A stretch of DNA of 64,000 nucleotides from an uncultured Erysipelotrichaceae bacterium (GTDB lineage Bacteria > Bacillota_I > Bacilli_A > Erysipelotrichales > Erysipelotrichaceae): the NCBI GenBank assembly GCA_947036815.1, contig CAMQRS010000001.1, forward strand, positions 1 to 64,000. Direction: 5' to 3'. The notes beneath the pieces were generated by a model. The model worked only from the letters and a program-made list of their open reading frames with translations, did not search any database and was not told the origin of the DNA. Shown piece by piece: positions 1 through 64,000 of this stretch (position 1 is the stretch's first letter; every line of letters starts with the position of its first letter). The translations under genes were made by a program, and so were the position numbers.

Positions 1-69
1 TCCTATTTAGTAATAGATTTTACTCCACCAACACTAGAATTTAAAGAACCCATATATGTTGTATAATCA

Positions 70-513
70 TTATTCTTCATACCCACTTCTAAAATAAGTC
101 ATTACGTTAGTAAGTGCTTCTGTTAACACGTCTTCTTGTTCCTTAGTTAAGGTTTCCAGTGCTGTATCTACCATTCGTTGATGAAAGCCTTCATGAATAC
201 ACAATACTTGTGCTGCTTCCTCTTCTAGTTGTAAGCGATAGATTCGTTTATCTTTACTATCTTTATGCCTAGTTATAAATCCATTACGAATCAACTTATT
301 GACATTAGTCGTTAATGTTCCTTGCGTAATCATTAATTTTCTAGCAATATTAGACATACTTTTATCCGTTTCTTTTTGAATAGTTTCAAGAATATGAACA
401 TCATTCAACGTTAACTTCATCCCTGATTTCTTTAGAGATTTTTCTTCTAAAGATAATATCTTGTGAAATAAATCAACTAATAATTCATTTACTATTTGCT
501 TTGTTTCACTCAT
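70..513 (-). CDS. MarR family transcriptional regulator
   Basis: A 147-residue protein with the size and layout of MarR winged-helix dimers. A helical N-terminus is followed by a helix-turn-helix (about residues 50-75, around IARKLMITQGTLTTNVNKL) and a wing with the typical DSKDKR basic/acidic loop (about 83-88). MarR proteins usually repress nearby transport or stress genes, and FabT of fatty-acid synthesis is a related member. The gene downstream is outside the window, so the target is unknown. It is transcribed away from the SIS gene at 631, with the shared control region in about 514-630. Family call is firm; specific role unknown. Confidence 0.85.
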   Translation of the reverse strand: MSETKQIVNELLVDLFHKILSLEEKSLKKSGMKLTLNDVHILETIQKETDKSMSNIARKLMITQGTLTTNVNKLIRNGFITRHKDSKDKRIYRLQLEEEAAQVLCIHEGFHQRMVDTALETLTKEQEDVLTEALTNVMTYFRSGYEE

Positions 514-630
514 GCGCTACCTCACTTTTATATACAATATATTTTTATGTCTCTTTAGTCAAGACTATTCCATTTATTATTGACTATTATGACCTTCCTC
601 GTTATGATTGAACTAATAGAGAGGTATTAT

Positions 631-1353
631 ATGATAAATAAAACTTTTGAACATGGATTACAAGTCGTTGCGAATATACAGGCTACACAGTATACAAATA
701 TTGATGCTAGTGCTAAGTTAATTGCGGATGCATTTCTTCAAGGAAATAAATTCTTTGTTAGTGGTAGTGGGCACTCTCATACGGTTGCAGAAGAATTTTA
801 TGGAAGAGCTGGAGGGTTAGCTTTCACAATTCCCATTATGACTACTGAACTAACATTACAAGAACATCCTACAAAGAGTAGTTATATTGAACGCTTACCC
901 GGTTATGCTAAAATACTGACTGAACTATATAATGTCAACGAACATGATGTGGTGTTGATTGCTTCTAATTCTGGACGTAATGCATACCCCATTGAATTAG
1001 CTCTAGAGAGTAAAAAAAGAGGAGCTAAAGTAATCGCAATTACGAATATCAAGCATTCTACTTCTTGTACTTCAAGACATGAAAGTAATTTAATGTTGAT
1101 GGATATTGCCGATGTCGTTATTGATACTTGCGGTGATATTGGAGATGCTAGTTTACACGTAACAGGATGTGCTATTCCCATGGCACCTACATCTTCTATG
1201 GCAAATGCATTTATTGTGGCTAGTATTAGTACACAATGTGCTACCTATATTATAGAAGGTGGTGTGCAACCTCCCGTATTTATTTCATTAAATGTTGATG
1301 GGAATGAGGATGTAAACGATACCTACTTCAAACAGTATACAAGACAATATTAA
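631..1353 (+). CDS. SIS domain protein (UPF0309-like sugar-phosphate isomerase/binding protein)
   Basis: About 240 residues forming a single SIS (sugar isomerase) domain. The phosphate-binding loop reads SGSGHSH, and a second conserved patch, ASNSGRNA, lies near the middle. The start at 631 is chosen because AGAGAGG sits just upstream; the longer frame from 580 has no ribosome site. It resembles the UPF0309 group, which binds phosphosugars but has no settled reaction. A paralogue lies at 28831, sharing SGRNA, TSRH and a PPV/PPI-S-N-D C-terminus. It is not MurQ, which is longer. Followed by a terminator shared with the convergent HD gene. Confidence 0.8.
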   Translation: MINKTFEHGLQVVANIQATQYTNIDASAKLIADAFLQGNKFFVSGSGHSHTVAEEFYGRAGGLAFTIPIMTTELTLQEHPTKSSYIERLPGYAKILTELYNVNEHDVVLIASNSGRNAYPIELALESKKRGAKVIAITNIKHSTSCTSRHESNLMLMDIADVVIDTCGDIGDASLHVTGCAIPMAPTSSMANAFIVASISTQCATYIIEGGVQPPVFISLNVDGNEDVNDTYFKQYTRQY

Positions 1354-1360
1354 TCAAATA

Positions 1361-1390
1361 TAAAGGACCCATTTCAAATGAATCCTTTTT
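1361..1390. terminator. Bidirectional terminator between SIS and HD genes
   Basis: Stem AAAGGA/TCCTTT with an inner CATT/AATG helix and a T-run on the plus strand. It lies between convergent genes. Confidence 0.55.
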
Positions 1391-2584
1391 TTATTTATAG
1401 TAATAAATCTTCTTGTCTTCTTTTATTTTTCCACCTAATAAAGAGGATACAATAATACTGATTGTTGATAATTCTTTTACTTCTCCTTGTTGAGTTAATA
1501 TATATATGTTATGTCCATCATAAGGAGAATAAGGACTTTTAGACATAGTATCTACTATCATATAGTATTCAGGATCTTTTCCTTCACGTATTAGCTGTTC
1601 ACGTATTTGTGTTTCATTTGCTTCACTATAAGCATCATACTTAAATAAACGACGATCTAATATACATAAGGCTAACTCTTTTAATATTTGATCATTTTTT
1701 CTAGTTAATACACCGAATCCATAATAAGATGCATGTTCATCTAACATAAAGTGATCTCTTACGCTTTGCTTCTCTTCTAAGAAAGGAGTAAACATATCTA
1801 AGTTATAAAAGTATGATTCATCAGGATAGATTTCCTTCATTCGCTTAAAGATCATAAATAGGATATGCTCAAAACTGCGTGCTACGGGGTGGTAGTAGAC
1901 TTGCCAATACATATGATATCGAGCCATGATATAGTCTTCGACACTATGCATCCCACTTTCCTTCACTACTATTTTATTTTCTCTAACACGAATAGTACGC
2001 AAGATTCGTTCAATATCAAACTTACCATAACTAGTACCACTAAAATACGCATCACGAAGTAGGTAATCCATACGATCTGCATCTAATTGTCCAGATACGA
2101 TTTGATTTAATATTTCATTTTCATGTTTATAATCAATGATGTCAGCTACTTGTTTAGCTAAGTGAGTTGATATATTTTGAAGAATACAGTGAATATCACT
2201 ATCCATTAATATAATATCTCTAGAAAACTGTTCATGTTCCACTGGGCAAATATTTTGAAACGCATGTGAAAATGGTAAATGTCCTACATCATGAAGTAAT
2301 CCTGCAATCATTACAATTACTTTTTCTTCTTCACTTAAGCGATCATGAATATCTTTAATTTCATAGACCATTCTTCGCACAATTTCATACACTCCTAGGG
2401 AGTGGGTAAAGCGTGAATGTTCTGCATTATGATAGACTTGATGCACTCCACCTAATTGAGAAATTCTACGTAATCTCTGAAATTCTTTCGCATTGATTAA
2501 ATCCCATATCACTTGATACTCAACGTGTATGTAACCATGAATGACATCTCTTAATACTTTTGTTTCTTCTGTCTTTTTAAACAT
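1391..2584 (-). CDS. HD superfamily phosphohydrolase (YwfO-like)
   Basis: A 397-residue metal-dependent phosphohydrolase. The HD signature is complete: an upstream His in EHSRFTHSLGVYE (about 55-67), His98-Asp99 in GLLHDVGHLPFSHAF, and a later Asp in GQLDADRMDYLLRDA. This arrangement is typical of the dGTPase-like/YwfO group, which hydrolyses nucleotides such as dNTPs. The substrate here cannot be read from sequence. A GGTGGGG ribosome site precedes the start. The next gene upstream on the same strand (DUF2974) ends 21 bases away, so the two are probably co-transcribed. Confidence 0.85.
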   Translation of the reverse strand: MFKKTEETKVLRDVIHGYIHVEYQVIWDLINAKEFQRLRRISQLGGVHQVYHNAEHSRFTHSLGVYEIVRRMVYEIKDIHDRLSEEEKVIVMIAGLLHDVGHLPFSHAFQNICPVEHEQFSRDIILMDSDIHCILQNISTHLAKQVADIIDYKHENEILNQIVSGQLDADRMDYLLRDAYFSGTSYGKFDIERILRTIRVRENKIVVKESGMHSVEDYIMARYHMYWQVYYHPVARSFEHILFMIFKRMKEIYPDESYFYNLDMFTPFLEEKQSVRDHFMLDEHASYYGFGVLTRKNDQILKELALCILDRRLFKYDAYSEANETQIREQLIREGKDPEYYMIVDTMSKSPYSPYDGHNIYILTQQGEVKELSTISIIVSSLLGGKIKEDKKIYYYK

Positions 2585-2604
2585 TTGTTTTCCCCACCTC
2601 TACT

Positions 2605-3732
2605 TTATTTATAATTACTTAATATAATATTCTTGGTTTGTTTCACAATATATGTGATTAATTCAATAAAGAATTTACGCTGTTCACTATTCATCGCAGC
2701 TACTTCTTTCACACCTTGATACCCTTGGCTCAATTTTATTGTATTTAAATCAGCTAAATTAGTTAAACTCATCTTGTCTAACACGTTAAAAATTTTATAT
2801 AACGTTTCTTCTTTTACTTTTACATCGCCTTCAAATAAGAGTGTGTTTAAATATTCTTTTACATCATCGCTTTCACTATCAAAATCTTTCGCTCTAATAA
2901 ATTGATTGGTTTCACAGAACCAATTAAATATATCATGTTGAATTAAACCGATTTCTCTACTTCGAACAATGACAGTTTTTTCTTGATGATTTAAGAATCT
3001 ACCAATCATGGCACCTTGTGGTACATAATTCACTATTTTACTTGCCAATGCTTTATTTTCATATAAATCATAAAAAGATTGTAGGAACCCTGGACCATCA
3101 AATGAATATACTTGCTTAATCACACGATGATAATCACTCGCTTTATAGGCTGCTGCCATGGCTAAGTTACCACCTTTAGAATGACCTCCTAAGTAGATAC
3201 TGTGGAAATTCCAATACGCTGGTAAGTAGCTTAATTTATGTTCTTCTTTCATTATTTTGCCAAGATAATCGCACGCATGTTGGTGACATTCTAATTCAGT
3301 GACATATATCATTCTTAAGTTTTCTTTCCAACCCAACATACTATTATCCGTTCCTCGATAAGAGATAAACGATATATTTTTAGAGACATTTAAGTATAGT
3401 GCGCAGAATTGAGTAAGACTATTCCCATCATGAATGACATGGTATTGACTCAAGTACACATCCTTATATCTTGTCGTATGGATCAATAAATCGAGTACTT
3501 CGATCAATTCCATGCTAAATAAGTAGCTAGAAGTCGTTAATTCATCACGATATTTGTCATTATGTATCTTTGCAGCGCTAGATAAGAGAATTTTATCTTT
3601 CCCCTCACTTACTATGTTCTCCCACTTAATATAGGAAAGAACAGAAAATAACAATCCATCCAATTCATTAAAGTTTTGTTCTTTAAAACTAATATCTTTT
3701 TTAAAAGTTAAATACATTTTTAAATTTTGCAT
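2605..3732 (-). CDS. DUF2974 (Mbeg1-like) alpha/beta hydrolase
   Basis: A 375-residue lipase-like hydrolase. The nucleophile elbow is GHSKG, with Ser185 as the likely nucleophile, in LGGHSKGGNLAMAAAY. An earlier SFISYRGTDN segment (about 121-130) is typical of the lipase class 3/DUF2974 fold and would help form the oxyanion hole. No signal peptide is visible, so it is probably cytoplasmic. The substrate is unknown. An AGAGGTGA ribosome site precedes the ATG. It sits just upstream of the HD phosphohydrolase on the same strand. Confidence 0.8.
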   Translation of the reverse strand: MQNLKMYLTFKKDISFKEQNFNELDGLLFSVLSYIKWENIVSEGKDKILLSSAAKIHNDKYRDELTTSSYLFSMELIEVLDLLIHTTRYKDVYLSQYHVIHDGNSLTQFCALYLNVSKNISFISYRGTDNSMLGWKENLRMIYVTELECHQHACDYLGKIMKEEHKLSYLPAYWNFHSIYLGGHSKGGNLAMAAAYKASDYHRVIKQVYSFDGPGFLQSFYDLYENKALASKIVNYVPQGAMIGRFLNHQEKTVIVRSREIGLIQHDIFNWFCETNQFIRAKDFDSESDDVKEYLNTLLFEGDVKVKEETLYKIFNVLDKMSLTNLADLNTIKLSQGYQGVKEVAAMNSEQRKFFIELITYIVKQTKNIILSNYK

Positions 3733-3822
3733 AAGTCACCTCTCTTCCATTATACCAGTTTATAATAAATTAATTACTTTTATTGTTGTTTGTGGTAAAA
3801 TATTTTCATACGGAGGATTATT

Positions 3823-4806
3823 ATGAAAATTGGAACAATTGGAAGTGGATTTATAGTTGATATGTTTATTGAGGCCGCTAGATTAGTTGATGGCGTAGAA
3901 GTCACAGCAGTTTACTCAAGAAATGAAGAAAATGCGAAAGCATATGCACAAAAAATGAATGTTGAAAAACACTACTGTGATTTAGATGAGATGTTTGCCG
4001 ATGAAGATATTGATACTATTTATGTAGCGTCACCAAATTCATTGCATTACCCTCAATCATTACAAGCATTGAAAGCGAAAAAGAACGTAATCACGGAAAA
4101 ACCTTTTTCTAGTAATGTGAAAGAACTTGATCATTTAATTGAAACAATGAAAGAAAACGATGTAATGCTATGGGAAGCTATTACAAATATTCATACCCCG
4201 AACTTAAATATAGTAAAAGAAAACTTAAAAATGACTGGAGATATCAAACAAGTAGTTTGTAACTTCTGTAAGAACTCTAGAAGATATGCAGACTTTAAAG
4301 CTGGTGGATATCCGAATGTCTTTACTCTTGAATATTCAGGAGGAAGCTTAATGGATTTAAATATTTACAATGTTCATATTTGTATGTATTTATTTGGAAA
4401 ACCTTTAAACTACCAATATTTCCCTAACTTAGGAAGAAACGGAATTGATACATCAGGTGTTATGATCTTCAATTATGATGGATTCATCGCAACACTAGTT
4501 GCTGCTAAAGATTCAACATCTCCTGACTTCATTAGTATCCAAGGAGATATGGGAACATTTAGAATTGATAAGAAAAGTCCTGGAGCTTGTGGGCACGTTT
4601 CTTTTGCTAAAGGAACAGAAACTGGAGAAACAATTTCAGTAGACCAAGAAGATAATCACATGTTCTATGAAGTACAAGCATTTAATGAAATACTAAAAAA
4701 CAATGATAAACAAAGATGTTTAGAGCTATTAGATTATTCAAGAGAAGTATTAGATGTATTAGAAAACGCTAGAAAAGATGCTGGCATCATCTTTGATGCA
4801 GATTAA
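3823..4806 (+). CDS. Gfo/Idh/MocA family NAD(P)-dependent oxidoreductase
   Basis: A 327-residue dehydrogenase with an N-terminal Rossmann fold (GTIGSGFIVDMF, residues 4-15). The family EKP motif (VITEKPFSSN, about 91-100) contributes the catalytic Lys, and a C-terminal Gfo/Idh alpha/beta domain binds substrate. Family members oxidise or reduce sugars, inositols and biliverdin; the substrate here is not evident. A GGAGG site precedes the start. It is separated by only 12 bases from asnA, so the pair is probably one transcript, though no metabolic link is obvious. Confidence 0.85.
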   Translation: MKIGTIGSGFIVDMFIEAARLVDGVEVTAVYSRNEENAKAYAQKMNVEKHYCDLDEMFADEDIDTIYVASPNSLHYPQSLQALKAKKNVITEKPFSSNVKELDHLIETMKENDVMLWEAITNIHTPNLNIVKENLKMTGDIKQVVCNFCKNSRRYADFKAGGYPNVFTLEYSGGSLMDLNIYNVHICMYLFGKPLNYQYFPNLGRNGIDTSGVMIFNYDGFIATLVAAKDSTSPDFISIQGDMGTFRIDKKSPGACGHVSFAKGTETGETISVDQEDNHMFYEVQAFNEILKNNDKQRCLELLDYSREVLDVLENARKDAGIIFDAD

Positions 4807-4818
4807 GTAGTCATTTAT

Positions 4819-5826
4819 ATGAATTTGATATTACCTAAAGAGTATAGAACTAATCTTAGTATTAGAGAAACACAAGAAGCTATCAAATACATAAGAGATA
4901 CCTTTCAAAAAGAATTAGGAAAAGAACTACAACTGTCACGTATTTCTGCTCCTTTATTCTTAGAAAAGAGTAGTGGTTTAAATGATGATTTAAATGGTAG
5001 TGAAAAGCCAGTAAGTTTCACAATGAAATCATTACCTAATGAATCTATTGAAGTCGTTCATTCACTTGCTAAGTGGAAACGCTTTGCCCTTAAGAAATAC
5101 AACTTTCAAATAGGAGAAGGTCTGTATACAAATATGAATGCAATTCGTAAAGATGAAGACTTAGATAACTTACACTCAAGTTATGTAGATCAATGGGATT
5201 GGGAAAAAGTAATACGTAAAGAAGAACGTAATATTCATACATTAAAAGATCATGTAAGAGCGATATTCAAAGTCATGAAACACATGGAACATGAAGTGTG
5301 GTATAAATATCCTCAAGCAGTAAATCACTTGCCTGATGACATCTTCTTTATTGATACACAAACGTTAGAAGATACCTATCCTACCTTAACACCAAAACAA
5401 AGAGAAGATGAAATATGCAAAAATCATGGTTGTGTCTTCTTAATGAAAATTGGAGATGTATTGAATAGTGGATGTAAACATGATGGTAGAGCACCAGATT
5501 ATGATGATTGGCAATTAAATGGCGATATTCTATTTTGGTATCCTTTATTAGATTGTGCATTAGAAATATCTAGTATGGGAATTCGTGTCGATGAAGTATC
5601 GCTACGCTCTCAATTAGAAACACATGGTAGTTTAGATCGCTTAACACTACCTTATCATGAACAAATCATCAATTGTCAACTGCCTTACACCATCGGTGGT
5701 GGTATTGGTCAATCTCGTCTATGTATGCTTTTATTAAATAGAGCACACATTGGTGAAGTCCAAGCTACTTTATGGGATAGTGAAATGATTGAGTTATGTA
5801 AGAAAAACAATATTATTCTATTATAG
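4819..5826 (+). CDS. asnA: Aspartate-ammonia ligase
   Basis: A 335-residue enzyme matching AsnA along its length. It makes asparagine from aspartate, ammonia and ATP using a class II aminoacyl-tRNA-synthetase-like fold. Recognisable stretches are the N-terminal [18 protein letters not shown], the central [11 protein letters not shown] and the C-terminal [11 protein letters not shown], the class II motif 3 Arg region. No strong ribosome site is visible before the ATG, so translation may be coupled to the gene 12 bases upstream. Length is normal for the family. Confidence 0.95.
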
Positions 5827-5837
5827 ATGCATGTAAA

Positions 5838-5870
5838 TAAAAACCTCAAAAAATAATTTTGAGGCTTTTT
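5838..5870. terminator. Bidirectional terminator after asnA
   Basis: Perfect stem CCTCAAAA/TTTTGAGG (5844-5851 with 5857-5864) flanked by A and T runs. It lies between convergent asnA and the MATE gene. Confidence 0.8.
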
Positions 5871-5893
5871 CATGTTGTACGTATCGTTCTATT

Positions 5894-7225
5894 CTAGTAT
5901 CCATATTTTTCTTTATTCTTTTTATAACAATAGTATGAAATTGTTACTCCTAGAAATTCTGCTACTGGTACGGCAAACCATACTCCAATGAGTCCAAATA
6001 ACTCTGGTAAGATAAGTAAGCTAGCAACTAAGAATACTAATGTTCTTGTCAATGATAAGAATGCTGATACTTTACCATTAGATAATGAAGTAAACATAGA
6101 AGACATAAAGATATTGATACCCATAAATAAGTAGGCGATAGAAAATATCATTAATCCTTCTTTTGCCATTTCAAATGTGCTACTTGATTTACTAATAAAG
6201 ATACCAACTGCAATATCACTAAATGCTAAAGAGATAAAGATAATCACAAATGAAACAGCCATAATAAATCTACCACTTATTTTTATTACATGTTTTAACT
6301 GTGCATGATCTTGTGCTCCAAATTTATAACTAATAATCGGTGCTACTCCCATAGAGTATCCAAAATAAATTGCAGTTTGAATCATTTGTATATATAGGAT
6401 AACACTGATGGTAGCAACTCCTGCATTTCCTACTAAATTTAATAAAATATTATTAAATAATAATGTGGTAACTGCTGTAGATAGTTGACTTGATAACTCA
6501 GACATACCATTAAACATACTACCTTGTATTGTTTTTATTTCAAACTTAGGTTTTTCAAAGTATAAATATCCTTTGTTACATACACTAAAGTAAATAATAC
6601 CAAAAACAGCTGGTATTGTATTCCCTAATCCAGTTGCTAGAGCTGCTCCTGCAATCCCCATATCCATATAGTTTGGAGATATAAATATATAATCTAATCC
6701 GATGTTTGTTAGTCCTCCAAGTAGACACACTAGCAATCCTAATGATGGTTTACCAGCTAATACAAAGAAAGATTGTACATAGGTCTGTAAGAAGAATGTA
6801 ATCGCAAAAAATGATAATACAAATAAATAATCTTTTGCGTATTCATATAAAACACCTTGTGCTCCTAACAACGATAAAATCGGTTCTGCAAATATTAACA
6901 ATAAAATGGTAAGTGAAATTCCTAATGTTATCACAATTAAATATAGTGTAGAAAGAAATGATCTTGCTTCACTATATTTCTTTTCTCCCATTAATTTACC
7001 CATTACTGCGGTTCCCCCAGTAGCAAACATTAATCCAATCGCAAATAAAACATTATAGATTGGAGTAATGATGTTTACTGCAGATAAGGCGTCTTCTCCT
7101 ACTAGATTTGCAACAAACAATCCATCCACAATTGTATATGTTGACATAAATACCATCATTAATATAGTTGGCCTTGCATATAATATTAATTTTTTAGCGC
7201 TAAATTCTTGTCCTAACGTAATCAT
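5894..7225 (-). CDS. MATE family efflux transporter
   Basis: A 443-residue polytopic inner-membrane protein with about 12 hydrophobic segments in two related halves, as in MATE (NorM/DinF-type) Na+ or H+ drug antiporters. The N-terminal half begins KLILYARPTILMMVFMSTYTIVDGLFVA, with the family's T-VDG-FV pattern. The start codon overlaps the stop of the upstream MarR gene by four bases (ATGA), implying translational coupling. The regulator therefore probably controls this pump. Substrate unknown. Confidence 0.88.
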   Translation of the reverse strand: MITLGQEFSAKKLILYARPTILMMVFMSTYTIVDGLFVANLVGEDALSAVNIITPIYNVLFAIGLMFATGGTAVMGKLMGEKKYSEARSFLSTLYLIVITLGISLTILLLIFAEPILSLLGAQGVLYEYAKDYLFVLSFFAITFFLQTYVQSFFVLAGKPSLGLLVCLLGGLTNIGLDYIFISPNYMDMGIAGAALATGLGNTIPAVFGIIYFSVCNKGYLYFEKPKFEIKTIQGSMFNGMSELSSQLSTAVTTLLFNNILLNLVGNAGVATISVILYIQMIQTAIYFGYSMGVAPIISYKFGAQDHAQLKHVIKISGRFIMAVSFVIIFISLAFSDIAVGIFISKSSSTFEMAKEGLMIFSIAYLFMGINIFMSSMFTSLSNGKVSAFLSLTRTLVFLVASLLILPELFGLIGVWFAVPVAEFLGVTISYYCYKKNKEKYGY

Positions 7226-7680
7226 ACTTCACCTTTTATCTTTTCTGTTAAAATCATTTCGCTTATTTCATTCGTCATCTCACAAAATAATTCAACTTGT
7301 TCTTTTGTATACTTTTCTTGTAATTTTAATGCTATGTTTTCTTCTCTTTTTCTCATTGTTTCCTTGTATAAATCCGAGTAATTATTAAGATTGGGAAATA
7401 AATAATGAATTCTTTTATCACTTTCACTTTGTACTTTATATACATATCCTTTTTTCTCTAAGTCTTTTATCTTTTGAGTAACTGCTGGCCTTGATACATA
7501 TAGTACATCTGCTATTTTACTTGCTGTATAAAATCCAGGATGCGATTCTATCATATCCAAATATAATAAATCATTAAATGTCATATTTAATAAAGTAGTA
7601 TCCGCATTTTGTAGTCTTAAGTCTGCAATAGCGAAATCATGAAATAGTTTATCTAGTGTTTTTTTTATCATCGTTGTCAT
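7222..7680 (-). CDS. MarR family regulator of the adjacent MATE pump
   Basis: A 152-residue winged-helix regulator. The recognition region is about residues 55-75 (ASKIADVLYVSRPAVTQKIKDL), followed by a wing with SESDKRIHYL. It is the first gene of a two-gene operon with the MATE transporter and overlaps it by four bases. Its own promoter carries a direct repeat flanking the -10 box (see 7708-7742), which suggests autoregulation relieved by a pump substrate. Ligand unknown. Confidence 0.85.
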   Translation of the reverse strand: MTTMIKKTLDKLFHDFAIADLRLQNADTTLLNMTFNDLLYLDMIESHPGFYTASKIADVLYVSRPAVTQKIKDLEKKGYVYKVQSESDKRIHYLFPNLNNYSDLYKETMRKREENIALKLQEKYTKEQVELFCEMTNEISEMILTEKIKGEV

Positions 7681-7707
7681 AGTAATCTCCTTGTATAGTT
7701 ATTATTA

Positions 7708-7742
7708 CTTAACTATTATAGCTTAACTAGTTTTGAAGTCAA
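7708..7742 (-). promoter_or_regulatory. Promoter and probable operator of the MarR-MATE operon
   Basis: On the minus strand a -35 TTGACT (7737-7742) and a perfect -10 TATAAT (7715-7720) are 16 bases apart. The heptamer AGTTAAG occurs on both sides of the -10 (7722-7728 and 7708-7714), exactly where a repressor would block polymerase. Confidence 0.65.
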
Positions 7743-7786
7743 GAAAAAAGTTCCTCACATCTTAGTTCGATATGAGAAACTTTTTT
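7743..7786. terminator. Terminator downstream of gldA
   Basis: An 18-pair stem (allowing G-U pairs) with A-run and T-run flanks gives a strong terminator readable in both directions. Confidence 0.8.
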
Positions 7787-7788
7787 AA

Positions 7789-8889
7789 TTATTTTTTATA
7801 AAATGCAGTTCCGATTGCATTAGCTGCCACCAATCCTTCATATATAAGTTTCGTAGTTACGCTAAATGGTAAGTTGTGTATTGTTCTTCCTACTTTGTTT
7901 GTTTTATCTGCTACTTCCCATAATAAGTCATGGTCAATTTCATGATATCCAAAGTCTGCGAAACAAATTGGTAATCCTACATCTACACAGAATTGTAGAA
8001 CTGAGTTTAATTCTTCATCAGCTACATTTTCCATTACTAATTGTGTAATCGTACAGAATGCTACAATATTTCCATGGTATGCTTTATGTAATTCTGGAAT
8101 TAAAGTAAATCCTTTTTGAATGGCATGTGCCGCTCCTAATCCACCACTTTCAAATCCAATACTTGATAATAGTGTATTTACTTCTACGATTGATTCAAAG
8201 GCTGGTGTTACTACACCTGCTTCTGCAGCTATCTTAGCACGTACTCCATCTCTTTGCAGTATTTCCCAACACTTAGATGCAAGTGCTGTTCCCGCGATTG
8301 TAGGTGTTCCTTTAACTTGGTTATTTTTTCCAGATGCTCTACATACTCTTGCTTCAAAATGAGTAGACATTGCATCACCCATACCTGCTACTAATAATTT
8401 AACTGGCGCTTTTACTATAATATCTGTATCCACCAATACTAAATTTGGATTTGCTTCTAAAAATAACCAATCATCAAATTCACCATCATCATGATACAGT
8501 ACACTAGTTGAACTACATGGTGCATCCGTAGATGCTGCAGTAGGTACAATTACCATAGGCATTCCTGAAAGATGTCCAATAGCTTTGGCAGTATCCATTG
8601 TTTTTCCACCACCAATTCCTAATACAACTGTTGAATTTTTTTCTTTCGCAATTGCCATATAGCGATTTACTGTATTGCGTGAACATTCTCCATAGTATTT
8701 TTCACAGTGTACAGTTAAACCCTTTTCTTTAGCACAGTTTTCTAACATTGGCTCAACAGCGTCAATCACTGCTGGATCAATAATCGCAAACAGATGTTTT
8801 CCCATACTTTCTACTAAATGCAAATCAATTTCATTCAATACTCCAGGTCCTTGCACATACTTAGATGGACTTTTTAAAATTTTACTCAT
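7789..8889 (-). CDS. gldA: Glycerol dehydrogenase (iron-type alcohol dehydrogenase superfamily)
   Basis: A 366-residue protein matching GldA, which oxidises glycerol to dihydroxyacetone with NAD+ and a divalent metal. Seen are the NAD-binding GGGKTMDTAK (about 92-101), VPTAASTDAPCSS, and metal-ligand regions GMGDAMSTHFEA, GLGAAHAIQ and KAYHGNIVAF, which supply the Asp and two His ligands. The upstream region has a probable catabolite-response site and a 10-base inverted repeat, so it is likely repressed by preferred sugars. It stands alone in its transcription unit. Confidence 0.92.
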   Translation of the reverse strand: MSKILKSPSKYVQGPGVLNEIDLHLVESMGKHLFAIIDPAVIDAVEPMLENCAKEKGLTVHCEKYYGECSRNTVNRYMAIAKEKNSTVVLGIGGGKTMDTAKAIGHLSGMPMVIVPTAASTDAPCSSTSVLYHDDGEFDDWLFLEANPNLVLVDTDIIVKAPVKLLVAGMGDAMSTHFEARVCRASGKNNQVKGTPTIAGTALASKCWEILQRDGVRAKIAAEAGVVTPAFESIVEVNTLLSSIGFESGGLGAAHAIQKGFTLIPELHKAYHGNIVAFCTITQLVMENVADEELNSVLQFCVDVGLPICFADFGYHEIDHDLLWEVADKTNKVGRTIHNLPFSVTTKLIYEGLVAANAIGTAFYKK

Positions 8890-8941
8890 GTTAAATTACC
8901 TTTCTTAATTGTAGTTTTTACATATATATTATATGCTTTTG

Positions 8942-8955
8942 TGTAAGCGCTTTAT
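8942..8955. promoter_or_regulatory. Probable CcpA catabolite-response element (cre) for gldA
   Basis: TGTAAGCGCTTTAT matches the Gram-positive cre consensus TGWAARCGYTWNCW at all but one position. It lies just upstream of a TATAAT -10 box on the minus strand, where CcpA binding would repress gldA. Confidence 0.6.
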
Positions 8956-8978
8956 ATAGGTAATTCTCCCTATATAAA
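8951..8978. repeat. 10-base inverted repeat in the gldA control region
   Basis: TTTATATAGG and CCTATATAAA are perfect 10-base arms separated by 8 bases. They slightly overlap the cre site. This could be a second operator; no factor can be assigned. Confidence 0.5.
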
Positions 8979-9060
8979 ACTATTTGAAAGGGTCGTTATC
9001 AACTTATATTATTGTGGAAAATTATATTTTTATGATTCAATCATACTCTTAGTCCCATAT

Positions 9061-9106
9061 AAAAAGAGTACAAGATTCGATTTACATCATTTCTTGTACT
9101 CTTTTA
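9061..9106 (-). terminator. Terminator of the pheA-aminotransferase operon
   Basis: A 14-base stem AAAAGAGTACAAGA with its complement and a T-run on the minus strand, about 80 bases past the aminotransferase stop. Confidence 0.75.
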
Positions 9107-9183
9107 TTTCTCTACGGTTTAAGTTAACTGTTCACTCTTGGGTTTCATCGCAATAAATAAGTTTCTATGCATTATTTACTCGT

Positions 9184-10419
9184 TTAGATTGTTCCCAAAA
9201 TATCTTTCATGCGTTTTGCTAGTCCTTTTGTTTTCTCAATGTTTAATGAACATAATCCAACACGGATTCCTTTATTTACTTTTACAGTAAATATATGTTC
9301 TTTCATCAATGCCTCATGATAGGCATTTAATATCTCTTTATCTTCAATATCTAGTGTCACAAAGAATCCTTCACGATATGGATAATGTGTTAACCCTACT
9401 TCTTTTGCTTCTGTTGTGAAGATAGTACTTCTTGTTTTTAGTAAATCTACATAGTATGCTTTTTCTTTATCAAAGGCATCATATCCAATAGTTGTTGTAT
9501 ACACAAAGTTATCCATCGCTGCATTGGGAATATTACTCCACAATGCACGTGCACTTTTTTCCATTACGATTTCTACTTGGCGTACACTTGCTTCATCTTG
9601 AGCTAATAATAATGCAGCTCCACAACGTAATCCATAAGATGTCAGGGTTTTACTACATGAGAATGCAACTACAATCATCACATTATCTTTTATTTCATTG
9701 AATGTTTCTAAGTATTTTCTACTCATCGCAATGTCATAAGAGAAGTCAATATAGGCAATATCGTTCATCAATACGACAGGTCCTTGTTCACTTAATTCAT
9801 TCAATACTTGAATTACTTCTTTCCATTCTTGTTGAGTTAGTGAATAACCAGTTGGATTATGGCATGGATCATTAATGATTGCCAATACTTTTCCTTCTCT
9901 ATCCATTACTTCATGACATACTCGTTTGAAATCTGAGATATGAAAAGCATCTCCATCAAACAGTGAGTATGTTTCTGTTTTAATATTACTCATGGTTGCC
10001 ATTAATTTATATGATCCCCATGCAATTTCAGGCATTACTAAAGTATCTCCACTATCTAAAATATCATTGATTGTTGTTGATACAGCACCACTACCACCAG
10101 GTGTTGCGATTACTTTATGTGCAAGGTCTAATTGAGCATCTTGTTTTACCCATTCATATACTTGTTTTTTATAGTCTGCATTTCCAGAAAAACTAGATGC
10201 ATACTTTGCTTTTGCTTTATTATCTATTTCATTGTAGTGATTAAATACTGAATCAAAAGCAACTAAGCTTCCTGCTTCATCATTTAAACTACCTATGGTT
10301 GCATCAATTACTTTACTTGCTCCATATTTTGCTTTTGCTTCTTGTGCCAAAGCAACTACTGCGAATACATTATCTACGATAGGAGTAGCATCTACGTGAG
10401 TTTTAATAAATTGTTTCAT
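9184..10419 (-). CDS. Pyridoxal-phosphate aminotransferase, class I/II
   Basis: About 411 residues of fold-type I aminotransferase. Visible are the PLP-phosphate loop GGSGAV, NDPCHNPTGYSL (Asn for the cofactor ring) and the Schiff-base Lys in AFSCSKTLTSYGLR. The start at 10419 is preferred because AGAGG lies just upstream; a longer frame to 10446 lacks one. It overlaps the end of pheA by 17 bases, so the two are translationally coupled. PheA makes phenylpyruvate, so this enzyme plausibly transaminates it to phenylalanine, but substrate specificity cannot be proven from sequence. Confidence 0.82.
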   Translation of the reverse strand: MKQFIKTHVDATPIVDNVFAVVALAQEAKAKYGASKVIDATIGSLNDEAGSLVAFDSVFNHYNEIDNKAKAKYASSFSGNADYKKQVYEWVKQDAQLDLAHKVIATPGGSGAVSTTINDILDSGDTLVMPEIAWGSYKLMATMSNIKTETYSLFDGDAFHISDFKRVCHEVMDREGKVLAIINDPCHNPTGYSLTQQEWKEVIQVLNELSEQGPVVLMNDIAYIDFSYDIAMSRKYLETFNEIKDNVMIVVAFSCSKTLTSYGLRCGAALLLAQDEASVRQVEIVMEKSARALWSNIPNAAMDNFVYTTTIGYDAFDKEKAYYVDLLKTRSTIFTTEAKEVGLTHYPYREGFFVTLDIEDKEILNAYHEALMKEHIFTVKVNKGIRVGLCSLNIEKTKGLAKRMKDILGTI

Positions 10420-11497
10420 CTGAATCCTCTTTCTTGGTATATCCACCTAGTATTTTAATGTGTGTACAATGTTCATCTAACTTAGCTAACATCTCGCTAG
10501 CTTTATCCGTGTTTAAGTTCCCTTCTATTTCTACATGGAAGTAATAACTCCATGCATCATTAGGCACTACTTTTGATTTTAGTGATAGCATATTAAATTC
10601 ATAGTATGCGATTGTATTGATTGCTTTCGATAAGGCTCCTGTTTCATTATTTGTTGAAAACAATAGTTGGAAGTGTGTTCCTTCTTCTTGTTTTTCTTTA
10701 TGAATAATAATGAAGCGTGTTGTATTATCTTTATTTGTATTAATATCTTCAACAATCAAAGATAAATCATACAACTGTGCTGTTTCTTTTGATGCAATGG
10801 CTGCAATGCTCTTATCCTGTGTTTCACTTACAAGTTTAGCAGCTAGCGCTGTATTAGCATATGGAATCAACTCTATTTCTCTTCCTGTTAAGAATAGGTT
10901 ACATTGGCTTATCCCTTGTGGATGCGAGTATATTTTTTTTATATCTGCTAATGTAGCACCTTGTACTCCCAGTAAGTTCTGTGTAATTTTAAGGTCATAT
11001 GTTCCTTGGATATATACATTGGCATCTTTAAGGATTAGTGATGTTTCACTTACTTCCCCTGTACTTGAATTCTCAAAAGGAATGACTCCATACTCTACAA
11101 TACCCTCTTCTACACTTTTTACTACTTCATCAAAGGTGTGATAAGAAACTAATGTATTGTGTGGAAATAACTTCTTAGTCGCAATATAGGAAAATGCTCC
11201 CTCTACTCCTCCATAAGCCACACGATCTTTACTAATCATTTGTTTTTGGTATTCTCTTGATACTTTTAAGTTATGTGTAAAGAAGTTTAAGTATGAATCT
11301 TTGTATTTATCTAGTTCAATATAGTTCATATTTTTTTCAATAATTTGTTGTTCTCTACTTTTATCTAACACTGGTTTATTTGTTTGTATTTTATAGGCTA
11401 CTACTTCTTCAACTGCTTGCATTCTTTGTTCAAATAGCGTAGCCATTGCTTTGTCTATTTCATTTATTTGAATTCGTGCTTTATCTAATTGATTCAT
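10403..11497 (-). CDS. pheA: Bifunctional chorismate mutase/prephenate dehydratase
   Basis: A 364-residue P-protein that converts chorismate to prephenate and then phenylpyruvate. Residues 1-85 form an AroQ chorismate mutase helix bundle (ARIQINEIDKAMATLFEQRM...VVAYK). About 90-275 is the dehydratase, with the catalytic motif NTTRFIII. About 280-355 is an ACT domain (ETGALSKAINTIA) that normally binds phenylalanine for feedback inhibition. The mutase-dehydratase fusion is typical of proteobacteria and scattered Firmicutes, whereas Bacillus has separate proteins. Preceded by a GAGG site and a TATAAT promoter element. Confidence 0.93.
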   Translation of the reverse strand: MNQLDKARIQINEIDKAMATLFEQRMQAVEEVVAYKIQTNKPVLDKSREQQIIEKNMNYIELDKYKDSYLNFFTHNLKVSREYQKQMISKDRVAYGGVEGAFSYIATKKLFPHNTLVSYHTFDEVVKSVEEGIVEYGVIPFENSSTGEVSETSLILKDANVYIQGTYDLKITQNLLGVQGATLADIKKIYSHPQGISQCNLFLTGREIELIPYANTALAAKLVSETQDKSIAAIASKETAQLYDLSLIVEDINTNKDNTTRFIIIHKEKQEEGTHFQLLFSTNNETGALSKAINTIAYYEFNMLSLKSKVVPNDAWSYYFHVEIEGNLNTDKASEMLAKLDEHCTHIKILGGYTKKEDSDETIY

Positions 11498-11562
11498 TTC
11501 CCCTACCTCGATTTTTCTACATTATACACTAATTCATATATTAAATAAAATATTACTGCATT

Positions 11563-11600
11563 AAAATGAGCTACCCTACGTAAAAGGATAGCCCATTTAT
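11563..11600. terminator. Terminator after the ABC-2 exporter operon
   Basis: Imperfect stem AAATGAGCTACC/GGATAGCCCATTT just past the permease stop, oriented for the minus strand. Confidence 0.6.
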
Positions 11601-11601
11601 T

Positions 11602-12753
11602 TTATTCTTGTATTTTTGCTTTAGAAATAGCTAATGCGATACAGATACAAGCAAATGCAAATACGAGTTGCATACCGATGCAAGTACCTAGCGTATGCAT
11701 TAATTCACTGCTCTTATTCAGTGATTGTCCAAGTGTATCATTTAATAAAATGTACCAATAGGTTGGTAGAAACTTAGCAATTACTAATACTTCTTCAGCA
11801 ATTAAATACTGCGGAATAAATACTCCACCTAAGAAACACATGCCTAATGATAATAGTGTTGTCACACTATTGATTGAATTCAAGGTATCCATCGCTGTAC
11901 CTACTAAATAAGCGATTGCTAGTGATACGAGTAAGAATGCCAACGCATTGATTAGATACATGTACAGTATCGGTTGACTAATACTATACTCATGATACAT
12001 AAGGATAGGCAGACCTACGCTTACGATGTAGACACCACTACTTACTATTAAAAAAGAAAGTAATGCGATTAAATTTAATCTTTTATCACTTACGTTGGAG
12101 CAGAGCATACGTTTACGTAATTCTTTATTTCTAAACGTGATTAATATGATACTAATAATTCCACAAATAACTGTGATAAATAAGTAGGGTAAAAAACTAA
12201 ACCACATCTTTATCTTTTTATCATCTCTGTTAGAGGGATCTTGCACAAGATGTATATCCGCAGAGATCGTTTGCAACTCTTCTATTTTTTGAATCGTCTG
12301 TAGTTCACTAAATCCTGCTGCTCTATATGCATATACTTGATTCATATACGTATTTATTTGCGCATCCACATAGTAACCATCACTTAACCCAGGTACTTTA
12401 GTTACCTCAAGAATCGCCTCTTGTGTTTGAATAGATTCACTAAATCCTTGCGGTATGTTGATGACGTATTGTATATCACGATAATACAGTGCTTCTTGTA
12501 TTATATCTTCATTATTTTCTAATTGTTTTACTACATGAATCGAAGTTAAGTAACTTTCAAGTCCTGTTGAAATAACCCCATTATCTTCATTAAAGATCGC
12601 AATCGATACTGTCTTTGTTTCAATCCTTGCATCATTGTTGTCATCATAGAAAGAAGCATTCGCTATAGAAATGACGATAAATATTCCAAAATACAAGAAT
12701 ACAGATCCTAAGTTGTGCTTAATGACTAGCATATATCCTTTAAATATTGTCAT
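11602..12753 (-). CDS. ABC-2 type transporter permease
   Basis: A 383-residue membrane protein with one N-terminal segment (about 10-30), a large extracytoplasmic loop (about 35-185) and five C-terminal segments (about 190-380). This is the YhgE/NatB-like ABC-2 layout used by drug and peptide exporters. It overlaps the preceding permease by 14 bases and has an AGGAGG site. It is the last gene of an ATPase-permease-permease operon divergent from a two-component system. Substrate unknown, possibly an antimicrobial. Confidence 0.82.
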   Translation of the reverse strand: MTIFKGYMLVIKHNLGSVFLYFGIFIVISIANASFYDDNNDARIETKTVSIAIFNEDNGVISTGLESYLTSIHVVKQLENNEDIIQEALYYRDIQYVINIPQGFSESIQTQEAILEVTKVPGLSDGYYVDAQINTYMNQVYAYRAAGFSELQTIQKIEELQTISADIHLVQDPSNRDDKKIKMWFSFLPYLFITVICGIISIILITFRNKELRKRMLCSNVSDKRLNLIALLSFLIVSSGVYIVSVGLPILMYHEYSISQPILYMYLINALAFLLVSLAIAYLVGTAMDTLNSINSVTTLLSLGMCFLGGVFIPQYLIAEEVLVIAKFLPTYWYILLNDTLGQSLNKSSELMHTLGTCIGMQLVFAFACICIALAISKAKIQE

Positions 12754-13870
12754 ATTTTTGCCTCCTAGTAATCAGAATACTAATACTTATGAAAAGGATA
12801 CTCATCCCAATCATGATTACTAAGTTCTCATAATACATTTGTTCATTATTGAATATCACGATGGATTCTAAAGAGTCTGCAATTAATGCTGCAGGATTAA
12901 TTCTATTTAATAGGGGGATTTGTTGTTGAATCAAGTATCTCATTTCAAAAGACATTAATCCTGAAAAGAAACACATCAACATGGTACATCCGGCAACAAG
13001 GTTTGTTTTCGTATTGTGTGTCATATTTCTTGTGATTCTAAGTGCTCCAATTAAGTATCCTATACAAACTCCTAATATACAGCCAATAAAGCTAGTTAGA
13101 AGAATATGAATCCAATTGCTACCTAATGAGATACCCAAAATAAAATGTATGTATCCCAACAATAGAAGTAAGCTCGTACACTGTACTGTAATTGCTGAAG
13201 ATATGGATATGATAACTAGTGGGAAACGACGCATGGGAGCGACGCATATTCTTGCTGCTAGACTACTTAGGTTTGCTTGAATAAGCATCGCTTTTTGTAA
13301 TCCAAGAAAGCCTCCATATAGAGAAGCCATTGCGATTAAAGAAAAGAAATATGATAGGCTAGTATCTGCTAGTTCATTATTCATGTTTACTTCACGAATT
13401 GTTGAATCACTTTGTTGTAGTGATTCTAAGAGTGATTGCAGTTGTTGTGGATGTTCATTCATGACTTGTAAAATCATTGCTTCATTCGTTATATAACTAT
13501 ACAATAAACTAGATAATATACTTTGTTCAACTCCATTTGTTTGAATCGACAAAGAAGGTACTTGAGTATCATAAAAGACACCTTTTACTTTTCCTTCTTC
13601 TAGTAATACTAAACTTTTCTCTTCACTCATCAAATCGACAGTTACATATTTTCCATCCAAAGAATGAATAAACTCACTAAAAGAACTATTCGAATGCTGC
13701 TCACTCTCTACCAATGCAACATCAATAACTTTAAATGATTCTGCATCAGACATGTTGGTTAGTGTAAGTGAAAATAAGGTTGCTAGTATGATTGGGAAAA
13801 ACAATGCCCAAAACATAACTTCTTTTCCTCGAATCAGTTCCATGAACTGATATTTTATTAAGTGTAACAT
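12740..13870 (-). CDS. ABC-2 type transporter permease
   Basis: A 376-residue ABC-2 permease with the same architecture as its neighbour: N-terminal segment (about 15-37), extracytoplasmic domain, then five to six membrane segments. The two permeases probably form a heterodimer with the ATPase encoded just upstream (10 bases away). Such systems next to LytTR or NarL regulators commonly give resistance to cell-envelope drugs. This is inference from context. Confidence 0.82.
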   Translation of the reverse strand: MLHLIKYQFMELIRGKEVMFWALFFPIILATLFSLTLTNMSDAESFKVIDVALVESEQHSNSSFSEFIHSLDGKYVTVDLMSEEKSLVLLEEGKVKGVFYDTQVPSLSIQTNGVEQSILSSLLYSYITNEAMILQVMNEHPQQLQSLLESLQQSDSTIREVNMNNELADTSLSYFFSLIAMASLYGGFLGLQKAMLIQANLSSLAARICVAPMRRFPLVIISISSAITVQCTSLLLLLGYIHFILGISLGSNWIHILLTSFIGCILGVCIGYLIGALRITRNMTHNTKTNLVAGCTMLMCFFSGLMSFEMRYLIQQQIPLLNRINPAALIADSLESIVIFNNEQMYYENLVIMIGMSILFISISILITRRQKYDNI

Positions 13871-13879
13871 CTAGCCTAC

Positions 13880-14818
13880 CTAATCTCGTAATTCTTTTCC
13901 CGTAATCTCTAAGAATACATCATTTAAGGTAGGAAGTTTTGATGACACTTGTGAAAATACGATATTATTTTGCTTCATATAATCTAAGATAGGAATTAAA
14001 TTATGATTTCCTCTTCTACATTTAATCTGCAAATTACCATCTTCATATTGTACATGAAAAACACGTGCAATATTTTTTATTTCATCTAGCTGAAATGGTT
14101 TCAACATGATATTACTAAACGTTATCGTTTCTCCTGTTTTAATCATTTGTTTCAATTCTTCACTTGTTCCAGTAGCAATATTTTTACCATGATCAATAAT
14201 AGATATTTTTGTACAAATCTGTTCTACTTCTTCCATATAATGCGAAGTATAAACAATGGTAGCCCCCTCTTTATTTAACGCTTGAATTCCTTCTAGTATT
14301 TTATTTCTACTTTGGGGATCTACTGCTACAGTTGGCTCATCTAAAAAGATAAGTTTAGGCTTATGGGCGATACCGCAAGCGATATTCAACCTTCTTAATA
14401 GCCCACCCGATAGTTTTTTAGGACGCATCTTTTGAAACTTTTCTAACTCTACAAATGCGATTGCCTCTTTGACTAATTGTTTTCTTCTTACTTTATCCTT
14501 AATGTATAGTCCACAAAAATAATCAATGTTTTCATATACACTTAGTTCTTCAAACACAGCTACATTTTGCATTACCACACCTATATTCTCTTTACTTTTA
14601 TAACTCGTAGGTGTCATCTCTTGATTAAATACCTTAATTATACCTTTATCATATTTAAGGAGTGATAAGATACAGTTGATTGCTGTTGTTTTACCAGACC
14701 CATTAGGTCCTAACAAACCATAAATTTCACCCTCTTTAATACGCAGTGTTAAATGGTCTAACGCAATTAATTCTTTATACCTTTTCACAAGATTTTCTAC
14801 TTCAATAATATTACTCAT
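13880..14818 (-). CDS. ABC transporter ATP-binding protein (drug/Na+ exporter type)
   Basis: About 312 residues. Walker A is GPNGSGKTT, the signature is LSGGLLRRL, Walker B is LIFLDEPTVAVDP, and a following His is in YTSHYMEE. An extra C-terminal domain of about 90 residues is typical of the NatA/DrrA/CcmA group of ABC-2 exporters. Two starts are possible: 14833 (AAAGG upstream) or 14818 (GGGGG upstream). I prefer 14818 because homologues normally begin just before the ENLVKRY segment. First gene of the exporter operon. Confidence 0.88.
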   Translation of the reverse strand: MSNIIEVENLVKRYKELIALDHLTLRIKEGEIYGLLGPNGSGKTTAINCILSLLKYDKGIIKVFNQEMTPTSYKSKENIGVVMQNVAVFEELSVYENIDYFCGLYIKDKVRRKQLVKEAIAFVELEKFQKMRPKKLSGGLLRRLNIACGIAHKPKLIFLDEPTVAVDPQSRNKILEGIQALNKEGATIVYTSHYMEEVEQICTKISIIDHGKNIATGTSEELKQMIKTGETITFSNIMLKPFQLDEIKNIARVFHVQYEDGNLQIKCRRGNHNLIPILDYMKQNNIVFSQVSSKLPTLNDVFLEITGKELRD

Positions 14819-14868
14819 CTGTTTTACCCCCATAGCTTGCTACCTTTATTATACTCATTATATAGATA

Positions 14869-14908
14869 GCTTACAGTGTACAATGTAAGCTTCGACATGA
14901 TAGATGTC
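14869..14908. promoter_or_regulatory. Palindromes in the divergent ABC exporter / two-component control region
   Basis: An imperfect 22-base palindrome with GCTTACA/TGTAAGC arms (14869-14890) is followed by GACAT/ATGTC (14894-14908). Both sit between divergent transcription units, upstream of a TATAAT on the minus side. They are good candidates for binding of the NarL-type regulator encoded at 16054. Confidence 0.5.
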
Positions 14909-14968
14909 ATATTTTTTTAACTTTCCACTTATAAATATGATACTATAAATATATTAAAGAGGACTGCT

Positions 14969-16051
14969 ATGAATCAATTACTAGACAAAGCGATATTACT
15001 ACTACTGTGCTTATTATCCCTATATACAATTGAGATTGATATCTGGTTTCTATTATCTTTTTTTATGGCAATTAGCGTATCAACCGTCTGCTTTATTTTA
15101 TCCAATAAGAAAGTGAAAATAGGATTGATTGGATGCTACTGTATGAGTTCTCTATTCATTCCTAGTCTTATGTTATTTAATCCATTAGTTTTATATGATA
15201 TATTAATCATCAAATACAAACAACTCACTTTATGCTATCTCCTTTTTACAGTATTTTATTTTTCGATTTTTATGAAGGAAGTAATTATATTTTTCATCAT
15301 TAATAGTTTCATTACGTATTTAATAGTCCATAAGAATAGAGAGATTGAAAGAATTCGTCTGTTACATCGTGAGAGTAGAGATATCACAACTGAATCTAAC
15401 CTACTATTATCTAAGAAGAATGAAACCTTAATAGAAAAACAAAATTATGAGATATACAATGCTATCCTAGAAGAAAGAAATCGAATTGCACGTGAGATTC
15501 ATGATAATGCAGGTCATATGTTATCTAGATCTATCTTAATGTTAAGTGCGATTAAAGCAACCAATACAGAATACAAACAAAGGGAACCATTAGCTCAACT
15601 ACAAAATACGCTAAGCGAAACTATGAATACAATAAGAGACAGTGTTCATGATCTACATGAAGATTCGATTCATTTAGAGGAGAAGATACAAGAATTAATG
15701 CAAGGATATGCCCCTCTTGAATTTATTTTAGATTATGATATTACAAGCAATGTCCCAAATATGATTAAATTAAGTATCATTAGCATGACAAAAGAAGCAT
15801 TACATAATATTCATAAACATAGTAATGCTACTAAGGTTAAAATCACGATGGTAGAACACCCAGCCATCTTTCAATTCATTATCAAGGATAATGGGACTGC
15901 GAATACAAATGTACAGACCTTACTGAATAGTCCGCATGGTATCGGGATTAAGAGTATGCAAGATAGAACACGTGCATTAGGTGGAACAATAAGCATTACC
16001 TACAATAAAGGTATACAACTATTTATCACCATACCAAACAAGGAGGAATAA
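14969..16051 (+). CDS. Sensor histidine kinase (HisKA_3, NarL/LiaS type)
   Basis: A 360-residue membrane sensor. Four to five hydrophobic segments fill about residues 8-120 with almost no extracytoplasmic loop, so it likely senses in the membrane or through the transporter. The phosphoacceptor is His178 in ERNRIAREIHDNAGH. The ATPase domain has N-box KEALHNIHKHS and G-box GIGIKSM. It is followed two bases later by its response regulator and is divergent from an ABC-2 exporter, an arrangement common for envelope-stress or antibiotic-sensing modules. Confidence 0.9.
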   Translation: MNQLLDKAILLLLCLLSLYTIEIDIWFLLSFFMAISVSTVCFILSNKKVKIGLIGCYCMSSLFIPSLMLFNPLVLYDILIIKYKQLTLCYLLFTVFYFSIFMKEVIIFFIINSFITYLIVHKNREIERIRLLHRESRDITTESNLLLSKKNETLIEKQNYEIYNAILEERNRIAREIHDNAGHMLSRSILMLSAIKATNTEYKQREPLAQLQNTLSETMNTIRDSVHDLHEDSIHLEEKIQELMQGYAPLEFILDYDITSNVPNMIKLSIISMTKEALHNIHKHSNATKVKITMVEHPAIFQFIIKDNGTANTNVQTLLNSPHGIGIKSMQDRTRALGGTISITYNKGIQLFITIPNKEE

Positions 16052-16053
16052 AC

Positions 16054-16674
16054 ATGAAAATTATTATTATTGATGATGATAGTTTTATCACTTCATCATT
16101 GAAGACGATATTAGAAATAGATAATGACATCCAAGTGGTTGCACTTGGGAGTGATGGCAAGGATGCCTTATCCCTGTATCAGTTGCACCATCCTGATTTA
16201 ATATTAATGGATATACGAATGAAAGAAATGTCTGGTCTAGAAGCTACTACACAAGTACTTGCCCATGATATAAATGCGAAAATATTATTATTAACTACTT
16301 TTCTAGATGATGAGTATATCATTCAAGCCCTACGTTTAGGTGCTAAAGGATACATCTTAAAACAAGACTATGAAAGTATACTCCCTTCAATCAAGGCTGT
16401 ATATGCTGGACAAAGTGTATTTGGAGATGCGATTACTACTAAGATACCTGACCTACTTACTAAGAAAGCTAGATTTAACTATGAAGCATACGCCATTAGT
16501 GATCGTGAATTTGATATTATTAAAGGAGTAGCAAAAGGATGGAATAATAAAGAGATTGCTACTCAGTTATTTTTAAGCGAAGGAACAGTACGTAATTATA
16601 TTAGTATCATTTTAGAAAAATTATCTCTACGTGATCGAACACAACTAGCCGTGTTTTATTACCAAAACAAATAA
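16054..16674 (+). CDS. Response regulator, NarL/FixJ (LuxR HTH) family
   Basis: A 206-residue regulator with a receiver domain (phosphoacceptor Asp53 in LILMDIRM, acidic pocket DDD at 7-9, Lys in ILKQD) and a C-terminal LuxR-type HTH (about 145-200: ISDREFDIIKGVAKGWNNKEIATQL). An AGGAGG site precedes the start. It is partnered with the kinase two bases upstream and probably activates the divergent exporter. Confidence 0.92.
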   Translation: MKIIIIDDDSFITSSLKTILEIDNDIQVVALGSDGKDALSLYQLHHPDLILMDIRMKEMSGLEATTQVLAHDINAKILLLTTFLDDEYIIQALRLGAKGYILKQDYESILPSIKAVYAGQSVFGDAITTKIPDLLTKKARFNYEAYAISDREFDIIKGVAKGWNNKEIATQLFLSEGTVRNYISIILEKLSLRDRTQLAVFYYQNK

Positions 16675-16703
16675 TTGATGCCTATTACTATTAATCAGCA
16701 TAC

Positions 16704-16740
16704 AAAAAACGCTTTATGATATTTCATAGAGCGTTTTTTT
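16704..16740 (+). terminator. Terminator of the two-component operon
   Basis: Stem AAAAAACGCT with TATGA/TCATA inside and AGCGTTTTTTT, 30 bases after the regulator stop. Confidence 0.85.
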
Positions 16741-16862
16741 AACTTCAAGTGTGCATGAATACGAACACATGAGTAATTCACAAGCAAAATTTATAGGATA
16801 AATAAAGAAATAAAAGTTCATAAAATCATAATAAATAAACAACTTTTTTTTCGCTGTATTCT

Positions 16863-16894
16863 AAAAAAAACGCTTATCAATAATTTAATAAGCG
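16863..16894 (-). terminator. Terminator of mgtE
   Basis: Stem CGCTTAT/ATAAGCG followed on the minus strand by eight T residues. Confidence 0.75.
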
Positions 16895-16928
16895 TCTGTA
16901 TTTATATTTTATATACATAATCCATTGA

Positions 16929-18263
16929 TTACACCAAATAAGGTAACGCTAATGTAACTAATCCTAGAAATAGGGTAAATCCTAAGCAATCACTAACCCC
17001 AGTAACAAATACTCCACTCGCTAGTGCTGGATCTACTTTTAGTTTTTCCAATAATAAAGGTACTACACATCCAGCAGTTACTGCACATACCATATTTAAA
17101 CACATGGCAATTCCTGCAAGGACACCAAGTAATATATCTTGTTCATAGCGATAGCATAATAATGAAACGAAGCATCCAATGATTAATCCAATAAACAATC
17201 CTACTCCCATTTCCTTCAATATAATATGTCTCGCATTTTTACGATCGATATCACCTAGCGATAACCCACGCACAATAAGTGTTAAGGATTGTGTCCCAGC
17301 ATTACCACCCATCCCTGTAATGATGGTCATAACAGCACTTAAGGCTACTATTTGAGCAATGGTTGCTGAGAACATATTAATAATAGAACTAGAAACACTT
17401 GCAGTAATTAAATTTACACATAACCAAGGCAACCTTGATTTAATTGAAGCAAACAAACTTCCATCTACTTTTTCTTCTTTGTTAATCCCTGCTAAATGGT
17501 GAATATCTTCGGTTGTTTCATCAACCATTACTTCTAAGATATCATCTACTGTAATAATTCCGATTAATTTTAATTCATCATCAACAACTGGCATCACCAT
17601 AAATCCATATTTCTCAAAGGTATGAGATACTTCTTCTTGATCTTCATTATAATATACATACTTCACATTACGATTTACAATTTCAGCTATTTTAGTATCT
17701 AATTCACTAGTTACAATATCACGTAAAGAAACAACACCTGTTAATCTATAGTTACGATCAATCACATAAATATAAAAACTAGTTTCCACATCTTCAGCAT
17801 TTCTTATATATTTTAATGAACTTTTAATTGTCTTGTCTTCAAAGATAGCTAAAAACTCCGTGGTCATAATCCCCCCGGCACTCTCTCCATCATACTTTAA
17901 TAATTTTTCTACATCTTCTCTAGATTCTTCATTCAGTAGATTAAACATATCTGCTTTTTGATTATCTTCTAGTTCTTCAATTAAATCGGCAATTTCATCA
18001 CTAGACATTAAGTTTATTATTTCTTTTTGTTTTTGTGTTGAGAATTGTTTTAGTAATTCATATTGGTATTCTTCATCTGCTTCATCTAATACTTCTGCTA
18101 CTAATTCACTTGGTAGCTTATCTAATAAATCATGGGCATCACTACGATCAATCAATGCCTCTAATATATCTGCTGGATGCTCATGATGAATGATTTCTTG
18201 CAATGCATTATAATCATCATTCATCAACACCTTAATTATTTCATCTATATGTTTTTGTTTCAT
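16929..18263 (-). CDS. mgtE: Magnesium transporter MgtE
   Basis: A 444-residue Mg2+ channel/transporter. The N-terminal superhelical MgtE_N domain spans about 5-125, two CBS domains about 130-255 (with AGGIMTTEFLA at the first), and five membrane segments about 275-444 (GMGGNAGTQSLTLIVRGL is the conserved pore helix region). The cytosolic domains sense Mg2+ and close the channel. A GAAGGAG ribosome site precedes the start, but it can be hidden in a hairpin. A 24-codon leader lies upstream, so expression may also be controlled by Mg2+ (see 18270-18352). Confidence 0.93.
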   Translation of the reverse strand: MKQKHIDEIIKVLMNDDYNALQEIIHHEHPADILEALIDRSDAHDLLDKLPSELVAEVLDEADEEYQYELLKQFSTQKQKEIINLMSSDEIADLIEELEDNQKADMFNLLNEESREDVEKLLKYDGESAGGIMTTEFLAIFEDKTIKSSLKYIRNAEDVETSFYIYVIDRNYRLTGVVSLRDIVTSELDTKIAEIVNRNVKYVYYNEDQEEVSHTFEKYGFMVMPVVDDELKLIGIITVDDILEVMVDETTEDIHHLAGINKEEKVDGSLFASIKSRLPWLCVNLITASVSSSIINMFSATIAQIVALSAVMTIITGMGGNAGTQSLTLIVRGLSLGDIDRKNARHIILKEMGVGLFIGLIIGCFVSLLCYRYEQDILLGVLAGIAMCLNMVCAVTAGCVVPLLLEKLKVDPALASGVFVTGVSDCLGFTLFLGLVTLALPYLV

Positions 18264-18269
18264 TTTTTC

Positions 18270-18306
18270 TCCTTCAACTAGAAGGACAATGGGTAGCCAT
18301 TGTCCT
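18270..18306 (-). promoter_or_regulatory. Competing hairpins controlling the mgtE ribosome site
   Basis: Hairpin A has perfect 10-base arms AGGACAATGG/CCATTGTCCT (18297-18306 with 18283-18292). Hairpin B has 6-base arms TCCTTC/GAAGGA (18281-18286 with 18270-18275), and its second arm is the mgtE Shine-Dalgarno. The arms overlap at 18283-18286, so both cannot form. The leader stop codon lies in the loop of B. Confidence 0.55.
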
Positions 18307-18352
18307 CCATATTCAAACTATTATGATTGTCCTGATTACCTACGGGATCCAT
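18278..18352 (-). CDS. Putative 24-residue leader peptide of mgtE
   Basis: A short frame starting ATG-GAT-CCC with GGGGTGG upstream and stopping 14 bases before mgtE. The peptide begins MDPVGNQDNH and later has MEDNGYP, so it is rich in Asp, Glu and Pro near its start. MgtL-type leaders of enterobacteria use such residues to make ribosomes fall off at low Mg2+. The resemblance is only in composition and position. It overlaps two competing hairpins. Confidence 0.5.
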   Translation of the reverse strand: MDPVGNQDNHNSLNMEDNGYPLSF

Positions 18353-18394
18353 ACGACCACCCCACTTTCTATAAAATTATACCTTTAAACATAT

Positions 18395-18428
18395 AAAAAA
18401 GATAGGCTTATTTAAGTCTATCTTTTTT
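18395..18428 (-). terminator. Terminator of nrdDG
   Basis: Stem AAAAAAGATAG/CTATCTTTTTT a few bases past the nrdG stop. It separates nrdDG from mgtE. Confidence 0.85.
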
Positions 18429-18433
18429 AATCA

Positions 18434-18961
18434 CTATGCTATTTGAACATCTAGACGATGTAATACTACGTGTTCTTGTTTCAGGGATTCTTGTACATCA
18501 ATCAATCGTTGATTGGCACTTCCTTTAAATTTTAATGTGATATGCTTTTTATCTTCTTCATATTTTCCATCTACTAATACATCGATTAGTTGTAGTAATT
18601 GTCTTGTTTCTTCTTTAGCAAATAAAGATTCATAAGTGAATCCTGTAAAAGCCCATATATTCATTCCTTTTGCTTTGGCTGCTAATACAATTGAAACAAG
18701 TGCCTTTGCTTGTAGAAAAGGTTCTCCACCAGATAATGTGAGTCCGGTTTGGATATTTGTACCCTGAATTTGCGTTATTATATTTTCCACACATTCTTCA
18801 TACCCTGCATGTAAATCATGAGTTTGAGGATTATGGCAACCTACACAGTGGTGGGTACACCCTTGTGTCCATAGAACACAACGGAATCCAACACCATCTA
18901 CAATACTATCTAATTGTAGTGGTGCTGATAATCTAATTTTATTTGGTTGAGTGTTTAACAC
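18434..18961 (-). CDS. nrdG: Anaerobic ribonucleotide reductase activating protein
   Basis: About 175 residues of radical-SAM activase. The cluster motif CX3CX2C is in WTQGCTHHCVGCHNPQTHD and the SAM-binding GGEP is in LSGGEPFLQ. It makes the glycyl radical on NrdD. A GTG at 18961 is preferred as the start because GAGGAAAG lies upstream; an ATG at 18991 lacks a ribosome site. With the GTG start it overlaps nrdD by 23 bases, so the two are translationally coupled. Confidence 0.9.
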   Translation of the reverse strand: MLNTQPNKIRLSAPLQLDSIVDGVGFRCVLWTQGCTHHCVGCHNPQTHDLHAGYEECVENIITQIQGTNIQTGLTLSGGEPFLQAKALVSIVLAAKAKGMNIWAFTGFTYESLFAKEETRQLLQLIDVLVDGKYEEDKKHITLKFKGSANQRLIDVQESLKQEHVVLHRLDVQIA

Positions 18962-21293
18962 GTTGTCTTTCCTCAGCTGCTTTTCCATCATTGAAGCGAT
19001 CTAGTGTTCCTACTAAATATCCAGTAATTCTTCTAATTCTTTCAAATTTACGTAGTCCATCGTTTTCATCTCTTCCACAACTTGGACATACATCACCATC
19101 AATTACCCCTACATAGCCACATACTGGGTCTCTATCAAGTGGGTGGTTAATACTTCCATAACCAATTCCGCTTTCTTTCATACAACGTACAACTGCCATA
19201 AATCCTTCTAAGTTATTCGATGGGTTTCCATCTAATTCTACATAAGAAATATGTCCAGCATTCGTAAGCGCATGATAAGGAGCTTCAATTTGAATCTTAT
19301 CAAATGCATTTATTGTATGGTACACAGGTACATGATTAGAGTTGGTATAGTAATCACGATCTGTTACTCCTTCAATTATTCCATATTGTTTTTTATCAAT
19401 TCTTGTAAATCTTCCTGACAATCCTTCAGCTGGCGTTGCCAATAAAGAGAAGTTCAATTTTGTTTCATCCATTTTTTCATCTAAGAAGGTACGCATAAAT
19501 CCAATGATTTCCAACCCAAGTTTTTGTGCATCTGCACTTTCTCCATGATGTTGTCCAATCAATGCTTTTAAACATTCTGCTAAACCAATGAATCCTAATG
19601 ATAATGTTCCTTGTTTTACTACTTCTTCCAATGAATCATCTGAACCTAAATTTTCACTTGAAAGCCAAATTCCTTGCCCCATTAAGAATGGGAAGTTTTT
19701 CACTTTTTTACTAATTTGTAGTTGATATCTTTCTAATAATTGATCGCAAACAATTTGTAAGTCTTCATTCAATTCATCGAAGAATCCTTCTTTATCAAAT
19801 GCTTTTTTAGTTCCTACAATTCCGTGTTTAATTCCTAAACGAACTAAGTTAATTGTGCTAAAAGAGATATTCCCTCTACTCACTGGTGTTTCTTTTCCAC
19901 AAACGTTTCCAATTACGCGAGTTCTACAACCCATCGTTGCAATTTCTGTTGTATAGTCTTTTGGATCATAATATTGTAAGTTAAATGGTGCATCTACGAA
20001 TACAAAGTTAGGGAATAAACGTTTTGCACTTACTCTACAACTCAATTCAAATAGATCATAACTAATATCTTCTGGATTATAGTTCACACCTTCTTTTACT
20101 TTAAAGATTAGAATTGGAAAGATTGGTGTTTCTCCATTTCCTAATCCTGCTTCTTGTGCAAGTAACAGGTTTTTACTTAACATTCTACCTTCACAACTTA
20201 CATCAGTACCAAAGTTAATACTAGAAAAAGGTACTTGTGCTCCCGCTCTTGAATGCATTGTATTTAGATTATGAATAAACCCTTCCATTGCTTGATATGT
20301 TTTTTTATCTGTTTCTTTAATTGCTTCATCTAATGCGAATTCACAAATACTGTAAGCTATTGCAGAAGTTACATTATATTCACTAACGATAGCTTCCATA
20401 AATTTAGTTTTGTATGTATCACTTAAATCCAACGTCGGTGTTAAGTCTGTGTGCACTTTTAATTTTTCCACAAGTGATTTTTTATCATAATCAAAATTAG
20501 CTAATAATTTTAATCCTTTGCATGCATTTGAATAAAATAGTTTAGCAAATGTTTTCGCAACTCCAGGTGCTAAGTAATAATCAAAGGCTGGAATACTTTG
20601 TCCACCATGTTGATCATTTTGATTACTTTGAATAGCAATTGCTGCTAATGCTGCATAACTCGATATATCTTGAGGTTCTCTAAGGAATCCATGCCCTGTA
20701 GAAAATCCACCTTTAAATAATTTTTCTAAATCTATTTGGCAACAAGTTAGTGTCCCCATGTTCATGAAGTCCATATCGTGAATATGAATATCTCCTTTTT
20801 CATGCATTGCTGAAAATTTAGGATTCATTACTTCTGAAATACAGAACTCTTTCGATACGGCACTTCCATATTGAAGCATTGTTCCCATCGCTGTATTACC
20901 ATCTATATTGGCATTATCACGTTTCATGTCAGAGTCTTTTGCATCCGCAAACGTAATTTCTTTAATTGATTCCATTAATCTAGTTTTTAAATTACGTACA
21001 CGACTTCTTTCTGCACGATATAAAATATATTTTTCTGCTGTTTGAGCATGTCCTGTTTCAATTAATACTTTAACTACTATATCTTGTACATCCTCTACAT
21101 CTGGTACTTCATTTTTATAAGTACGTGTTAGGCGTGATACGATACGATCTGTTAGGTATTCAGCTTCATCATAATCTGCAACCTTATTATTTTTCTTCGC
21201 AACAGCAGATGCTGCCAAGTAAATTGCACGTGTTATTTTTTCTGGCGCAAAATGAATTTCCCTACCATCTCTTTTTTTAAGTTTAGTTATCAT
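18939..21293 (-). CDS. nrdD: Anaerobic (class III) ribonucleoside-triphosphate reductase
   Basis: A 784-residue oxygen-sensitive reductase making dNTPs. An ATP-cone regulatory domain fills about 1-95 (KRDGREIHFAPEKI). The catalytic barrel follows, and the C-terminus has the CxxC zinc site (VCPSCGRDE) and the glycyl-radical loop RRITGYLVG, with Gly758 the likely radical site. Length is normal for the family. An AGGGAG site precedes the ATG. It forms an operon with nrdG and indicates anaerobic growth. Confidence 0.95.
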   Translation of the reverse strand: MITKLKKRDGREIHFAPEKITRAIYLAASAVAKKNNKVADYDEAEYLTDRIVSRLTRTYKNEVPDVEDVQDIVVKVLIETGHAQTAEKYILYRAERSRVRNLKTRLMESIKEITFADAKDSDMKRDNANIDGNTAMGTMLQYGSAVSKEFCISEVMNPKFSAMHEKGDIHIHDMDFMNMGTLTCCQIDLEKLFKGGFSTGHGFLREPQDISSYAALAAIAIQSNQNDQHGGQSIPAFDYYLAPGVAKTFAKLFYSNACKGLKLLANFDYDKKSLVEKLKVHTDLTPTLDLSDTYKTKFMEAIVSEYNVTSAIAYSICEFALDEAIKETDKKTYQAMEGFIHNLNTMHSRAGAQVPFSSINFGTDVSCEGRMLSKNLLLAQEAGLGNGETPIFPILIFKVKEGVNYNPEDISYDLFELSCRVSAKRLFPNFVFVDAPFNLQYYDPKDYTTEIATMGCRTRVIGNVCGKETPVSRGNISFSTINLVRLGIKHGIVGTKKAFDKEGFFDELNEDLQIVCDQLLERYQLQISKKVKNFPFLMGQGIWLSSENLGSDDSLEEVVKQGTLSLGFIGLAECLKALIGQHHGESADAQKLGLEIIGFMRTFLDEKMDETKLNFSLLATPAEGLSGRFTRIDKKQYGIIEGVTDRDYYTNSNHVPVYHTINAFDKIQIEAPYHALTNAGHISYVELDGNPSNNLEGFMAVVRCMKESGIGYGSINHPLDRDPVCGYVGVIDGDVCPSCGRDENDGLRKFERIRRITGYLVGTLDRFNDGKAAEERQRVKHSTK

Positions 21294-21464
21294 TTTATTT
21301 CTCCCTGTATATTTTCATGTTCTCTAATTATCGTATACTCTAGCATATTTTTCAACATAAAAATTATGTAAATTAGTTATTTTTTTTCTTTTCAATGTAA
21401 AAAAAATTATAGTTTTCACAGCATTTTCACCTTCATAATATTCACATTTTCTATAATATATCCT

Positions 21465-21488
21465 AAGTATAGTATCTATGCTATACTT
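21465..21488. promoter_or_regulatory. Inverted repeat upstream of the HxlR gene
   Basis: AAGTATAG and CTATACTT are perfect 8-base arms separated by 8 bases, 32 bases before the HxlR start and between divergent nrdD and the regulator. Probable HxlR operator. Confidence 0.5.
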
Positions 21489-21519
21489 ACTTATAGAAAG
21501 TATCAAATTAGGTGACCTT

Positions 21520-21843
21520 ATGAATAACAATCCAGCTGCTTGTCCAACTGAAATTACCTTAACTTTAATTGGTGATAAGTGGAAAATATTAATCATCAAG
21601 GAATTATTGAAGGGCCCCAAGCGTTTTGGAGAGTTACAAACTTGTATCGGTTCTATTTCTCAAAAAGTATTAACTTCAAAATTGAGAGAAATGGAAAGAT
21701 GTAATTTAGTAGTTCGTGAAGTATTTGCACAAGCACCTCCAAAGGTTGAATATTCATTATCTCCTTTAGGTAAAAGTTTGCATCCAATCATTAATGCAAT
21801 CACAGTATGGGGTATTTCTTATCTTCATACCCAAGTTATATAA
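21520..21843 (+). CDS. HxlR family transcriptional regulator
   Basis: About 107 residues of the HxlR/DUF24 winged-helix family. It carries the conserved GDKWKILIIKELLKGPKRFGEL block and the SQKVLTSKLREMER recognition helix. A single Cys near the N-terminus (AACPTE) is the position used by redox or electrophile sensors such as YodB and HypR. The start at 21520 has AGGTGA just upstream; the frame from 21478 does not. It is divergent from nrdD and convergent with yitT. Confidence 0.85.
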   Translation: MNNNPAACPTEITLTLIGDKWKILIIKELLKGPKRFGELQTCIGSISQKVLTSKLREMERCNLVVREVFAQAPPKVEYSLSPLGKSLHPIINAITVWGISYLHTQVI

Positions 21844-21871
21844 AAAATAACACCTAAATCGAGGTGTTATT
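21843..21871. terminator. Bidirectional terminator between HxlR and YitT genes
   Basis: Perfect 10-base stem AATAACACCT/AGGTGTTATT with a 6-base loop, overlapping the YitT stop codon. Confidence 0.7.
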
Positions 21872-22721
21872 CAATAGGTGGCTTATAAAATCTTCCTTCT
21901 ATCATTGCTGTTTTTGTTACATTAATAAATGCATCAGGATCAATTTTACGAGTAATTTTTCTTACTTCTTTAAATTCACTTTCTCCAATTACCGTATACA
22001 GTAAGGTTTTTGGATTTTTTGAATATCCTCCATACCCTTCTAAACAAGTAAATCCATGATGCGTAGACTCCATCACAGCAGCCATTAATTCATCTGGTTT
22101 TTTACTCACTATAAATACAGTCAGTTTTTTGTATTGATTGTGCAATGTATCTACTAACTGCGTACTACAATATTGGAAAATAATTGAATATAGTGCTTTA
22201 TCCCAACCAAATAATGTACCACCAATTAAGATAAGTATCGCATTTATAAATAGCATGTAATTCCATGCTGATGTATTTGTTTTTTGAGAAATTGCCATGG
22301 CAATAAAGTCTGTACCACCACTACTTGCTCCTCCATGTAACGCAATAGAGATTGCTATACCATTAATAATACCTCCGAAGATACATATCAATAACACATC
22401 TTCCGTAATTTTATATACTGGTAAAAAATCCACTAAAACTGACGTTAGAATTATCATAATGATTGAGTATATAGTAAATTTTTTACCAATCATTTTAAAC
22501 CCTATATATGCAGGTATTGCATTCAGTGACAAGTTAATGACAGAGAATGGAATTTCAAAATCAAAGAAGGTACTTGCAACTCTTTGTATTAATACACTAA
22601 GTCCATTAAACCCACCCGGAATTAAGCCTCCTGCAGCTACAAAACTATTCATGTTAATTGCCATAATCAATGATGCGATAATAACACATCCTAATCTAAC
22701 GAAACCATTTTTTTTATTCAT
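21867..22721 (-). CDS. YitT family membrane protein (DUF161/DUF2179)
   Basis: A 284-residue protein with five to six membrane segments in the first 190 residues, including the glycine-rich VAAGGLIPGGFNGLSVL and GGASSGGTDFIAMA repeats that mark the YitT family. A cytosolic DUF2179 domain occupies about 205-280. Many Firmicutes carry several copies; a transport role is suspected but unproven. It is downstream of the peptide gene at 22930, but a strong terminator separates them. Confidence 0.85.
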   Translation of the reverse strand: MNKKNGFVRLGCVIIASLIMAINMNSFVAAGGLIPGGFNGLSVLIQRVASTFFDFEIPFSVINLSLNAIPAYIGFKMIGKKFTIYSIIMIILTSVLVDFLPVYKITEDVLLICIFGGIINGIAISIALHGGASSGGTDFIAMAISQKTNTSAWNYMLFINAILILIGGTLFGWDKALYSIIFQYCSTQLVDTLHNQYKKLTVFIVSKKPDELMAAVMESTHHGFTCLEGYGGYSKNPKTLLYTVIGESEFKEVRKITRKIDPDAFINVTKTAMIEGRFYKPPIE

Positions 22722-22861
22722 ATGTCTTTAATACCCCTTTATTAATACTTTAATTATTATACTAGGTTTAGTTATATGCACAAGTGCAAATGTGAAAATT
22801 AATGATCCTATCTATGAGGTAGAAATATTACACTATTCAAAAACAGAGGCTTTTAGACATA

Positions 22862-22897
22862 AAAAGACTCCAAGCAAAGATTTGCTTGGAGTCTTTT
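22862..22897 (-). terminator. Strong terminator after the signal-peptide gene
   Basis: A 17-base perfect stem (22862-22878 with 22881-22897) with A and T flanks, about 30 bases past the small peptide stop. Usable in both directions. Confidence 0.85.
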
Positions 22898-22929
22898 ATA
22901 ATACTTTGGTGAATTAAGTAAGACTCAGT

Positions 22930-23103
22930 TTAGTCGAACCAAGATCCACCAGGTCCACCTGCTACTGCCTCTACTTCATGAATTTCACTACATGTATCAG
23001 TAGTGTGTACTCCAAACACATCAGATAATGGACAAATGCTAGGAATAATTAAAATTCCTACTAATAGTAGTCCTAAAAATGTAAACTTTTTATTTTTTTT
23101 CAT
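22930..23103 (-). CDS. Small exported peptide precursor, putative signalling peptide
   Basis: 57 residues (58 if the tandem ATG at 23106 is used). The N-terminus is a Sec-type signal: KKNKK followed by about 15 hydrophobic residues (FTFLGLLLVGILIIP). A polar linker and a small C-terminal end AVAGGPGGSWFD follow. AGAGGGG lies at proper spacing from 23103. Its promoter, with extended -10 TGATATAAT, and its terminator make it a separate transcript. It directly follows a TPR-type regulator, as in PlcR-PapR, Rap-Phr or AimR-AimP pairs. I infer it is the precursor of a peptide signal; a bacteriocin-like role is possible. Confidence 0.65.
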   Translation of the reverse strand: MKKNKKFTFLGLLLVGILIIPSICPLSDVFGVHTTDTCSEIHEVEAVAGGPGGSWFD

Positions 23104-23127
23104 CATAACCCCTCTTTTCTTAATTTA

Positions 23128-23136
23128 ATTATATCA
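23128..23136 (-). promoter_or_regulatory. Extended -10 promoter of the peptide gene
   Basis: Minus-strand TGATATAAT (TGn plus perfect TATAAT), about 20 bases before the ribosome site. The -35 is poor, as expected for an extended -10 or an activator-dependent promoter. Confidence 0.6.
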
Positions 23137-23149
23137 CCATTTTTTATAT

Positions 23150-23180
23150 AAAAAAGCATATCGAGAGAACATGCCTTTTT
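23150..23180 (-). terminator. Hairpin between regulator and peptide genes
   Basis: Arms AAAAAGCAT and ATGCCTTTTT pair with one mismatch around an 11-base loop, with a T-run on the minus strand. Probably a weak terminator of the regulator gene; it lies just upstream of the peptide promoter. Confidence 0.5.
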
Positions 23181-23212
23181 ATTTGAAAAAGACCATTTAA
23201 CTCATTAAAAAA

Positions 23213-24406
23213 CTACAAATTCTTCCCTTTCAATTCATGAAATTCATAAAAATTCTTATATCCACCCATTTCTTTGCAATTTTTTTTGATCTCCTCTTCA
23301 ATGATAAACATATATAAATAATCACTTCGAGTCAAATGGTCTCTTATAATTGTAAGTAAAACTTTATTTTTATCTTTAGCATCAAGTTCATAGTTTTTGA
23401 AATATGTATATAATAAAATATTAATTTTATTAGGAATCATTGTTATATCTAGATTAAGATAATTTTCATCAATTTTCTTCCCTAAATGTAGGCTACAAAA
23501 AATCGAATATATTTCAACTTGTACCATTCTTGATTGCGCAACATTTTTCATTTGATCAAGTAAATCTAGCGCTTTTTCATATTCTTTAGAAACGATTTCA
23601 TTAATTGCTAAGTTAGCTAATGCGCTATTTTTTTTAAATTGAGGTACCACGCTATCCTCTTCAATTAATAATTTATACAATTCATAATAGTAATCTTGGT
23701 AATTTTTTCCCATTTTCTTGCATAACTCTATAATATGGGGATAATAACCTACTTTAGCGATTACATTATCCTCTTTAATTCTTTCTTCAATGTCTGCTGA
23801 GAGTGAGAAAGCACAGGCATTATTGTAGAGATTGAGAGCGAAAATAAAACTATTAATTTGAACTATTAAATGTTTGGGCTCATAATATCTTATCTTATTA
23901 ATATCAAATTCAGAAGAAAATCCATCAATATTAAACTTATAACCAAATATAACGATGAGTAAGGAAAACAATTCTACTTCCATACATTCTTCCATACAAA
24001 AAAAGTCGTTTACTTCTTGTTCTTCTGGATGCTTTTTATTTCTATAATAATCATCAATTACTTTAACCCCTTGATATCTAAAATCATATAGTGCATTTTC
24101 TTTGTATGGTTCCAATATAGTTAACAATTTATCAACTTCATCAAGTATAGATTCTATTATTCCATATTCCATAAGTTTACTCAACACTGTATAATCCACA
24201 TCGAATTCTTCTGCTATTGGTCTATCTATTCTTTTAAATAAATTAGAGATGATTGCCTGCCTACCTCTAACAAAATCTCCATTGACAAGGCGATGGTACG
24301 TCTTGACAGTACATATTCTACTATCGTTTTTAGGATCAACACAAATTGATTTATACGTAAGGTTTAATTTCTTTCGATAGCATTCCAGTAATAATTCATA
24401 TTCCAT
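23213..24406 (-). CDS. TPR-type (RRNPP-like) transcriptional regulator of the adjacent peptide
   Basis: A 397-residue, mostly helical protein. The N-terminal 65 residues look like a divergent helix-turn-helix (TYKSIC...TVKTYHRLVNG). The remainder is a run of amphipathic helices with TPR-like spacing, for example SALANLAINEIVSKEYEKALDLLDQ at about 273-297. Size and architecture match RRNPP peptide sensors (PlcR, Rgg, AimR, about 290-400 residues). A small exported peptide gene follows 109 bases downstream. No prophage genes are nearby. No target is known; autoregulation of the peptide promoter is the simplest idea. AAAGGAG precedes the ATG. Confidence 0.65.
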   Translation of the reverse strand: MEYELLLECYRKKLNLTYKSICVDPKNDSRICTVKTYHRLVNGDFVRGRQAIISNLFKRIDRPIAEEFDVDYTVLSKLMEYGIIESILDEVDKLLTILEPYKENALYDFRYQGVKVIDDYYRNKKHPEEQEVNDFFCMEECMEVELFSLLIVIFGYKFNIDGFSSEFDINKIRYYEPKHLIVQINSFIFALNLYNNACAFSLSADIEERIKEDNVIAKVGYYPHIIELCKKMGKNYQDYYYELYKLLIEEDSVVPQFKKNSALANLAINEIVSKEYEKALDLLDQMKNVAQSRMVQVEIYSIFCSLHLGKKIDENYLNLDITMIPNKINILLYTYFKNYELDAKDKNKVLLTIIRDHLTRSDYLYMFIIEEEIKKNCKEMGGYKNFYEFHELKGKNL

Positions 24407-24565
24407 AAATTTGATCTCCTTTTTTATTTTCTTAATTATATAATAAAAAAATTGATTTATTAAAAAATGTACGGTTTTTTTTAATATTTTTATACAATTT
24501 TTAAAAAAAAGTTTTTTTTTACTGTTTTACTAGGTAAGTTGTACGAATATACGACTTAATCAACT

Positions 24566-24592
24566 AAAAAAAGAACGACGCATCGTTCTTTT
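24566..24592 (-). terminator. Terminator after rsmI
   Basis: Stem AAAAGAACGA/TCGTTCTTTT with a four-base loop and a T-run on the minus strand, immediately past the rsmI stop. Confidence 0.85.
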
Positions 24593-24598
24593 CACTTA

Positions 24599-25447
24599 CT
24601 AATTTAATCCGTGGTATTCCTTATATAATTCATTTTTAGAAATACCGTATTCTTTAGCAATTTTCTTTATTGCTTCTTTTGTTGTCATACCATCTGCACT
24701 ATACGTATCTACTAGTCCCGTAAGTGCTCCTACTTCAACTACTTCTTTTTCTTTGTTACTTCCTTCTACTACAATTACCATTTCTCCACGTAAACTACCC
24801 GCAACACTCATTACTTCTGCAATATTTCCACGAATAAATTCTTCATGTTTCTTAGTAAGTTCTCTTGCTAAACATATTTCACGATTTCCTAATACATCTA
24901 AGCAGCTTTGCAACATTTTTTCAATGCGGTGTGGTGCTTCATATAAAATAAATGTATAAGGCAGATCTTTTAATTCATGTAATGAATGTACTCGCTCTTT
25001 TTCCGAATTTCCTAAGAATCCGTAAAATAAATATGGTTGTGCAACAATCCCACTAGCTACTAGTGCGTTAATCGCTGCATTACTTCCACTGATTGGAACA
25101 ATTGGGAATCCTTCTGCTAATACTTCTTTCACTACATATTGTCCAGGATCACTTAACAAGGGATACCCTGCATCACTTACTAAAGCAATACTTAATCCTT
25201 CTTGTAACATCTTCAACAATCCTTTTGCACTCTCTTTTTCATTGTGCATATGATGCGCTATTACTCTCGTTTTAATATCAAAATGATGTAATAGTTTCAT
25301 TGTATTTCTAGTATCTTCTGCTGCAATGATATCTACACTCCCTAACACTTCTATGGCTCTCGGTGTTAGTTCACTTAAATTTCCAATGGGAGTAGCAACT
25401 ACGTAAAGTTTAGCTCCTTCATTATCAAAACTTTTTTGACACTTCAT
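24599..25447 (-). CDS. rsmI: 16S rRNA (cytidine1402-2'-O)-methyltransferase
   Basis: A 282-residue tetrapyrrole-methylase-fold enzyme that methylates the 2'-O of C1402 in the decoding centre. Seen are LYVVATPIGNL (about 14-24), AAEDTRNTMKLL, VSDAGYPLLSDPG and ISGSNAAINAL. It overlaps the ricT stop by one base. In Bacillus the same genes (tmk, holB, ricT, rsmI) are clustered, so the context supports the call. Confidence 0.95.
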   Translation of the reverse strand: MKCQKSFDNEGAKLYVVATPIGNLSELTPRAIEVLGSVDIIAAEDTRNTMKLLHHFDIKTRVIAHHMHNEKESAKGLLKMLQEGLSIALVSDAGYPLLSDPGQYVVKEVLAEGFPIVPISGSNAAINALVASGIVAQPYLFYGFLGNSEKERVHSLHELKDLPYTFILYEAPHRIEKMLQSCLDVLGNREICLARELTKKHEEFIRGNIAEVMSVAGSLRGEMVIVVEGSNKEKEVVEVGALTGLVDTYSADGMTTKEAIKKIAKEYGISKNELYKEYHGLN

Positions 25448-26265
25448 TAATCTTTATTCTCTAATTCAGGCCATAGTTCATCAAAACTTAAAAACTTAAC
25501 ATCTTCTCTATTTTCTATTTTTGCTTGTCTTACAATTACGTTCATACTTGATAAACGGTATGTTTTTCCTTCATAGACAACTTTTGAATTTAGTTTAGGA
25601 AGTCCTTTACGTAATTCTTTGTATTGTTCATCTTCAAATTTTAAACAACATTTTAGTTTACCACATTGTCCTGATAACTTTTGAATATTCAATGCTAATA
25701 ATTGGTTTTTAGCCATATTAATAGACACCATTTCAAAGTCATTCATAAACTTAGAACAGCATAACTCTCTACCGCATTGCCCTAGTCCACCGACCATTTT
25801 AGCCTTGATTCTAGTTCCTACTTGTTTTAATTCTATTCTACAGTGAAAGTCACTTGCTAAGCATTTTAAAAGTTCTCTAAAATCAACACGATCTTCTGCT
25901 GCATAAGTAAAAATCAATTTACTACGATCTAGTGTATATTCAGCTTCTATTAAATTCATATCTAATTTTAGTTTACGAATTTCTTCTGCACAAAGTACTA
26001 GTGCTTCTTTTGCTTTTTCAAAATTTTCCATGTATTTTGCTAGTTCTTCTTTACTAGCTCTACGAAGTAATGGTTTTAATGGCATATCTTTATTGTATTC
26101 ATCCATTGGAATACCTTCTTTAGCGATACTACCTAATTCATTTCCTCTAATTGTTTCAACTATTACTTTATCTCCAATACGGTAGTCATTTGATTCACTT
26201 TTAAAAGAGTACGCTCTTGTATCTTTAAAATGAACATATGCTACATATGTATAAATCTTTTCCAT
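25447..26265 (-). CDS. ricT: PSP1-domain protein RicT (YaaT)
   Basis: A 272-residue PSP1 C-terminal domain protein. Conserved Cys pairs are in GQCGRELCCSKF and SGQCGKLKCCLKF. In Bacillus RicT joins RicA and RicF in an Fe-S complex that assists RNase Y and development. It sits between holB and rsmI as in Bacillus, but yabA, which normally lies between ricT and rsmI there, is absent. Confidence 0.92.
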   Translation of the reverse strand: MEKIYTYVAYVHFKDTRAYSFKSESNDYRIGDKVIVETIRGNELGSIAKEGIPMDEYNKDMPLKPLLRRASKEELAKYMENFEKAKEALVLCAEEIRKLKLDMNLIEAEYTLDRSKLIFTYAAEDRVDFRELLKCLASDFHCRIELKQVGTRIKAKMVGGLGQCGRELCCSKFMNDFEMVSINMAKNQLLALNIQKLSGQCGKLKCCLKFEDEQYKELRKGLPKLNSKVVYEGKTYRLSSMNVIVRQAKIENREDVKFLSFDELWPELENKD

Positions 26266-27228
26266 TTAGTCCTCCCATAAATATATAAATTGATCAACTA
26301 ATAACAATATATTAACTGAACGTATTATTTTATCTTTACATTCTACCACGTTTTGTAGTAATTTTTCACGGTTCAATTGTACCATGAATTGAGCATTTTT
26401 ACCCCATATATGAGTTAATTTATTATTATCCATTCGATAACTATCTCGCAATGCACTTTCTAACATGAATAAAAAATATTTAAAGATTTTCTTTTCGTCT
26501 TTTTTACTCTTTTTAAATCCTTCGTTTTGTAGGTATACGCCTGCCAATGCTTTACTTATTTTTATTTTCTCTAGAAAGGTTTCAAACACAATACATGCGT
26601 GTTGAAATTCTTCTTCCTCGTATAAATTTTTTACTTGTTCTTTATTTGAACATAACTTTGATAATAAATAGGCATTTAATAAATCATAATCGTCTTTTAT
26701 TTCATCATATAATTCTTTTGTATCATGCTGATGAAATTGTATGATTTGACATCTTGAACTTATTGTTTCAATGACTCTCTCTTTAGAGCTCGCAATTAGA
26801 ATTGCGATTGTATCATTTTGAGGTTCTTCCAAAAACTTCAATAAGGCATTTAATGCCGTAATTGTTGCATTCTCTACTCCATCTAAAATATATACTTTTT
26901 TTCCTTTTTTCTCTAGGTTTGTTTGATTGAACTGATGTTGAATATGTAGTATATCTTCTTTTTTTATACTCTTGTCATTTCCATCTATATAAATCATATC
27001 TGAATAGTTTTGATGCATGACTCTTTCGCAATCTGCACATACTTCACATGCGAATGGATTCGCATGTTCACATAGTAAACTTTGAATTAATAAATAGGCA
27101 CACTCTTTGGTCGGTGTTCCTTTTTCTCCAACAAATAAATAGGCATGTCCTAATGTTTGTTTGTTCAATGCATTTTCAAGTACTTGATAAACTACTTTTT
27201 GGTGTTGGAAAAGTTCTTGTTTAATCAT
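26266..27228 (-). CDS. holB: DNA polymerase III delta prime subunit
   Basis: A 320-residue clamp-loader subunit. Seen are a P-loop-like GEKGTPTKE (degenerate, as expected for a non-hydrolysing delta prime), a zinc module with four Cys (CEHANPFACEVCADCERV), LLKFLEEPQND, and the SRC motif ISSRCQIIQF. Its stop abuts the ricT start, and its ATG begins one base after tmk. Length is normal. Confidence 0.93.
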   Translation of the reverse strand: MIKQELFQHQKVVYQVLENALNKQTLGHAYLFVGEKGTPTKECAYLLIQSLLCEHANPFACEVCADCERVMHQNYSDMIYIDGNDKSIKKEDILHIQHQFNQTNLEKKGKKVYILDGVENATITALNALLKFLEEPQNDTIAILIASSKERVIETISSRCQIIQFHQHDTKELYDEIKDDYDLLNAYLLSKLCSNKEQVKNLYEEEEFQHACIVFETFLEKIKISKALAGVYLQNEGFKKSKKDEKKIFKYFLFMLESALRDSYRMDNNKLTHIWGKNAQFMVQLNREKLLQNVVECKDKIIRSVNILLLVDQFIYLWED

Positions 27229-27229
27229 C

Positions 27230-27850
27230 TTATTTCACCAACGATAATATTAAATGATACGTATCTTCATATACTTGATCAACGCTTTGATTCGCATCTA
27301 TCACATGAATTCTTTCTTTATATCTTTGTTTTACTTGTTCATACCCTTGGGCAACTAGTGCATGGAATTCACTACCTTGAGCGTCCATGCGATCTAAACC
27401 ACCTCGTGTGTTTACTCTAGATAATCCTACTTCTAAATCTACATCAAGATAAATGGTTGCATCAGGCATATGTGAATCAATTGCGAATTGATTCAATTCA
27501 TATATTTCATCAATTCCTAGCCATCTTGCATGTCCTTGATATGCAAGTGATGAATCAATAAAACGATCGCACAATACAATGCACCCACGTTCTAATGCAG
27601 GCAATACCTTTTGGACTAGATGTTGTCTTCTTGCTGCTGCATATAATAATGCTTCACAACGAGCATCCATTTCAGTGTATTCTGGATTCAATATAATACT
27701 ACGTATTTCCTCGGAAATACGTATTCCACCAGGTTCTCTAGTCATTAGGACATCATATCCTTCACTCAATAATTGTTCGTATATTTTTTTCGCAATCGTT
27801 GTTTTTCCACAACCATCACATCCTTCAAACGTAATAAATTTTCCACTCAT
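27230..27850 (-). CDS. tmk: Thymidylate kinase
   Basis: A 206-residue kinase that phosphorylates dTMP to dTDP. P-loop FEGCDGCGKTT (about 8-18), the DR-type TREPGG substrate motif (about 37-42) and the lid RVNTRGGLDRMD are visible. It heads tmk-holB-ricT-rsmI. In Bacillus darA (yaaQ) sits between tmk and holB; here it is missing, and a DarA-like C-terminus appears instead at 63865. Confidence 0.95.
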   Translation of the reverse strand: MSGKFITFEGCDGCGKTTIAKKIYEQLLSEGYDVLMTREPGGIRISEEIRSIILNPEYTEMDARCEALLYAAARRQHLVQKVLPALERGCIVLCDRFIDSSLAYQGHARWLGIDEIYELNQFAIDSHMPDATIYLDVDLEVGLSRVNTRGGLDRMDAQGSEFHALVAQGYEQVKQRYKERIHVIDANQSVDQVYEDTYHLILSLVK

Positions 27851-27914
27851 AGTTACTACCTCACTTTTCTTATTATACCATAATTATTATTATTCATATC
27901 CTATTAATGTACTG

Positions 27915-28664
27915 TCATTGTTGTAGCGAAGCACAATATGTTTGATAGATCATATCTAGTGTCATTAACACTGGAATTTGAGTCGTAATACAATCTCCAT
28001 AAGCTAATAATGGGACCTTCACTACCTCTTCACAATAGCTATATGTTTCTAGTGCATTCCCTGTAATAAGTATTGTCTTTGCACCTAGTTTAGAGGCTTG
28101 GACTAGTGATTCTATCACAGATGATTTTACCCCACTTAATGTAATGGCTATTAATAAACTGTCTTTATCTAATAAGGAAGCTTGTAGAATCATATCATCA
28201 CTTTGATTAATTGCTTCTAACAGGATGGAATGCTTCATAAACTTTATCTTCATTTCTTTTGCTGCTAAGCCAGCACTTCCCATTCCAATTACTAAGATAT
28301 GCTTAGATGATTTAATGTGCTCCACAATTCTATCTATTTGTTTCACATCTACCAAGTCCTTTATTTGACTTAATATTTGAGTGTAGGCATCTAATACAAG
28401 GCTAATCTCATTAGAGAATCTTCCATCTCTTAGTCGTAAGTTCTCTTCATAAAGATAGATGAATTCTCGATATCCGTGATATCCACACTTTTGGGCGAAC
28501 CTTGAAAGAGAGGCTTCTGATACAAATAACTTATCTTTGATTACTTTAATGGAAAAATCATTTTCTTCCTTATTTTGCATGAAATAATCTGCAATTATTC
28601 GTTCCGTGTTTGTGAATGTTTGATATTTATTTTTCATTACTAAGCGTATGTTATTTTCTGGCAT
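27915..28664 (-). CDS. MurR/RpiR family transcriptional regulator
   Basis: A 249-residue regulator with an N-terminal HTH_6 domain (about 1-75: FVSEASLSRFAQKCGYHGYREF) and a C-terminal SIS domain (about 105-240: VIGMGSAGLAAKEM, TLSGVKSS) that binds a phosphosugar effector. It is divergent from the SIS protein at 28831, with several palindromes in between, so it very probably controls that gene. Confidence 0.9.
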   Translation of the reverse strand: MPENNIRLVMKNKYQTFTNTERIIADYFMQNKEENDFSIKVIKDKLFVSEASLSRFAQKCGYHGYREFIYLYEENLRLRDGRFSNEISLVLDAYTQILSQIKDLVDVKQIDRIVEHIKSSKHILVIGMGSAGLAAKEMKIKFMKHSILLEAINQSDDMILQASLLDKDSLLIAITLSGVKSSVIESLVQASKLGAKTILITGNALETYSYCEEVVKVPLLAYGDCITTQIPVLMTLDMIYQTYCASLQQ

Positions 28665-28680
28665 AAGTACCTCTCTCTTA

Positions 28681-28742
28681 TCTTGTTGTACCTTCTATTA
28701 TACTGAAAGTACTTTCAACAAGAAACTATTATTTATAGTTTC
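28681..28742. promoter_or_regulatory. Nested palindromes between rpiR-like and SIS genes
   Basis: The perfect 14-base palindrome TGAAAGTACTTTCA (28704-28717) lies inside TCTTGTTG/CAACAAGA arms (28681-28688 and 28716-28723). It is followed by GAAACTAT/ATAGTTTC (28722-28742). Probable operator sites of the divergent RpiR regulator. Confidence 0.55.
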
Positions 28743-28830
28743 TTTCCTTTTTTTGAAACTCCATTCTATTTGTTCCTATCCTATTGTTTTCTACCTTTAT
28801 TATTTTATAATAAAAGAAAAAGAGGTACCT

Positions 28831-29571
28831 ATGAAAAAATCTAGAGTAATCGAATTCAGTGAAATTATGCAAAGTCAATTGCATGAAGCATTAAAACAAG
28901 AAGACATATTAAAAGAAGCGAGTGAAGTAATCGCACGCTCTATCTTAAAAGATGGTGTTGTTCATGTCTTTGGGTGTGGACATTCTCAAATGTTTGGAGA
29001 GGAGTTATGTTTTCGTACCGGTGGGTTAGTTCCTATCAATGCGATTATGATTACCCAGTATAATATTTATCCAAAAGTAAAATTATCTCAAATTATGGAA
29101 CGACAAGAAGGCGTTGCACACGGTGTGCTTGCTTCTATGAATCCTCAACCTCAAGATGTGATGTTAATTGTATCAGTATCTGGACGTAATGCAGCTGTTA
29201 TAGATATGGCTATTGCTGCGAAAGAGATGGGCATGAAAGTAATCTGCTTAACTTCTCTTGAGTATTCAAACAATGTTACTTCTAGACATAGTAGTGGCAA
29301 ACTATTAAAAGATTTTAGTGACATTGTAATTGATATTTGTGGTCTTAAGGGTGATTCAGTATTATCCAACGATGCCGTAAGTGAAAAATTTTGTTCGACA
29401 TCAACAGTTGTATCAATGAGTTTATTAGTAGGTATTATTGGTGATGTTATTGACTCGTTAGCAGCTAGTGGAATCAATCCTCCTATTTGGGTAAGTGGAA
29501 ACTTAGATCGTGGAGATGAAATTAACAAGGCTTATATTGAGAAATATAGTAATAGAGTAGATATTCTATAA
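28831..29571 (+). CDS. SIS domain protein (UPF0309-like), paralogue of the 631 gene
   Basis: About 246 residues with one SIS domain: phosphate loop FGCGHSQ and conserved SVSGRNA, TSRHSSG and PPIWVSGN. The start at 28831 is supported by AGAGG just upstream; a longer frame to 28648 overlaps the divergent regulator and lacks a site. Such proteins accompany sugar or amino-sugar catabolism genes and often act on or sense phosphosugars. Divergent from an RpiR regulator. Confidence 0.82.
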   Translation: MKKSRVIEFSEIMQSQLHEALKQEDILKEASEVIARSILKDGVVHVFGCGHSQMFGEELCFRTGGLVPINAIMITQYNIYPKVKLSQIMERQEGVAHGVLASMNPQPQDVMLIVSVSGRNAAVIDMAIAAKEMGMKVICLTSLEYSNNVTSRHSSGKLLKDFSDIVIDICGLKGDSVLSNDAVSEKFCSTSTVVSMSLLVGIIGDVIDSLAASGINPPIWVSGNLDRGDEINKAYIEKYSNRVDIL

Positions 29572-29576
29572 CACAT

Positions 29577-29608
29577 AAAAAAAACAAAACGCGTAGTTTT
29601 GTTTTTTT
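29577..29608. terminator. Bidirectional terminator between SIS and MATE genes
   Basis: Stem AACAAAAC/GTTTTGTT around GCGTA, with A and T runs. Confidence 0.75.
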
Positions 29609-30956
29609 ATGCTTCAATTGAATTAAATTGTTTCTTCACAAAGTATTCCATACAAATAATAGTTAATACTAGACACACCACTTCTGCAATTAGATACGAA
29701 TACCAAACTAAATTGATATCTCCCATTAAAGAGAAGCAGTAAGCAACTGGTAACAATACGACTAATTGTCTAAGTAGTGAGATGACCATGGCACTAAAAC
29801 TATGGCCTAATGCTTGGAAAGCACTTCCTAAAATCATACTCACTCCTGCGAATAAGAAATGGAAACTTATAATACGTAATGCGGGAATACCAATAACCAT
29901 CATTTCATCAGAAGCGTTAAATATTTCTAGTGCGAATTGAGGAAACAATTGGAATAATCCAAAACTAAATACAAGGATGCAACATGCATAGAAGATTCCT
30001 ACTTTAATTGCAGCAAAGATACGTTGCTTTTGTTTAGCTCCATAGTTAAATGCGATAATAGGTACAATGGCATTGTTTAATCCAAATACTGGCATATAGG
30101 CAAAGCTTTGTAGTTTAATATAGATTCCAAAAAATGCAGTGGCTGTGTGTGAGAACCCCAATAAAATTTGATTCATCCCAAACGTCATTACACTTGAGAT
30201 ACTTCCCATAATGATACTAGGTACTCCAATTATATATATTTCTTTTATGTAGGTTGTATTTATCTTGAACTGTTTCAATGACAATATTATTTCTTTATTA
30301 TATTTAGTATTAAAGTAATAGGCACATAGACATGCACATAATTGACCAATCACCGTAGCAATGGCAGCACCTTTAACTCCCATCATTGGCATTCCAAACA
30401 ATCCAAAAATTAAAATAGGATCTAATACAATATTAATAATAGCTCCTGTTGCTTGAGTAACCATACTAATCATAGATCTACCCGTTGCTTGTAATAGACG
30501 CTCAAAAGTAATTTGTATAAAGATACCCATAGAGAATATACAACAAACCCCTACATAATCCATTCCGTATTCATATACTCTTCCTTCGATTCCTTGTACT
30601 TCAAAATAAAATGAAGAGAAGAATAATGCGAATACAACAAACAATAGACTTGAACCTATTGCCAATACTATCCCGTGCATCGCGATTGAGTTTGCCTTTG
30701 TATAATTTCTTTCCCCTAAACTTCTAGATAATAAAGCATTCATTCCAACCGCTGTTCCTGCTGCAACAGCAATCATTAGATTTTGAATAGGAAACACTAA
30801 AGATAGTGCCGTTAATGCATCCTCATTAATTTGAGCTACATACATACTATCTACGATATTATACAACGCTTGGATAAGCATTGAAATCATAATTGGAATA
30901 GACATATTTAATACTAATTTATTGATGGGCATAGTACCCATTTTGTTTTGATTCAT
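29607..30956 (-). CDS. MATE family efflux transporter
   Basis: A 449-residue 12-segment MATE antiporter in two halves. The N-terminus reads PINKLVLNMSIPIMISMLIQALYNIVDSMYVA, with the family VDS-V pattern. No regulator is directly linked, unlike the pump at 5894. GAGGTAA precedes the start. Substrate unknown. Confidence 0.88.
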   Translation of the reverse strand: MNQNKMGTMPINKLVLNMSIPIMISMLIQALYNIVDSMYVAQINEDALTALSLVFPIQNLMIAVAAGTAVGMNALLSRSLGERNYTKANSIAMHGIVLAIGSSLLFVVFALFFSSFYFEVQGIEGRVYEYGMDYVGVCCIFSMGIFIQITFERLLQATGRSMISMVTQATGAIINIVLDPILIFGLFGMPMMGVKGAAIATVIGQLCACLCAYYFNTKYNKEIILSLKQFKINTTYIKEIYIIGVPSIIMGSISSVMTFGMNQILLGFSHTATAFFGIYIKLQSFAYMPVFGLNNAIVPIIAFNYGAKQKQRIFAAIKVGIFYACCILVFSFGLFQLFPQFALEIFNASDEMMVIGIPALRIISFHFLFAGVSMILGSAFQALGHSFSAMVISLLRQLVVLLPVAYCFSLMGDINLVWYSYLIAEVVCLVLTIICMEYFVKKQFNSIEA

Positions 30957-31081
30957 AAAGATTACCTCACTAAACCTCTTTAGTTTACTAGAAAGAATGT
31001 ATCAATACAAGAAGTTAATTTTTATAAGCATTACCATTGCATTTATTGCCTATCTTTTATACACTATTTATAGAGGTAACT

Positions 31082-32782
31082 ATGGAACAAATAAGAAACA
31101 AAATAGATTTACTATATAGAGAAAATAAACTTGAAGAAGCCTATACGTATTTATTGGATTGTTTTGAACAAGCAATGATCCAAAAAGATGATTTACTAGT
31201 ACTTGGTATCTTAAGTGAATTGCTTGGATATTATCGAGTGCATGCCATGTTTGACTTAGGAAATAAAATGGCTAAAAATGCATTACAATTATTGAATAAT
31301 ATGAAGATGGAAGACACGATCATTGCAGCGACTACGTATTTAAATATTGCTACATTGTATCGTGCTCAAAAACATAATCAAGAAGCTTATGACTTATTTA
31401 TAAAATGCATGCACATTTATAATCATACACTTGATGAACAAGATGAACGATATATTGCTTTATACAATAACATGAGTTTAGCTCTACATGAATTAAATGA
31501 CTTAGATACTGCTTTGGAGTATGCTACTAAAGCGTTATCGTTATTACTTGAATCAAATACAAACCAAACCTACATAGCTATAACCAAAACAAATATAGCT
31601 CAAGTATATTTCAGTATGAATAATTTAGATGAAGGTGTCCTAATGTTGGAAGGTGCGATTGAATTGTTTATTCAATATGATCCTACTTCTCCTCATTATA
31701 ATGCAGCTTTAGCAAGTCTTGCTCAAAGCTACTATATTCAAAAAGACTACACAAACTCACTTCGTATCTATGAAGATGTCATGAACAACATTCAGAAGAA
31801 GTACGGAAAAAATGCAGACTATGAGAGTGTTAAATCAAACTATGAATTCATTAAGACTCATCTAAACAACAGAGGCTTTGGAATGCAACTTTGTTTTGAC
31901 TACTATCAAGAGTTTGCTAGACCTATGCTGGAGAATAACTTCCCTTCTCTTCTTGAACATATGGCAATTGGTTTAATTGGCTTCGGTTCTGAATGTTTAG
32001 GTTTTGATGATGAATTATCTAGAGATCATGATTTTGGTCCAAGTTTTTGTATCTTCTTACCTAAAGTAATCTATGATGTTCATCACAAGCAACTACAAGC
32101 CGCCTACGATCAATTACCTACTACTTATCAGGGGTATACAAGAATTACTAGTGAACAAGGACATGGCAGAGTGGGGGTCTTATGTATCGAAGACTATGTA
32201 TACTCAATGATTGGTACTTTAGACTTAAGTACTATCAATTGGTTTTCATTCGATGAATCAAACGTATTAGCACTAACCAATGGTGAATTATGGCTTGACC
32301 ATGAAGGAATGCTTACCAAGGTTCGTAAAACATTGCAGTATTATCCCAGTGATGTACGCTTAAAAAAACTAGTGAAATCCATTGCGAAAATGGCACAATC
32401 AGGACAATACAATTATGCACGATGCTTAGCACGAAATGATCTTGTAGCTGCTAACTTTGCACTCACTGAGTTCATGAAAGAAACCATATCTTGTATCTAC
32501 TTACTAAATAAGGTGTATCAACCATTTTATAAATGGAGTTATCAAGGACTAAGACGTCTACCTATATTACATGAACTAGCAAGTGATATTCAATCACTCT
32601 TAATCATAGAGAATGAAGATAAAATCGAAGTGATAGAAAACATCTGTATACGCATTGTGAAAGAACTACAACACCAAAATTTGACGACACAACACGATGC
32701 TTTTCTACAAGAACATGTGAATGGAATAATGAAATTAATTAAAGATAAAAGCATACAACGTATGCATATCATGGAGGGCTAA
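31082..32782 (+). CDS. TPR repeat plus DUF4037 nucleotidyltransferase-like protein
   Basis: About 566 residues. Residues 1-260 are TPR-like helices (EEAYTYLLDCFEQA, NQEAYDLFIKCMHIY, LDTALEYATKAL). The rest is DUF4037, starting near FARPMLENNFPSLLEHMAIG. It holds a nucleotidyltransferase signature, GFGSECLGFDDELSRDHDFG, with a GS followed by an Asp-x-Asp pair. The start at 31082 has AGAGG upstream. The DUF4125 gene follows after three bases; these two domains commonly travel together. The reaction is unknown. Confidence 0.8.
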   Translation: MEQIRNKIDLLYRENKLEEAYTYLLDCFEQAMIQKDDLLVLGILSELLGYYRVHAMFDLGNKMAKNALQLLNNMKMEDTIIAATTYLNIATLYRAQKHNQEAYDLFIKCMHIYNHTLDEQDERYIALYNNMSLALHELNDLDTALEYATKALSLLLESNTNQTYIAITKTNIAQVYFSMNNLDEGVLMLEGAIELFIQYDPTSPHYNAALASLAQSYYIQKDYTNSLRIYEDVMNNIQKKYGKNADYESVKSNYEFIKTHLNNRGFGMQLCFDYYQEFARPMLENNFPSLLEHMAIGLIGFGSECLGFDDELSRDHDFGPSFCIFLPKVIYDVHHKQLQAAYDQLPTTYQGYTRITSEQGHGRVGVLCIEDYVYSMIGTLDLSTINWFSFDESNVLALTNGELWLDHEGMLTKVRKTLQYYPSDVRLKKLVKSIAKMAQSGQYNYARCLARNDLVAANFALTEFMKETISCIYLLNKVYQPFYKWSYQGLRRLPILHELASDIQSLLIIENEDKIEVIENICIRIVKELQHQNLTTQHDAFLQEHVNGIMKLIKDKSIQRMHIMEG

Positions 32783-32785
32783 AAA

Positions 32786-33379
32786 ATGATAGAAAATATA
32801 ATAAAAAGAGAATGGGACTTTTTTGATAAGGTAAACAATATTGGAGGTAGAGCCAATTGTCAAGATAATTATCCAACCTTCTACATACATAGAAAAGCAC
32901 AATTTTTAAACTTTGATGAACAAACACTTCAATCTTATTTAGATGATTTAATTCGTTATGAAGCAATTCATTTAAATCCAATTACGTTGAAATATGCATA
33001 TATGATGGAGTCTAATGATCCGATTCACTATAACGAAATTAAAGATCAGATACCTGCCATTGATGATAAAACAAAACTTATTGTTGATGAATTAGTAGCT
33101 ATTCATTTGGAAATGTTGAAGGAATGTAATCAAAAGTATCCTAAATTTGCTTCTATTTCTAGAGATGTTAATGCAAGTGATGACAATGAAAACAATACTT
33201 CTTATGAAACTTATTTACGTGGAGAATTATACACATATTCACCGAACACCTTAGCTAGTTATGCCAAAATGATAATTCATATGGTTCACAACAAGATTAA
33301 TTTTGTATTAAACAATCGTGATTCTTGTGCTAAAGAATATGGTTATTTATCAATAGATGATGCAGAATCTAAAATTTAA
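32786..33379 (+). CDS. DUF4125 family protein
   Basis: A 197-residue soluble protein. It is recognisable by IIKREWDFFDKVNNIGGRANCQD near the start and an ETYLRGEL segment near 164. DUF4125 has no known activity. It is translationally close to the DUF4037 gene (three bases apart, GGAGG site inside the end of that gene), so the proteins probably act together. Confidence 0.8.
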   Translation: MIENIIKREWDFFDKVNNIGGRANCQDNYPTFYIHRKAQFLNFDEQTLQSYLDDLIRYEAIHLNPITLKYAYMMESNDPIHYNEIKDQIPAIDDKTKLIVDELVAIHLEMLKECNQKYPKFASISRDVNASDDNENNTSYETYLRGELYTYSPNTLASYAKMIIHMVHNKINFVLNNRDSCAKEYGYLSIDDAESKI

Positions 33380-33448
33380 TTTTTGTTTCTCTAGCAAGAT
33401 AGAGTATGTTATACTTTATTTAAATGGGGAAAATAAGAGGGAGTTTTT

Positions 33449-34096
33449 ATGATAAAAGCAGTTATCTTTGATATGGATGGAGTATTAGTAGAAACCGAGT
33501 TAGAATACATAAGAAAATTTGAGGAAGTGTTTGTATCACTTCAAATTCCTTTTGTAACAGAAGAGTTTTATCAACTAGTCGGTGTTAGCTGGAATCATTC
33601 TGCTGAAGTTCTTGAGCGCATAGGAAAAGGATTTTATTCTGGAGAAGACTTATTAAAAATAAGTTATGACTACATGGATAAAGAACCTTTAAATTATAAA
33701 GATATCGCAACGAAAAATATGATGGAGCTATTGAAAGCTTTAAAAGAAAAAGGATATTTAATTGGAGTTGCTTCTGCAAGTGCTAATAAAGAAATATCGC
33801 TTGCTTTAAATGAAACTGGATTCATTGAATTTGTGGATACATTCCATTCAGGAATGGATTGTGAAATCAACAAACCGAATCCTGAAGTATATTTAACAGT
33901 AATGAGTCAACTAGGTATTAGTGCTGATGAATGCATTGTATTAGAAGACTCGTTCTCTGGAATCAATGCTGCCAAAGCTGCTGGTGCTTACACTGTTGCT
34001 AGAAAAGACAATCGTTTTAGTATCGATCAATCAAGAGCCGATACAAGCGTAGTCGATGTATATGAATTATTAGACATTGTAGTTAACTATAAATAA
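33449..34096 (+). CDS. HAD family phosphatase, beta-phosphoglucomutase-like
   Basis: A 215-residue HAD hydrolase. Motif I is FDMDGVLVETE (nucleophile Asp about 8), motif II is VASAS, the Lys motif is in INKPNPEVY, and motif IV is VLEDSFSGI. A helical cap at about 15-85 places it in the PgmB/YcjU subgroup. The substrate is probably a small sugar phosphate, but is not defined here. Confidence 0.87.
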   Translation: MIKAVIFDMDGVLVETELEYIRKFEEVFVSLQIPFVTEEFYQLVGVSWNHSAEVLERIGKGFYSGEDLLKISYDYMDKEPLNYKDIATKNMMELLKALKEKGYLIGVASASANKEISLALNETGFIEFVDTFHSGMDCEINKPNPEVYLTVMSQLGISADECIVLEDSFSGINAAKAAGAYTVARKDNRFSIDQSRADTSVVDVYELLDIVVNYK

Positions 34097-34120
34097 AAAA
34101 GACCTTGCGGTCTTTTTTTT
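34095..34120. terminator. Bidirectional terminator between HAD gene and gltX
   Basis: Stem AAAAAAGACC/GGTCTTTTTT with a TTGC loop. Confidence 0.85.
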
Positions 34121-35549
34121 ATAGTCTATTAATTACTACGTCTTTTCCTAATACTTCTATCGTACTCATTAAATCAGGTCCGTGTTCTTGTGCTGTAATA
34201 GCGACACGTAATCCCATGAATAATGGTTTTCCTTTGATTCCTGTTTCTTTTTGAGTTGCTTTAAATGCAGCTTTAATATTTTCAACGCTCCACTCTTCAA
34301 CTTCACTTAATTTTTGTTTAAATGCACTAGCTACTACAGGAGTTGTTTCCCAAGCCATTACTTCTTGTCCAGCTTCATCTAAAGTGAAATCTTCTTTAAA
34401 GAATAGTGAAGTTAATTCCACGATTTCTTTTCCATAAGACATTTGATCATGGTATAAAGCAATTACTTTTTCTATCCATTCATCACTTCTATTACTACAG
34501 TCATATGCTTCTAACAAAAATGGTTTTGCAAGTGCAATCACATTTTCTAATGACGTTGCTTTCACATACGTATTATTTACCCAAATTAATTTGTTTTTAT
34601 CAAACATACTTGGTGACTTAGATAATCTATTTTCATCAAATATTTCAACTAATGTATCATGAGAGAACACTTCTTCTTCACCAACTGGTGACCATCCAAG
34701 TAATGATAAGAAGTTAAACATTGCTTCTGGCAAGTATCCTTCTTCTTTATATTGAGAAACGAATTGCATAATGCTTTCATCTCTTTTACTTAATTTTTTT
34801 CTAGCTTCATTTACGATTAATGTCATGTGCCCAAAAATTGGTGCATCCCATTCCATCATTTGATAAATCATTAATTGTTTAGGTGTATTTGATAAATGTT
34901 CTTCTCCTCTAAATACGTGAGAGATTTTCATACGGTAATCATCTACCACAACTGCAAAGTTATACGTAGGGATACCATTACTTTTTATAATAACCCAATC
35001 TCCTACATCTTTTGATTCAAAACTTACATCTCCACGAATCATATCTTCAAATTCGTATACTACATTTTCAGGCACTTTTACACGAACTACAAAAGGAGTT
35101 CCAGCAGCTTCTTTTTCAGCTACTTCTTGTGCTGTTAATTCACTACATTTACGGTTATACTTTGGCGCATATCCTAATGCTTCTTGTCTTTCTTTTTCAG
35201 TTGCTAATTCATCTGAAGTACAAAAACATTTGTAGGCATGTCCTTTTTCAAGTAACTCTGCAACTACCTTATTATAAATATCTAACGCTTCCATTTGACG
35301 ATAAGGTCCACATTCTGGATTTGGGTTGATTGGTGATTCATCAGGAATCATTTGTAACCAAGCTAATCCATCTAGTTGTTCTTGTTCTCCACCTGCAATA
35401 TTACGTTCTATATCCGTATCTTCTATTCTTACAATAAAATCTCCATTATGGTGTTTCGCAAACAGATAATTAAATAGCGCTGTTCTTGCTCCTCCAATAT
35501 GTAAATGTCCTGTTGGACTTGGTGCATATCTTACTCTTACTTTGTTCAT
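34119..35549 (-). CDS. gltX: Glutamyl-tRNA synthetase
   Basis: A 476-residue class I synthetase charging tRNA-Glu. The HIGH motif appears as HIGG in [20 protein letters not shown] (about 10-29) and the KMSKS motif as KLSKRDE (about 250). Length is standard for the bacterial enzyme. It lies downstream of ispF, like the Bacillus ispD-ispF-gltX order, though ispD is not present here. Confidence 0.96.
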
Positions 35550-35612
35550 ATTATTTCTCCATTCTTCGCCTAGTCATTATAGCATTTTTTCATATATAAA
35601 CTTGATACTTTT

Positions 35613-36089
35613 TTAAATTTTCTTTAATAAACAAACACATTGAGCAACAACGCCCTCTTCTCTACCAATAAAACCAATCTTTTCGCCTCTTGTAGCTTTT
35701 ACACTTACCTGATTACATGCACAACATAGTGCTTCACTAATGTTTTTAGCCATCATTTCAATATGTGGTGCCATCTTAGGGCGTTCGATTAACACTAAGC
35801 TATCGATATTTACTACTTCATAGCCTTGGTCTTGTATTTTAGAATATACTTCTTTTAATATTTGGATACTTGAATACCCTTTATACGTATCATCTGTATC
35901 TGGAAAATGAGTACCTAAATCACCCAAAGCAAGTGCTCCTAATAAAGCTTCTGCAATGGCGTGGCAAAGTGCATCTCCATCACTATGCGCTAATATTCCT
36001 TTTGTATGCGCGATCTTAACTCCACCTAGTGTGATGAAGTCTCCATCACAAAACTGATGTATATCCGTTGATTGTCCTATTCTAAACAT
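35613..36089 (-). CDS. ispF: 2-C-methyl-D-erythritol 2,4-cyclodiphosphate synthase
   Basis: A 158-residue enzyme of the MEP isoprenoid pathway. The zinc ligands are in STDIHQF (D-x-H) and the later HSDGDALCHAIAEALLGA. GDLGTHFPDTD is the family signature. AGGAGG precedes the ATG. Its neighbour ispD, often adjacent in other genomes, is absent here. Confidence 0.95.
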   Translation of the reverse strand: MFRIGQSTDIHQFCDGDFITLGGVKIAHTKGILAHSDGDALCHAIAEALLGALALGDLGTHFPDTDDTYKGYSSIQILKEVYSKIQDQGYEVVNIDSLVLIERPKMAPHIEMMAKNISEALCCACNQVSVKATRGEKIGFIGREEGVVAQCVCLLKKI

Positions 36090-36108
36090 AATTAAACCTC
36101 CTATATAT

Positions 36109-36135
36109 TAAAAAAGCAATTTTCATTGCTTATTT
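36109..36135 (-). terminator. Weak terminator after the 203-residue membrane protein
   Basis: Short stem AAGCAAT/ATTGCTT with a T-run on the minus strand, overlapping the end of the upstream gene. It may be leaky so that ispF is still read. Confidence 0.4.
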
Positions 36136-36741
36136 TTGGATTGGCATATCCATATGTTTTTTACTTAATTCTTCATATTCTTTAGCTTTTTCTTCATCAC
36201 CTTTATTTGCGTATTGTACAGATACTAAATATTCATAAATTGCACGATTTGGTTCTGGCATACTTTCCATTCTCTCTAGTAATTCATCAATGTGATTTGA
36301 TTTCTTTTGAACAAACACATCATATGTAATTGTTGCTTCTTCAAGCATTCTTACATTATTAAATGTGCTTATTGAATCTAATAGTTTTTTACAACGACTA
36401 CGATTTTCCATTCCTACATAGTAGTTGAATGCTTTCATCGTAACTTCTTCACGTTGTGCTTTTGTTATTTTCATATCTAATAACATATCAAACTGATCAT
36501 TAATTTTTCTTTTATTTCCTTCAATTACAATTGCATTCAGCTTAAAGTATTCAAGATTAAATCTTGCGAATAACGCTTTCACAATTCTTTTATTCACTAA
36601 TTCATAAAATTCTTCATACTCTCCAGTACCTAAGCAAGTTATAATTTTCTTAAAGTATACTTTTTTTAATATAAACATGATTACTGCTATCACGATAGTT
36701 AACACTATCATAGCGATTAAAATTTTCATTGTAGAATCCAT
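36130..36741 (-). CDS. Uncharacterised membrane-anchored helical protein
   Basis: 203 residues. One N-terminal membrane segment (about 5-25) is followed by a soluble helical domain with a TPR-like look near its end (NRAIYEYLVSVQYANKGDEEKAKEYEELSKK). AGGAG precedes the ATG at good spacing, and codon use resembles its neighbours, so it is a real gene. I do not recognise a family. It is upstream of ispF and gltX on the same strand. Confidence 0.75.
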   Translation of the reverse strand: MDSTMKILIAMIVLTIVIAVIMFILKKVYFKKIITCLGTGEYEEFYELVNKRIVKALFARFNLEYFKLNAIVIEGNKRKINDQFDMLLDMKITKAQREEVTMKAFNYYVGMENRSRCKKLLDSISTFNNVRMLEEATITYDVFVQKKSNHIDELLERMESMPEPNRAIYEYLVSVQYANKGDEEKAKEYEELSKKHMDMPIQK

Positions 36742-36893
36742 TTATGTTCTCCTCATTTTATTGTTTAAGTATATTATACATACCTTATTAAAAAAAAGAT
36801 ATATTTTCATTAATATTATTTAAAAAAACGATTATTTTAATGAAATACCAATTATTTTTTATGCTATAATTTAATAGGAAAAAGAGGTTTTAT

Positions 36894-37730
36894 ATGTACA
36901 AAATAGTAGCTTTTGATTTAGATGAAACATTATTTAATGATGATCATGTAATATGTAAACGTAATATCGATGCCATTCGAAAGGGATTAGATATGGGTGT
37001 GAAAATGGTTCCTTGTAGTGGAAGAGGAATTGGCTGTTTAGGTTCATTATTATCAGACCTAAATATAGAGACAAAAGATCAATTCAGTATTTTAGGAAAT
37101 GGTGCAATTGTTGTGAATAACACGAATGATCATATACTTCATTGTGATCAAGTAGAATTTAACATAGTGAAAAAGTTAATCGAATTTGCTAGTAAAATTG
37201 GTATTAATGTTCAAGTGTTTACACCTGATGAATTATTTCTTTACTTCACTGATGAGGAAGAAAAACAAAGAGCGATCGCATTTCATTGTGAAGATGGCCC
37301 CACTAAGCTAAGCTTCGTTGATCACTTAGATACAGATATATTAAAGGATAAAATAGTATACAAAATATTATTCCAAAAACCTGATATGGACTATTTAAAA
37401 GGTGTTGCTAAAGAAATCGAAGCATTTAGTGAAAATAAACTAACGATCACTTTCTCTAGTAATCGTTATATTGAAATCAATTCATTCGGTACTACTAAAG
37501 GTGGTGGTTTAAAATTACTGTCAAAACACTTAGGAGTCAACATTAGTGAAACCGTTGGAATTGGTGATAACTTCAACGATTTTGCATTAGTTGCAGAAGC
37601 GGGTTTAGGTTGTGTTGTTAAAAACGCCGTTACTCCTTTAAAAGAAATCGCTACTTACATCTGTGATGCTGATAATAATGAAGGTGGAGTTGCTGAAGTA
37701 ATAGAAAAATTTATTATAAATAATAATTAA
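36894..37730 (+). CDS. Cof-type HAD-IIB phosphatase
   Basis: A 278-residue HAD phosphatase of the Cof/YidA type. Motif I is AFDLDETLFNDD (nucleophile Asp about 7), motif II is VPCSGRG, and the C-terminal IGIGDNFNDFALV carries the Mg-binding Asp pair. A C2 cap fills about 85-185. Members dephosphorylate sugar phosphates and cofactors. A strong terminator follows. Confidence 0.87.
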   Translation: MYKIVAFDLDETLFNDDHVICKRNIDAIRKGLDMGVKMVPCSGRGIGCLGSLLSDLNIETKDQFSILGNGAIVVNNTNDHILHCDQVEFNIVKKLIEFASKIGINVQVFTPDELFLYFTDEEEKQRAIAFHCEDGPTKLSFVDHLDTDILKDKIVYKILFQKPDMDYLKGVAKEIEAFSENKLTITFSSNRYIEINSFGTTKGGGLKLLSKHLGVNISETVGIGDNFNDFALVAEAGLGCVVKNAVTPLKEIATYICDADNNEGGVAEVIEKFIINNN

Positions 37731-37775
37731 TTTGATAAGCATTTCTCTTATTGTCTTACCATTGAAAATTTATAT

Positions 37776-37815
37776 AACCTTATATAGTTACACGTAATTA
37801 TATAAGGTTTTTATT
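37776..37815 (+). terminator. Terminator after the Cof phosphatase gene
   Basis: Stem AACCTTATATA/TATATAAGGTT with a T-run. Confidence 0.8.
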
Positions 37816-37822
37816 ATTCCTC

Positions 37823-37850
37823 TTTACATTACTACAAATAGTCGTATACT
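37823..37850 (+). promoter_or_regulatory. Promoter of the small membrane protein unit
   Basis: TTTACA (37823-37828) and TATACT (37845-37850) with a 16-base spacer, followed by a run of AAT triplets. Confidence 0.6.
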
Positions 37851-37936
37851 TAAAATAATAATAATAATAGAGATAAGAAGCTGGAACAATTTTCAAAAAA
37901 TAATGTAGATTTTCTAAGAAAAAGGAGGAAAAACCG

Positions 37937-37963
37937 ATGGTATATGATACATCATACAATTAA
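37937..37963 (+). CDS. Putative 8-residue leader peptide
   Basis: ATG to TAA frame encoding MVYDTSYN, preceded by AAAGGAGG, the strongest kind of ribosome site. Its sequence contains the palindrome TATGATACATCATA. It lies 55 bases upstream of a small membrane-protein gene. The function is unknown; it may be a regulatory leader or simply a translated short frame. Confidence 0.4.
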   Translation: MVYDTSYN

Positions 37964-38018
37964 CTAATCTGATTCTTGTACAAGCATATATTAATTAACG
38001 TAGAGAGGAAATAACACA

Positions 38019-38294
38019 ATGAAAAAAGTAGAAATGGTAGTAGTAAATAAGTGGACTTACCTTATATTAGTTGTTCCTGTATATAATATTATTAGTATTA
38101 TGTATTATAGTTATCAATTTATTAATGATGATGCTTCTGTATCTGTATTGATAAGTGATCTATATATTCATATACTTATATTGATTATAAGTATTGGTTT
38201 ATTTATAAAGTTTAATATGTATTCTTATTGGTCGAATCCTGATCATCCAAAAAATAAAGCGGAGTATAATAAAGATAAGGAAATTGATGCATAA
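38019..38294 (+). CDS. Small uncharacterised membrane protein
   Basis: 91 residues with two membrane segments (about 13-31 and 45-65) and a charged hydrophilic tail ending KNKAEYNKDKEIDA. AGAGAGG lies upstream at good spacing. It has its own promoter, a leader with a micro-frame, and its own terminator, so it is an independent unit. I do not recognise the family. Confidence 0.65.
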   Translation: MKKVEMVVVNKWTYLILVVPVYNIISIMYYSYQFINDDASVSVLISDLYIHILILIISIGLFIKFNMYSYWSNPDHPKNKAEYNKDKEIDA

Positions 38295-38329
38295 TATTTG
38301 TATTCACATTGAAATGATAGTTCAATTCG

Positions 38330-38370
38330 ATATCACTATTCGTAATACAATATGAATGGTGGTATTTTTA
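38330..38370 (+). terminator. Terminator of the small membrane protein
   Basis: A 12-pair stem allowing G-U (38330-38341 with 38354-38365) then a T-run. Confidence 0.7.
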
Positions 38371-38398
38371 TATTGCAACTTCCTATTTAAACATTATA

Positions 38399-38432
38399 AA
38401 AAGGTATGAATTTTTTTAGAACTCATACCTTC
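38399..38432 (-). terminator. Terminator of the flavodiiron gene
   Basis: Stem AAGGTATGA/TCATACCTT around a 13-base loop, with T residues on the minus strand. Confidence 0.75.
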
Positions 38433-38449
38433 ATTTATTTCAATATTAA

Positions 38450-39643
38450 CTATGCTAACGTTTCTTTAATTTTTTGAACTACTTCATTTATCGCTGACTC
38501 ATCGTTAAACACCGACTTAAAAGTGATGCTAGGCACTAACAGATTCATATTTTTCATCATTGCTAATTTTGTTTCTATTTTCTTGTGTGCGATTGGTCCC
38601 CAAGAACCGTTGTCAAATATAACCACATTCTTATTTTGCACATTCAACATTTGCATATCATTTAATAACGTTTCCATTGCTGGAAATATTGTTCCATTAT
38701 ACGTAGGTGCCGCCAATACTATATGACTATATTTAAATACTTCTGCTATTAGATATGATACATGTGTATGTGAAACATCATACATTTTGACTTGATGTAT
38801 TCCTTCATCATGTAACGTTAATGCTAATTGATTCATTGCTGCTTGCGTATTTCCATACACTGAACCAAATACGATTAAAACCCCTTTTGATTCTGCTTCA
38901 TATGTTGACCATAGTTGATATTTTTCTATGAAGTATGATATATTATTTCTCCACACTAAACCATGTAAAGGTGCAATCATCTCAATATCTAAATTGCTCG
39001 CTTTCTTTAATAGAGCTTGTACTTGTGGTCCATACTTCCCAACGATATTTGTATAATATCTTCTTGCTTCATCTAGGTAATCTTTTTCAAAATCTGTTTC
39101 ATCACTAAACATTGCACCATCCAATGTGTTAAATGTTCCAAAGGCATCTGCAGAATATAATATTTTATCATGACTATCATAAGTAACCATTACTTCTGGC
39201 CAATGTACAAAGGGAGCCATCACAAATGTGAATGTATGTGTTCCACAACTTAATGTGTCCCCTTCTTTAACTACTAAGCGGTTTGCTTCACAATTAGAGA
39301 AAAATTGATCCATCATGACAAACGTTTTCGCATTTCCTACTAACGTAAGATTAGGATACAATGCTACTACTTCATTTATCAATGAACAATGATCAGGTTC
39401 CATATGACTAATTACTAAATAGTCTAATGTTCTTCCATTTAATATATCTGCTAATGCTTCCTTGTATTGTCTACCCACGCTATAATCTACTGTATCAAAA
39501 ACTATTGTTTTTTCATCAAGTACGACATAGCTATTATAAGAAACTCCTTTTTTTAAAGGAAATATATTTTCAAACCTATTCAGTGTATGATCATCACATC
39601 CTATAAAAAATACATCATCATTAATTTTTCTATAATTTCTCAT
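38450..39643 (-). CDS. Flavodiiron protein (FprA family A-type flavoprotein)
   Basis: A 397-residue protein. The N-terminal metallo-beta-lactamase-like domain holds a diiron site (His80, Glu82, Asp84, His85 in ISHMEPDHCSL). The C-terminal flavodoxin domain (about 253-397, FGSVYGNTQAAMNQLA) binds FMN. It reduces O2 to water or NO to N2O and protects anaerobes. No fused rubredoxin is seen, so a separate electron donor is needed. GAGGTAA precedes the start. Confidence 0.93.
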   Translation of the reverse strand: MRNYRKINDDVFFIGCDDHTLNRFENIFPLKKGVSYNSYVVLDEKTIVFDTVDYSVGRQYKEALADILNGRTLDYLVISHMEPDHCSLINEVVALYPNLTLVGNAKTFVMMDQFFSNCEANRLVVKEGDTLSCGTHTFTFVMAPFVHWPEVMVTYDSHDKILYSADAFGTFNTLDGAMFSDETDFEKDYLDEARRYYTNIVGKYGPQVQALLKKASNLDIEMIAPLHGLVWRNNISYFIEKYQLWSTYEAESKGVLIVFGSVYGNTQAAMNQLALTLHDEGIHQVKMYDVSHTHVSYLIAEVFKYSHIVLAAPTYNGTIFPAMETLLNDMQMLNVQNKNVVIFDNGSWGPIAHKKIETKLAMMKNMNLLVPSITFKSVFNDESAINEVVQKIKETLA

Positions 39644-39721
39644 TTTGTTACCTCAATTACTATATTTATATTTTAAAGAGTTCATCATGTAAAGTCAATC
39701 GAGAAACTAAAATTAGACTTC

Positions 39722-40186
39722 TTATACATTTAATATCCATATTCCTATATTTAGGTATAAAGCAAATAATAACCATAAGGCATAAGGAAGTTGAAGATAA
39801 CCACTCTTCTTATCTATTTGATAGAAGCAAGAAATCATAATGAGTACTAGTATAATCAAAATGATTAATACTAAGATTCCTAGAAAATATTTTTGTGAAT
39901 TAAAGAATACAAAAGTCCATATCGAATTGAATACTAGTTGTAAAAAATATGCTCCTAAGGCAGGAGTACGCAAACTGTTTCTACTCATATATATCATATA
40001 TGATGAAAGTCCCATTAATATATATAAGATATTCCATACAATAGGAAACGCAGAACTCGGTGGAGAGAGTGGTGGTAACTCTAAGTTTGTATAGAGTTCC
40101 ATGCTGTCTTTAGTAAATAAAGCTGAAATAAATCCTATTCCTAATGCGATTAATATGCTAATTAATAATTTGATTTTATTGTTCAT
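39722..40186 (-). CDS. tspO: TspO/MBR family membrane protein
   Basis: About 154 residues with five membrane segments, typical of TspO, which binds porphyrins and related ligands. The family motifs PPLSPPSSAFPIVWNILYILMG and FFNSQKYFLG are present. The start at 40186 has GAGGTG at good spacing; the longer frame to 40213 has none. It lies upstream of the flavodiiron gene on the same strand. Confidence 0.88.
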   Translation of the reverse strand: MNNKIKLLISILIALGIGFISALFTKDSMELYTNLELPPLSPPSSAFPIVWNILYILMGLSSYMIYMSRNSLRTPALGAYFLQLVFNSIWTFVFFNSQKYFLGILVLIILIILVLIMISCFYQIDKKSGYLQLPYALWLLFALYLNIGIWILNV

Positions 40187-40312
40187 AGTACACCTCATAG
40201 ATAGTATATCCAATTATAAAACAATCATTATAATTCTATCTTCTCTTAATTATGTATTGTCTTATGTTTGCACTTATCATTAGTAACTGTATTTAAAATA
40301 TCTAATGCAACA

Positions 40313-40351
40313 TAAAAAAAAGCAGGAACAATATTTGTCCCCGCTTTTTTT
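40313..40351 (-). terminator. Terminator after the flavoprotein gene
   Basis: Stem with GCAGGAACA/TTGTCCCCGC (G-U tolerant) and long A and T runs, 20 bases past the flavoprotein stop. Confidence 0.7.
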
Positions 40352-40369
40352 AGTCTTATTTTATGCTTA

Positions 40370-41755
40370 TTATTTAAGTCTTCTTCCCATTAAGACACCC
40401 ATTAAAGATGCCATCATTAGTCCTCTAGTCCATCCACTTGAATCTCCTAGACAGTATAAATTTTCAATGTTTGTATTAAAGTCTTTATCCATTTTTACTT
40501 TATTACTATAGAACTTAAGTTCTGGTGAATATAATAATGTTTCATTCGCTGCAAACCCTGGTACTACTTTGTCTACATCTTGAATGAATTGAATAATGTT
40601 TGTAAGTGCACGGTATGGCATTGCTGCACTTATATCTCCAGCTACTGCATCTTGTAAAGTTGGTGTTAAATTTGAACGATATAATTCTTTTTGCCAAGTT
40701 CTTTTTCCATCCATTAAGTCTCCAAAACGTTGTACTAGGATTTGACCATTTCCTAACATGTTTGTTAACTCTCCTACTTTTTTAGCGTATTCAATTGGTT
40801 GATTGAATGGCTCAACAAATTGATGAGAACATAGTATTGCTAAGTTTGTATTTTTTGATTTTAGTTCTTTGTATGAATGTCCGTTCACTAGGGCTAAATC
40901 ATTATCGTAGTTTTCTTGTGAAACAAATCCTTTTGGATTTTGACAGAATGTTCTTACTTTATCTTTGAATGGTTTTGGGTATCCAATTAATTTTGATTCA
41001 TATAAAATATCGTTTACCGATTCCATTACTTCGTTACGAACTTCTACACGTACTCCGATATCGACAGTTCCTGGTTCATGATCGATATTGTGTTTTCTAC
41101 ATAATCCTGATAACCAATCTGCTCCACGTCTTCCACTTGAAACAATGATGTGTTCTCCATGAATTTCCCAAGCTTTATTTTTATCACTTACTTTTACCCC
41201 AATACATTTTCCATCTTCAACAATAATATCATCACATTGCGTTGCGAATAATACTTCTACCCCTTTTTCAATTAAGTATGTTTCAATTGCTAAGTAGATG
41301 TCATGCGCTTTCTCTGTTCCTAGATGTCTAATTGGACAATCCACTAACTTAAGATTCGCATTAATTGCTTTTTTTCTTATTTCTCTTGTTTCTGCTTCTA
41401 CATTGATTCCTTCAATTTTATCATCTGCACCAAAGTCTAAATAGATTTGGTCTGTGTATTCGATCATTTCTTGTGTGAATTGATTTCCAATTAATTCTGG
41501 TAATTCTCCACCTACTTCATAACTTAATGATAGTTTCCCATCTGAAAATGCTCCTGCACCACTAAACCCTGTAGTGATATGACAATGTGGTTTACATAAT
41601 ACACATTTTTTTGTTTTTGATTTAGGACATATGCGTTTTTCTACACTGTTTCCTTTTTCAACGATTACGATACTTTTTGTTGAATTGTTTCTTACCATCT
41701 CTAATGCACTGAAAATTCCTGATGGGCCTGCTCCAACTATAATAACATCTTTCAT
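40370..41755 (-). CDS. NAD(P)/FAD-dependent oxidoreductase (COG2509-like)
   Basis: About 461 residues. The N-terminal FAD-binding loop is VGAGPSGIFSALEM. A Cys-rich stretch (RICPKSKTKKCVLCKPHCHITTG) follows, a hallmark of the COG2509 uncharacterised FAD-dependent dehydrogenases. GAGAFSDGKLSLSYEVGG comes next, and the C-terminal GDSSGWTRGLMMASLMG closes the FAD site. The start at 41755 has GGAGG upstream. The reaction is unknown. A long structured leader with a purine-riboswitch-like aptamer controls it (see 41771-41913), which suggests a link to purine levels. Confidence 0.85.
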   Translation of the reverse strand: MKDVIIVGAGPSGIFSALEMVRNNSTKSIVIVEKGNSVEKRICPKSKTKKCVLCKPHCHITTGFSGAGAFSDGKLSLSYEVGGELPELIGNQFTQEMIEYTDQIYLDFGADDKIEGINVEAETREIRKKAINANLKLVDCPIRHLGTEKAHDIYLAIETYLIEKGVEVLFATQCDDIIVEDGKCIGVKVSDKNKAWEIHGEHIIVSSGRRGADWLSGLCRKHNIDHEPGTVDIGVRVEVRNEVMESVNDILYESKLIGYPKPFKDKVRTFCQNPKGFVSQENYDNDLALVNGHSYKELKSKNTNLAILCSHQFVEPFNQPIEYAKKVGELTNMLGNGQILVQRFGDLMDGKRTWQKELYRSNLTPTLQDAVAGDISAAMPYRALTNIIQFIQDVDKVVPGFAANETLLYSPELKFYSNKVKMDKDFNTNIENLYCLGDSSGWTRGLMMASLMGVLMGRRLK

Positions 41756-41770
41756 TTCTTTTCCTCCATT

Positions 41771-41834
41771 AAAAAAACTGCCTAATGATACAGCATTCCC
41801 TTTTGGGAATTCCATAGCTAACTGTAGGCAGTTT
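41771..41834 (-). terminator. Attenuator terminator in the flavoprotein leader
   Basis: AAACTGCCTA (41825-41834) pairs perfectly with TAGGCAGTTT (41775-41784), followed by a run of T on the minus strand. An inner ATTCCC-AAAA-GGGAAT hairpin stacks inside. The 5' arm is also the P3 strand and loop of the aptamer, so the two structures exclude each other. Confidence 0.7.
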
Positions 41835-41869
41835 GTAGAGACGCTCATCCATTATATGAACTTATATGA
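41812..41869 (-). ncRNA. Purine-riboswitch-like aptamer (guanine-type core, short L3)
   Basis: The minus-strand RNA folds as P1 UCAUA/UAUGG, P2 GUUCAU/AUGAGC with seven-base loop AUAAUGG, junction GUCUCUAC, then P3 AACUG/CAGUU with loop CCUA, and J3/1 AGCUAU. This matches the xpt guanine aptamer in order and spacing. The ligand residues U47, U51 and C74 and the L2 GG/L3 CC loop contact are kept. Departures are a six-base-pair P2 and a four-base L3 (usually seven). No covariance was computed. Confidence 0.65.
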
Positions 41870-41884
41870 TTTTTTACCACAGTT

Positions 41885-41913
41885 ATAATACTTCTAAATA
41901 TAACTAGTGTCAA
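41885..41913 (-). promoter_or_regulatory. Promoter of the flavoprotein leader
   Basis: Perfect -35 TTGACA (41908-41913) and -10 TATTAT (41885-41890) with a 17-base spacer. Predicted start near 41878 gives a leader of about 120 bases. Confidence 0.75.
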
Positions 41914-41933
41914 TGATTTTTTAAAAAATCTTA

Positions 41934-44486
41934 CTATTGTTTTTTATATGCATTACTTACTACTAATACAATACATAAAACAATACTTAATACTAAGTAT
42001 CCGACCATTGCTTCTAAGCCAAATAAATCTAATTTAGATAATCCTAGCAATGTTTCTAGATAAGAGAAATATACAATACGTACTACACTAAATAGAAGAA
42101 TAGATAACAGTAAACTAAGACAAAGAGTAATGATTGGTTTACTCACTCTTACTTTATTAATTAAGCTTCTTGTATATCCTATTTTTATCATTCTTTCATA
42201 TTGTACTTTCTTGTAACTTTCATCTTCTAATACATTCGCTATAATCACAATAATCAATAATAGACATAGCATACTTAATACATATACTAAGACTGTAAAT
42301 AAATTTTTATTCACCTTACTATTACTCTCATTTAATGAGTGGATATATTCATCATAAGCTACGTATTCTATTTCATTCTCTTCTAAGTAACTTTCAAACT
42401 TATCAGCAGTTCCTTGATTCACATTCACTAATGATTGGAACATGAAACTTGGACTTTCATTACTAAAATATAAGTTTTCATAAGAAGGTACGAATGTGAC
42501 ATAACCATCATTTATTAAACTATCTTGAACTCCATTTACTTCAAAAGAATAATTACCATAATATAGACTATAGATACTCGTACTCATTTTAAATATTTTG
42601 TCATTATAACTTGTAGATGTTGTAACGTCCTCTTTTAATACTGTGTTGGTATTACTCATAATACGATTACTTGCATTTGCACTCGTTGGTGTATAATCAC
42701 ATTCCGTTTCATAACAATACATTTCAGGTTGTGCAATGACACCTTCATTCAATTCTGACATGAAAGGATCCATATGATTATAGAAGAAAATAGATGCTAC
42801 ATTATAATACTTATATATATTTATGTATTCATAGTCTTCTAAACGTTCCATATACGAAGTAGTATTCTTTACTTGGAACGCACTAATATCTTGAATATAC
42901 TCTTCCATTCCTTCTAATTGTTTATCATCTATTGGATCAATCATATAATCAAAGGTGATTCCTAAGGTATCTTCGTTATACACATTTGATACACTCTGAT
43001 AACTTGTATAGGTGATCAATATCGATAGTAGCAAGAATACGATTGCGATACATATCCTAATCAATTTATATGGACTAGAGAATAAATCTCTTAGTGCATA
43101 TGATAAAGATAATGATTTAAAGTTTAATTTTATTTTTGATGTTTTTTTCAAACTTAATTCTTTTTCTTTTACTAATAAGAATAATCCTTTTTTAGTAAAT
43201 ACTTGGATTTGTATGATCGTAACGATACAAATCACAATAAATAATAAAAGGACTCCTATCGCCGTTGCACCAAGCACGCTTGGACTAATATTATACAATG
43301 CATTAATATCGGTATTAAGGTGTAGTTTAAATACATAATACATGAAGAAATTTATTACTCCATAGATTCCTATTCCCACCAAGAATATATATACATGGCT
43401 TGATAAAAAGGCCAACATTATATTTTTCTTTTGAATACCGGTAATCAGCATAATTCCAATTCGTTCTTTATTTTCTTCTAACTTTCTTTTAATAAATGAA
43501 TAGAAGACAAATAAGTCGGCAACAATTAATGCAAGTAACATTGTATATACTAAGTATTGAAATACTTTGATAACAATACTTTCACTTTGCATTTCATAAT
43601 ATAAACTTTCTACTTCTCTGTAGGTAGTCTCGATATTAGATCTCGAATTGTTTTGATAAGTCCCAACTAAGAATGTACCTAATAAAGAATCATTATATTC
43701 ACTATAGTCACTTAGTCGTATTAAATAAGTATTAAACCCTTGTGAATTTCCATTTATTTTCTCTTCACTAAGAGCTTCCATTCTTTCTTCATTCGCTAAA
43801 ATTTGATGATTATCAATTGAAGCATAACTCCATATTTGTTGTCCTTTATCATTTTCTGGAATATTTAAAGAAGCATCTACTTCAGCAATATAGTTTGGTG
43901 AATCATAAATACTTACTACTTTATATGGTTCTATGCCTGTCGCATCATAGAAGAATAACTCTTTATAATTTAATCCTCTTTCTTTCAATACTTCATTATA
44001 TTGATAAGGGATGGCTAATTCGTATTCCGATAACTCATCTAATGGTTTACCTTCCAGTACTTCATAGTTATTCATTCCATTTTCATTACTATACCCTCTA
44101 ACGATACTACTGTTCAAATCATCAGGTCCTGATATTTCTTCTATATTGTCACTCACTGAATAAAAGAGAGCGCTAGAATGCACTTTTATGTAAGTATCAA
44201 TCAATTCTATATTATTTACTTCATTTAATTCTGCGATGTATTCATCTAACACTTCATGACGCCAGCTGCTATTGTAAATATGTTCATGATTCATTGATGG
44301 AGTCAGTTGATACGAATAGCTTGTATGGTATGAATTTGCAGCATCTATCTTATCTAACGTTGTTTCTTGTAGCAGTGTAATAGTCGATGCACTTTGAATA
44401 CTAAACAAACTCATTAACACTAGTATGACTAGAATACACGCACTTGTGCGCTTCTTATTATGTAGTGATTTAAATATTAGTTTCAT
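41934..44486 (-). CDS. ABC transporter permease, FtsX family
   Basis: About 850 residues. It has an N-terminal membrane segment, a large extracytoplasmic domain (about 40-315), three segments (about 315-435), another segment (about 480), a second large outer domain (about 505-720) and three C-terminal segments. This is the FtsX/MacB-like layout of eight-segment permeases in Firmicutes that export or sense envelope-active peptides. The ATG at 44486 lies one base past the ATPase stop, so translation is coupled. Target unknown. Confidence 0.87.
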   Translation of the reverse strand: MKLIFKSLHNKKRTSACILVILVLMSLFSIQSASTITLLQETTLDKIDAANSYHTSYSYQLTPSMNHEHIYNSSWRHEVLDEYIAELNEVNNIELIDTYIKVHSSALFYSVSDNIEEISGPDDLNSSIVRGYSNENGMNNYEVLEGKPLDELSEYELAIPYQYNEVLKERGLNYKELFFYDATGIEPYKVVSIYDSPNYIAEVDASLNIPENDKGQQIWSYASIDNHQILANEERMEALSEEKINGNSQGFNTYLIRLSDYSEYNDSLLGTFLVGTYQNNSRSNIETTYREVESLYYEMQSESIVIKVFQYLVYTMLLALIVADLFVFYSFIKRKLEENKERIGIMLITGIQKKNIMLAFLSSHVYIFLVGIGIYGVINFFMYYVFKLHLNTDINALYNISPSVLGATAIGVLLLFIVICIVTIIQIQVFTKKGLFLLVKEKELSLKKTSKIKLNFKSLSLSYALRDLFSSPYKLIRICIAIVFLLLSILITYTSYQSVSNVYNEDTLGITFDYMIDPIDDKQLEGMEEYIQDISAFQVKNTTSYMERLEDYEYINIYKYYNVASIFFYNHMDPFMSELNEGVIAQPEMYCYETECDYTPTSANASNRIMSNTNTVLKEDVTTSTSYNDKIFKMSTSIYSLYYGNYSFEVNGVQDSLINDGYVTFVPSYENLYFSNESPSFMFQSLVNVNQGTADKFESYLEENEIEYVAYDEYIHSLNESNSKVNKNLFTVLVYVLSMLCLLLIIVIIANVLEDESYKKVQYERMIKIGYTRSLINKVRVSKPIITLCLSLLLSILLFSVVRIVYFSYLETLLGLSKLDLFGLEAMVGYLVLSIVLCIVLVVSNAYKKQ

Positions 44487-44487
44487 C

Positions 44488-45204
44488 CTATTCACCACTT
44501 AGTTGCATAATCATAGATAAGTTTGATTCATAGTCATTATCTAAGGGTATATCTTTCTCAAACTTGTGGTTTTCTATTGTTAGTAAACGAGAACCATAAG
44601 CGGCAATTTGTTCGCTATGCGTTACCATTAATATAGTTTGTCCTTCGTCATTCATTTGTTTGAATATATGCATGATTGAATTCGCTGCATCTTTATTTAA
44701 TGAAGCTGTTGGTTCATCCGCAAATAAAATCATTGGTTCATTAATTAATGCACGTGCTATTGCTGCTCTTTGTTTTTCTCCTCCAGATACATGCGAAGGA
44801 TACTTGTCCGCAATTTCTTCTATATTCAACTTTTTAAGTAATGCTCTCGCATAAGTAAATGCATCTTTATCAAATTGGTATCTAGGCATTGCCACATTTT
44901 CAATAATCGTAAGATTATCAATCATATAATTGTCTTGGAATATATATCCAAACTTACTTGTTCGTAGTTGTTCCATCGCTTTTTGATTCTTAATATTCAT
45001 ACAAATATTATCAACTTTAATTTCTCCATTGTCGAATTTTTCCAACCCACTAACGCAGTTTAAAAACGTTGATTTACCACAACCACTATCTCCCATTACT
45101 ACAGCAAATTCCCCATCTTGTATAGTAATATCTAAGTCTTTCAATACCGTCTTCACTTCTTTCCCTATTAAAAAAGTCTTTTCTAAGTTTGTTATTTGTA
45201 TCAT
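44488..45204 (-). CDS. ABC transporter ATP-binding protein (MacB/LolD type)
   Basis: A 238-residue ATPase. Walker A GDSGCGKST, signature VSGGEKQR, Walker B MILFADEPTASLN and the switch His in MVTHSEQ are all intact. The Q-loop lies in FQDNYMID. It partners the FtsX-type permease immediately downstream. No two-component system is adjacent, unlike the BceAB type. Confidence 0.9.
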   Translation of the reverse strand: MIQITNLEKTFLIGKEVKTVLKDLDITIQDGEFAVVMGDSGCGKSTFLNCVSGLEKFDNGEIKVDNICMNIKNQKAMEQLRTSKFGYIFQDNYMIDNLTIIENVAMPRYQFDKDAFTYARALLKKLNIEEIADKYPSHVSGGEKQRAAIARALINEPMILFADEPTASLNKDAANSIMHIFKQMNDEGQTILMVTHSEQIAAYGSRLLTIENHKFEKDIPLDNDYESNLSMIMQLSGE

Positions 45205-45340
45205 CTTTCATTTTTGCAACAAAAGTTACCTTTTATTACAGCCCCTTTCATTTATTACATTATGTATAATATACACTATATTCTAATTGATTGTCAATTA
45301 TACCTTCTTAATATTCTATGAATGTATTAAAGCAATATCG

Positions 45341-45369
45341 TTGTATAAAACATTAATACAAGTTATTAT
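45341..45369 (+). promoter_or_regulatory. copA promoter with inverted repeat
   Basis: TTGTAT (45341-45346) and TATTAT (45364-45369), 17-base spacer. ATACAA inside the spacer is the inverse of the -35 hexamer, giving a TTGTAT/ATACAA operator-like repeat. It does not match the CopY box TACAnnTGTA. Confidence 0.45.
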
Positions 45370-45386
45370 AAAACGGAGGTGAAGTT

Positions 45387-47597
45387 ATGAAACAAAAATT
45401 TAATGTAGAAGGAATGCATTGTACGATGTGTTCGTCACGTTTAGATAAAACGATAAATCAATTAGAAGGGGTCTATATTGCACATGTGAATTTACTACAA
45501 AATACGATGCTAGTAGATTATGATGAGCAGATGATAACTAATGAAGATATATGTAGTGCTGTAAAAAAGATAGGTTTTAATGCAAGTATGGTTGTGAAGC
45601 AAACAAGCGTACAAGCCAAAAAAGAATCCCATACTACTTTATGGATATCAGTCATCCTATTAACAATATTAATGTATTTACATATGGGGCATATGTTTAA
45701 TATTTCAATGCCTGATTTCTTATATACAAATGAAGGAATCTTGTTTAATCTTATAGCACAGTGTTTGATTACTACCGTTATCCTTGTACTGCATGCGAAG
45801 TACTTTGTGAATGGTGTAAAGGCAATACTTGCTAAAGAAGCAAATATGGATAGCCTAGTTGCAATTGGTAGTGGGGCTTCATACTTATATAGTGTGTATT
45901 TATTATTTCCCCTATTTATGAATGCAAATAATCACGAATACCTTATGCAACATATGCACCAGTTCTATTTTGAAAGTGCTGCTATGATTGTAGTTATTAT
46001 TACGATTGGGAAACATTTAGAACATAAGAGTAAAGCAAAAACCAGTCAAGCCTTACATAAACTAATGGACTTAACTCCTAAAAATGTCATTGTTGTTAGA
46101 GATGAAAAAGAAATAGAAATAGAGTTTGATGATATTATGCTGAATGATATCTTGTTAATTAAAACAGGTCAAGTCATCGGCGTAGATGGAGTCATTATTC
46201 GTGGTCATGCAAGTATTGATGAATCGAGTATTAGTGGAGAAAGTATTCCTTTAGACAAACAAGAAGGCGATGAAGTTATTGGTGGTACTTTAAATGTACA
46301 AGGTACGTTCTATATGAAAGCATTAAAAATAAAAGACGAAACGACGCTAGCTCAAATAATTCAAATGGTTGAAAATGCGAGCAGTGCCAAACCTAAGTTA
46401 GCTAAACTTGCCGATTCAATAAGTAAACTATTTGTTCCTATTGTAGTCACTCTTGCAAGTATCGTATTTATCGTTTGGTATAGTTTAGGATATGGCTTTG
46501 AATTTGCATTCCAAATGGCTATTAGTGTATTGGTAATTTCTTGTCCGTGTGCCCTTGGCTTAGCAACCCCTACTGCAATCATGGTTGCTAGTGGAAATGC
46601 AGCTACACAAGGAATCTTATTAAAACGTAGTGAATCATTAGAAAGAATCCACGCAGTAACTTATATCGTATTGGATAAAACAGGTACGATTACGTATGGT
46701 AAACCAGAAGTTACAACCATGTATTCAAACAATCATTCCCATGTATTAGAAATTGCGCAAGCTATTGAGGCATTTAGTGAGCATCCTATTTCAAAAGCAA
46801 TCATGCAAAAAGCCAAGGCTGAAAACATCACTAGTGAGAATGCGACTAACTTTATTACGTTACAAGGATTGGGTGCAAGCGCAAGCTATAAAGATGTTCC
46901 TTATTTCCTAGGAAATATGAAGCTAATGGAGCAACAAGGTCTACCAAATTATATGGAAGAAGAAGCGAAACAACATGCATTGCTTGGAGAAACACTAATC
47001 TACTTAGCGAATGAACATGAAATAATTGCGATGTTTAGTTTAAGTGATAAAATTAAACCCAGTAGTATTCAAGCCATTTCACAGCTAAAAGAATTGGGTT
47101 ATCATATCGCCATGCTTAGTGGTGATCACCTTGTGAATGCGACTATGATTGCTAAACAAACTGGTATTGAGGAAGTATATGCACAACAATTACCACAAGA
47201 TAAAGCAGCCCTTATCAAAAAATTACAAGCAAATAACCATAAGGTCATGATGGTAGGAGATGGTATTAATGATGCAATTGCACTAAGTCAAGCGGATGTT
47301 GCAGTTGCCATTGGTGCTGGTAGTGATATTGCCATTGAAAGTGCTGATATAGTATTAGTAAAAAGTGATTTGTCTGATATTGTTAAAACGATTCATTTAG
47401 GTAAACGTGTCATTCGTAATATTAAACAGAACTTATTTTGGGCATTTATATATAATGTGATTGGTATTCCTATTGCGGCAGGATTATTCTTTATTCCTTT
47501 TGGTCTACAATTGAATCCAATCTATGCAGCAGCAGCAATGAGTCTAAGTAGTATATGTGTCGTATTAAATGCGCTGCGCCTTTCAATAAAAAAGTAA
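45387..47597 (+). CDS. copA: Copper-translocating P-type ATPase
   Basis: A 736-residue P1B-type ATPase exporting Cu+. One N-terminal heavy-metal domain has Cys12-x-x-Cys15 in GMHCTMCSS. Eight membrane segments follow, with the ion-site SCPCALGLATP (CPC). The phosphorylation loop is LDKTGTITYG, the SEHPISKAI His-Pro motif is in the nucleotide domain, and GDGINDA is the hinge. CPC plus a CxxC domain is typical of CopA. A GGAGGTG site precedes the ATG. No copZ or copY is adjacent. Confidence 0.93.
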   Translation: MKQKFNVEGMHCTMCSSRLDKTINQLEGVYIAHVNLLQNTMLVDYDEQMITNEDICSAVKKIGFNASMVVKQTSVQAKKESHTTLWISVILLTILMYLHMGHMFNISMPDFLYTNEGILFNLIAQCLITTVILVLHAKYFVNGVKAILAKEANMDSLVAIGSGASYLYSVYLLFPLFMNANNHEYLMQHMHQFYFESAAMIVVIITIGKHLEHKSKAKTSQALHKLMDLTPKNVIVVRDEKEIEIEFDDIMLNDILLIKTGQVIGVDGVIIRGHASIDESSISGESIPLDKQEGDEVIGGTLNVQGTFYMKALKIKDETTLAQIIQMVENASSAKPKLAKLADSISKLFVPIVVTLASIVFIVWYSLGYGFEFAFQMAISVLVISCPCALGLATPTAIMVASGNAATQGILLKRSESLERIHAVTYIVLDKTGTITYGKPEVTTMYSNNHSHVLEIAQAIEAFSEHPISKAIMQKAKAENITSENATNFITLQGLGASASYKDVPYFLGNMKLMEQQGLPNYMEEEAKQHALLGETLIYLANEHEIIAMFSLSDKIKPSSIQAISQLKELGYHIAMLSGDHLVNATMIAKQTGIEEVYAQQLPQDKAALIKKLQANNHKVMMVGDGINDAIALSQADVAVAIGAGSDIAIESADIVLVKSDLSDIVKTIHLGKRVIRNIKQNLFWAFIYNVIGIPIAAGLFFIPFGLQLNPIYAAAAMSLSSICVVLNALRLSIKK

Positions 47598-47684
47598 CTT
47601 TCAAATAGATTCTTTCTTATTTAAAGATTACTAGCGTTGTATTCTGAACTAACAATATTATCATACTCGTTCTTACATATAAAC

Positions 47685-47730
47685 AAAAAAACAGCAATAT
47701 TGAAATTTACTTTCATCTAGCTGTTTTTTT
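47685..47730. terminator. Terminator between copA and the surface protein gene
   Basis: Stem AAAAAACAGC/GCTGTTTTTT with a long loop, usable for copA on the plus strand and possibly the convergent gene. Confidence 0.7.
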
Positions 47731-47811
47731 ATTAAACTAATACTTATTAATTTTTATATCTTAAAGAATACATGAATATTTATACAAACATTCATTATAA
47801 ATAATAGTATA

Positions 47812-50709
47812 TTATTTTATTTTTTTTAATGTTAACATCCCCATGCACGAAACAGTAATAAGGAACGTATAGTATAGCACATTAGAACTATCTCCTGTAG
47901 GTGGTGGTGTATTATCACCTTGGTCTGTATCTCCTCCATCTGGAGGCGTTACATCGCCTCCGTCCGGTGGCGTAACTTCATCAGGTGCTTTTACACTAAA
48001 AGAAGCAGTCGAGGTAATCATGGTAGAAATAATTTTAATCGAATGATTCCCTATACCAAGGCTTTTAATATAATCTGCAGTTAATGTTACACTTACTTTA
48101 TTGTCTATATTATTAATTTTGTAATTATCAGAAGAGACTAACGCTCCATTTACATATACTTCTTCAAGAGTGTTATACAATGCTGTTGTTGTAAAAATTG
48201 CTTCTTCTCCAACTTCTACTACTTGTTTATCTCCTGATGCAATTTCGGTAGTAAGTGTTGTATCACTATATGCTATCGCATAAGTTGAGAACAATTTTGT
48301 ACTTAGTTTTAATGCTGTTCCATCATCTAATAATTCCAATTTTTCTCCGTTTTTATTTTCGATTTCAGTAATTATATCTGTCGTTCCTTCATGCATACGA
48401 TAAACGACATAACTATTTTTACCTTGAAGATTTGCTGGTAAAGGTATAATTGTCTCTATTAAGTTTGCACTCTTTGTGATATCTGCATCTGTAATTGTTT
48501 TACCACTTTTATCTGTTACCACCTTATTTAACGAAAGGTCAAGGAAAAGGCATACTTCTACATTATTATGATTGTTATCTGTTATAAAATCATTTATTTT
48601 TTTAACATCGGCATTTGAATCATCTGTTGCTTCAATTTTATCTGCGGTGAAAGTAATTTCAAATGAACCACCAGCATCTACTATTGTTTTATCAGCCGCT
48701 GTATATACATCATTAGTGGTCCCTGCCGTCGACCCTTCTGTAATAAATGCGTGATCTATATTTTCTATGCTGATAGAAGGTGTTCCTTCGGCTACATCCA
48801 CAATTGCAGATATTTTTTGTGTTAAAAATTCAATCAATCCAGTACTACTTGCATCTGTTATTTTAACGTGTATAGATCTATTAAATTCACCTTTAGATGC
48901 TACAATCGTATAATATCCTGGTGCTACATTTGTGAATGAGTATTTACCATCTTTACCAGTAATAACCGTAGCAATTTCTTTGTTTCCTTGCATTATTATA
49001 ACACTTGCATTTTCAATTGGATTGCTGTCTTGCTTAACTGTACCTTTTATATCGCAAGTTTTTTTCCACTGTGCTGTAATTTCTATATTTTTTTGAGAGA
49101 ACTTAAATGTTTCTCCAGGTTGATATAGTACATTACTTCCCGATATCTTCCATCCCATAAAAGAGTAACCGTTCTTAGTCATACTAGTAGTAGGCATTAC
49201 ACTCTCTCTGTTCTTAATTCCTGTTATTGATTCTGGAAGAGTTCCTTCTCCTCCACCATTTTTGAAAGTCGCAGTGTACTGAGTAGGTTGTGACTCTCCT
49301 TTTGAATAAACTATCATTTCTCCTACTTTAAGCAAATTCCCATGACTTTTATTTTCATGACGGTATTTATTATTGATAAATTTGGCACATACATCATAGT
49401 ATTTTATATTTTTGTCATTTCCAACAACATCTGCATTTTCTAAGTACTGAATTTCATAATTTTTTGCATCTACAACCTGTCCCTTACTATCATAAGCTAT
49501 AACAGTCGGATTCCGTAAACTTCCTTCTTCAATTATGTTATCACTAACCATAAATATAACAGGTTCTTTTTGAACCATAACTGTTCCATTACCACTTTGT
49601 ACATATCCACTATTTAGTGGTAGGTATTTTGTAATATCTGCCTTAAGCAAATTTTTCAAAAGATATTTACCACCTGTGATATTCAGTGATCCCACTTCTT
49701 TATCAACATATTCAACGCTATTATTTGTACCTGAGATAAATTTACCACCATATATATTGACAAGCGCATCTTTTCCTAGACCACCATCGCCTGGTGTATT
49801 ATTCCCAACATAAATTGCAGCTTTAGAAATCGACGTGTATGAACCTCCATAAATATGAGCTTCGACATCTCCAGATGCTCCTGCTACATATAATGCATAA
49901 TATGCCGATTCTGCACCGTGTACTTCACATGGCAAAGTTGTAAATGTACCACCAAGAACCTCTGCATACCCAGCTGCTATACCTAAAGAACCATGCACCC
50001 CAGTTACTGTACCATTATTAAAATACAATTCAGACTTTGGATTATAGCATTTAACTGCATAACTATAGCTGCCCCCGTTACAAGCTGAACAAGAGTTAGT
50101 AGTAAATGTACCACCATTTACAGTTGCAATACCATCATTAGACAACAGTGCTGTAGCCTTTGTAAAATTACCACCATTAATAGTCAATACACCACCCTGT
50201 CTGTTCATTATAGAAGAACCATTAGAATTAACTGAACCTGCGTATGTACCATTTTCAACAGTTAGTGTTCCATAATTATTGATTGCACCATAACCAGTCA
50301 TATTGGCAGCAGACGAATCTATAGTACCATTTCCTGTTACTATCATAGTCCCACGATTCTCAATAGGTCTTCCTTTAAAATTATTTTCTACTGTAATATC
50401 ATGCTCCTTCATATCCAATGTTATTGTTTTTCCTGCATCCAAAGTAGAAATTCCAGCCGTTGTTATTACAATATCTTGTTCCAAAGAAACAATATGTACT
50501 CCCTCTGCTGGTACAGCATCAATTGCATCTTTTAATGTAGGATAAAACTCTCCGTCCATCGTCGCTGCATTACCTGCAATTTTTTCAGCTACTTCTTCTG
50601 TAATATGCTCCTCCGTTGTTAGCGGTTCTGTGGCAAAAATATTCCAAGGTAAGATTGTTACCGTAAGAAATAATGCCAAGAAAAATGCTAATTGTTTTTT
50701 CATCTTCAT
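47812..50709 (-). CDS. Cell-wall-anchored surface protein with beta-helix and InlB-type repeat
   Basis: 965 residues with a signal peptide at 1-26. About 50-370 is rich in Gly, Asn and Thr repeats (GTLTVENGTY, GGVLTINGGNF, IATVNGGTF) predicted to fold as a right-handed beta helix. About 485-560 is an InlB/Listeria-Bacteroides repeat (TKNGYSFMGWKI). About 560-625 is a carboxypeptidase-regulatory-like beta-sandwich. The tail has PPDGGD repeats, a sorting-signal-like PPPTGDSS, one membrane segment and KKIK. PPTGD differs from LPXTG at the first residue. Adhesin or matrix role inferred. Confidence 0.8.
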   Translation of the reverse strand: MKMKKQLAFFLALFLTVTILPWNIFATEPLTTEEHITEEVAEKIAGNAATMDGEFYPTLKDAIDAVPAEGVHIVSLEQDIVITTAGISTLDAGKTITLDMKEHDITVENNFKGRPIENRGTMIVTGNGTIDSSAANMTGYGAINNYGTLTVENGTYAGSVNSNGSSIMNRQGGVLTINGGNFTKATALLSNDGIATVNGGTFTTNSCSACNGGSYSYAVKCYNPKSELYFNNGTVTGVHGSLGIAAGYAEVLGGTFTTLPCEVHGAESAYYALYVAGASGDVEAHIYGGSYTSISKAAIYVGNNTPGDGGLGKDALVNIYGGKFISGTNNSVEYVDKEVGSLNITGGKYLLKNLLKADITKYLPLNSGYVQSGNGTVMVQKEPVIFMVSDNIIEEGSLRNPTVIAYDSKGQVVDAKNYEIQYLENADVVGNDKNIKYYDVCAKFINNKYRHENKSHGNLLKVGEMIVYSKGESQPTQYTATFKNGGGEGTLPESITGIKNRESVMPTTSMTKNGYSFMGWKISGSNVLYQPGETFKFSQKNIEITAQWKKTCDIKGTVKQDSNPIENASVIIMQGNKEIATVITGKDGKYSFTNVAPGYYTIVASKGEFNRSIHVKITDASSTGLIEFLTQKISAIVDVAEGTPSISIENIDHAFITEGSTAGTTNDVYTAADKTIVDAGGSFEITFTADKIEATDDSNADVKKINDFITDNNHNNVEVCLFLDLSLNKVVTDKSGKTITDADITKSANLIETIIPLPANLQGKNSYVVYRMHEGTTDIITEIENKNGEKLELLDDGTALKLSTKLFSTYAIAYSDTTLTTEIASGDKQVVEVGEEAIFTTTALYNTLEEVYVNGALVSSDNYKINNIDNKVSVTLTADYIKSLGIGNHSIKIISTMITSTASFSVKAPDEVTPPDGGDVTPPDGGDTDQGDNTPPPTGDSSNVLYYTFLITVSCMGMLTLKKIK

Positions 50710-50764
50710 ATTTTCCCTCTTGCTTTTCTAGTGTATATAGTTTTTATTAAATTCAACCTCTTAT

Positions 50765-50793
50765 ATAGTATATTTTGCCAATAGTAAAGTCAA
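50765..50793 (-). promoter_or_regulatory. Promoter of the surface protein gene
   Basis: Minus-strand TTGACT (50788-50793) and TACTAT (50765-50770), 17-base spacer. Confidence 0.6.
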
Positions 50794-50817
50794 CAGGAAG
50801 TCCCCCTATAATGAAAC

Positions 50818-50851
50818 AAATATAATATAATTTACAAATTATATTATATTT
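50818..50851. repeat. 34-base near-perfect palindrome in a divergent promoter region
   Basis: Perfect 16-base arms (50818-50833 and 50836-50851) around AC, made only of A and T. It lies between the surface-protein promoter and the YrvL-like gene. A large operator or cruciform is possible. Confidence 0.6.
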
Positions 50852-50907
50852 CATTTAACTTATGCTATACTACTCTATATTCATTATGGATATTGGAGGC
50901 TTTAACA

Positions 50908-51318
50908 ATGAAAAACAAGTTATCATCCTTGCTTGGTAAGGTTTTTGTCATTTTATTTATCATAGGATTATTTTACATAATAACATTCTTTGGCGGAGCA
51001 ATTATGAAAGTCTTTGGTCTTACCTATGATTCCTTTACCAGTGTCGTTATCTTTTTTATCTTAACTTCTTTATTTGGTTTCCCTTTAGAGTTATTCGCTA
51101 AAGCTCTTCCAATTGTATTATTAAATATGAATCGATTACAACTCATAGGAGCTCGTACTTTATTCTTATTCCTAGATACACTAACAACATCAACCATCAT
51201 GCTTATTGTTGATCATTATATGGATAGTGTGAGTGCATCTAATTCTTCCATTGTTGTCATTTCATTTGTTATGGCAGCTACCTCTCTTGAAGATATCAAA
51301 TATAAGGATATTGAATAA
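50908..51318 (+). CDS. YrvL family-like membrane protein
   Basis: About 136 residues, four membrane segments (about 10-35, 43-60, 65-80, 88-105 and a C-terminal one). The ending SSIVVISFVMAATSLEDIK and overall layout resemble the YrvL regulatory protein family, which in Bacillus influences an alternative sigma-factor regulon. The start at 50908 has GGAGG upstream. The assignment is by memory of the pattern and should be treated as moderate. It is divergent from the surface protein, with a large palindrome between. Confidence 0.6.
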   Translation: MKNKLSSLLGKVFVILFIIGLFYIITFFGGAIMKVFGLTYDSFTSVVIFFILTSLFGFPLELFAKALPIVLLNMNRLQLIGARTLFLFLDTLTTSTIMLIVDHYMDSVSASNSSIVVISFVMAATSLEDIKYKDIE

Positions 51319-51329
51319 ACAAAATCAGT

Positions 51330-51371
51330 AAAAGGAACGACTCCTATATGAAATAGGTATCGTTCCTTTTT
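51330..51371 (+). terminator. Terminator of the YrvL-like gene
   Basis: Stem AAAGGAACGA/TCGTTCCTTT with an inner CCTAT/ATAGG helix and T-run. Confidence 0.85.
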
Positions 51372-51399
51372 GTTTGTATATTATATCTTCATTATAAAG

Positions 51400-51440
51400 A
51401 AAAGAAACAATCGTTATATAAATAACAATTGTTTCTTTTT
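51400..51440 (-). terminator. Terminator of the sodium symporter gene
   Basis: Stem AAAGAAACAAT/ATTGTTTCTTT with GTTAT/ATAAC inside, between convergent genes. Confidence 0.8.
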
Positions 51441-51477
51441 GAATGTCTACATATTAAGTCTTTACGTATTCACTGAA

Positions 51478-52839
51478 TTATAATCTAAATACTCCTTGAA
51501 TAATTAGAATAAAAAGTAACACTGGAACAATGTACTTTAATACAAATTCAAAGAATTTTGGCATACGCATACCTTCTCCAGTATTTGCTTCTTTAATGAA
51601 GTTTTTATATCCCCATCCAAACTTGTTTGTACAAAACATTAACATGATGAATGAACCTACAGGTAACACTACATTAGAAACTAGATAATCTTCTAAGTCT
51701 AAAATGTTTGTTCCTTCTCCAAATGGTTGGAAGTCACTCCAAATATTAAATCCAAATACACAAGGCAATGATAATACAAACAATAAGATACCGTTTGTGA
51801 CACAAGCTTTCATTCGACTAACTTTGAATTTTTCCATATTCATTGTGATAATATTTTCACTCACTGCAATAATTGTAGAAAGTGAAGCAAAGCTCATAAA
51901 CATAAAGAATAAGCTACCCCACAATTGTCCTAATGGCATGTTTATGAATACATTAGGTAACGTTATAAAAATTAAACTAGGTCCACTATCTACTGCCACT
52001 CCATAAGCGAAACAAGCAGGAAAAATAATTAAACCTGACACGATAGCTACTAACGTATCTAAGATTGCAATATTCAAACTTTCTCCAAATAACGCTCTGT
52101 CTTTTTTTAGATAACTTCCGAATACTAACATTGAACCCATCCCTAAACTTAATGTAAAGAAGGCTTGATTCATTGCTGAAACAACTACTTTCATAATTCC
52201 TATTTCTTTAACAACTTCTAAATCCGGAAGTAGATAGAAAGCTAATCCTTCACTTCCTCCTTCTAAAAATAGTGAGTTTACTGCCAATATAGCCATGATA
52301 GACAATAGCAATAACATCATTACTTTAGTGATTTTTTCTACACCCTTTTGTAATCCTAACGTACATACTCCGAAACCAACACATACCACTATACCCATCC
52401 AAAAAGTAAGTGCGAGAGGGTCTGCTAGTAAAGAAGCAAAATAATTCCCTACTTCAACAGTAGATAAGTTATTAAAATTCCCAACTGCAAAACTATAGAA
52501 ATAATACAACATCCATCCTGATACAACTGTATAAAACATAACTAATATATAGTTTCCTATCATTGCGAATGTTCCGTGTATATGCCATTTAGAACCTTTG
52601 GGTTCTAGTTCTTGATAGGATGATACAATAGATTTTTGAGAAGCTCTCCCCATTGCAAATTCCATCGTTAGAATTGGTGTTCCTAATAGCACTAAAAAGA
52701 ATATATAGGCTAATACAAACGCTCCTCCTCCACTTTCTCCAACAACATACGGGAAACGCCAAACATTTCCAATTCCGATAGCGCAACCTGCACTAAGTAA
52801 TATAAATCCTAAACGTGATCCGAACTTTTCTCTCTTCAT
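51478..52839 (-). CDS. Sodium-dependent transporter, NSS/SNF family
   Basis: About 453 residues, 11-12 membrane segments. The N-terminal SRLGFILLSAGCAIGIGNVWRFPYV is the diagnostic first segment of LeuT-type neurotransmitter:sodium symporters. Segment 6/8 regions (AFFTLSLGMGSMLVFGSY, FASLSTIIAVSENI) carry the sodium and substrate sites. It probably imports an amino acid. The start at 52839 has GGAG upstream; the frame from 52893 does not. Confidence 0.9.
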   Translation of the reverse strand: MKREKFGSRLGFILLSAGCAIGIGNVWRFPYVVGESGGGAFVLAYIFFLVLLGTPILTMEFAMGRASQKSIVSSYQELEPKGSKWHIHGTFAMIGNYILVMFYTVVSGWMLYYFYSFAVGNFNNLSTVEVGNYFASLLADPLALTFWMGIVVCVGFGVCTLGLQKGVEKITKVMMLLLLSIMAILAVNSLFLEGGSEGLAFYLLPDLEVVKEIGIMKVVVSAMNQAFFTLSLGMGSMLVFGSYLKKDRALFGESLNIAILDTLVAIVSGLIIFPACFAYGVAVDSGPSLIFITLPNVFINMPLGQLWGSLFFMFMSFASLSTIIAVSENIITMNMEKFKVSRMKACVTNGILLFVLSLPCVFGFNIWSDFQPFGEGTNILDLEDYLVSNVVLPVGSFIMLMFCTNKFGWGYKNFIKEANTGEGMRMPKFFEFVLKYIVPVLLFILIIQGVFRL

Positions 52840-52947
52840 AATAATTCTCCATTCATAGCCTATTAAGTATACCAAAAATATTAGTAAATTCAACCACTTT
52901 TCGAAACGCTTATAATAGTTTATAATATAGATATAAGAGGTGAAACT

Positions 52948-53703
52948 ATGAGTGATAAAAGAGCAATCGCAATCTTTGATTCTGGATTAGGCGGAATCAG
53001 TGTATTAAAACAGTTTAAACAACAATTACCACATGAGAATTATTTATATTTTGGAGACAGTTTACATGCTCCTTATGGGATTAAAGATAAGGAAGAAATC
53101 ATACGACGTTGCCAAGAAATATGTGATTACTTTATTAAACAAGAAATTAAGGCAATAGTGATTGCGTGTAATACCGCTACTAGTGCTGCTGCTACAACAC
53201 TGAGAGCTAATTATGATATTCCTGTCATTGGAATGGAACCAGCACTAAAGGTTGCCGCACACAACAAAAGCAAGCAAAACATTGTCGTTATGGCAACTCC
53301 ATTCACATTAAAAGAAACAAAATTCAAATCACTATTAAAAGAATATAGTGAAAGTAATACTGTGAATTGTATTGCATGTAATGAATTAGTAGAAATCGTA
53401 GAAAACAAGCAACTGTCAAATGAAACTTTAGTAAACAAACAATTGAATACCTATTTTGAATCTATTGATATGAGTAATGTACAAAGCATTGTGTTAGGTT
53501 GTACTCATTTTAGTTTTTATATTCCCTATTTACATGCATTATTTCCTCATATCAATATTATTGATGGAAACAAAGGGACTGTGAATCATGTAAAAGAAAT
53601 TCTAATGGTAAATAAACAATTGAATGATTCTTTGGGAAGTATTCGTATCGAAAATTCAGATAGTAGTAAAATAGCTTTATGTGAATCTTTATTAGAAGAT
53701 TAA
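52948..53703 (+). CDS. murI: Glutamate racemase
   Basis: A 251-residue cofactor-independent racemase making D-glutamate for peptidoglycan. Seen are FDSGLGGISVL (about 10-20), the first catalytic Cys in VIACNTATSAAA (Cys74) and the second in VLGCTHFSF. Length is near the usual 260-270. AGAGGTGA precedes the start. It overlaps a short operon with the AEC and msrA genes. Confidence 0.95.
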   Translation: MSDKRAIAIFDSGLGGISVLKQFKQQLPHENYLYFGDSLHAPYGIKDKEEIIRRCQEICDYFIKQEIKAIVIACNTATSAAATTLRANYDIPVIGMEPALKVAAHNKSKQNIVVMATPFTLKETKFKSLLKEYSESNTVNCIACNELVEIVENKQLSNETLVNKQLNTYFESIDMSNVQSIVLGCTHFSFYIPYLHALFPHINIIDGNKGTVNHVKEILMVNKQLNDSLGSIRIENSDSSKIALCESLLED

Positions 53704-53706
53704 CGC

Positions 53707-54627
53707 ATGGTAAATTTTAATAATTTATTAGGCTTACAATTTCAAATGTTTTTTTATGCTTGTATTGGTTTTTTATTGTGTAAATGGAATATCATTTCAA
53801 AAACTGCTAAAGAGTCATTAACTAATCTTGTTATCTATGTCGCTTTACCTAGCAGTATTGTTTCCTCATTTCTTGTGGATATCAATGTAGACATCATTAA
53901 AAACCTTTCAATCGTATTTCTATTATCTTTTGCGATCCAGTTTGCATGCCTTGCGCTTAGTTACCTTATCTTTCGTAACTATGAGAAAACATCATATAGC
54001 GTATTAAAATATGCTACCATTTGTTCAAACAGTGGTTTTATGGGTACTCCTTTAGTCCAAGGGATATATGGAACTCAAGGGTTGTTGTATGCCTCTGTCT
54101 ATTTAATTGCAGTTCGTATCTTTATGTGGAGTGTTGGATTATCTTGTTTCTGTGATACTTCGTATAAAGAGGTTATCAAAAAAGTAATCACACACCCCTG
54201 TATTATTGCCGTAGTTATTGGAATCTTTTTCATGATTACACAAATACAGTTGCCTAACTTTATGTTAACTAGTATCGATGGAATTAGTTCTTCAACTACA
54301 TTTTTATCTATGTTAGTAATTGGAATTATTTTATCTGAAGCTAACTTTAAACATATGATAAGTAAACTTTCTTTATTTTACAGTGGGATTCGCTTATGTG
54401 TTATTCCAATCACTGTATTTATTGTATGCTACTCACTAGGATTCGATCCCTTGGTAAGCGCTATCTCTTGTGTATTAGCTGGGATGCCTGCTGGAAGCAC
54501 TACTGCAATACTTGCAAGCAAGTATAAAGGAAATGAACAACTAGCTACACAATTAGTCTTTGTTTCTACTGTATTTTCATTACTTACTATTCCTTTATTA
54601 TGTATGGGAATTGAACTAATTTACTAG
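53707..54627 (+). CDS. AEC family transporter
   Basis: 306 residues, ten membrane segments in two five-segment halves, typical of the auxin efflux carrier family. NSGFMGTPLVQGIYG (the family N-x-G-F-M-G-x-P motif) and AGMPAGSTTAILASKY are visible. It starts three bases after murI and is followed nine bases later by msrA. Substrates in bacteria include malate and malonate; this one is undetermined. Confidence 0.87.
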   Translation: MVNFNNLLGLQFQMFFYACIGFLLCKWNIISKTAKESLTNLVIYVALPSSIVSSFLVDINVDIIKNLSIVFLLSFAIQFACLALSYLIFRNYEKTSYSVLKYATICSNSGFMGTPLVQGIYGTQGLLYASVYLIAVRIFMWSVGLSCFCDTSYKEVIKKVITHPCIIAVVIGIFFMITQIQLPNFMLTSIDGISSSTTFLSMLVIGIILSEANFKHMISKLSLFYSGIRLCVIPITVFIVCYSLGFDPLVSAISCVLAGMPAGSTTAILASKYKGNEQLATQLVFVSTVFSLLTIPLLCMGIELIY

Positions 54628-54636
54628 GAGGTATAT

Positions 54637-55149
54637 ATGGAACGTAAAATTTATATAGGCGCTGGCTGCTTTTGGGGTGCTCAAAAATATTTTAGCTACA
54701 TTCGTGGTGTTCTCAAGACACGGGTGGGGTATGCGAATGGTAACGGGATAAACCCTTCTTATGAGGATGTTAAAAAAGATAGTGGTCATGTAGAATGCGT
54801 AGAAATCATTTATGATAATGATATGTTATCATTGCCTTTACTACTTGAAGCATTTTATGCAATTATAGATCCTACCTCATTAAATAAACAAGGGGAAGAT
54901 ATCGGTATTCAGTATCGTAGTGGTATTTACTATGAGGCTATGGATGACTTATCGCTAATTGAACAATCAATTAATATATTAAAGAATAAGGTTCAACCAA
55001 TGTGCATAGAAGTAGAGCCCCTACATAATTTTTATGAAGCTGAGGAGCATCACCAACATTACTTAGAAAAAAACGCAGATGGATATTGTCATATTGGTCA
55101 ATGTGCATTTGATAGAGCCCAAGAAATAAACAAAGTAGCAAATCACTAA
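54637..55149 (+). CDS. msrA: Peptide methionine-S-sulfoxide reductase
   Basis: A 170-residue MsrA. The catalytic Cys11 is in GAGCFWGAQKYF and the later GYANG, GHVECV and DPTSLNKQGEDIGIQYRS motifs are intact. HHQHYLEKN is near the end. It repairs oxidised methionine using thioredoxin. No MsrB domain is fused. AGGAGG precedes the start. Confidence 0.96.
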   Translation: MERKIYIGAGCFWGAQKYFSYIRGVLKTRVGYANGNGINPSYEDVKKDSGHVECVEIIYDNDMLSLPLLLEAFYAIIDPTSLNKQGEDIGIQYRSGIYYEAMDDLSLIEQSINILKNKVQPMCIEVEPLHNFYEAEEHHQHYLEKNADGYCHIGQCAFDRAQEINKVANH

Positions 55150-55171
55150 ATTAGTGACTTGCTGCTTTTTC
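55133..55171. terminator. Terminator after msrA
   Basis: Compound stem AGTAGCAA/TTGCTGCT and TCACTA/TAGTGA with a T-run, overlapping the msrA stop. Confidence 0.75.
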
Positions 55172-55195
55172 TTATTTCGATAACTGTGTGATCCC

Positions 55196-56284
55196 TTATT
55201 TAGTGAACGCAAAAGGTTTCCATGATTCAATATAATCCAACAACATTATTTCGTTTTCAGGAATTTTACCAACTACATTTTTTCTTCCATCATTTGGCAT
55301 ATCCATTAAAATAATGTGTAATTCTCCTTTATAGCGTGAATAATTATCATTTATAATTACTACATCACCACGTTTTAATTCTCTTGTATTTTCAGGTGCA
55401 ATACTTTCATTCGCATAAGTAACTCGAGGGAATGTACTTCTTGCCATATAATCACTCATATCACCACGAACATAATGTTCATGTTCAAAAATAACTTTTC
55501 GTTCTCCCTCTTGTAATTCTTTTTCAAAGTCAACTTTAAAAGTAAGTAATCCTGGTATTAAATGAGCTAATGTTTTTAGTTCATCTTCACTTGCATAACA
55601 GTTAGCTACTAATACATCATCTACCATTCCCGTAGCGAATAAATGTCTTGCTTGTACATCCATCGGTAAGTCACGATGCATTTCTAAAGTACATAACCCT
55701 TCATTTACTGGCCAAGGTCCATACGTATTCGATACTTGAGAAGATACGAATGCCGCAATTTTTAAGTTGTGTTTCTTTATATCTGAATTACATGCATCAA
55801 AGTGAGTAAGTCCCAATCCAGTATACCTTTGTGGGTAAAAATTATGACATGTGATAATATTTTCTCTATTTGGATAATGTGACATAATATTATTGATATA
55901 TCCATTTCCAAAACTTGCATTAATTTCAATTTTTAAATTCTCTTTATTACAACTCATCAACGCTTCTTTTAATCCATCAAACCCCTCATCTAAACGGATC
56001 CCATCAACATTCATTTCCTTGAAAAAAGAAAGATTTGAATAACTTGCACCTAAATTTGTGATTACATGAGGTGCTACATCTAAGATGATTTCCATTCCAT
56101 AACTATGTGCATGATTACTTAACGCTGTATAATCTTTTTTGATTTCTTGTTTTGTTTTTCCATCCACACTTAATAAACAAGAAAATATTCTTTTGAAATT
56201 ATATTTTGCCGCTAATGTGATATACTCCATATCTCTCTCTAATGTTGAATGCTCTGGATATATTGAAATTCCTAATCTTCCCAT
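55196..56284 (-). CDS. mupG: MupG family TIM-barrel protein (DUF871, 6-phospho-N-acetylmuramidase-like)
   Basis: 362 residues. An N-terminal TIM barrel (about 1-240, LGISIYPEHSTLERDMEYI) and a C-terminal cyclophilin-like domain (about 245-355) define DUF871. Characterised Bacillus and Staphylococcus members cleave MurNAc-6-phosphate from GlcNAc in cell-wall recycling. The SIS and RpiR genes elsewhere in the window fit amino-sugar metabolism loosely. AAGGAG precedes the ATG. The exact substrate is inferred from family. Confidence 0.85.
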   Translation of the reverse strand: MGRLGISIYPEHSTLERDMEYITLAAKYNFKRIFSCLLSVDGKTKQEIKKDYTALSNHAHSYGMEIILDVAPHVITNLGASYSNLSFFKEMNVDGIRLDEGFDGLKEALMSCNKENLKIEINASFGNGYINNIMSHYPNRENIITCHNFYPQRYTGLGLTHFDACNSDIKKHNLKIAAFVSSQVSNTYGPWPVNEGLCTLEMHRDLPMDVQARHLFATGMVDDVLVANCYASEDELKTLAHLIPGLLTFKVDFEKELQEGERKVIFEHEHYVRGDMSDYMARSTFPRVTYANESIAPENTRELKRGDVVIINDNYSRYKGELHIILMDMPNDGRKNVVGKIPENEIMLLDYIESWKPFAFTK

Positions 56285-56302
56285 TTTTTTCTCCTTATAA
56301 TT

Positions 56303-56470
56303 GCAGTTTACTGCTCTCTTTTCGCTATAACATGTTCCTCTACTCGTTCTAATGTTGCTTTCGCTCTTTTTTTACTTGATCTCTTATACATAAAGTTCAT
56401 TACTTTGTAGTTTAAATTTTTTGCTGCTGATTTTCCAAAGAATCTTTCTTCGTAGACAACATCTAAATCC
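56303..56470 (-). pseudogene. Possible frameshifted downstream part of a small membrane protein gene
   Basis: A frame in the -1 register relative to the 47-residue membrane gene runs on for about 55 codons to a TAA (56303-56305). It encodes a charged helical stretch (VYEERFFGKSAAKNLNY, then KRSSKKRAKATLERVEEHV). It has no start codon or ribosome site of its own before an internal ATG. The simplest reading is that one gene of about 100 residues lost frame in the A-rich stretch near 56475. Sequencing error is possible. Confidence 0.4.
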
Positions 56471-56471
56471 C

Positions 56472-56615
56472 CTATTTCTTTTTAAATATTTTATAAGCTC
56501 CTATTACCGCGATTACCAAACCAATTACCATAAAAGCAACTGGACTAGATGCGTAAGTGCTTAACATAATGATCAAGCATCCTAAGCTGATCATAAACAT
56601 ATACCATTGAATCAT
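56472..56615 (-). CDS. Small membrane protein (47 residues)
   Basis: Starts MIQWYMFMIS and carries two hydrophobic segments (about 5-20 and 25-42), ending AYKIFKKK. GGGGGTGAAGAT lies directly upstream of the ATG, so it is likely translated. It resembles small DUF3188-type proteins only in size and hydrophobicity. It may be the intact N-terminal part of a frameshifted gene. It lies upstream of mupG on the same strand. Confidence 0.6.
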   Translation of the reverse strand: MIQWYMFMISLGCLIIMLSTYASSPVAFMVIGLVIAVIGAYKIFKKK

Positions 56616-56886
56616 ATCTTCACCCCCTGTTTTAAACCTTCACTTTTAAGAGTATTACATATATAAAATTACAATTCAGTTTGTATGATACTCTCATGTA
56701 AAAACAATAATATGCATATTTTACTATTCCTTAACTTTAACACAAAACCTTAGTATATTACCAATTAAATTTAATAAGGTAAGTAGATATCGTAATCTTA
56801 TTTAGCTGTAAAATATAAAAGTTTTATCTCTTTCATTATCTACTTAAATAGCTTCATATAAAGTTGTAAATTATGGATTCAAACAA
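56616..56886. other. Intergenic region with no recognised gene
   Basis: AT-rich, no frame longer than about 25 codons with a ribosome site. It probably carries the promoter of the small membrane protein. I see no RNA gene or repeat. Confidence 0.5.
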
Positions 56887-56888
56887 AG

Positions 56889-56920
56889 AAAAAGAGATTA
56901 ACTGAATGTTAATCTCTTTA
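56889..56920 (-). terminator. Terminator of gpmI
   Basis: Perfect stem AAAGAGATTAAC/GTTAATCTCTTT with a TGAAT loop, next to the gpmI stop. Confidence 0.85.
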
Positions 56921-56923
56921 CTA

Positions 56924-58495
56924 TTATTTAATGATTGCTGCTTCCCAACTTGCATTTGGTTCTACTTCTAATAATTTAGTTACAGTAGCTGCCACGTTTG
57001 CTAATCCGAAGTCACCTTCAGCTATTTCAACGTCTGCTCCATAAATGATGAATGGTACTTTATTCAATGTATGAGAAGTTTTTACTTTATAAGCTTGTCC
57101 TTCTTTTGGTTTGTCGTACATTTCATCAGCATTTCCATGATCTGCTGTTACGATTAATGTTCCATTTACTTTTTTAACAGCATTTAAAATACGTTTTAAT
57201 TGTAAGTCGACTGTTTCAACTCCGATAATAGTAGCTGCATAGTCTCCTGTATGTCCAACCATATCTCCATTTGGATAGTTTGTACGTAAGAAATCATATG
57301 ATCCTGATTCGATTGCTGCAATTAATTGATCAGTAATTTCTGCTGCCTTCATCCAAGGTCTTTGTTCGAATGGAATAACATCACTGTCAATTTGAACGAA
57401 TGTTTCCAATTCTTCAGAGAATTTTTCACTTCTATTTCCATTCCAGAAATAAGTCACATGTCCGAATTTTTGTGTTTCAGAAATTGCATATTGTGAAATT
57501 CCTGCGTTTACTAATGTTTCAGATAATGTGTTTTTAATTTTAGGTGGGAAAGTTAAGAATAACTTAGGAATTTCTAAATCTGAATCGTATTGAAGCATTC
57601 CAGCAAACATAACGTTTGGTGTTCTTACTCTATCAAATTTATCAAAACTCGCACCTTCTTCAAATGCTTTACATATTTCTTGAGCACGATCTCCTCTAAA
57701 GTTAAATAGGATTACGCTATCTCCATCATTGATTGTTCCTACAGGTCCCGCTTCATTTACGATAACGAATGCTGGTAAATCTTGGTCTACTACTCCTAAT
57801 TCTTCTCTATACGTAGTAATTGCTTCCGTAGTAGAAGTGAATGCTCTTGCATCTCCTAATACGTGTGTATTCCAACCTGCTTCAACCATAGACCAGTTTG
57901 CATCATAACGATCCATCGTAATTTTCATACGACCACCACCACTTGCAATACATGCGTTGAAGTCAGCATCATTTAATGCAACTAATTTAGCTTCTAAAGC
58001 ATCTACATATGTTAATGCGCTTGTTGCAGGAACATCACGACCATCTAACATAATGTGTACTCTAACTTCTTTTACTCCATCTACTTTAGCTTGTTCTAAT
58101 AAGGCAAATAAATGATTGATATGAGAATGGATATTTCCATCTGACAACAATCCCATTAAGTGCATTACTGTATTATTTTTTGTATTAGCAACTAAATCTT
58201 TCCATGTTTTATTTTCAAACATAGCTTTTGTTTCAATTGAAACATTTACTAATTTAGCTCCTTGTGCGTATACTTGTCCACAACCTAATGCATTGTGTCC
58301 TACTTCACTATTCCCCATATCTTCATCACTTGGAAGTCCTACAGCGAATCCATGTGCACATATTGCCGTATTTGGGCAAGTACTCGTTAATTCATCTAAT
58401 GTAGGTGTGTACGCATTATAAACTGCATCCCCTAAATGTTTTTCTGTTAATCCAATACCGTCCATTACGACTAGTACTACTGGTTTTTTACTCAT
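56924..58495 (-). CDS. gpmI: 2,3-bisphosphoglycerate-independent phosphoglycerate mutase
   Basis: About 523 residues of the Mn-dependent glycolytic mutase of the alkaline phosphatase superfamily. The N-terminal VLVVMDGIGL, the catalytic Ser in MGNSEVGHNALG, HIMLDGRDVPA, NFRGDRAQEI and the C-terminal VTADHGNADEM are all in place. The ATG at 58495 is eight bases from AGGAGG. In many Firmicutes gpmI belongs to a glycolytic operon; here it stands alone behind the rpoE terminator. Confidence 0.96.
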   Translation of the reverse strand: MSKKPVVLVVMDGIGLTEKHLGDAVYNAYTPTLDELTSTCPNTAICAHGFAVGLPSDEDMGNSEVGHNALGCGQVYAQGAKLVNVSIETKAMFENKTWKDLVANTKNNTVMHLMGLLSDGNIHSHINHLFALLEQAKVDGVKEVRVHIMLDGRDVPATSALTYVDALEAKLVALNDADFNACIASGGGRMKITMDRYDANWSMVEAGWNTHVLGDARAFTSTTEAITTYREELGVVDQDLPAFVIVNEAGPVGTINDGDSVILFNFRGDRAQEICKAFEEGASFDKFDRVRTPNVMFAGMLQYDSDLEIPKLFLTFPPKIKNTLSETLVNAGISQYAISETQKFGHVTYFWNGNRSEKFSEELETFVQIDSDVIPFEQRPWMKAAEITDQLIAAIESGSYDFLRTNYPNGDMVGHTGDYAATIIGVETVDLQLKRILNAVKKVNGTLIVTADHGNADEMYDKPKEGQAYKVKTSHTLNKVPFIIYGADVEIAEGDFGLANVAATVTKLLEVEPNASWEAAIIK

Positions 58496-58583
58496 CACTA
58501 ATTCCTCCTGGTTTTACCTATATAATATACCATAATTTTTATTTAATATCACTCAAATAGACATATTATTCTAGGTTTCACAT

Positions 58584-58620
58584 CAAAAAAAACACCTCGT
58601 AAATAATACGAGATGTCTTT
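58584..58620 (-). terminator. Terminator of the argS-rpoE operon
   Basis: Stem AAAGACATCTCGTA with ACACCTCGTA complement and a run of eight T on the minus strand, next to the rpoE stop. Confidence 0.8.
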
Positions 58621-58621
58621 A

Positions 58622-58921
58622 CTATTCTTTTTCTACTACGTGAATTTCCTCTACGTCTTCGTCTTCTACCATAATTGCATCTGTATCAACTACAAATTCT
58701 GCAAATTTACGACGACTACGCAAATCCCATTTATTGTCTTTTAGGATCATAAATCGATCATCTAATGACATATCTGTATAAAAGTCTGCAATTAAATCAT
58801 CTGCTTGAGATTGTGTTAACCCTTTAATTTGAGTTACTTCTTCCCAAAGTTTTGGAAATGCTATTTCCTTTTTTTTCTTTTGCATTAAATCAAATGCAAT
58901 ATCTACCATAGGTTGTTTCAT
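58622..58921 (-). CDS. rpoE: RNA polymerase delta subunit
   Basis: 99 residues. The N-terminal HARE-HTH domain (about 1-75) shows DIAFDLMQKKKKEIAFPKLWEEV and DMSLDDRFMILKDNKWDLRSR. The acidic tail is only about 25 residues, versus roughly 80 in Bacillus, so the part that displaces nucleic acid is much reduced. Delta is confined to Firmicutes and speeds polymerase recycling. It lies 20 bases downstream of argS. Confidence 0.88.
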   Translation of the reverse strand: MKQPMVDIAFDLMQKKKKEIAFPKLWEEVTQIKGLTQSQADDLIADFYTDMSLDDRFMILKDNKWDLRSRRKFAEFVVDTDAIMVEDEDVEEIHVVEKE

Positions 58922-58941
58922 CTTATATCCTCCTAGATAAA

Positions 58942-60579
58942 CTACATCTTTTCAATAGCTTCTACACCAATTAATTCTAAAGCATTATTAAGTGTGATTT
59001 TACACGCCTTCAACAGGTCTAATCTTTGCGCACTTAACGCTTCATTTTCTTTATCATTAACTTTACATGCTCCGTAGAAACTATGAAATAAAGATGCTAA
59101 TTTTTGTATATAATTACATACTTTATGCGGCGCTCTTTGTAACGCTGCATCACTGACTACACTAGGAAACTCATTAATATATTTCATTAATTGAATCTCT
59201 TTGTCATGTGTTAATAAATCATAATTTTCAACGCTTGTAGTAAATTCAATATTTCTTAAGATGGAACACATTCTAGCATATGCATATTGTGCATAAAAAA
59301 CGGGGTTATCATTACTTTGTTTTCTTGCTAATCCTAAGTCAAAATCAAAGTGTGTATCTACTGCACGATTTACAAAGAAATAACGTACTGCATCAACACT
59401 TGTTTCTTCACATAAGTCTCTTAAGGTAACTGCATTACCTAAACGTTTACTCATTTTAACTTCTACACCATCTTCTACAAGTCTTACCATTTGAATGATA
59501 TCAACTTCTAATGTATCAGCATCTCTACCTAATGCTTGTATACTTGCTTTTAATCTTGGAATATATCCATGATGATCAGCTCCAAAAAAATCCACCAACT
59601 TATCGTATCCTCTATCTAACTTATTAATATGATATGCGATATCTGGTACTAAATATGTATATGAACCATCACTTTTTTTAAGTACACGGTCTTTGTCATC
59701 TCCATAATCTGTTGTTTTAAACCATAAAGCTCCTTCGTGTTCGTACACCTTACCGGCTTTGTCTAACACTTCGACAGCTTCTTCTACTTTGTGTGCATCA
59801 CGAATTGCTTGCTCACTAGTCCATACATCAAATTCAACTTTAAAGAAAGATAAATCATTTTTTAATTTAGCTAACTCTCTTTTAATTCCTTCTTGTTTAA
59901 ATAATGCTTCATCATAGTTATTTACATAAGTATCACCATAAATTGCAGCCATATCTTTTGCCATTCCCATAACATCGTCTCCGAAATATCCATCTACTGG
60001 CATTTCAACAACAACATCAAAGTTTGAACAATATCTTGAGTATAATGATAATGCTAAATTCACAATTTGGTTTCCGGCATCATTCACATAAAACTCTCTA
60101 GTTACATCATATCCGCTTGCTTTTAAGATACGTGAAACACTATCTCCCCAAGCTGCTCCACGAGCATGTCCTAAATGTAAATCCCCTGTTGGATTTGCAC
60201 TTACGTACTCACAGTTTATTTTAAGTCCATTTCCTGTATTGTTTTGTCCATATGTAGTCTCATTATTTAATACTGTTTTAATAATATTAGACAATGATGC
60301 TTTAAGCATTGTAAAGTTAATAAATCCTGGTCCTGCAATACTTGCTGCCTCTAGATCACTTGCTTCAAAATCAATGTTATCAATGATTAATTGTGCTACT
60401 TCACGAGGATTCTTTTGCACACGTTTTGTTAAACGCATTGCTGTGTTTGTTGCATAATCTCCATGACTTGTGTCCTTAGGAATTTCAATTACCACTTCAC
60501 TTAGTGTAATATCTATATCAAAAGCAACCTTAACTGCATTCTTAATTCCTTCTTTTAATTTATTTTCAATTGTATTCAT
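58942..60579 (-). CDS. argS: Arginyl-tRNA synthetase
   Basis: 545 residues. HIGH motif as HLGH in SANPTGDLHLGHARGAAWGD (about 130-149), a KMSKS-like KMSKRLGN (about 375), and an N-terminal additional domain typical of ArgRS (residues 1-90). The C-terminal anticodon-binding DALR domain is complete. It overlaps DUF1934 by 14 bases and is followed by rpoE, the DUF1934-argS-rpoE order also found in Bacillus. Confidence 0.96.
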   Translation of the reverse strand: MNTIENKLKEGIKNAVKVAFDIDITLSEVVIEIPKDTSHGDYATNTAMRLTKRVQKNPREVAQLIIDNIDFEASDLEAASIAGPGFINFTMLKASLSNIIKTVLNNETTYGQNNTGNGLKINCEYVSANPTGDLHLGHARGAAWGDSVSRILKASGYDVTREFYVNDAGNQIVNLALSLYSRYCSNFDVVVEMPVDGYFGDDVMGMAKDMAAIYGDTYVNNYDEALFKQEGIKRELAKLKNDLSFFKVEFDVWTSEQAIRDAHKVEEAVEVLDKAGKVYEHEGALWFKTTDYGDDKDRVLKKSDGSYTYLVPDIAYHINKLDRGYDKLVDFFGADHHGYIPRLKASIQALGRDADTLEVDIIQMVRLVEDGVEVKMSKRLGNAVTLRDLCEETSVDAVRYFFVNRAVDTHFDFDLGLARKQSNDNPVFYAQYAYARMCSILRNIEFTTSVENYDLLTHDKEIQLMKYINEFPSVVSDAALQRAPHKVCNYIQKLASLFHSFYGACKVNDKENEALSAQRLDLLKACKITLNNALELIGVEAIEKM

Positions 60580-60970
60580 AACTGCCCTCCAGTATTTCTA
60601 GTTCAATAATAAATCCATCTTTACTATCATCTTCACTATCACTTTCTATATCGTATTCAACCCGAATATGATTATCTATATATTCATATGCTATGGTTTT
60701 CACTTCTACTTCAAATACACCAAATTCACTTTTTATTTTATTCATGGTTTGTTGTTGTGGTTTTAAGATTAGTTCTGAACTAACTTCACCAAAGCGATGT
60801 ATTTCCATATAAGTTGAAAAGCAATAAAACACTATTTTTGCATTCTCTTCATCTATAAAGCTGACTCTAGTGTAATCACTATATTCATCTATATCTGCTT
60901 CTCCATGATACATCACTAATGATTCTAGTGAATATCTATGCGTATGTTTTACCAATATCTCTTTTTTCAT
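60566..60970 (-). CDS. DUF1934 family protein (YwiB-like)
   Basis: A 134-residue beta-barrel-type protein of the YwiB/DUF1934 family. It is recognised by its size, by SEDDSKDGFIIELEI near the end, and mainly by its position directly before argS as in Bacillus. It overlaps argS by 14 bases. Function unknown. Confidence 0.8.
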   Translation of the reverse strand: MKKEILVKHTHRYSLESLVMYHGEADIDEYSDYTRVSFIDEENAKIVFYCFSTYMEIHRFGEVSSELILKPQQQTMNKIKSEFGVFEVEVKTIAYEYIDNHIRVEYDIESDSEDDSKDGFIIELEILEGSYEYN

Positions 60971-61125
60971 CGTTTATCTCTTTTTCTTGTGTATTATAGC
61001 ACAGTGAATAATAGTTGCAATACAATTTCTGAAAAAAAATAAAAGTTCATGAAATTTTCACACGCTATCGTAACTCTTTTGTTTACATTTTCATTTGTTA
61101 TCCATAATAATGAAGAGGTGTAAGA

Positions 61126-62958
61126 ATGAAAAAAATATTGAAATTTGGAGTTTATATTATCATTACTTGTATTACCTGTTTTGTATTGTTATTAATATAT
61201 GCCATATTGACTCCGATTCCTTTAACAAATGAACAAATTATCATTTATGATAAAGACAATGAGGTTATCTACCAAAGTAAACAGTCCCTTATTGTGAATA
61301 TAGAAGAAGTGGATCCCTTTATCATTGATAGTCTAATTCAAGTAGAAGATAAAAACTTTAATAGACATCTTGGATTTGATCCATTACGAATTGGAAAAGC
61401 GCTGTTAGTGAACCTTACACAATCTGATATCATTCAAGGGGGAAGTACAATCACCCAACAATATGCAAAGAATATCTTTCTTACGAATGAACAAACGATT
61501 ACTCGTAAAGTGAAAGAATTCATTTATTCGATTCAATTGGAAATGCATTATACAAAAGATGAAATTTTAGAGGGTTATTTAAATTCAATGTATTATGGGC
61601 ACGGTATCTACGGATTTAGTAATGCATCTTTATTTTATTTTGATACTCCAATAAATGATTTAAGTGTGGATCAAATTGCATTATTAATTGGTATTCCTAA
61701 TGGACCAAGTATATATTCCCCTTATATTGATATTGATAATGCCTATGCTAAACGTAATCAGATTTTATCTATTATGTATGCATCAAACTTAATCAATGAG
61801 GTTGAATATGACGAAGCTATCAATAAAGAGATTGTGGTAAATTCTGAGCAGTATGATGAACATGCGAATACAAATTATTATATAGATGCTGTCTTAGCAC
61901 AAGCGAAGAGTATGAATTACAGTGGAGAAGTATTAAAAATACACACTTACTTTGATTCCTTCGCTCAAGATAGCTTAAATGATGCTATCTACGAACAAAA
62001 CACTGATGAACTACTACAGAGTAGCGGTGTAATAATGACGCCTTATACAGGAGATATAGTCGCCCTACAAGGTGGGAACGACTATACCCTTAGTCCCTAT
62101 AATCGAGCTATCTTCTCAGAACGACAAATTGCAAGTACCATTAAGCCATTAATTTACTATTTGGCATTGGTTGAAGGATTTACTCCATCGACTACATTTA
62201 AAAGTAGTGATACTACATTTACCCTAGATAATAATACGACATATCATCCTGAAAACTTCAATAAGGTATATCCAAACAAACAAATATCTATGATACAAGC
62301 AATTGCTGCCTCAGATAATATATATGCAGTGAAGTCCTTGTTGTATTTAGGAGTAGAATCATTAAACAATGCTTTATTAGACTTTGGAATAGATAGTGAA
62401 AACAATCCATCCTTAGCGCTTGGTTGTGTAAACACCAATATCGTTAAACTTGCCGAAATATATAATACGTTTGCTGGTGAGGGCATTCACAATGAACCTA
62501 GTTTTATTAGTAAGATAGAAAATGAGGAAGACATTCTTTATGAGCGAGAACTGAATAATACACAGTTATTAAACCGTGATGAAACTTTAATTATTAATCA
62601 ATTATTGACTGCTCCTTTTGATAATAATTGTAATGACACTTCGTTTATCACGATGTATGCGAATATTCCAGAGTTCAAAGTTGGGGCAAAATCAGGGACG
62701 AGTGATTGGGATACTTGGTGTGTTGGATTTAATCCAAATTATACGATTGGTATTTGGAACGGGTATGATGACAATACTGCTATGGATCCAGACAACTTTG
62801 AGGTTAGTAAAGCAATTTGGAAAATGACCTTTGAATCATTGATGGAAGGAAAAGAAGAGGTTTGGTATACTCCTAGCAATCAAATAAAGGAACAAATGGT
62901 AGATCCGATTACTGGTGAACCTGCCAATAGTGGAAGTACCTATTGGTATTTAAAATAA
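61126..62958 (+). CDS. Penicillin-binding protein, class A (PBP1a-type transglycosylase/transpeptidase)
   Basis: 610 residues. One membrane anchor (about 7-30). A GT51 glycosyltransferase domain has catalytic Glu74 in VEDKNFNRH and GGSTITQQYAKN. The transpeptidase domain (about 275-580) has the SxxK active site STIK in ASTIKPLIYY, SDN in AASDNIYAVK, and the KTG box as KSGT. GAGGTG precedes the start. It builds and cross-links peptidoglycan. Shorter than Bacillus PBP1 and lacking long C-terminal extensions. Confidence 0.93.
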   Translation: MKKILKFGVYIIITCITCFVLLLIYAILTPIPLTNEQIIIYDKDNEVIYQSKQSLIVNIEEVDPFIIDSLIQVEDKNFNRHLGFDPLRIGKALLVNLTQSDIIQGGSTITQQYAKNIFLTNEQTITRKVKEFIYSIQLEMHYTKDEILEGYLNSMYYGHGIYGFSNASLFYFDTPINDLSVDQIALLIGIPNGPSIYSPYIDIDNAYAKRNQILSIMYASNLINEVEYDEAINKEIVVNSEQYDEHANTNYYIDAVLAQAKSMNYSGEVLKIHTYFDSFAQDSLNDAIYEQNTDELLQSSGVIMTPYTGDIVALQGGNDYTLSPYNRAIFSERQIASTIKPLIYYLALVEGFTPSTTFKSSDTTFTLDNNTTYHPENFNKVYPNKQISMIQAIAASDNIYAVKSLLYLGVESLNNALLDFGIDSENNPSLALGCVNTNIVKLAEIYNTFAGEGIHNEPSFISKIENEEDILYERELNNTQLLNRDETLIINQLLTAPFDNNCNDTSFITMYANIPEFKVGAKSGTSDWDTWCVGFNPNYTIGIWNGYDDNTAMDPDNFEVSKAIWKMTFESLMEGKEEVWYTPSNQIKEQMVDPITGEPANSGSTYWYLK

Positions 62959-62991
62959 TCTATGATAAAATACCCTAATTGAGGTAAATTT

Positions 62992-63849
62992 ATGAACAAA
63001 GCAACACTAGCATTACTATCTACAGCTATTATATGGGCAACGGGATTCATCGCTGTCGATACAGCAATTCACGCAGGATGGCAAGCATTCCCTTTACTTG
63101 CCTGTAGAGGTATTATCGGTGGAGGGGCTCTATTACTGTTTTCGCACAAGAAAAAGTGGTGGAATAATAAGACTACATTAAAGTTAGGTATCATTAACGG
63201 ATTTGTCTTTTTTATTGCATTTGCATTCCAAACCGTGGGACAAACGATGTCTAGTGTACCAAACACTGCTTTTCTTAGTTCATTAAATGTAGTATTCGTT
63301 CCCTTTATTTCATATTTCTTCTTACGTAGACATATTGAAAAAAAAGTATACCTTGCTACAGCACTAGCATTGATTGGAAGTGCTGTATTATCATTTAGTG
63401 AGGGTATTAATTTTCATTTAGGAGATTTCTACTTATTCATCTGTGCCATCTTTTTCGCACTACAAATTATATATAATGAAAAATGTGGTGCTCACAATGA
63501 CCCATTAAGTATTGCTACTATCCAACTCTTTACGATGGGTGTTTGTGGATTGATTCTAATGCTCTTAAGTGGACAAACTACATTTCCAACTCAAGCATAT
63601 TCAAGTGTTCTCTACTTAGCAGTAGGAAGTAGTGCTCTTGCTTCTGTATGTCAATTGTATGGACAACGTCTAGTGGAACCAAGTAAGGCAAGTTTGATTC
63701 TCTCGTTAGAATCTATACTAGCAACCATCTTAAGTATTATTCTTCTAGGACAACCTATCTCAAGTGCTATCCTTATTGGAGGAACACTCTTATTTGGAGC
63801 TGTATTAATTGTGGAAGTAAAATTCAAAAAAAAAGATAAGCAAATTTAA
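62992..63849 (+). CDS. EamA/DMT superfamily transporter
   Basis: 285 residues with ten membrane segments in two EamA halves. The first half starts LALLSTAIIWATGFIAVDTAI and the second half GDFYLFICAIFFALQIIYNEK. Family members export amino acids, metabolites or drugs. GAGGTAA precedes the ATG. Separated by 33 bases from the PBP gene. Substrate unknown. Confidence 0.9.
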   Translation: MNKATLALLSTAIIWATGFIAVDTAIHAGWQAFPLLACRGIIGGGALLLFSHKKKWWNNKTTLKLGIINGFVFFIAFAFQTVGQTMSSVPNTAFLSSLNVVFVPFISYFFLRRHIEKKVYLATALALIGSAVLSFSEGINFHLGDFYLFICAIFFALQIIYNEKCGAHNDPLSIATIQLFTMGVCGLILMLLSGQTTFPTQAYSSVLYLAVGSSALASVCQLYGQRLVEPSKASLILSLESILATILSIILLGQPISSAILIGGTLLFGAVLIVEVKFKKKDKQI

Positions 63850-63866
63850 TTGCCTATCTTTTTTTT
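63831..63866. terminator. Terminator between EamA and darA-like genes
   Basis: Stem AAAGATA-GCAA/TTGC-TATCTTT with a T-run, overlapping the end of the convergent genes. Confidence 0.75.
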
Positions 63867-64000
63867 ATAGTTTTACAAATTGTTCTACATCAATAACGAA
63901 AATTGTTGCTCCTCCAACTTGCACTTCTACTGGAAAAGATGCAAATCTTCCGATATCATAAGATGCTGTAGATGGTACTACTTCGGTGCGTTTTCTACTA
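63865..64000 (-). CDS. darA: Cyclic di-AMP receptor, DarA/PstA-like (3' end only)
   Basis: The last 44 residues of a protein running off the window. The segment FPVEVQVGGATIFVIDVEQF closely matches the conserved C-terminus of DarA/PstA (YaaQ), a PII-like c-di-AMP receptor, which reads FPVEVEVGGATVFVLPVEQF in Bacillus-type proteins. In Bacillus darA lies between tmk and holB; here it is elsewhere. The N-terminal three fifths cannot be seen. Confidence 0.78.
   Translation of the reverse strand, partial: SRKRTEVVPSTASYDIGRFASFPVEVQVGGATIFVIDVEQFVKL

Follow-up and report, generated by a model that had tools for sequence, protein, structure and literature searches.

A probably new RRNPP-like receptor-peptide subfamily, with a candidate GGPGGSWFD pheromone, at a chromosomal locus of an uncultured Erysipelotrichaceae bacterium

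The window, a stretch of 64,000 nucleotides from an uncultured Erysipelotrichaceae bacterium, carries a two-gene locus on its minus strand, on which all window features given below lie. Its larger gene (23213..24406) follows a tmk-holB-PSP1-rsmI cluster and encodes a 397-residue putative regulator, or receptor, with an N-terminal divergent XRE-type HTH and a TPR-like helical solenoid, an assignment drawn from the open reading frame, an AlphaFold model, the family alignment and profiles. The HTH domain (residues 1-60; 24227..24406) comprises model helices 2-13, 18-21, 34-41 and 49-59, with ICTVKTYHRLVNG around the likely recognition helix, and its wider-family consensus is ICSxxTLxxIExG. The solenoid, as seen in the model and in fold searches, spans residues 73-397 (23216..24190) and contains about 16 helices. 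A hairpin followed by a T-run (23150..23180; -13.9 kcal/mol, z -6.1) closes the gene. A preliminary description had placed here a helical regulator with a divergent HTH and, downstream, a small exported peptide. Every element that it described lies where it was said to be, and the model and family profiles agree with its view of the regulator; it did not mention the strand or the hairpin after the regulator gene.

The second gene (22930..23106) encodes a propeptide, MMKKNKKFTFLGLLLVGILIIPSICPLSDVFGVHTTDTCSEIHEVEAVAGGPGGSWFD, of 58 residues from the first ATG (23106) or 57 from the second (23103). The second ATG is better spaced from the Shine-Dalgarno sequence GAGGGG (23109..23114), and the gap to the regulator gene is 106 nt or 109 nt, respectively, the latter being the distance originally reported. 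The propeptide has a basic N-terminal end, a hydrophobic core, a spacer of Cys, His and acidic residues, and the tail AVA-GGPGGSWFD; its Sec-like signal sequence was assigned from hydropathy. Upstream lies an extended -10 element, TGaTATAAT (23136-23128), without a good -35 (the best candidate matches at 3/6 positions), and downstream an intrinsic terminator, AAAAGACTCCAAGCAAATCTTTGCTTGGAGTCTTTT (22862..22897; -23.6 kcal/mol, z -9.3), whose arms are complementary over 17 nt, of which RNAfold pairs 16. Because the hairpin with its T-run lies directly 3' of the regulator gene, the peptide gene appears to be its own transcription unit. Consensus scans of the locus listed neither the peptide promoter, since the scan requires a -35 element, nor the two terminators, since it requires a short loop; these features were read directly from the sequence and the hairpins were folded.

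The regulator belongs to no Pfam or NCBIfam family, and the protein by itself gave no significant TPR or HTH match in Pfam. The AlphaFold model, built from a 28-member alignment (pLDDT 89.7, pTM 0.83), shows the HTH at residues 2-59 followed by about 16 further helices. Its best fold match in the PDB, a weak one, is Rap phi3T with its pheromone (Foldseek E 0.011, TM 0.57/0.62), and the top 50 include Rap pLS20, RapF, AimR, NprR and Rgg2. About 10 of these 50 are RRNPPA-type receptors; the others are TPR/PPR proteins, eukaryotic ones scoring similarly. When the family profile was compared with PDB sequences, it matched consensus TPR proteins (E 1e-39) and, over positions 13-81, the XRE-type HTH of PezA (E 5e-5). 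Eleven of the 28 family members match Pfam TPR_2, while matches to HTH_3 or HTH_19 are single and weak. The regulator had no sequence match to known RRNPP(A) receptors, in the PDB among the best 60 matches listed. The fold matches place the regulator in the TPR class, a placement compatible with, though not proof of, RRNPPA membership.

We searched for homologous regulators at three depths. As a single query, the window regulator matched proteins in five further genomes of the order; a seven-member alignment detected homologues in 39 of 316 genomes from this order, most of them belonging to the window's own family; and the 28-member profile, many of whose matches are partial, found them in 52 of 395 genomes drawn from the class, reaching other families. 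Of 60 family regulators, 19 have a signal-sequence open reading frame with an ATG and a ribosome site no more than 200 nt downstream; among 295 other genes of these stretches there are 2 such cases (Fisher p 2e-14, a nominal value uncorrected for the relatedness of the regulators), and one of the two control matches is a peptide that precedes a family regulator. An earlier, looser set gave 12 of 27 regulators and 0 of 202 other genes. The pairs occur in numerous genera and in two families or more, with gaps mostly of 88-120 nt, and their peptides share a basic start, a hydrophobic core and a hydrophilic tail. The preliminary description had staked its reading on a peptide frame being conserved next to homologous regulators, and signal-sequence peptides do recur there at a similar distance. 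The regulator-peptide pairing is not chance. For the remaining 41 regulators no such peptide was found within 200 nt, so the peptide mode need not hold for every member. Neither single-protein searches of relatives and of the order nor two contig scans revealed close relatives of the window's own pair.

The peptide tails differ by receptor clade. Those of the window's own clade end in GGSWFD, GGEFED (...HDGGEFED at locus L010) or HWIEG (...DRHWIEG at L011, where the peptide lies at +198 nt), one other clade has [ILVM]P-[LMI]PF/Y, and still others have CxxPxC. Further tails are ...GDNMKG (L012), ...ILYGGK (L014), CSSPDCMWQ, CTAPDCMFG and CSSPDCMFQ (L049-L051) and ...DPDVWFN (L052). A C-terminal C-x-x-P-x-C motif followed by 2-4 residues recurs in candidate pheromones of several receptor clades (L049-L051, L062, L108, L109 and L123), with CNKPGCNEA, CPGPGCDPS and CPQPLCKQL as additional examples. 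In another family of the class, a series of P-x-P-x-PF/Y tails adjoins ATP-synthase genes: as many as three consecutive regulators directly follow these genes (L112, L114, L116, L119 and L121), the peptide lies at +104-109 nt, and a conserved TACTTTTTATA element stands upstream of its promoter. The window bacterium itself holds what looks like a second complete system on contig C12 (L108:4845-7324), where two tandem family regulators, more distant from the window regulator than a paralogue described below, are accompanied by a 42-residue secreted peptide about 120 nt after position 7324; this peptide ends QFCSSPGCWVIA (tail ...CSSPGCWVIA).

Three species of the genus g58 keep the pair, and their peptide, with dN of 0.29-0.31 and dS of 1.6-2.6, is under purifying selection; the saturated dS values are rough, while the direction (dN < dS) is clear. 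One close pair in g44 gave a peptide dN of 0.03 and a dS of 0.10. In the g58 receptor, pN is 0.03-0.08 for the HTH and 0.25-0.34 for the solenoid, a pattern predicted for a solenoid that tracks an evolving ligand beside an HTH whose DNA recognition is preserved; this contrast is absent from a more distant g44 pair. Downstream of their peptide genes, the g58 species carry some 190 nt of non-coding sequence (L049:7450-7692, minus strand; L050:6207-6440; L051:6112-6345) that is foldable and conserved far above synonymous sites of the neighbouring codons. It had no match in Rfam and is possibly an undescribed structured RNA.

These data bear on the simplest alternative, that the peptide is a chance small open reading frame beside an orphan TPR regulator. 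In its favor, the window peptide has no detectable sequence relative, its best non-self match (E 0.002) lying inside a 476-residue frame. However, the frame is bracketed by a promoter, a ribosome site and a terminator, peptides are strongly enriched beside family regulators, and the g58 peptides are under purifying selection. The chance reading is already largely refuted, and we give it a very small probability.

We instead interpret the locus as an RRNPP-like peptide quorum-sensing cassette in which the peptide signals to the regulator, and we put the probability of this reading at about 0.8. By analogy with RRNPP biology, the 57/58-residue precursor would be exported by Sec and then cleaved, at the membrane or extracellularly, to release a short C-terminal peptide. 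GGPGGSWFD (codons 22933..22959), proposed from its position and from known propeptide layouts, is the most natural product because A-x-A directly precedes it (EAVA|GG); that it is the exact mature form we rate at about even odds. We also considered a lasso-type ring between Gly1 and Asp9 of GGPGGSWFD and rejected it, as maturation genes are missing from the neighborhood and the relatives' tails do not have the pattern. The short peptide would be re-imported by the Opp system and would bind the receptor within the groove of its TPR-like solenoid, changing its DNA binding. In family peptide promoters, the -10 box precedes the ATG by 19-30 nt and the -35 element is poor. Since most combine a good -10 with no -35, activation of the peptide promoter by the bound receptor, and hence autoinduction, is favored over repression, a preference that we hold with some confidence.

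The genome has an M50/RseP-type protease, and its contig C15 bears the only complete oppABCDF-type operon. The original view of the locus as a chromosomal module with no phage or Opp genes near it is right: its neighbors are nrdD, yitT, rsmI, the PSP1 protein gene, holB and tmk, and the Opp operon lies elsewhere in the genome. Also on C15, an OppC-like permease (L132:3283-5109) carries, after membrane helix 1 and ahead of the permease domain, a long insertion of repeats ('GNIYTWG..GEIYGWG') that by eye looks like an RCC1-type beta-propeller. In an alternative reading, the peptide acts at the membrane or within its producer, as in self-sensing of export or as a leader peptide, rather than between cells. 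Self-sensing is a discussed possibility for established RRNPP systems, and several of the homologous peptides are Cys-rich right after the hydrophobic core and might stay membrane-bound. Yet the peptides have ordinary Sec-like leaders and a hydrophilic tail of about 30 residues, the genome encodes a full Opp importer, and the peptide gene is followed by a strong terminator, whereas a pure leader peptide would precede a regulated gene. We regard this alternative as improbable, more so than an effector role for the peptide, which is weighed below.

The receptor may also act on distant targets, for which the first candidate is a locus on contig C19 of the same genome. This contig encodes a paralogue that is 38% identical to the window regulator and is its sister in the tree (support 100/99). 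The C19 receptor has no peptide gene beside it and precedes genes for a bacteriocin-type ABC exporter: a TIGR01654-like permease and an ATPase that scores above the TIGR03608 cut-off. The extended -10 starts 76 nt after the receptor stop in the window and 75 nt after it at C19; by eye, the two promoters share no operator beyond this equal offset. At L010, the order is receptor, peptide, small secreted protein, TIGR01654-like permease and an ATPase that narrowly misses the TIGR03608 cut-off. The small protein, of 114 residues, resembles lactococcin 972-type bacteriocins in position only and has no family match, and we dropped that assignment. One scenario is that the window and C19 loci are halves of an ancestral L010-like receptor-peptide-bacteriocin-exporter operon and that GGPGGSWFD drives both receptors. 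The ATPases of C19 and L010 are 55% identical; the BacIM-like permeases, however, showed no convincing similarity by BLASTP, and for this reason we treat the split-operon idea as a tentative possibility, somewhat doubtful in our estimate. If true, this one-signal model would tie an antimicrobial-export locus elsewhere in the genome to density sensing.

Loci of this kind raise the possibility that the peptide, instead of signaling, serves as a small secreted bacteriocin or another effector under the regulator's control, as the continuation of L010 into a secreted protein, a permease and a bacteriocin-export ATPase, and the presence of other ABC exporters at the family locus L014, might suggest. 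Against this, neither an exporter nor an immunity gene lies near the regulator and peptide of the window, of C12 or of the g58 trio, where the two genes stand alone. Moreover, the peptides keep a fixed distance from the regulator rather than trailing the exporters, their tails differ from one receptor clade to the next, and the bacteriocin-type operons, where present, hold a separate secreted protein. We consider an effector role unlikely. At L011 (8495-16001; genome G261), receptor and peptide are followed by a very large secreted protein, 2,500 residues or longer, that runs past the end of the stretch.

We compared the putative signaling cassette with known systems. PlcR-PapR of the Bacillus cereus group is autoinduced by the last few C-terminal residues of a propeptide of about 50 residues. 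It similarly combines an N-terminal HTH and TPR-type receptor with a Sec-type propeptide encoded by its own gene downstream, but it has no detectable sequence relation to the window pair, and PlcR has a five-TPR core whereas the solenoid here has about 16 helices. The PapR tail ADLPFEF is unlike GGPGGSWFD; the P-x-P-x-PF tails of a sister clade in other families are reminiscent of its LPFEF. NprR-NprX and Rap-Phr share the longer solenoid, provide the Rap phi3T and NprR fold matches noted above and, in Phr, place the signal tail after an A-x-A site as in the window peptide. The Foldseek E values are only 0.01-0.15, however, and neither was matched by sequence among the best 60 PDB matches listed. 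RRNPP(A) receptors carry an N-terminal HTH, all but Rap, from which the window regulator differs in having one. The arbitrium pair AimR-AimP has an HTH and a degenerate TPR solenoid of similar length and a propeptide gene directly downstream. It resides on temperate phages and regulates lysogeny, whereas the window pair is chromosomal, among housekeeping genes without phage genes, and the top list of a viral fold library search held no AimR-like match. Rgg-SHP and ComRS use a short hydrophobic propeptide lacking a Sec signal, unlike the window precursor with its Sec-like leader, and the window receptor has no NCBIfam match (Rgg is TIGR01716).

RRNPPA receptors have been divided into five-TPR and nine-TPR clans (PMC12700828). 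RRNPP_detector, as described in the main text of its report, yielded 21 new subfamilies in complete genomes, defining a system by a receptor of 250-500 residues, a propeptide of 10-100 residues and a gap of -60 to 400 bp (PMC10075063). Its novel clusters have the same two-gene layout and size definition as the window pair. The window receptor, at 397 residues with an all-helical solenoid in the model, falls within the range for a TPR-domain receptor, and the N-terminal HTH, the adjacent propeptide with an export signal and a ribosome site and the Opp system in the cell are each present. By default, according to the same text, the screen requires a TPR-HMM match at E<1e-5 (PMC10075063); the window receptor has none and would be missed. 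The main texts of the RRNPP surveys and literature, to which this comparison was confined, yielded no description of the receptor family; some distant members, especially of the P-x-P-x-PF group, may already be listed in survey supplements. The suggestion that the class could be new holds within these main texts and within Pfam and NCBIfam, and the receptor and peptide probably represent a new RRNPP-like subfamily with GGPGGSWFD as the C-terminal pheromone.

The family thus appears to add a whole receptor-pheromone subfamily, with pheromone tails unlike the known ones, to cytoplasmic peptide quorum sensing, in an order for which we found no described systems. Such systems are probably undercounted, because a standard screen misses receptors whose TPRs are this degenerate. 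We consider the finding to be of moderate to good interest since the receptor-peptide pairs that it brings to light can be tested directly. If the interpretation is true, it would supply a ready list of synthetic peptides for testing, linked to bacteriocin-type export loci.
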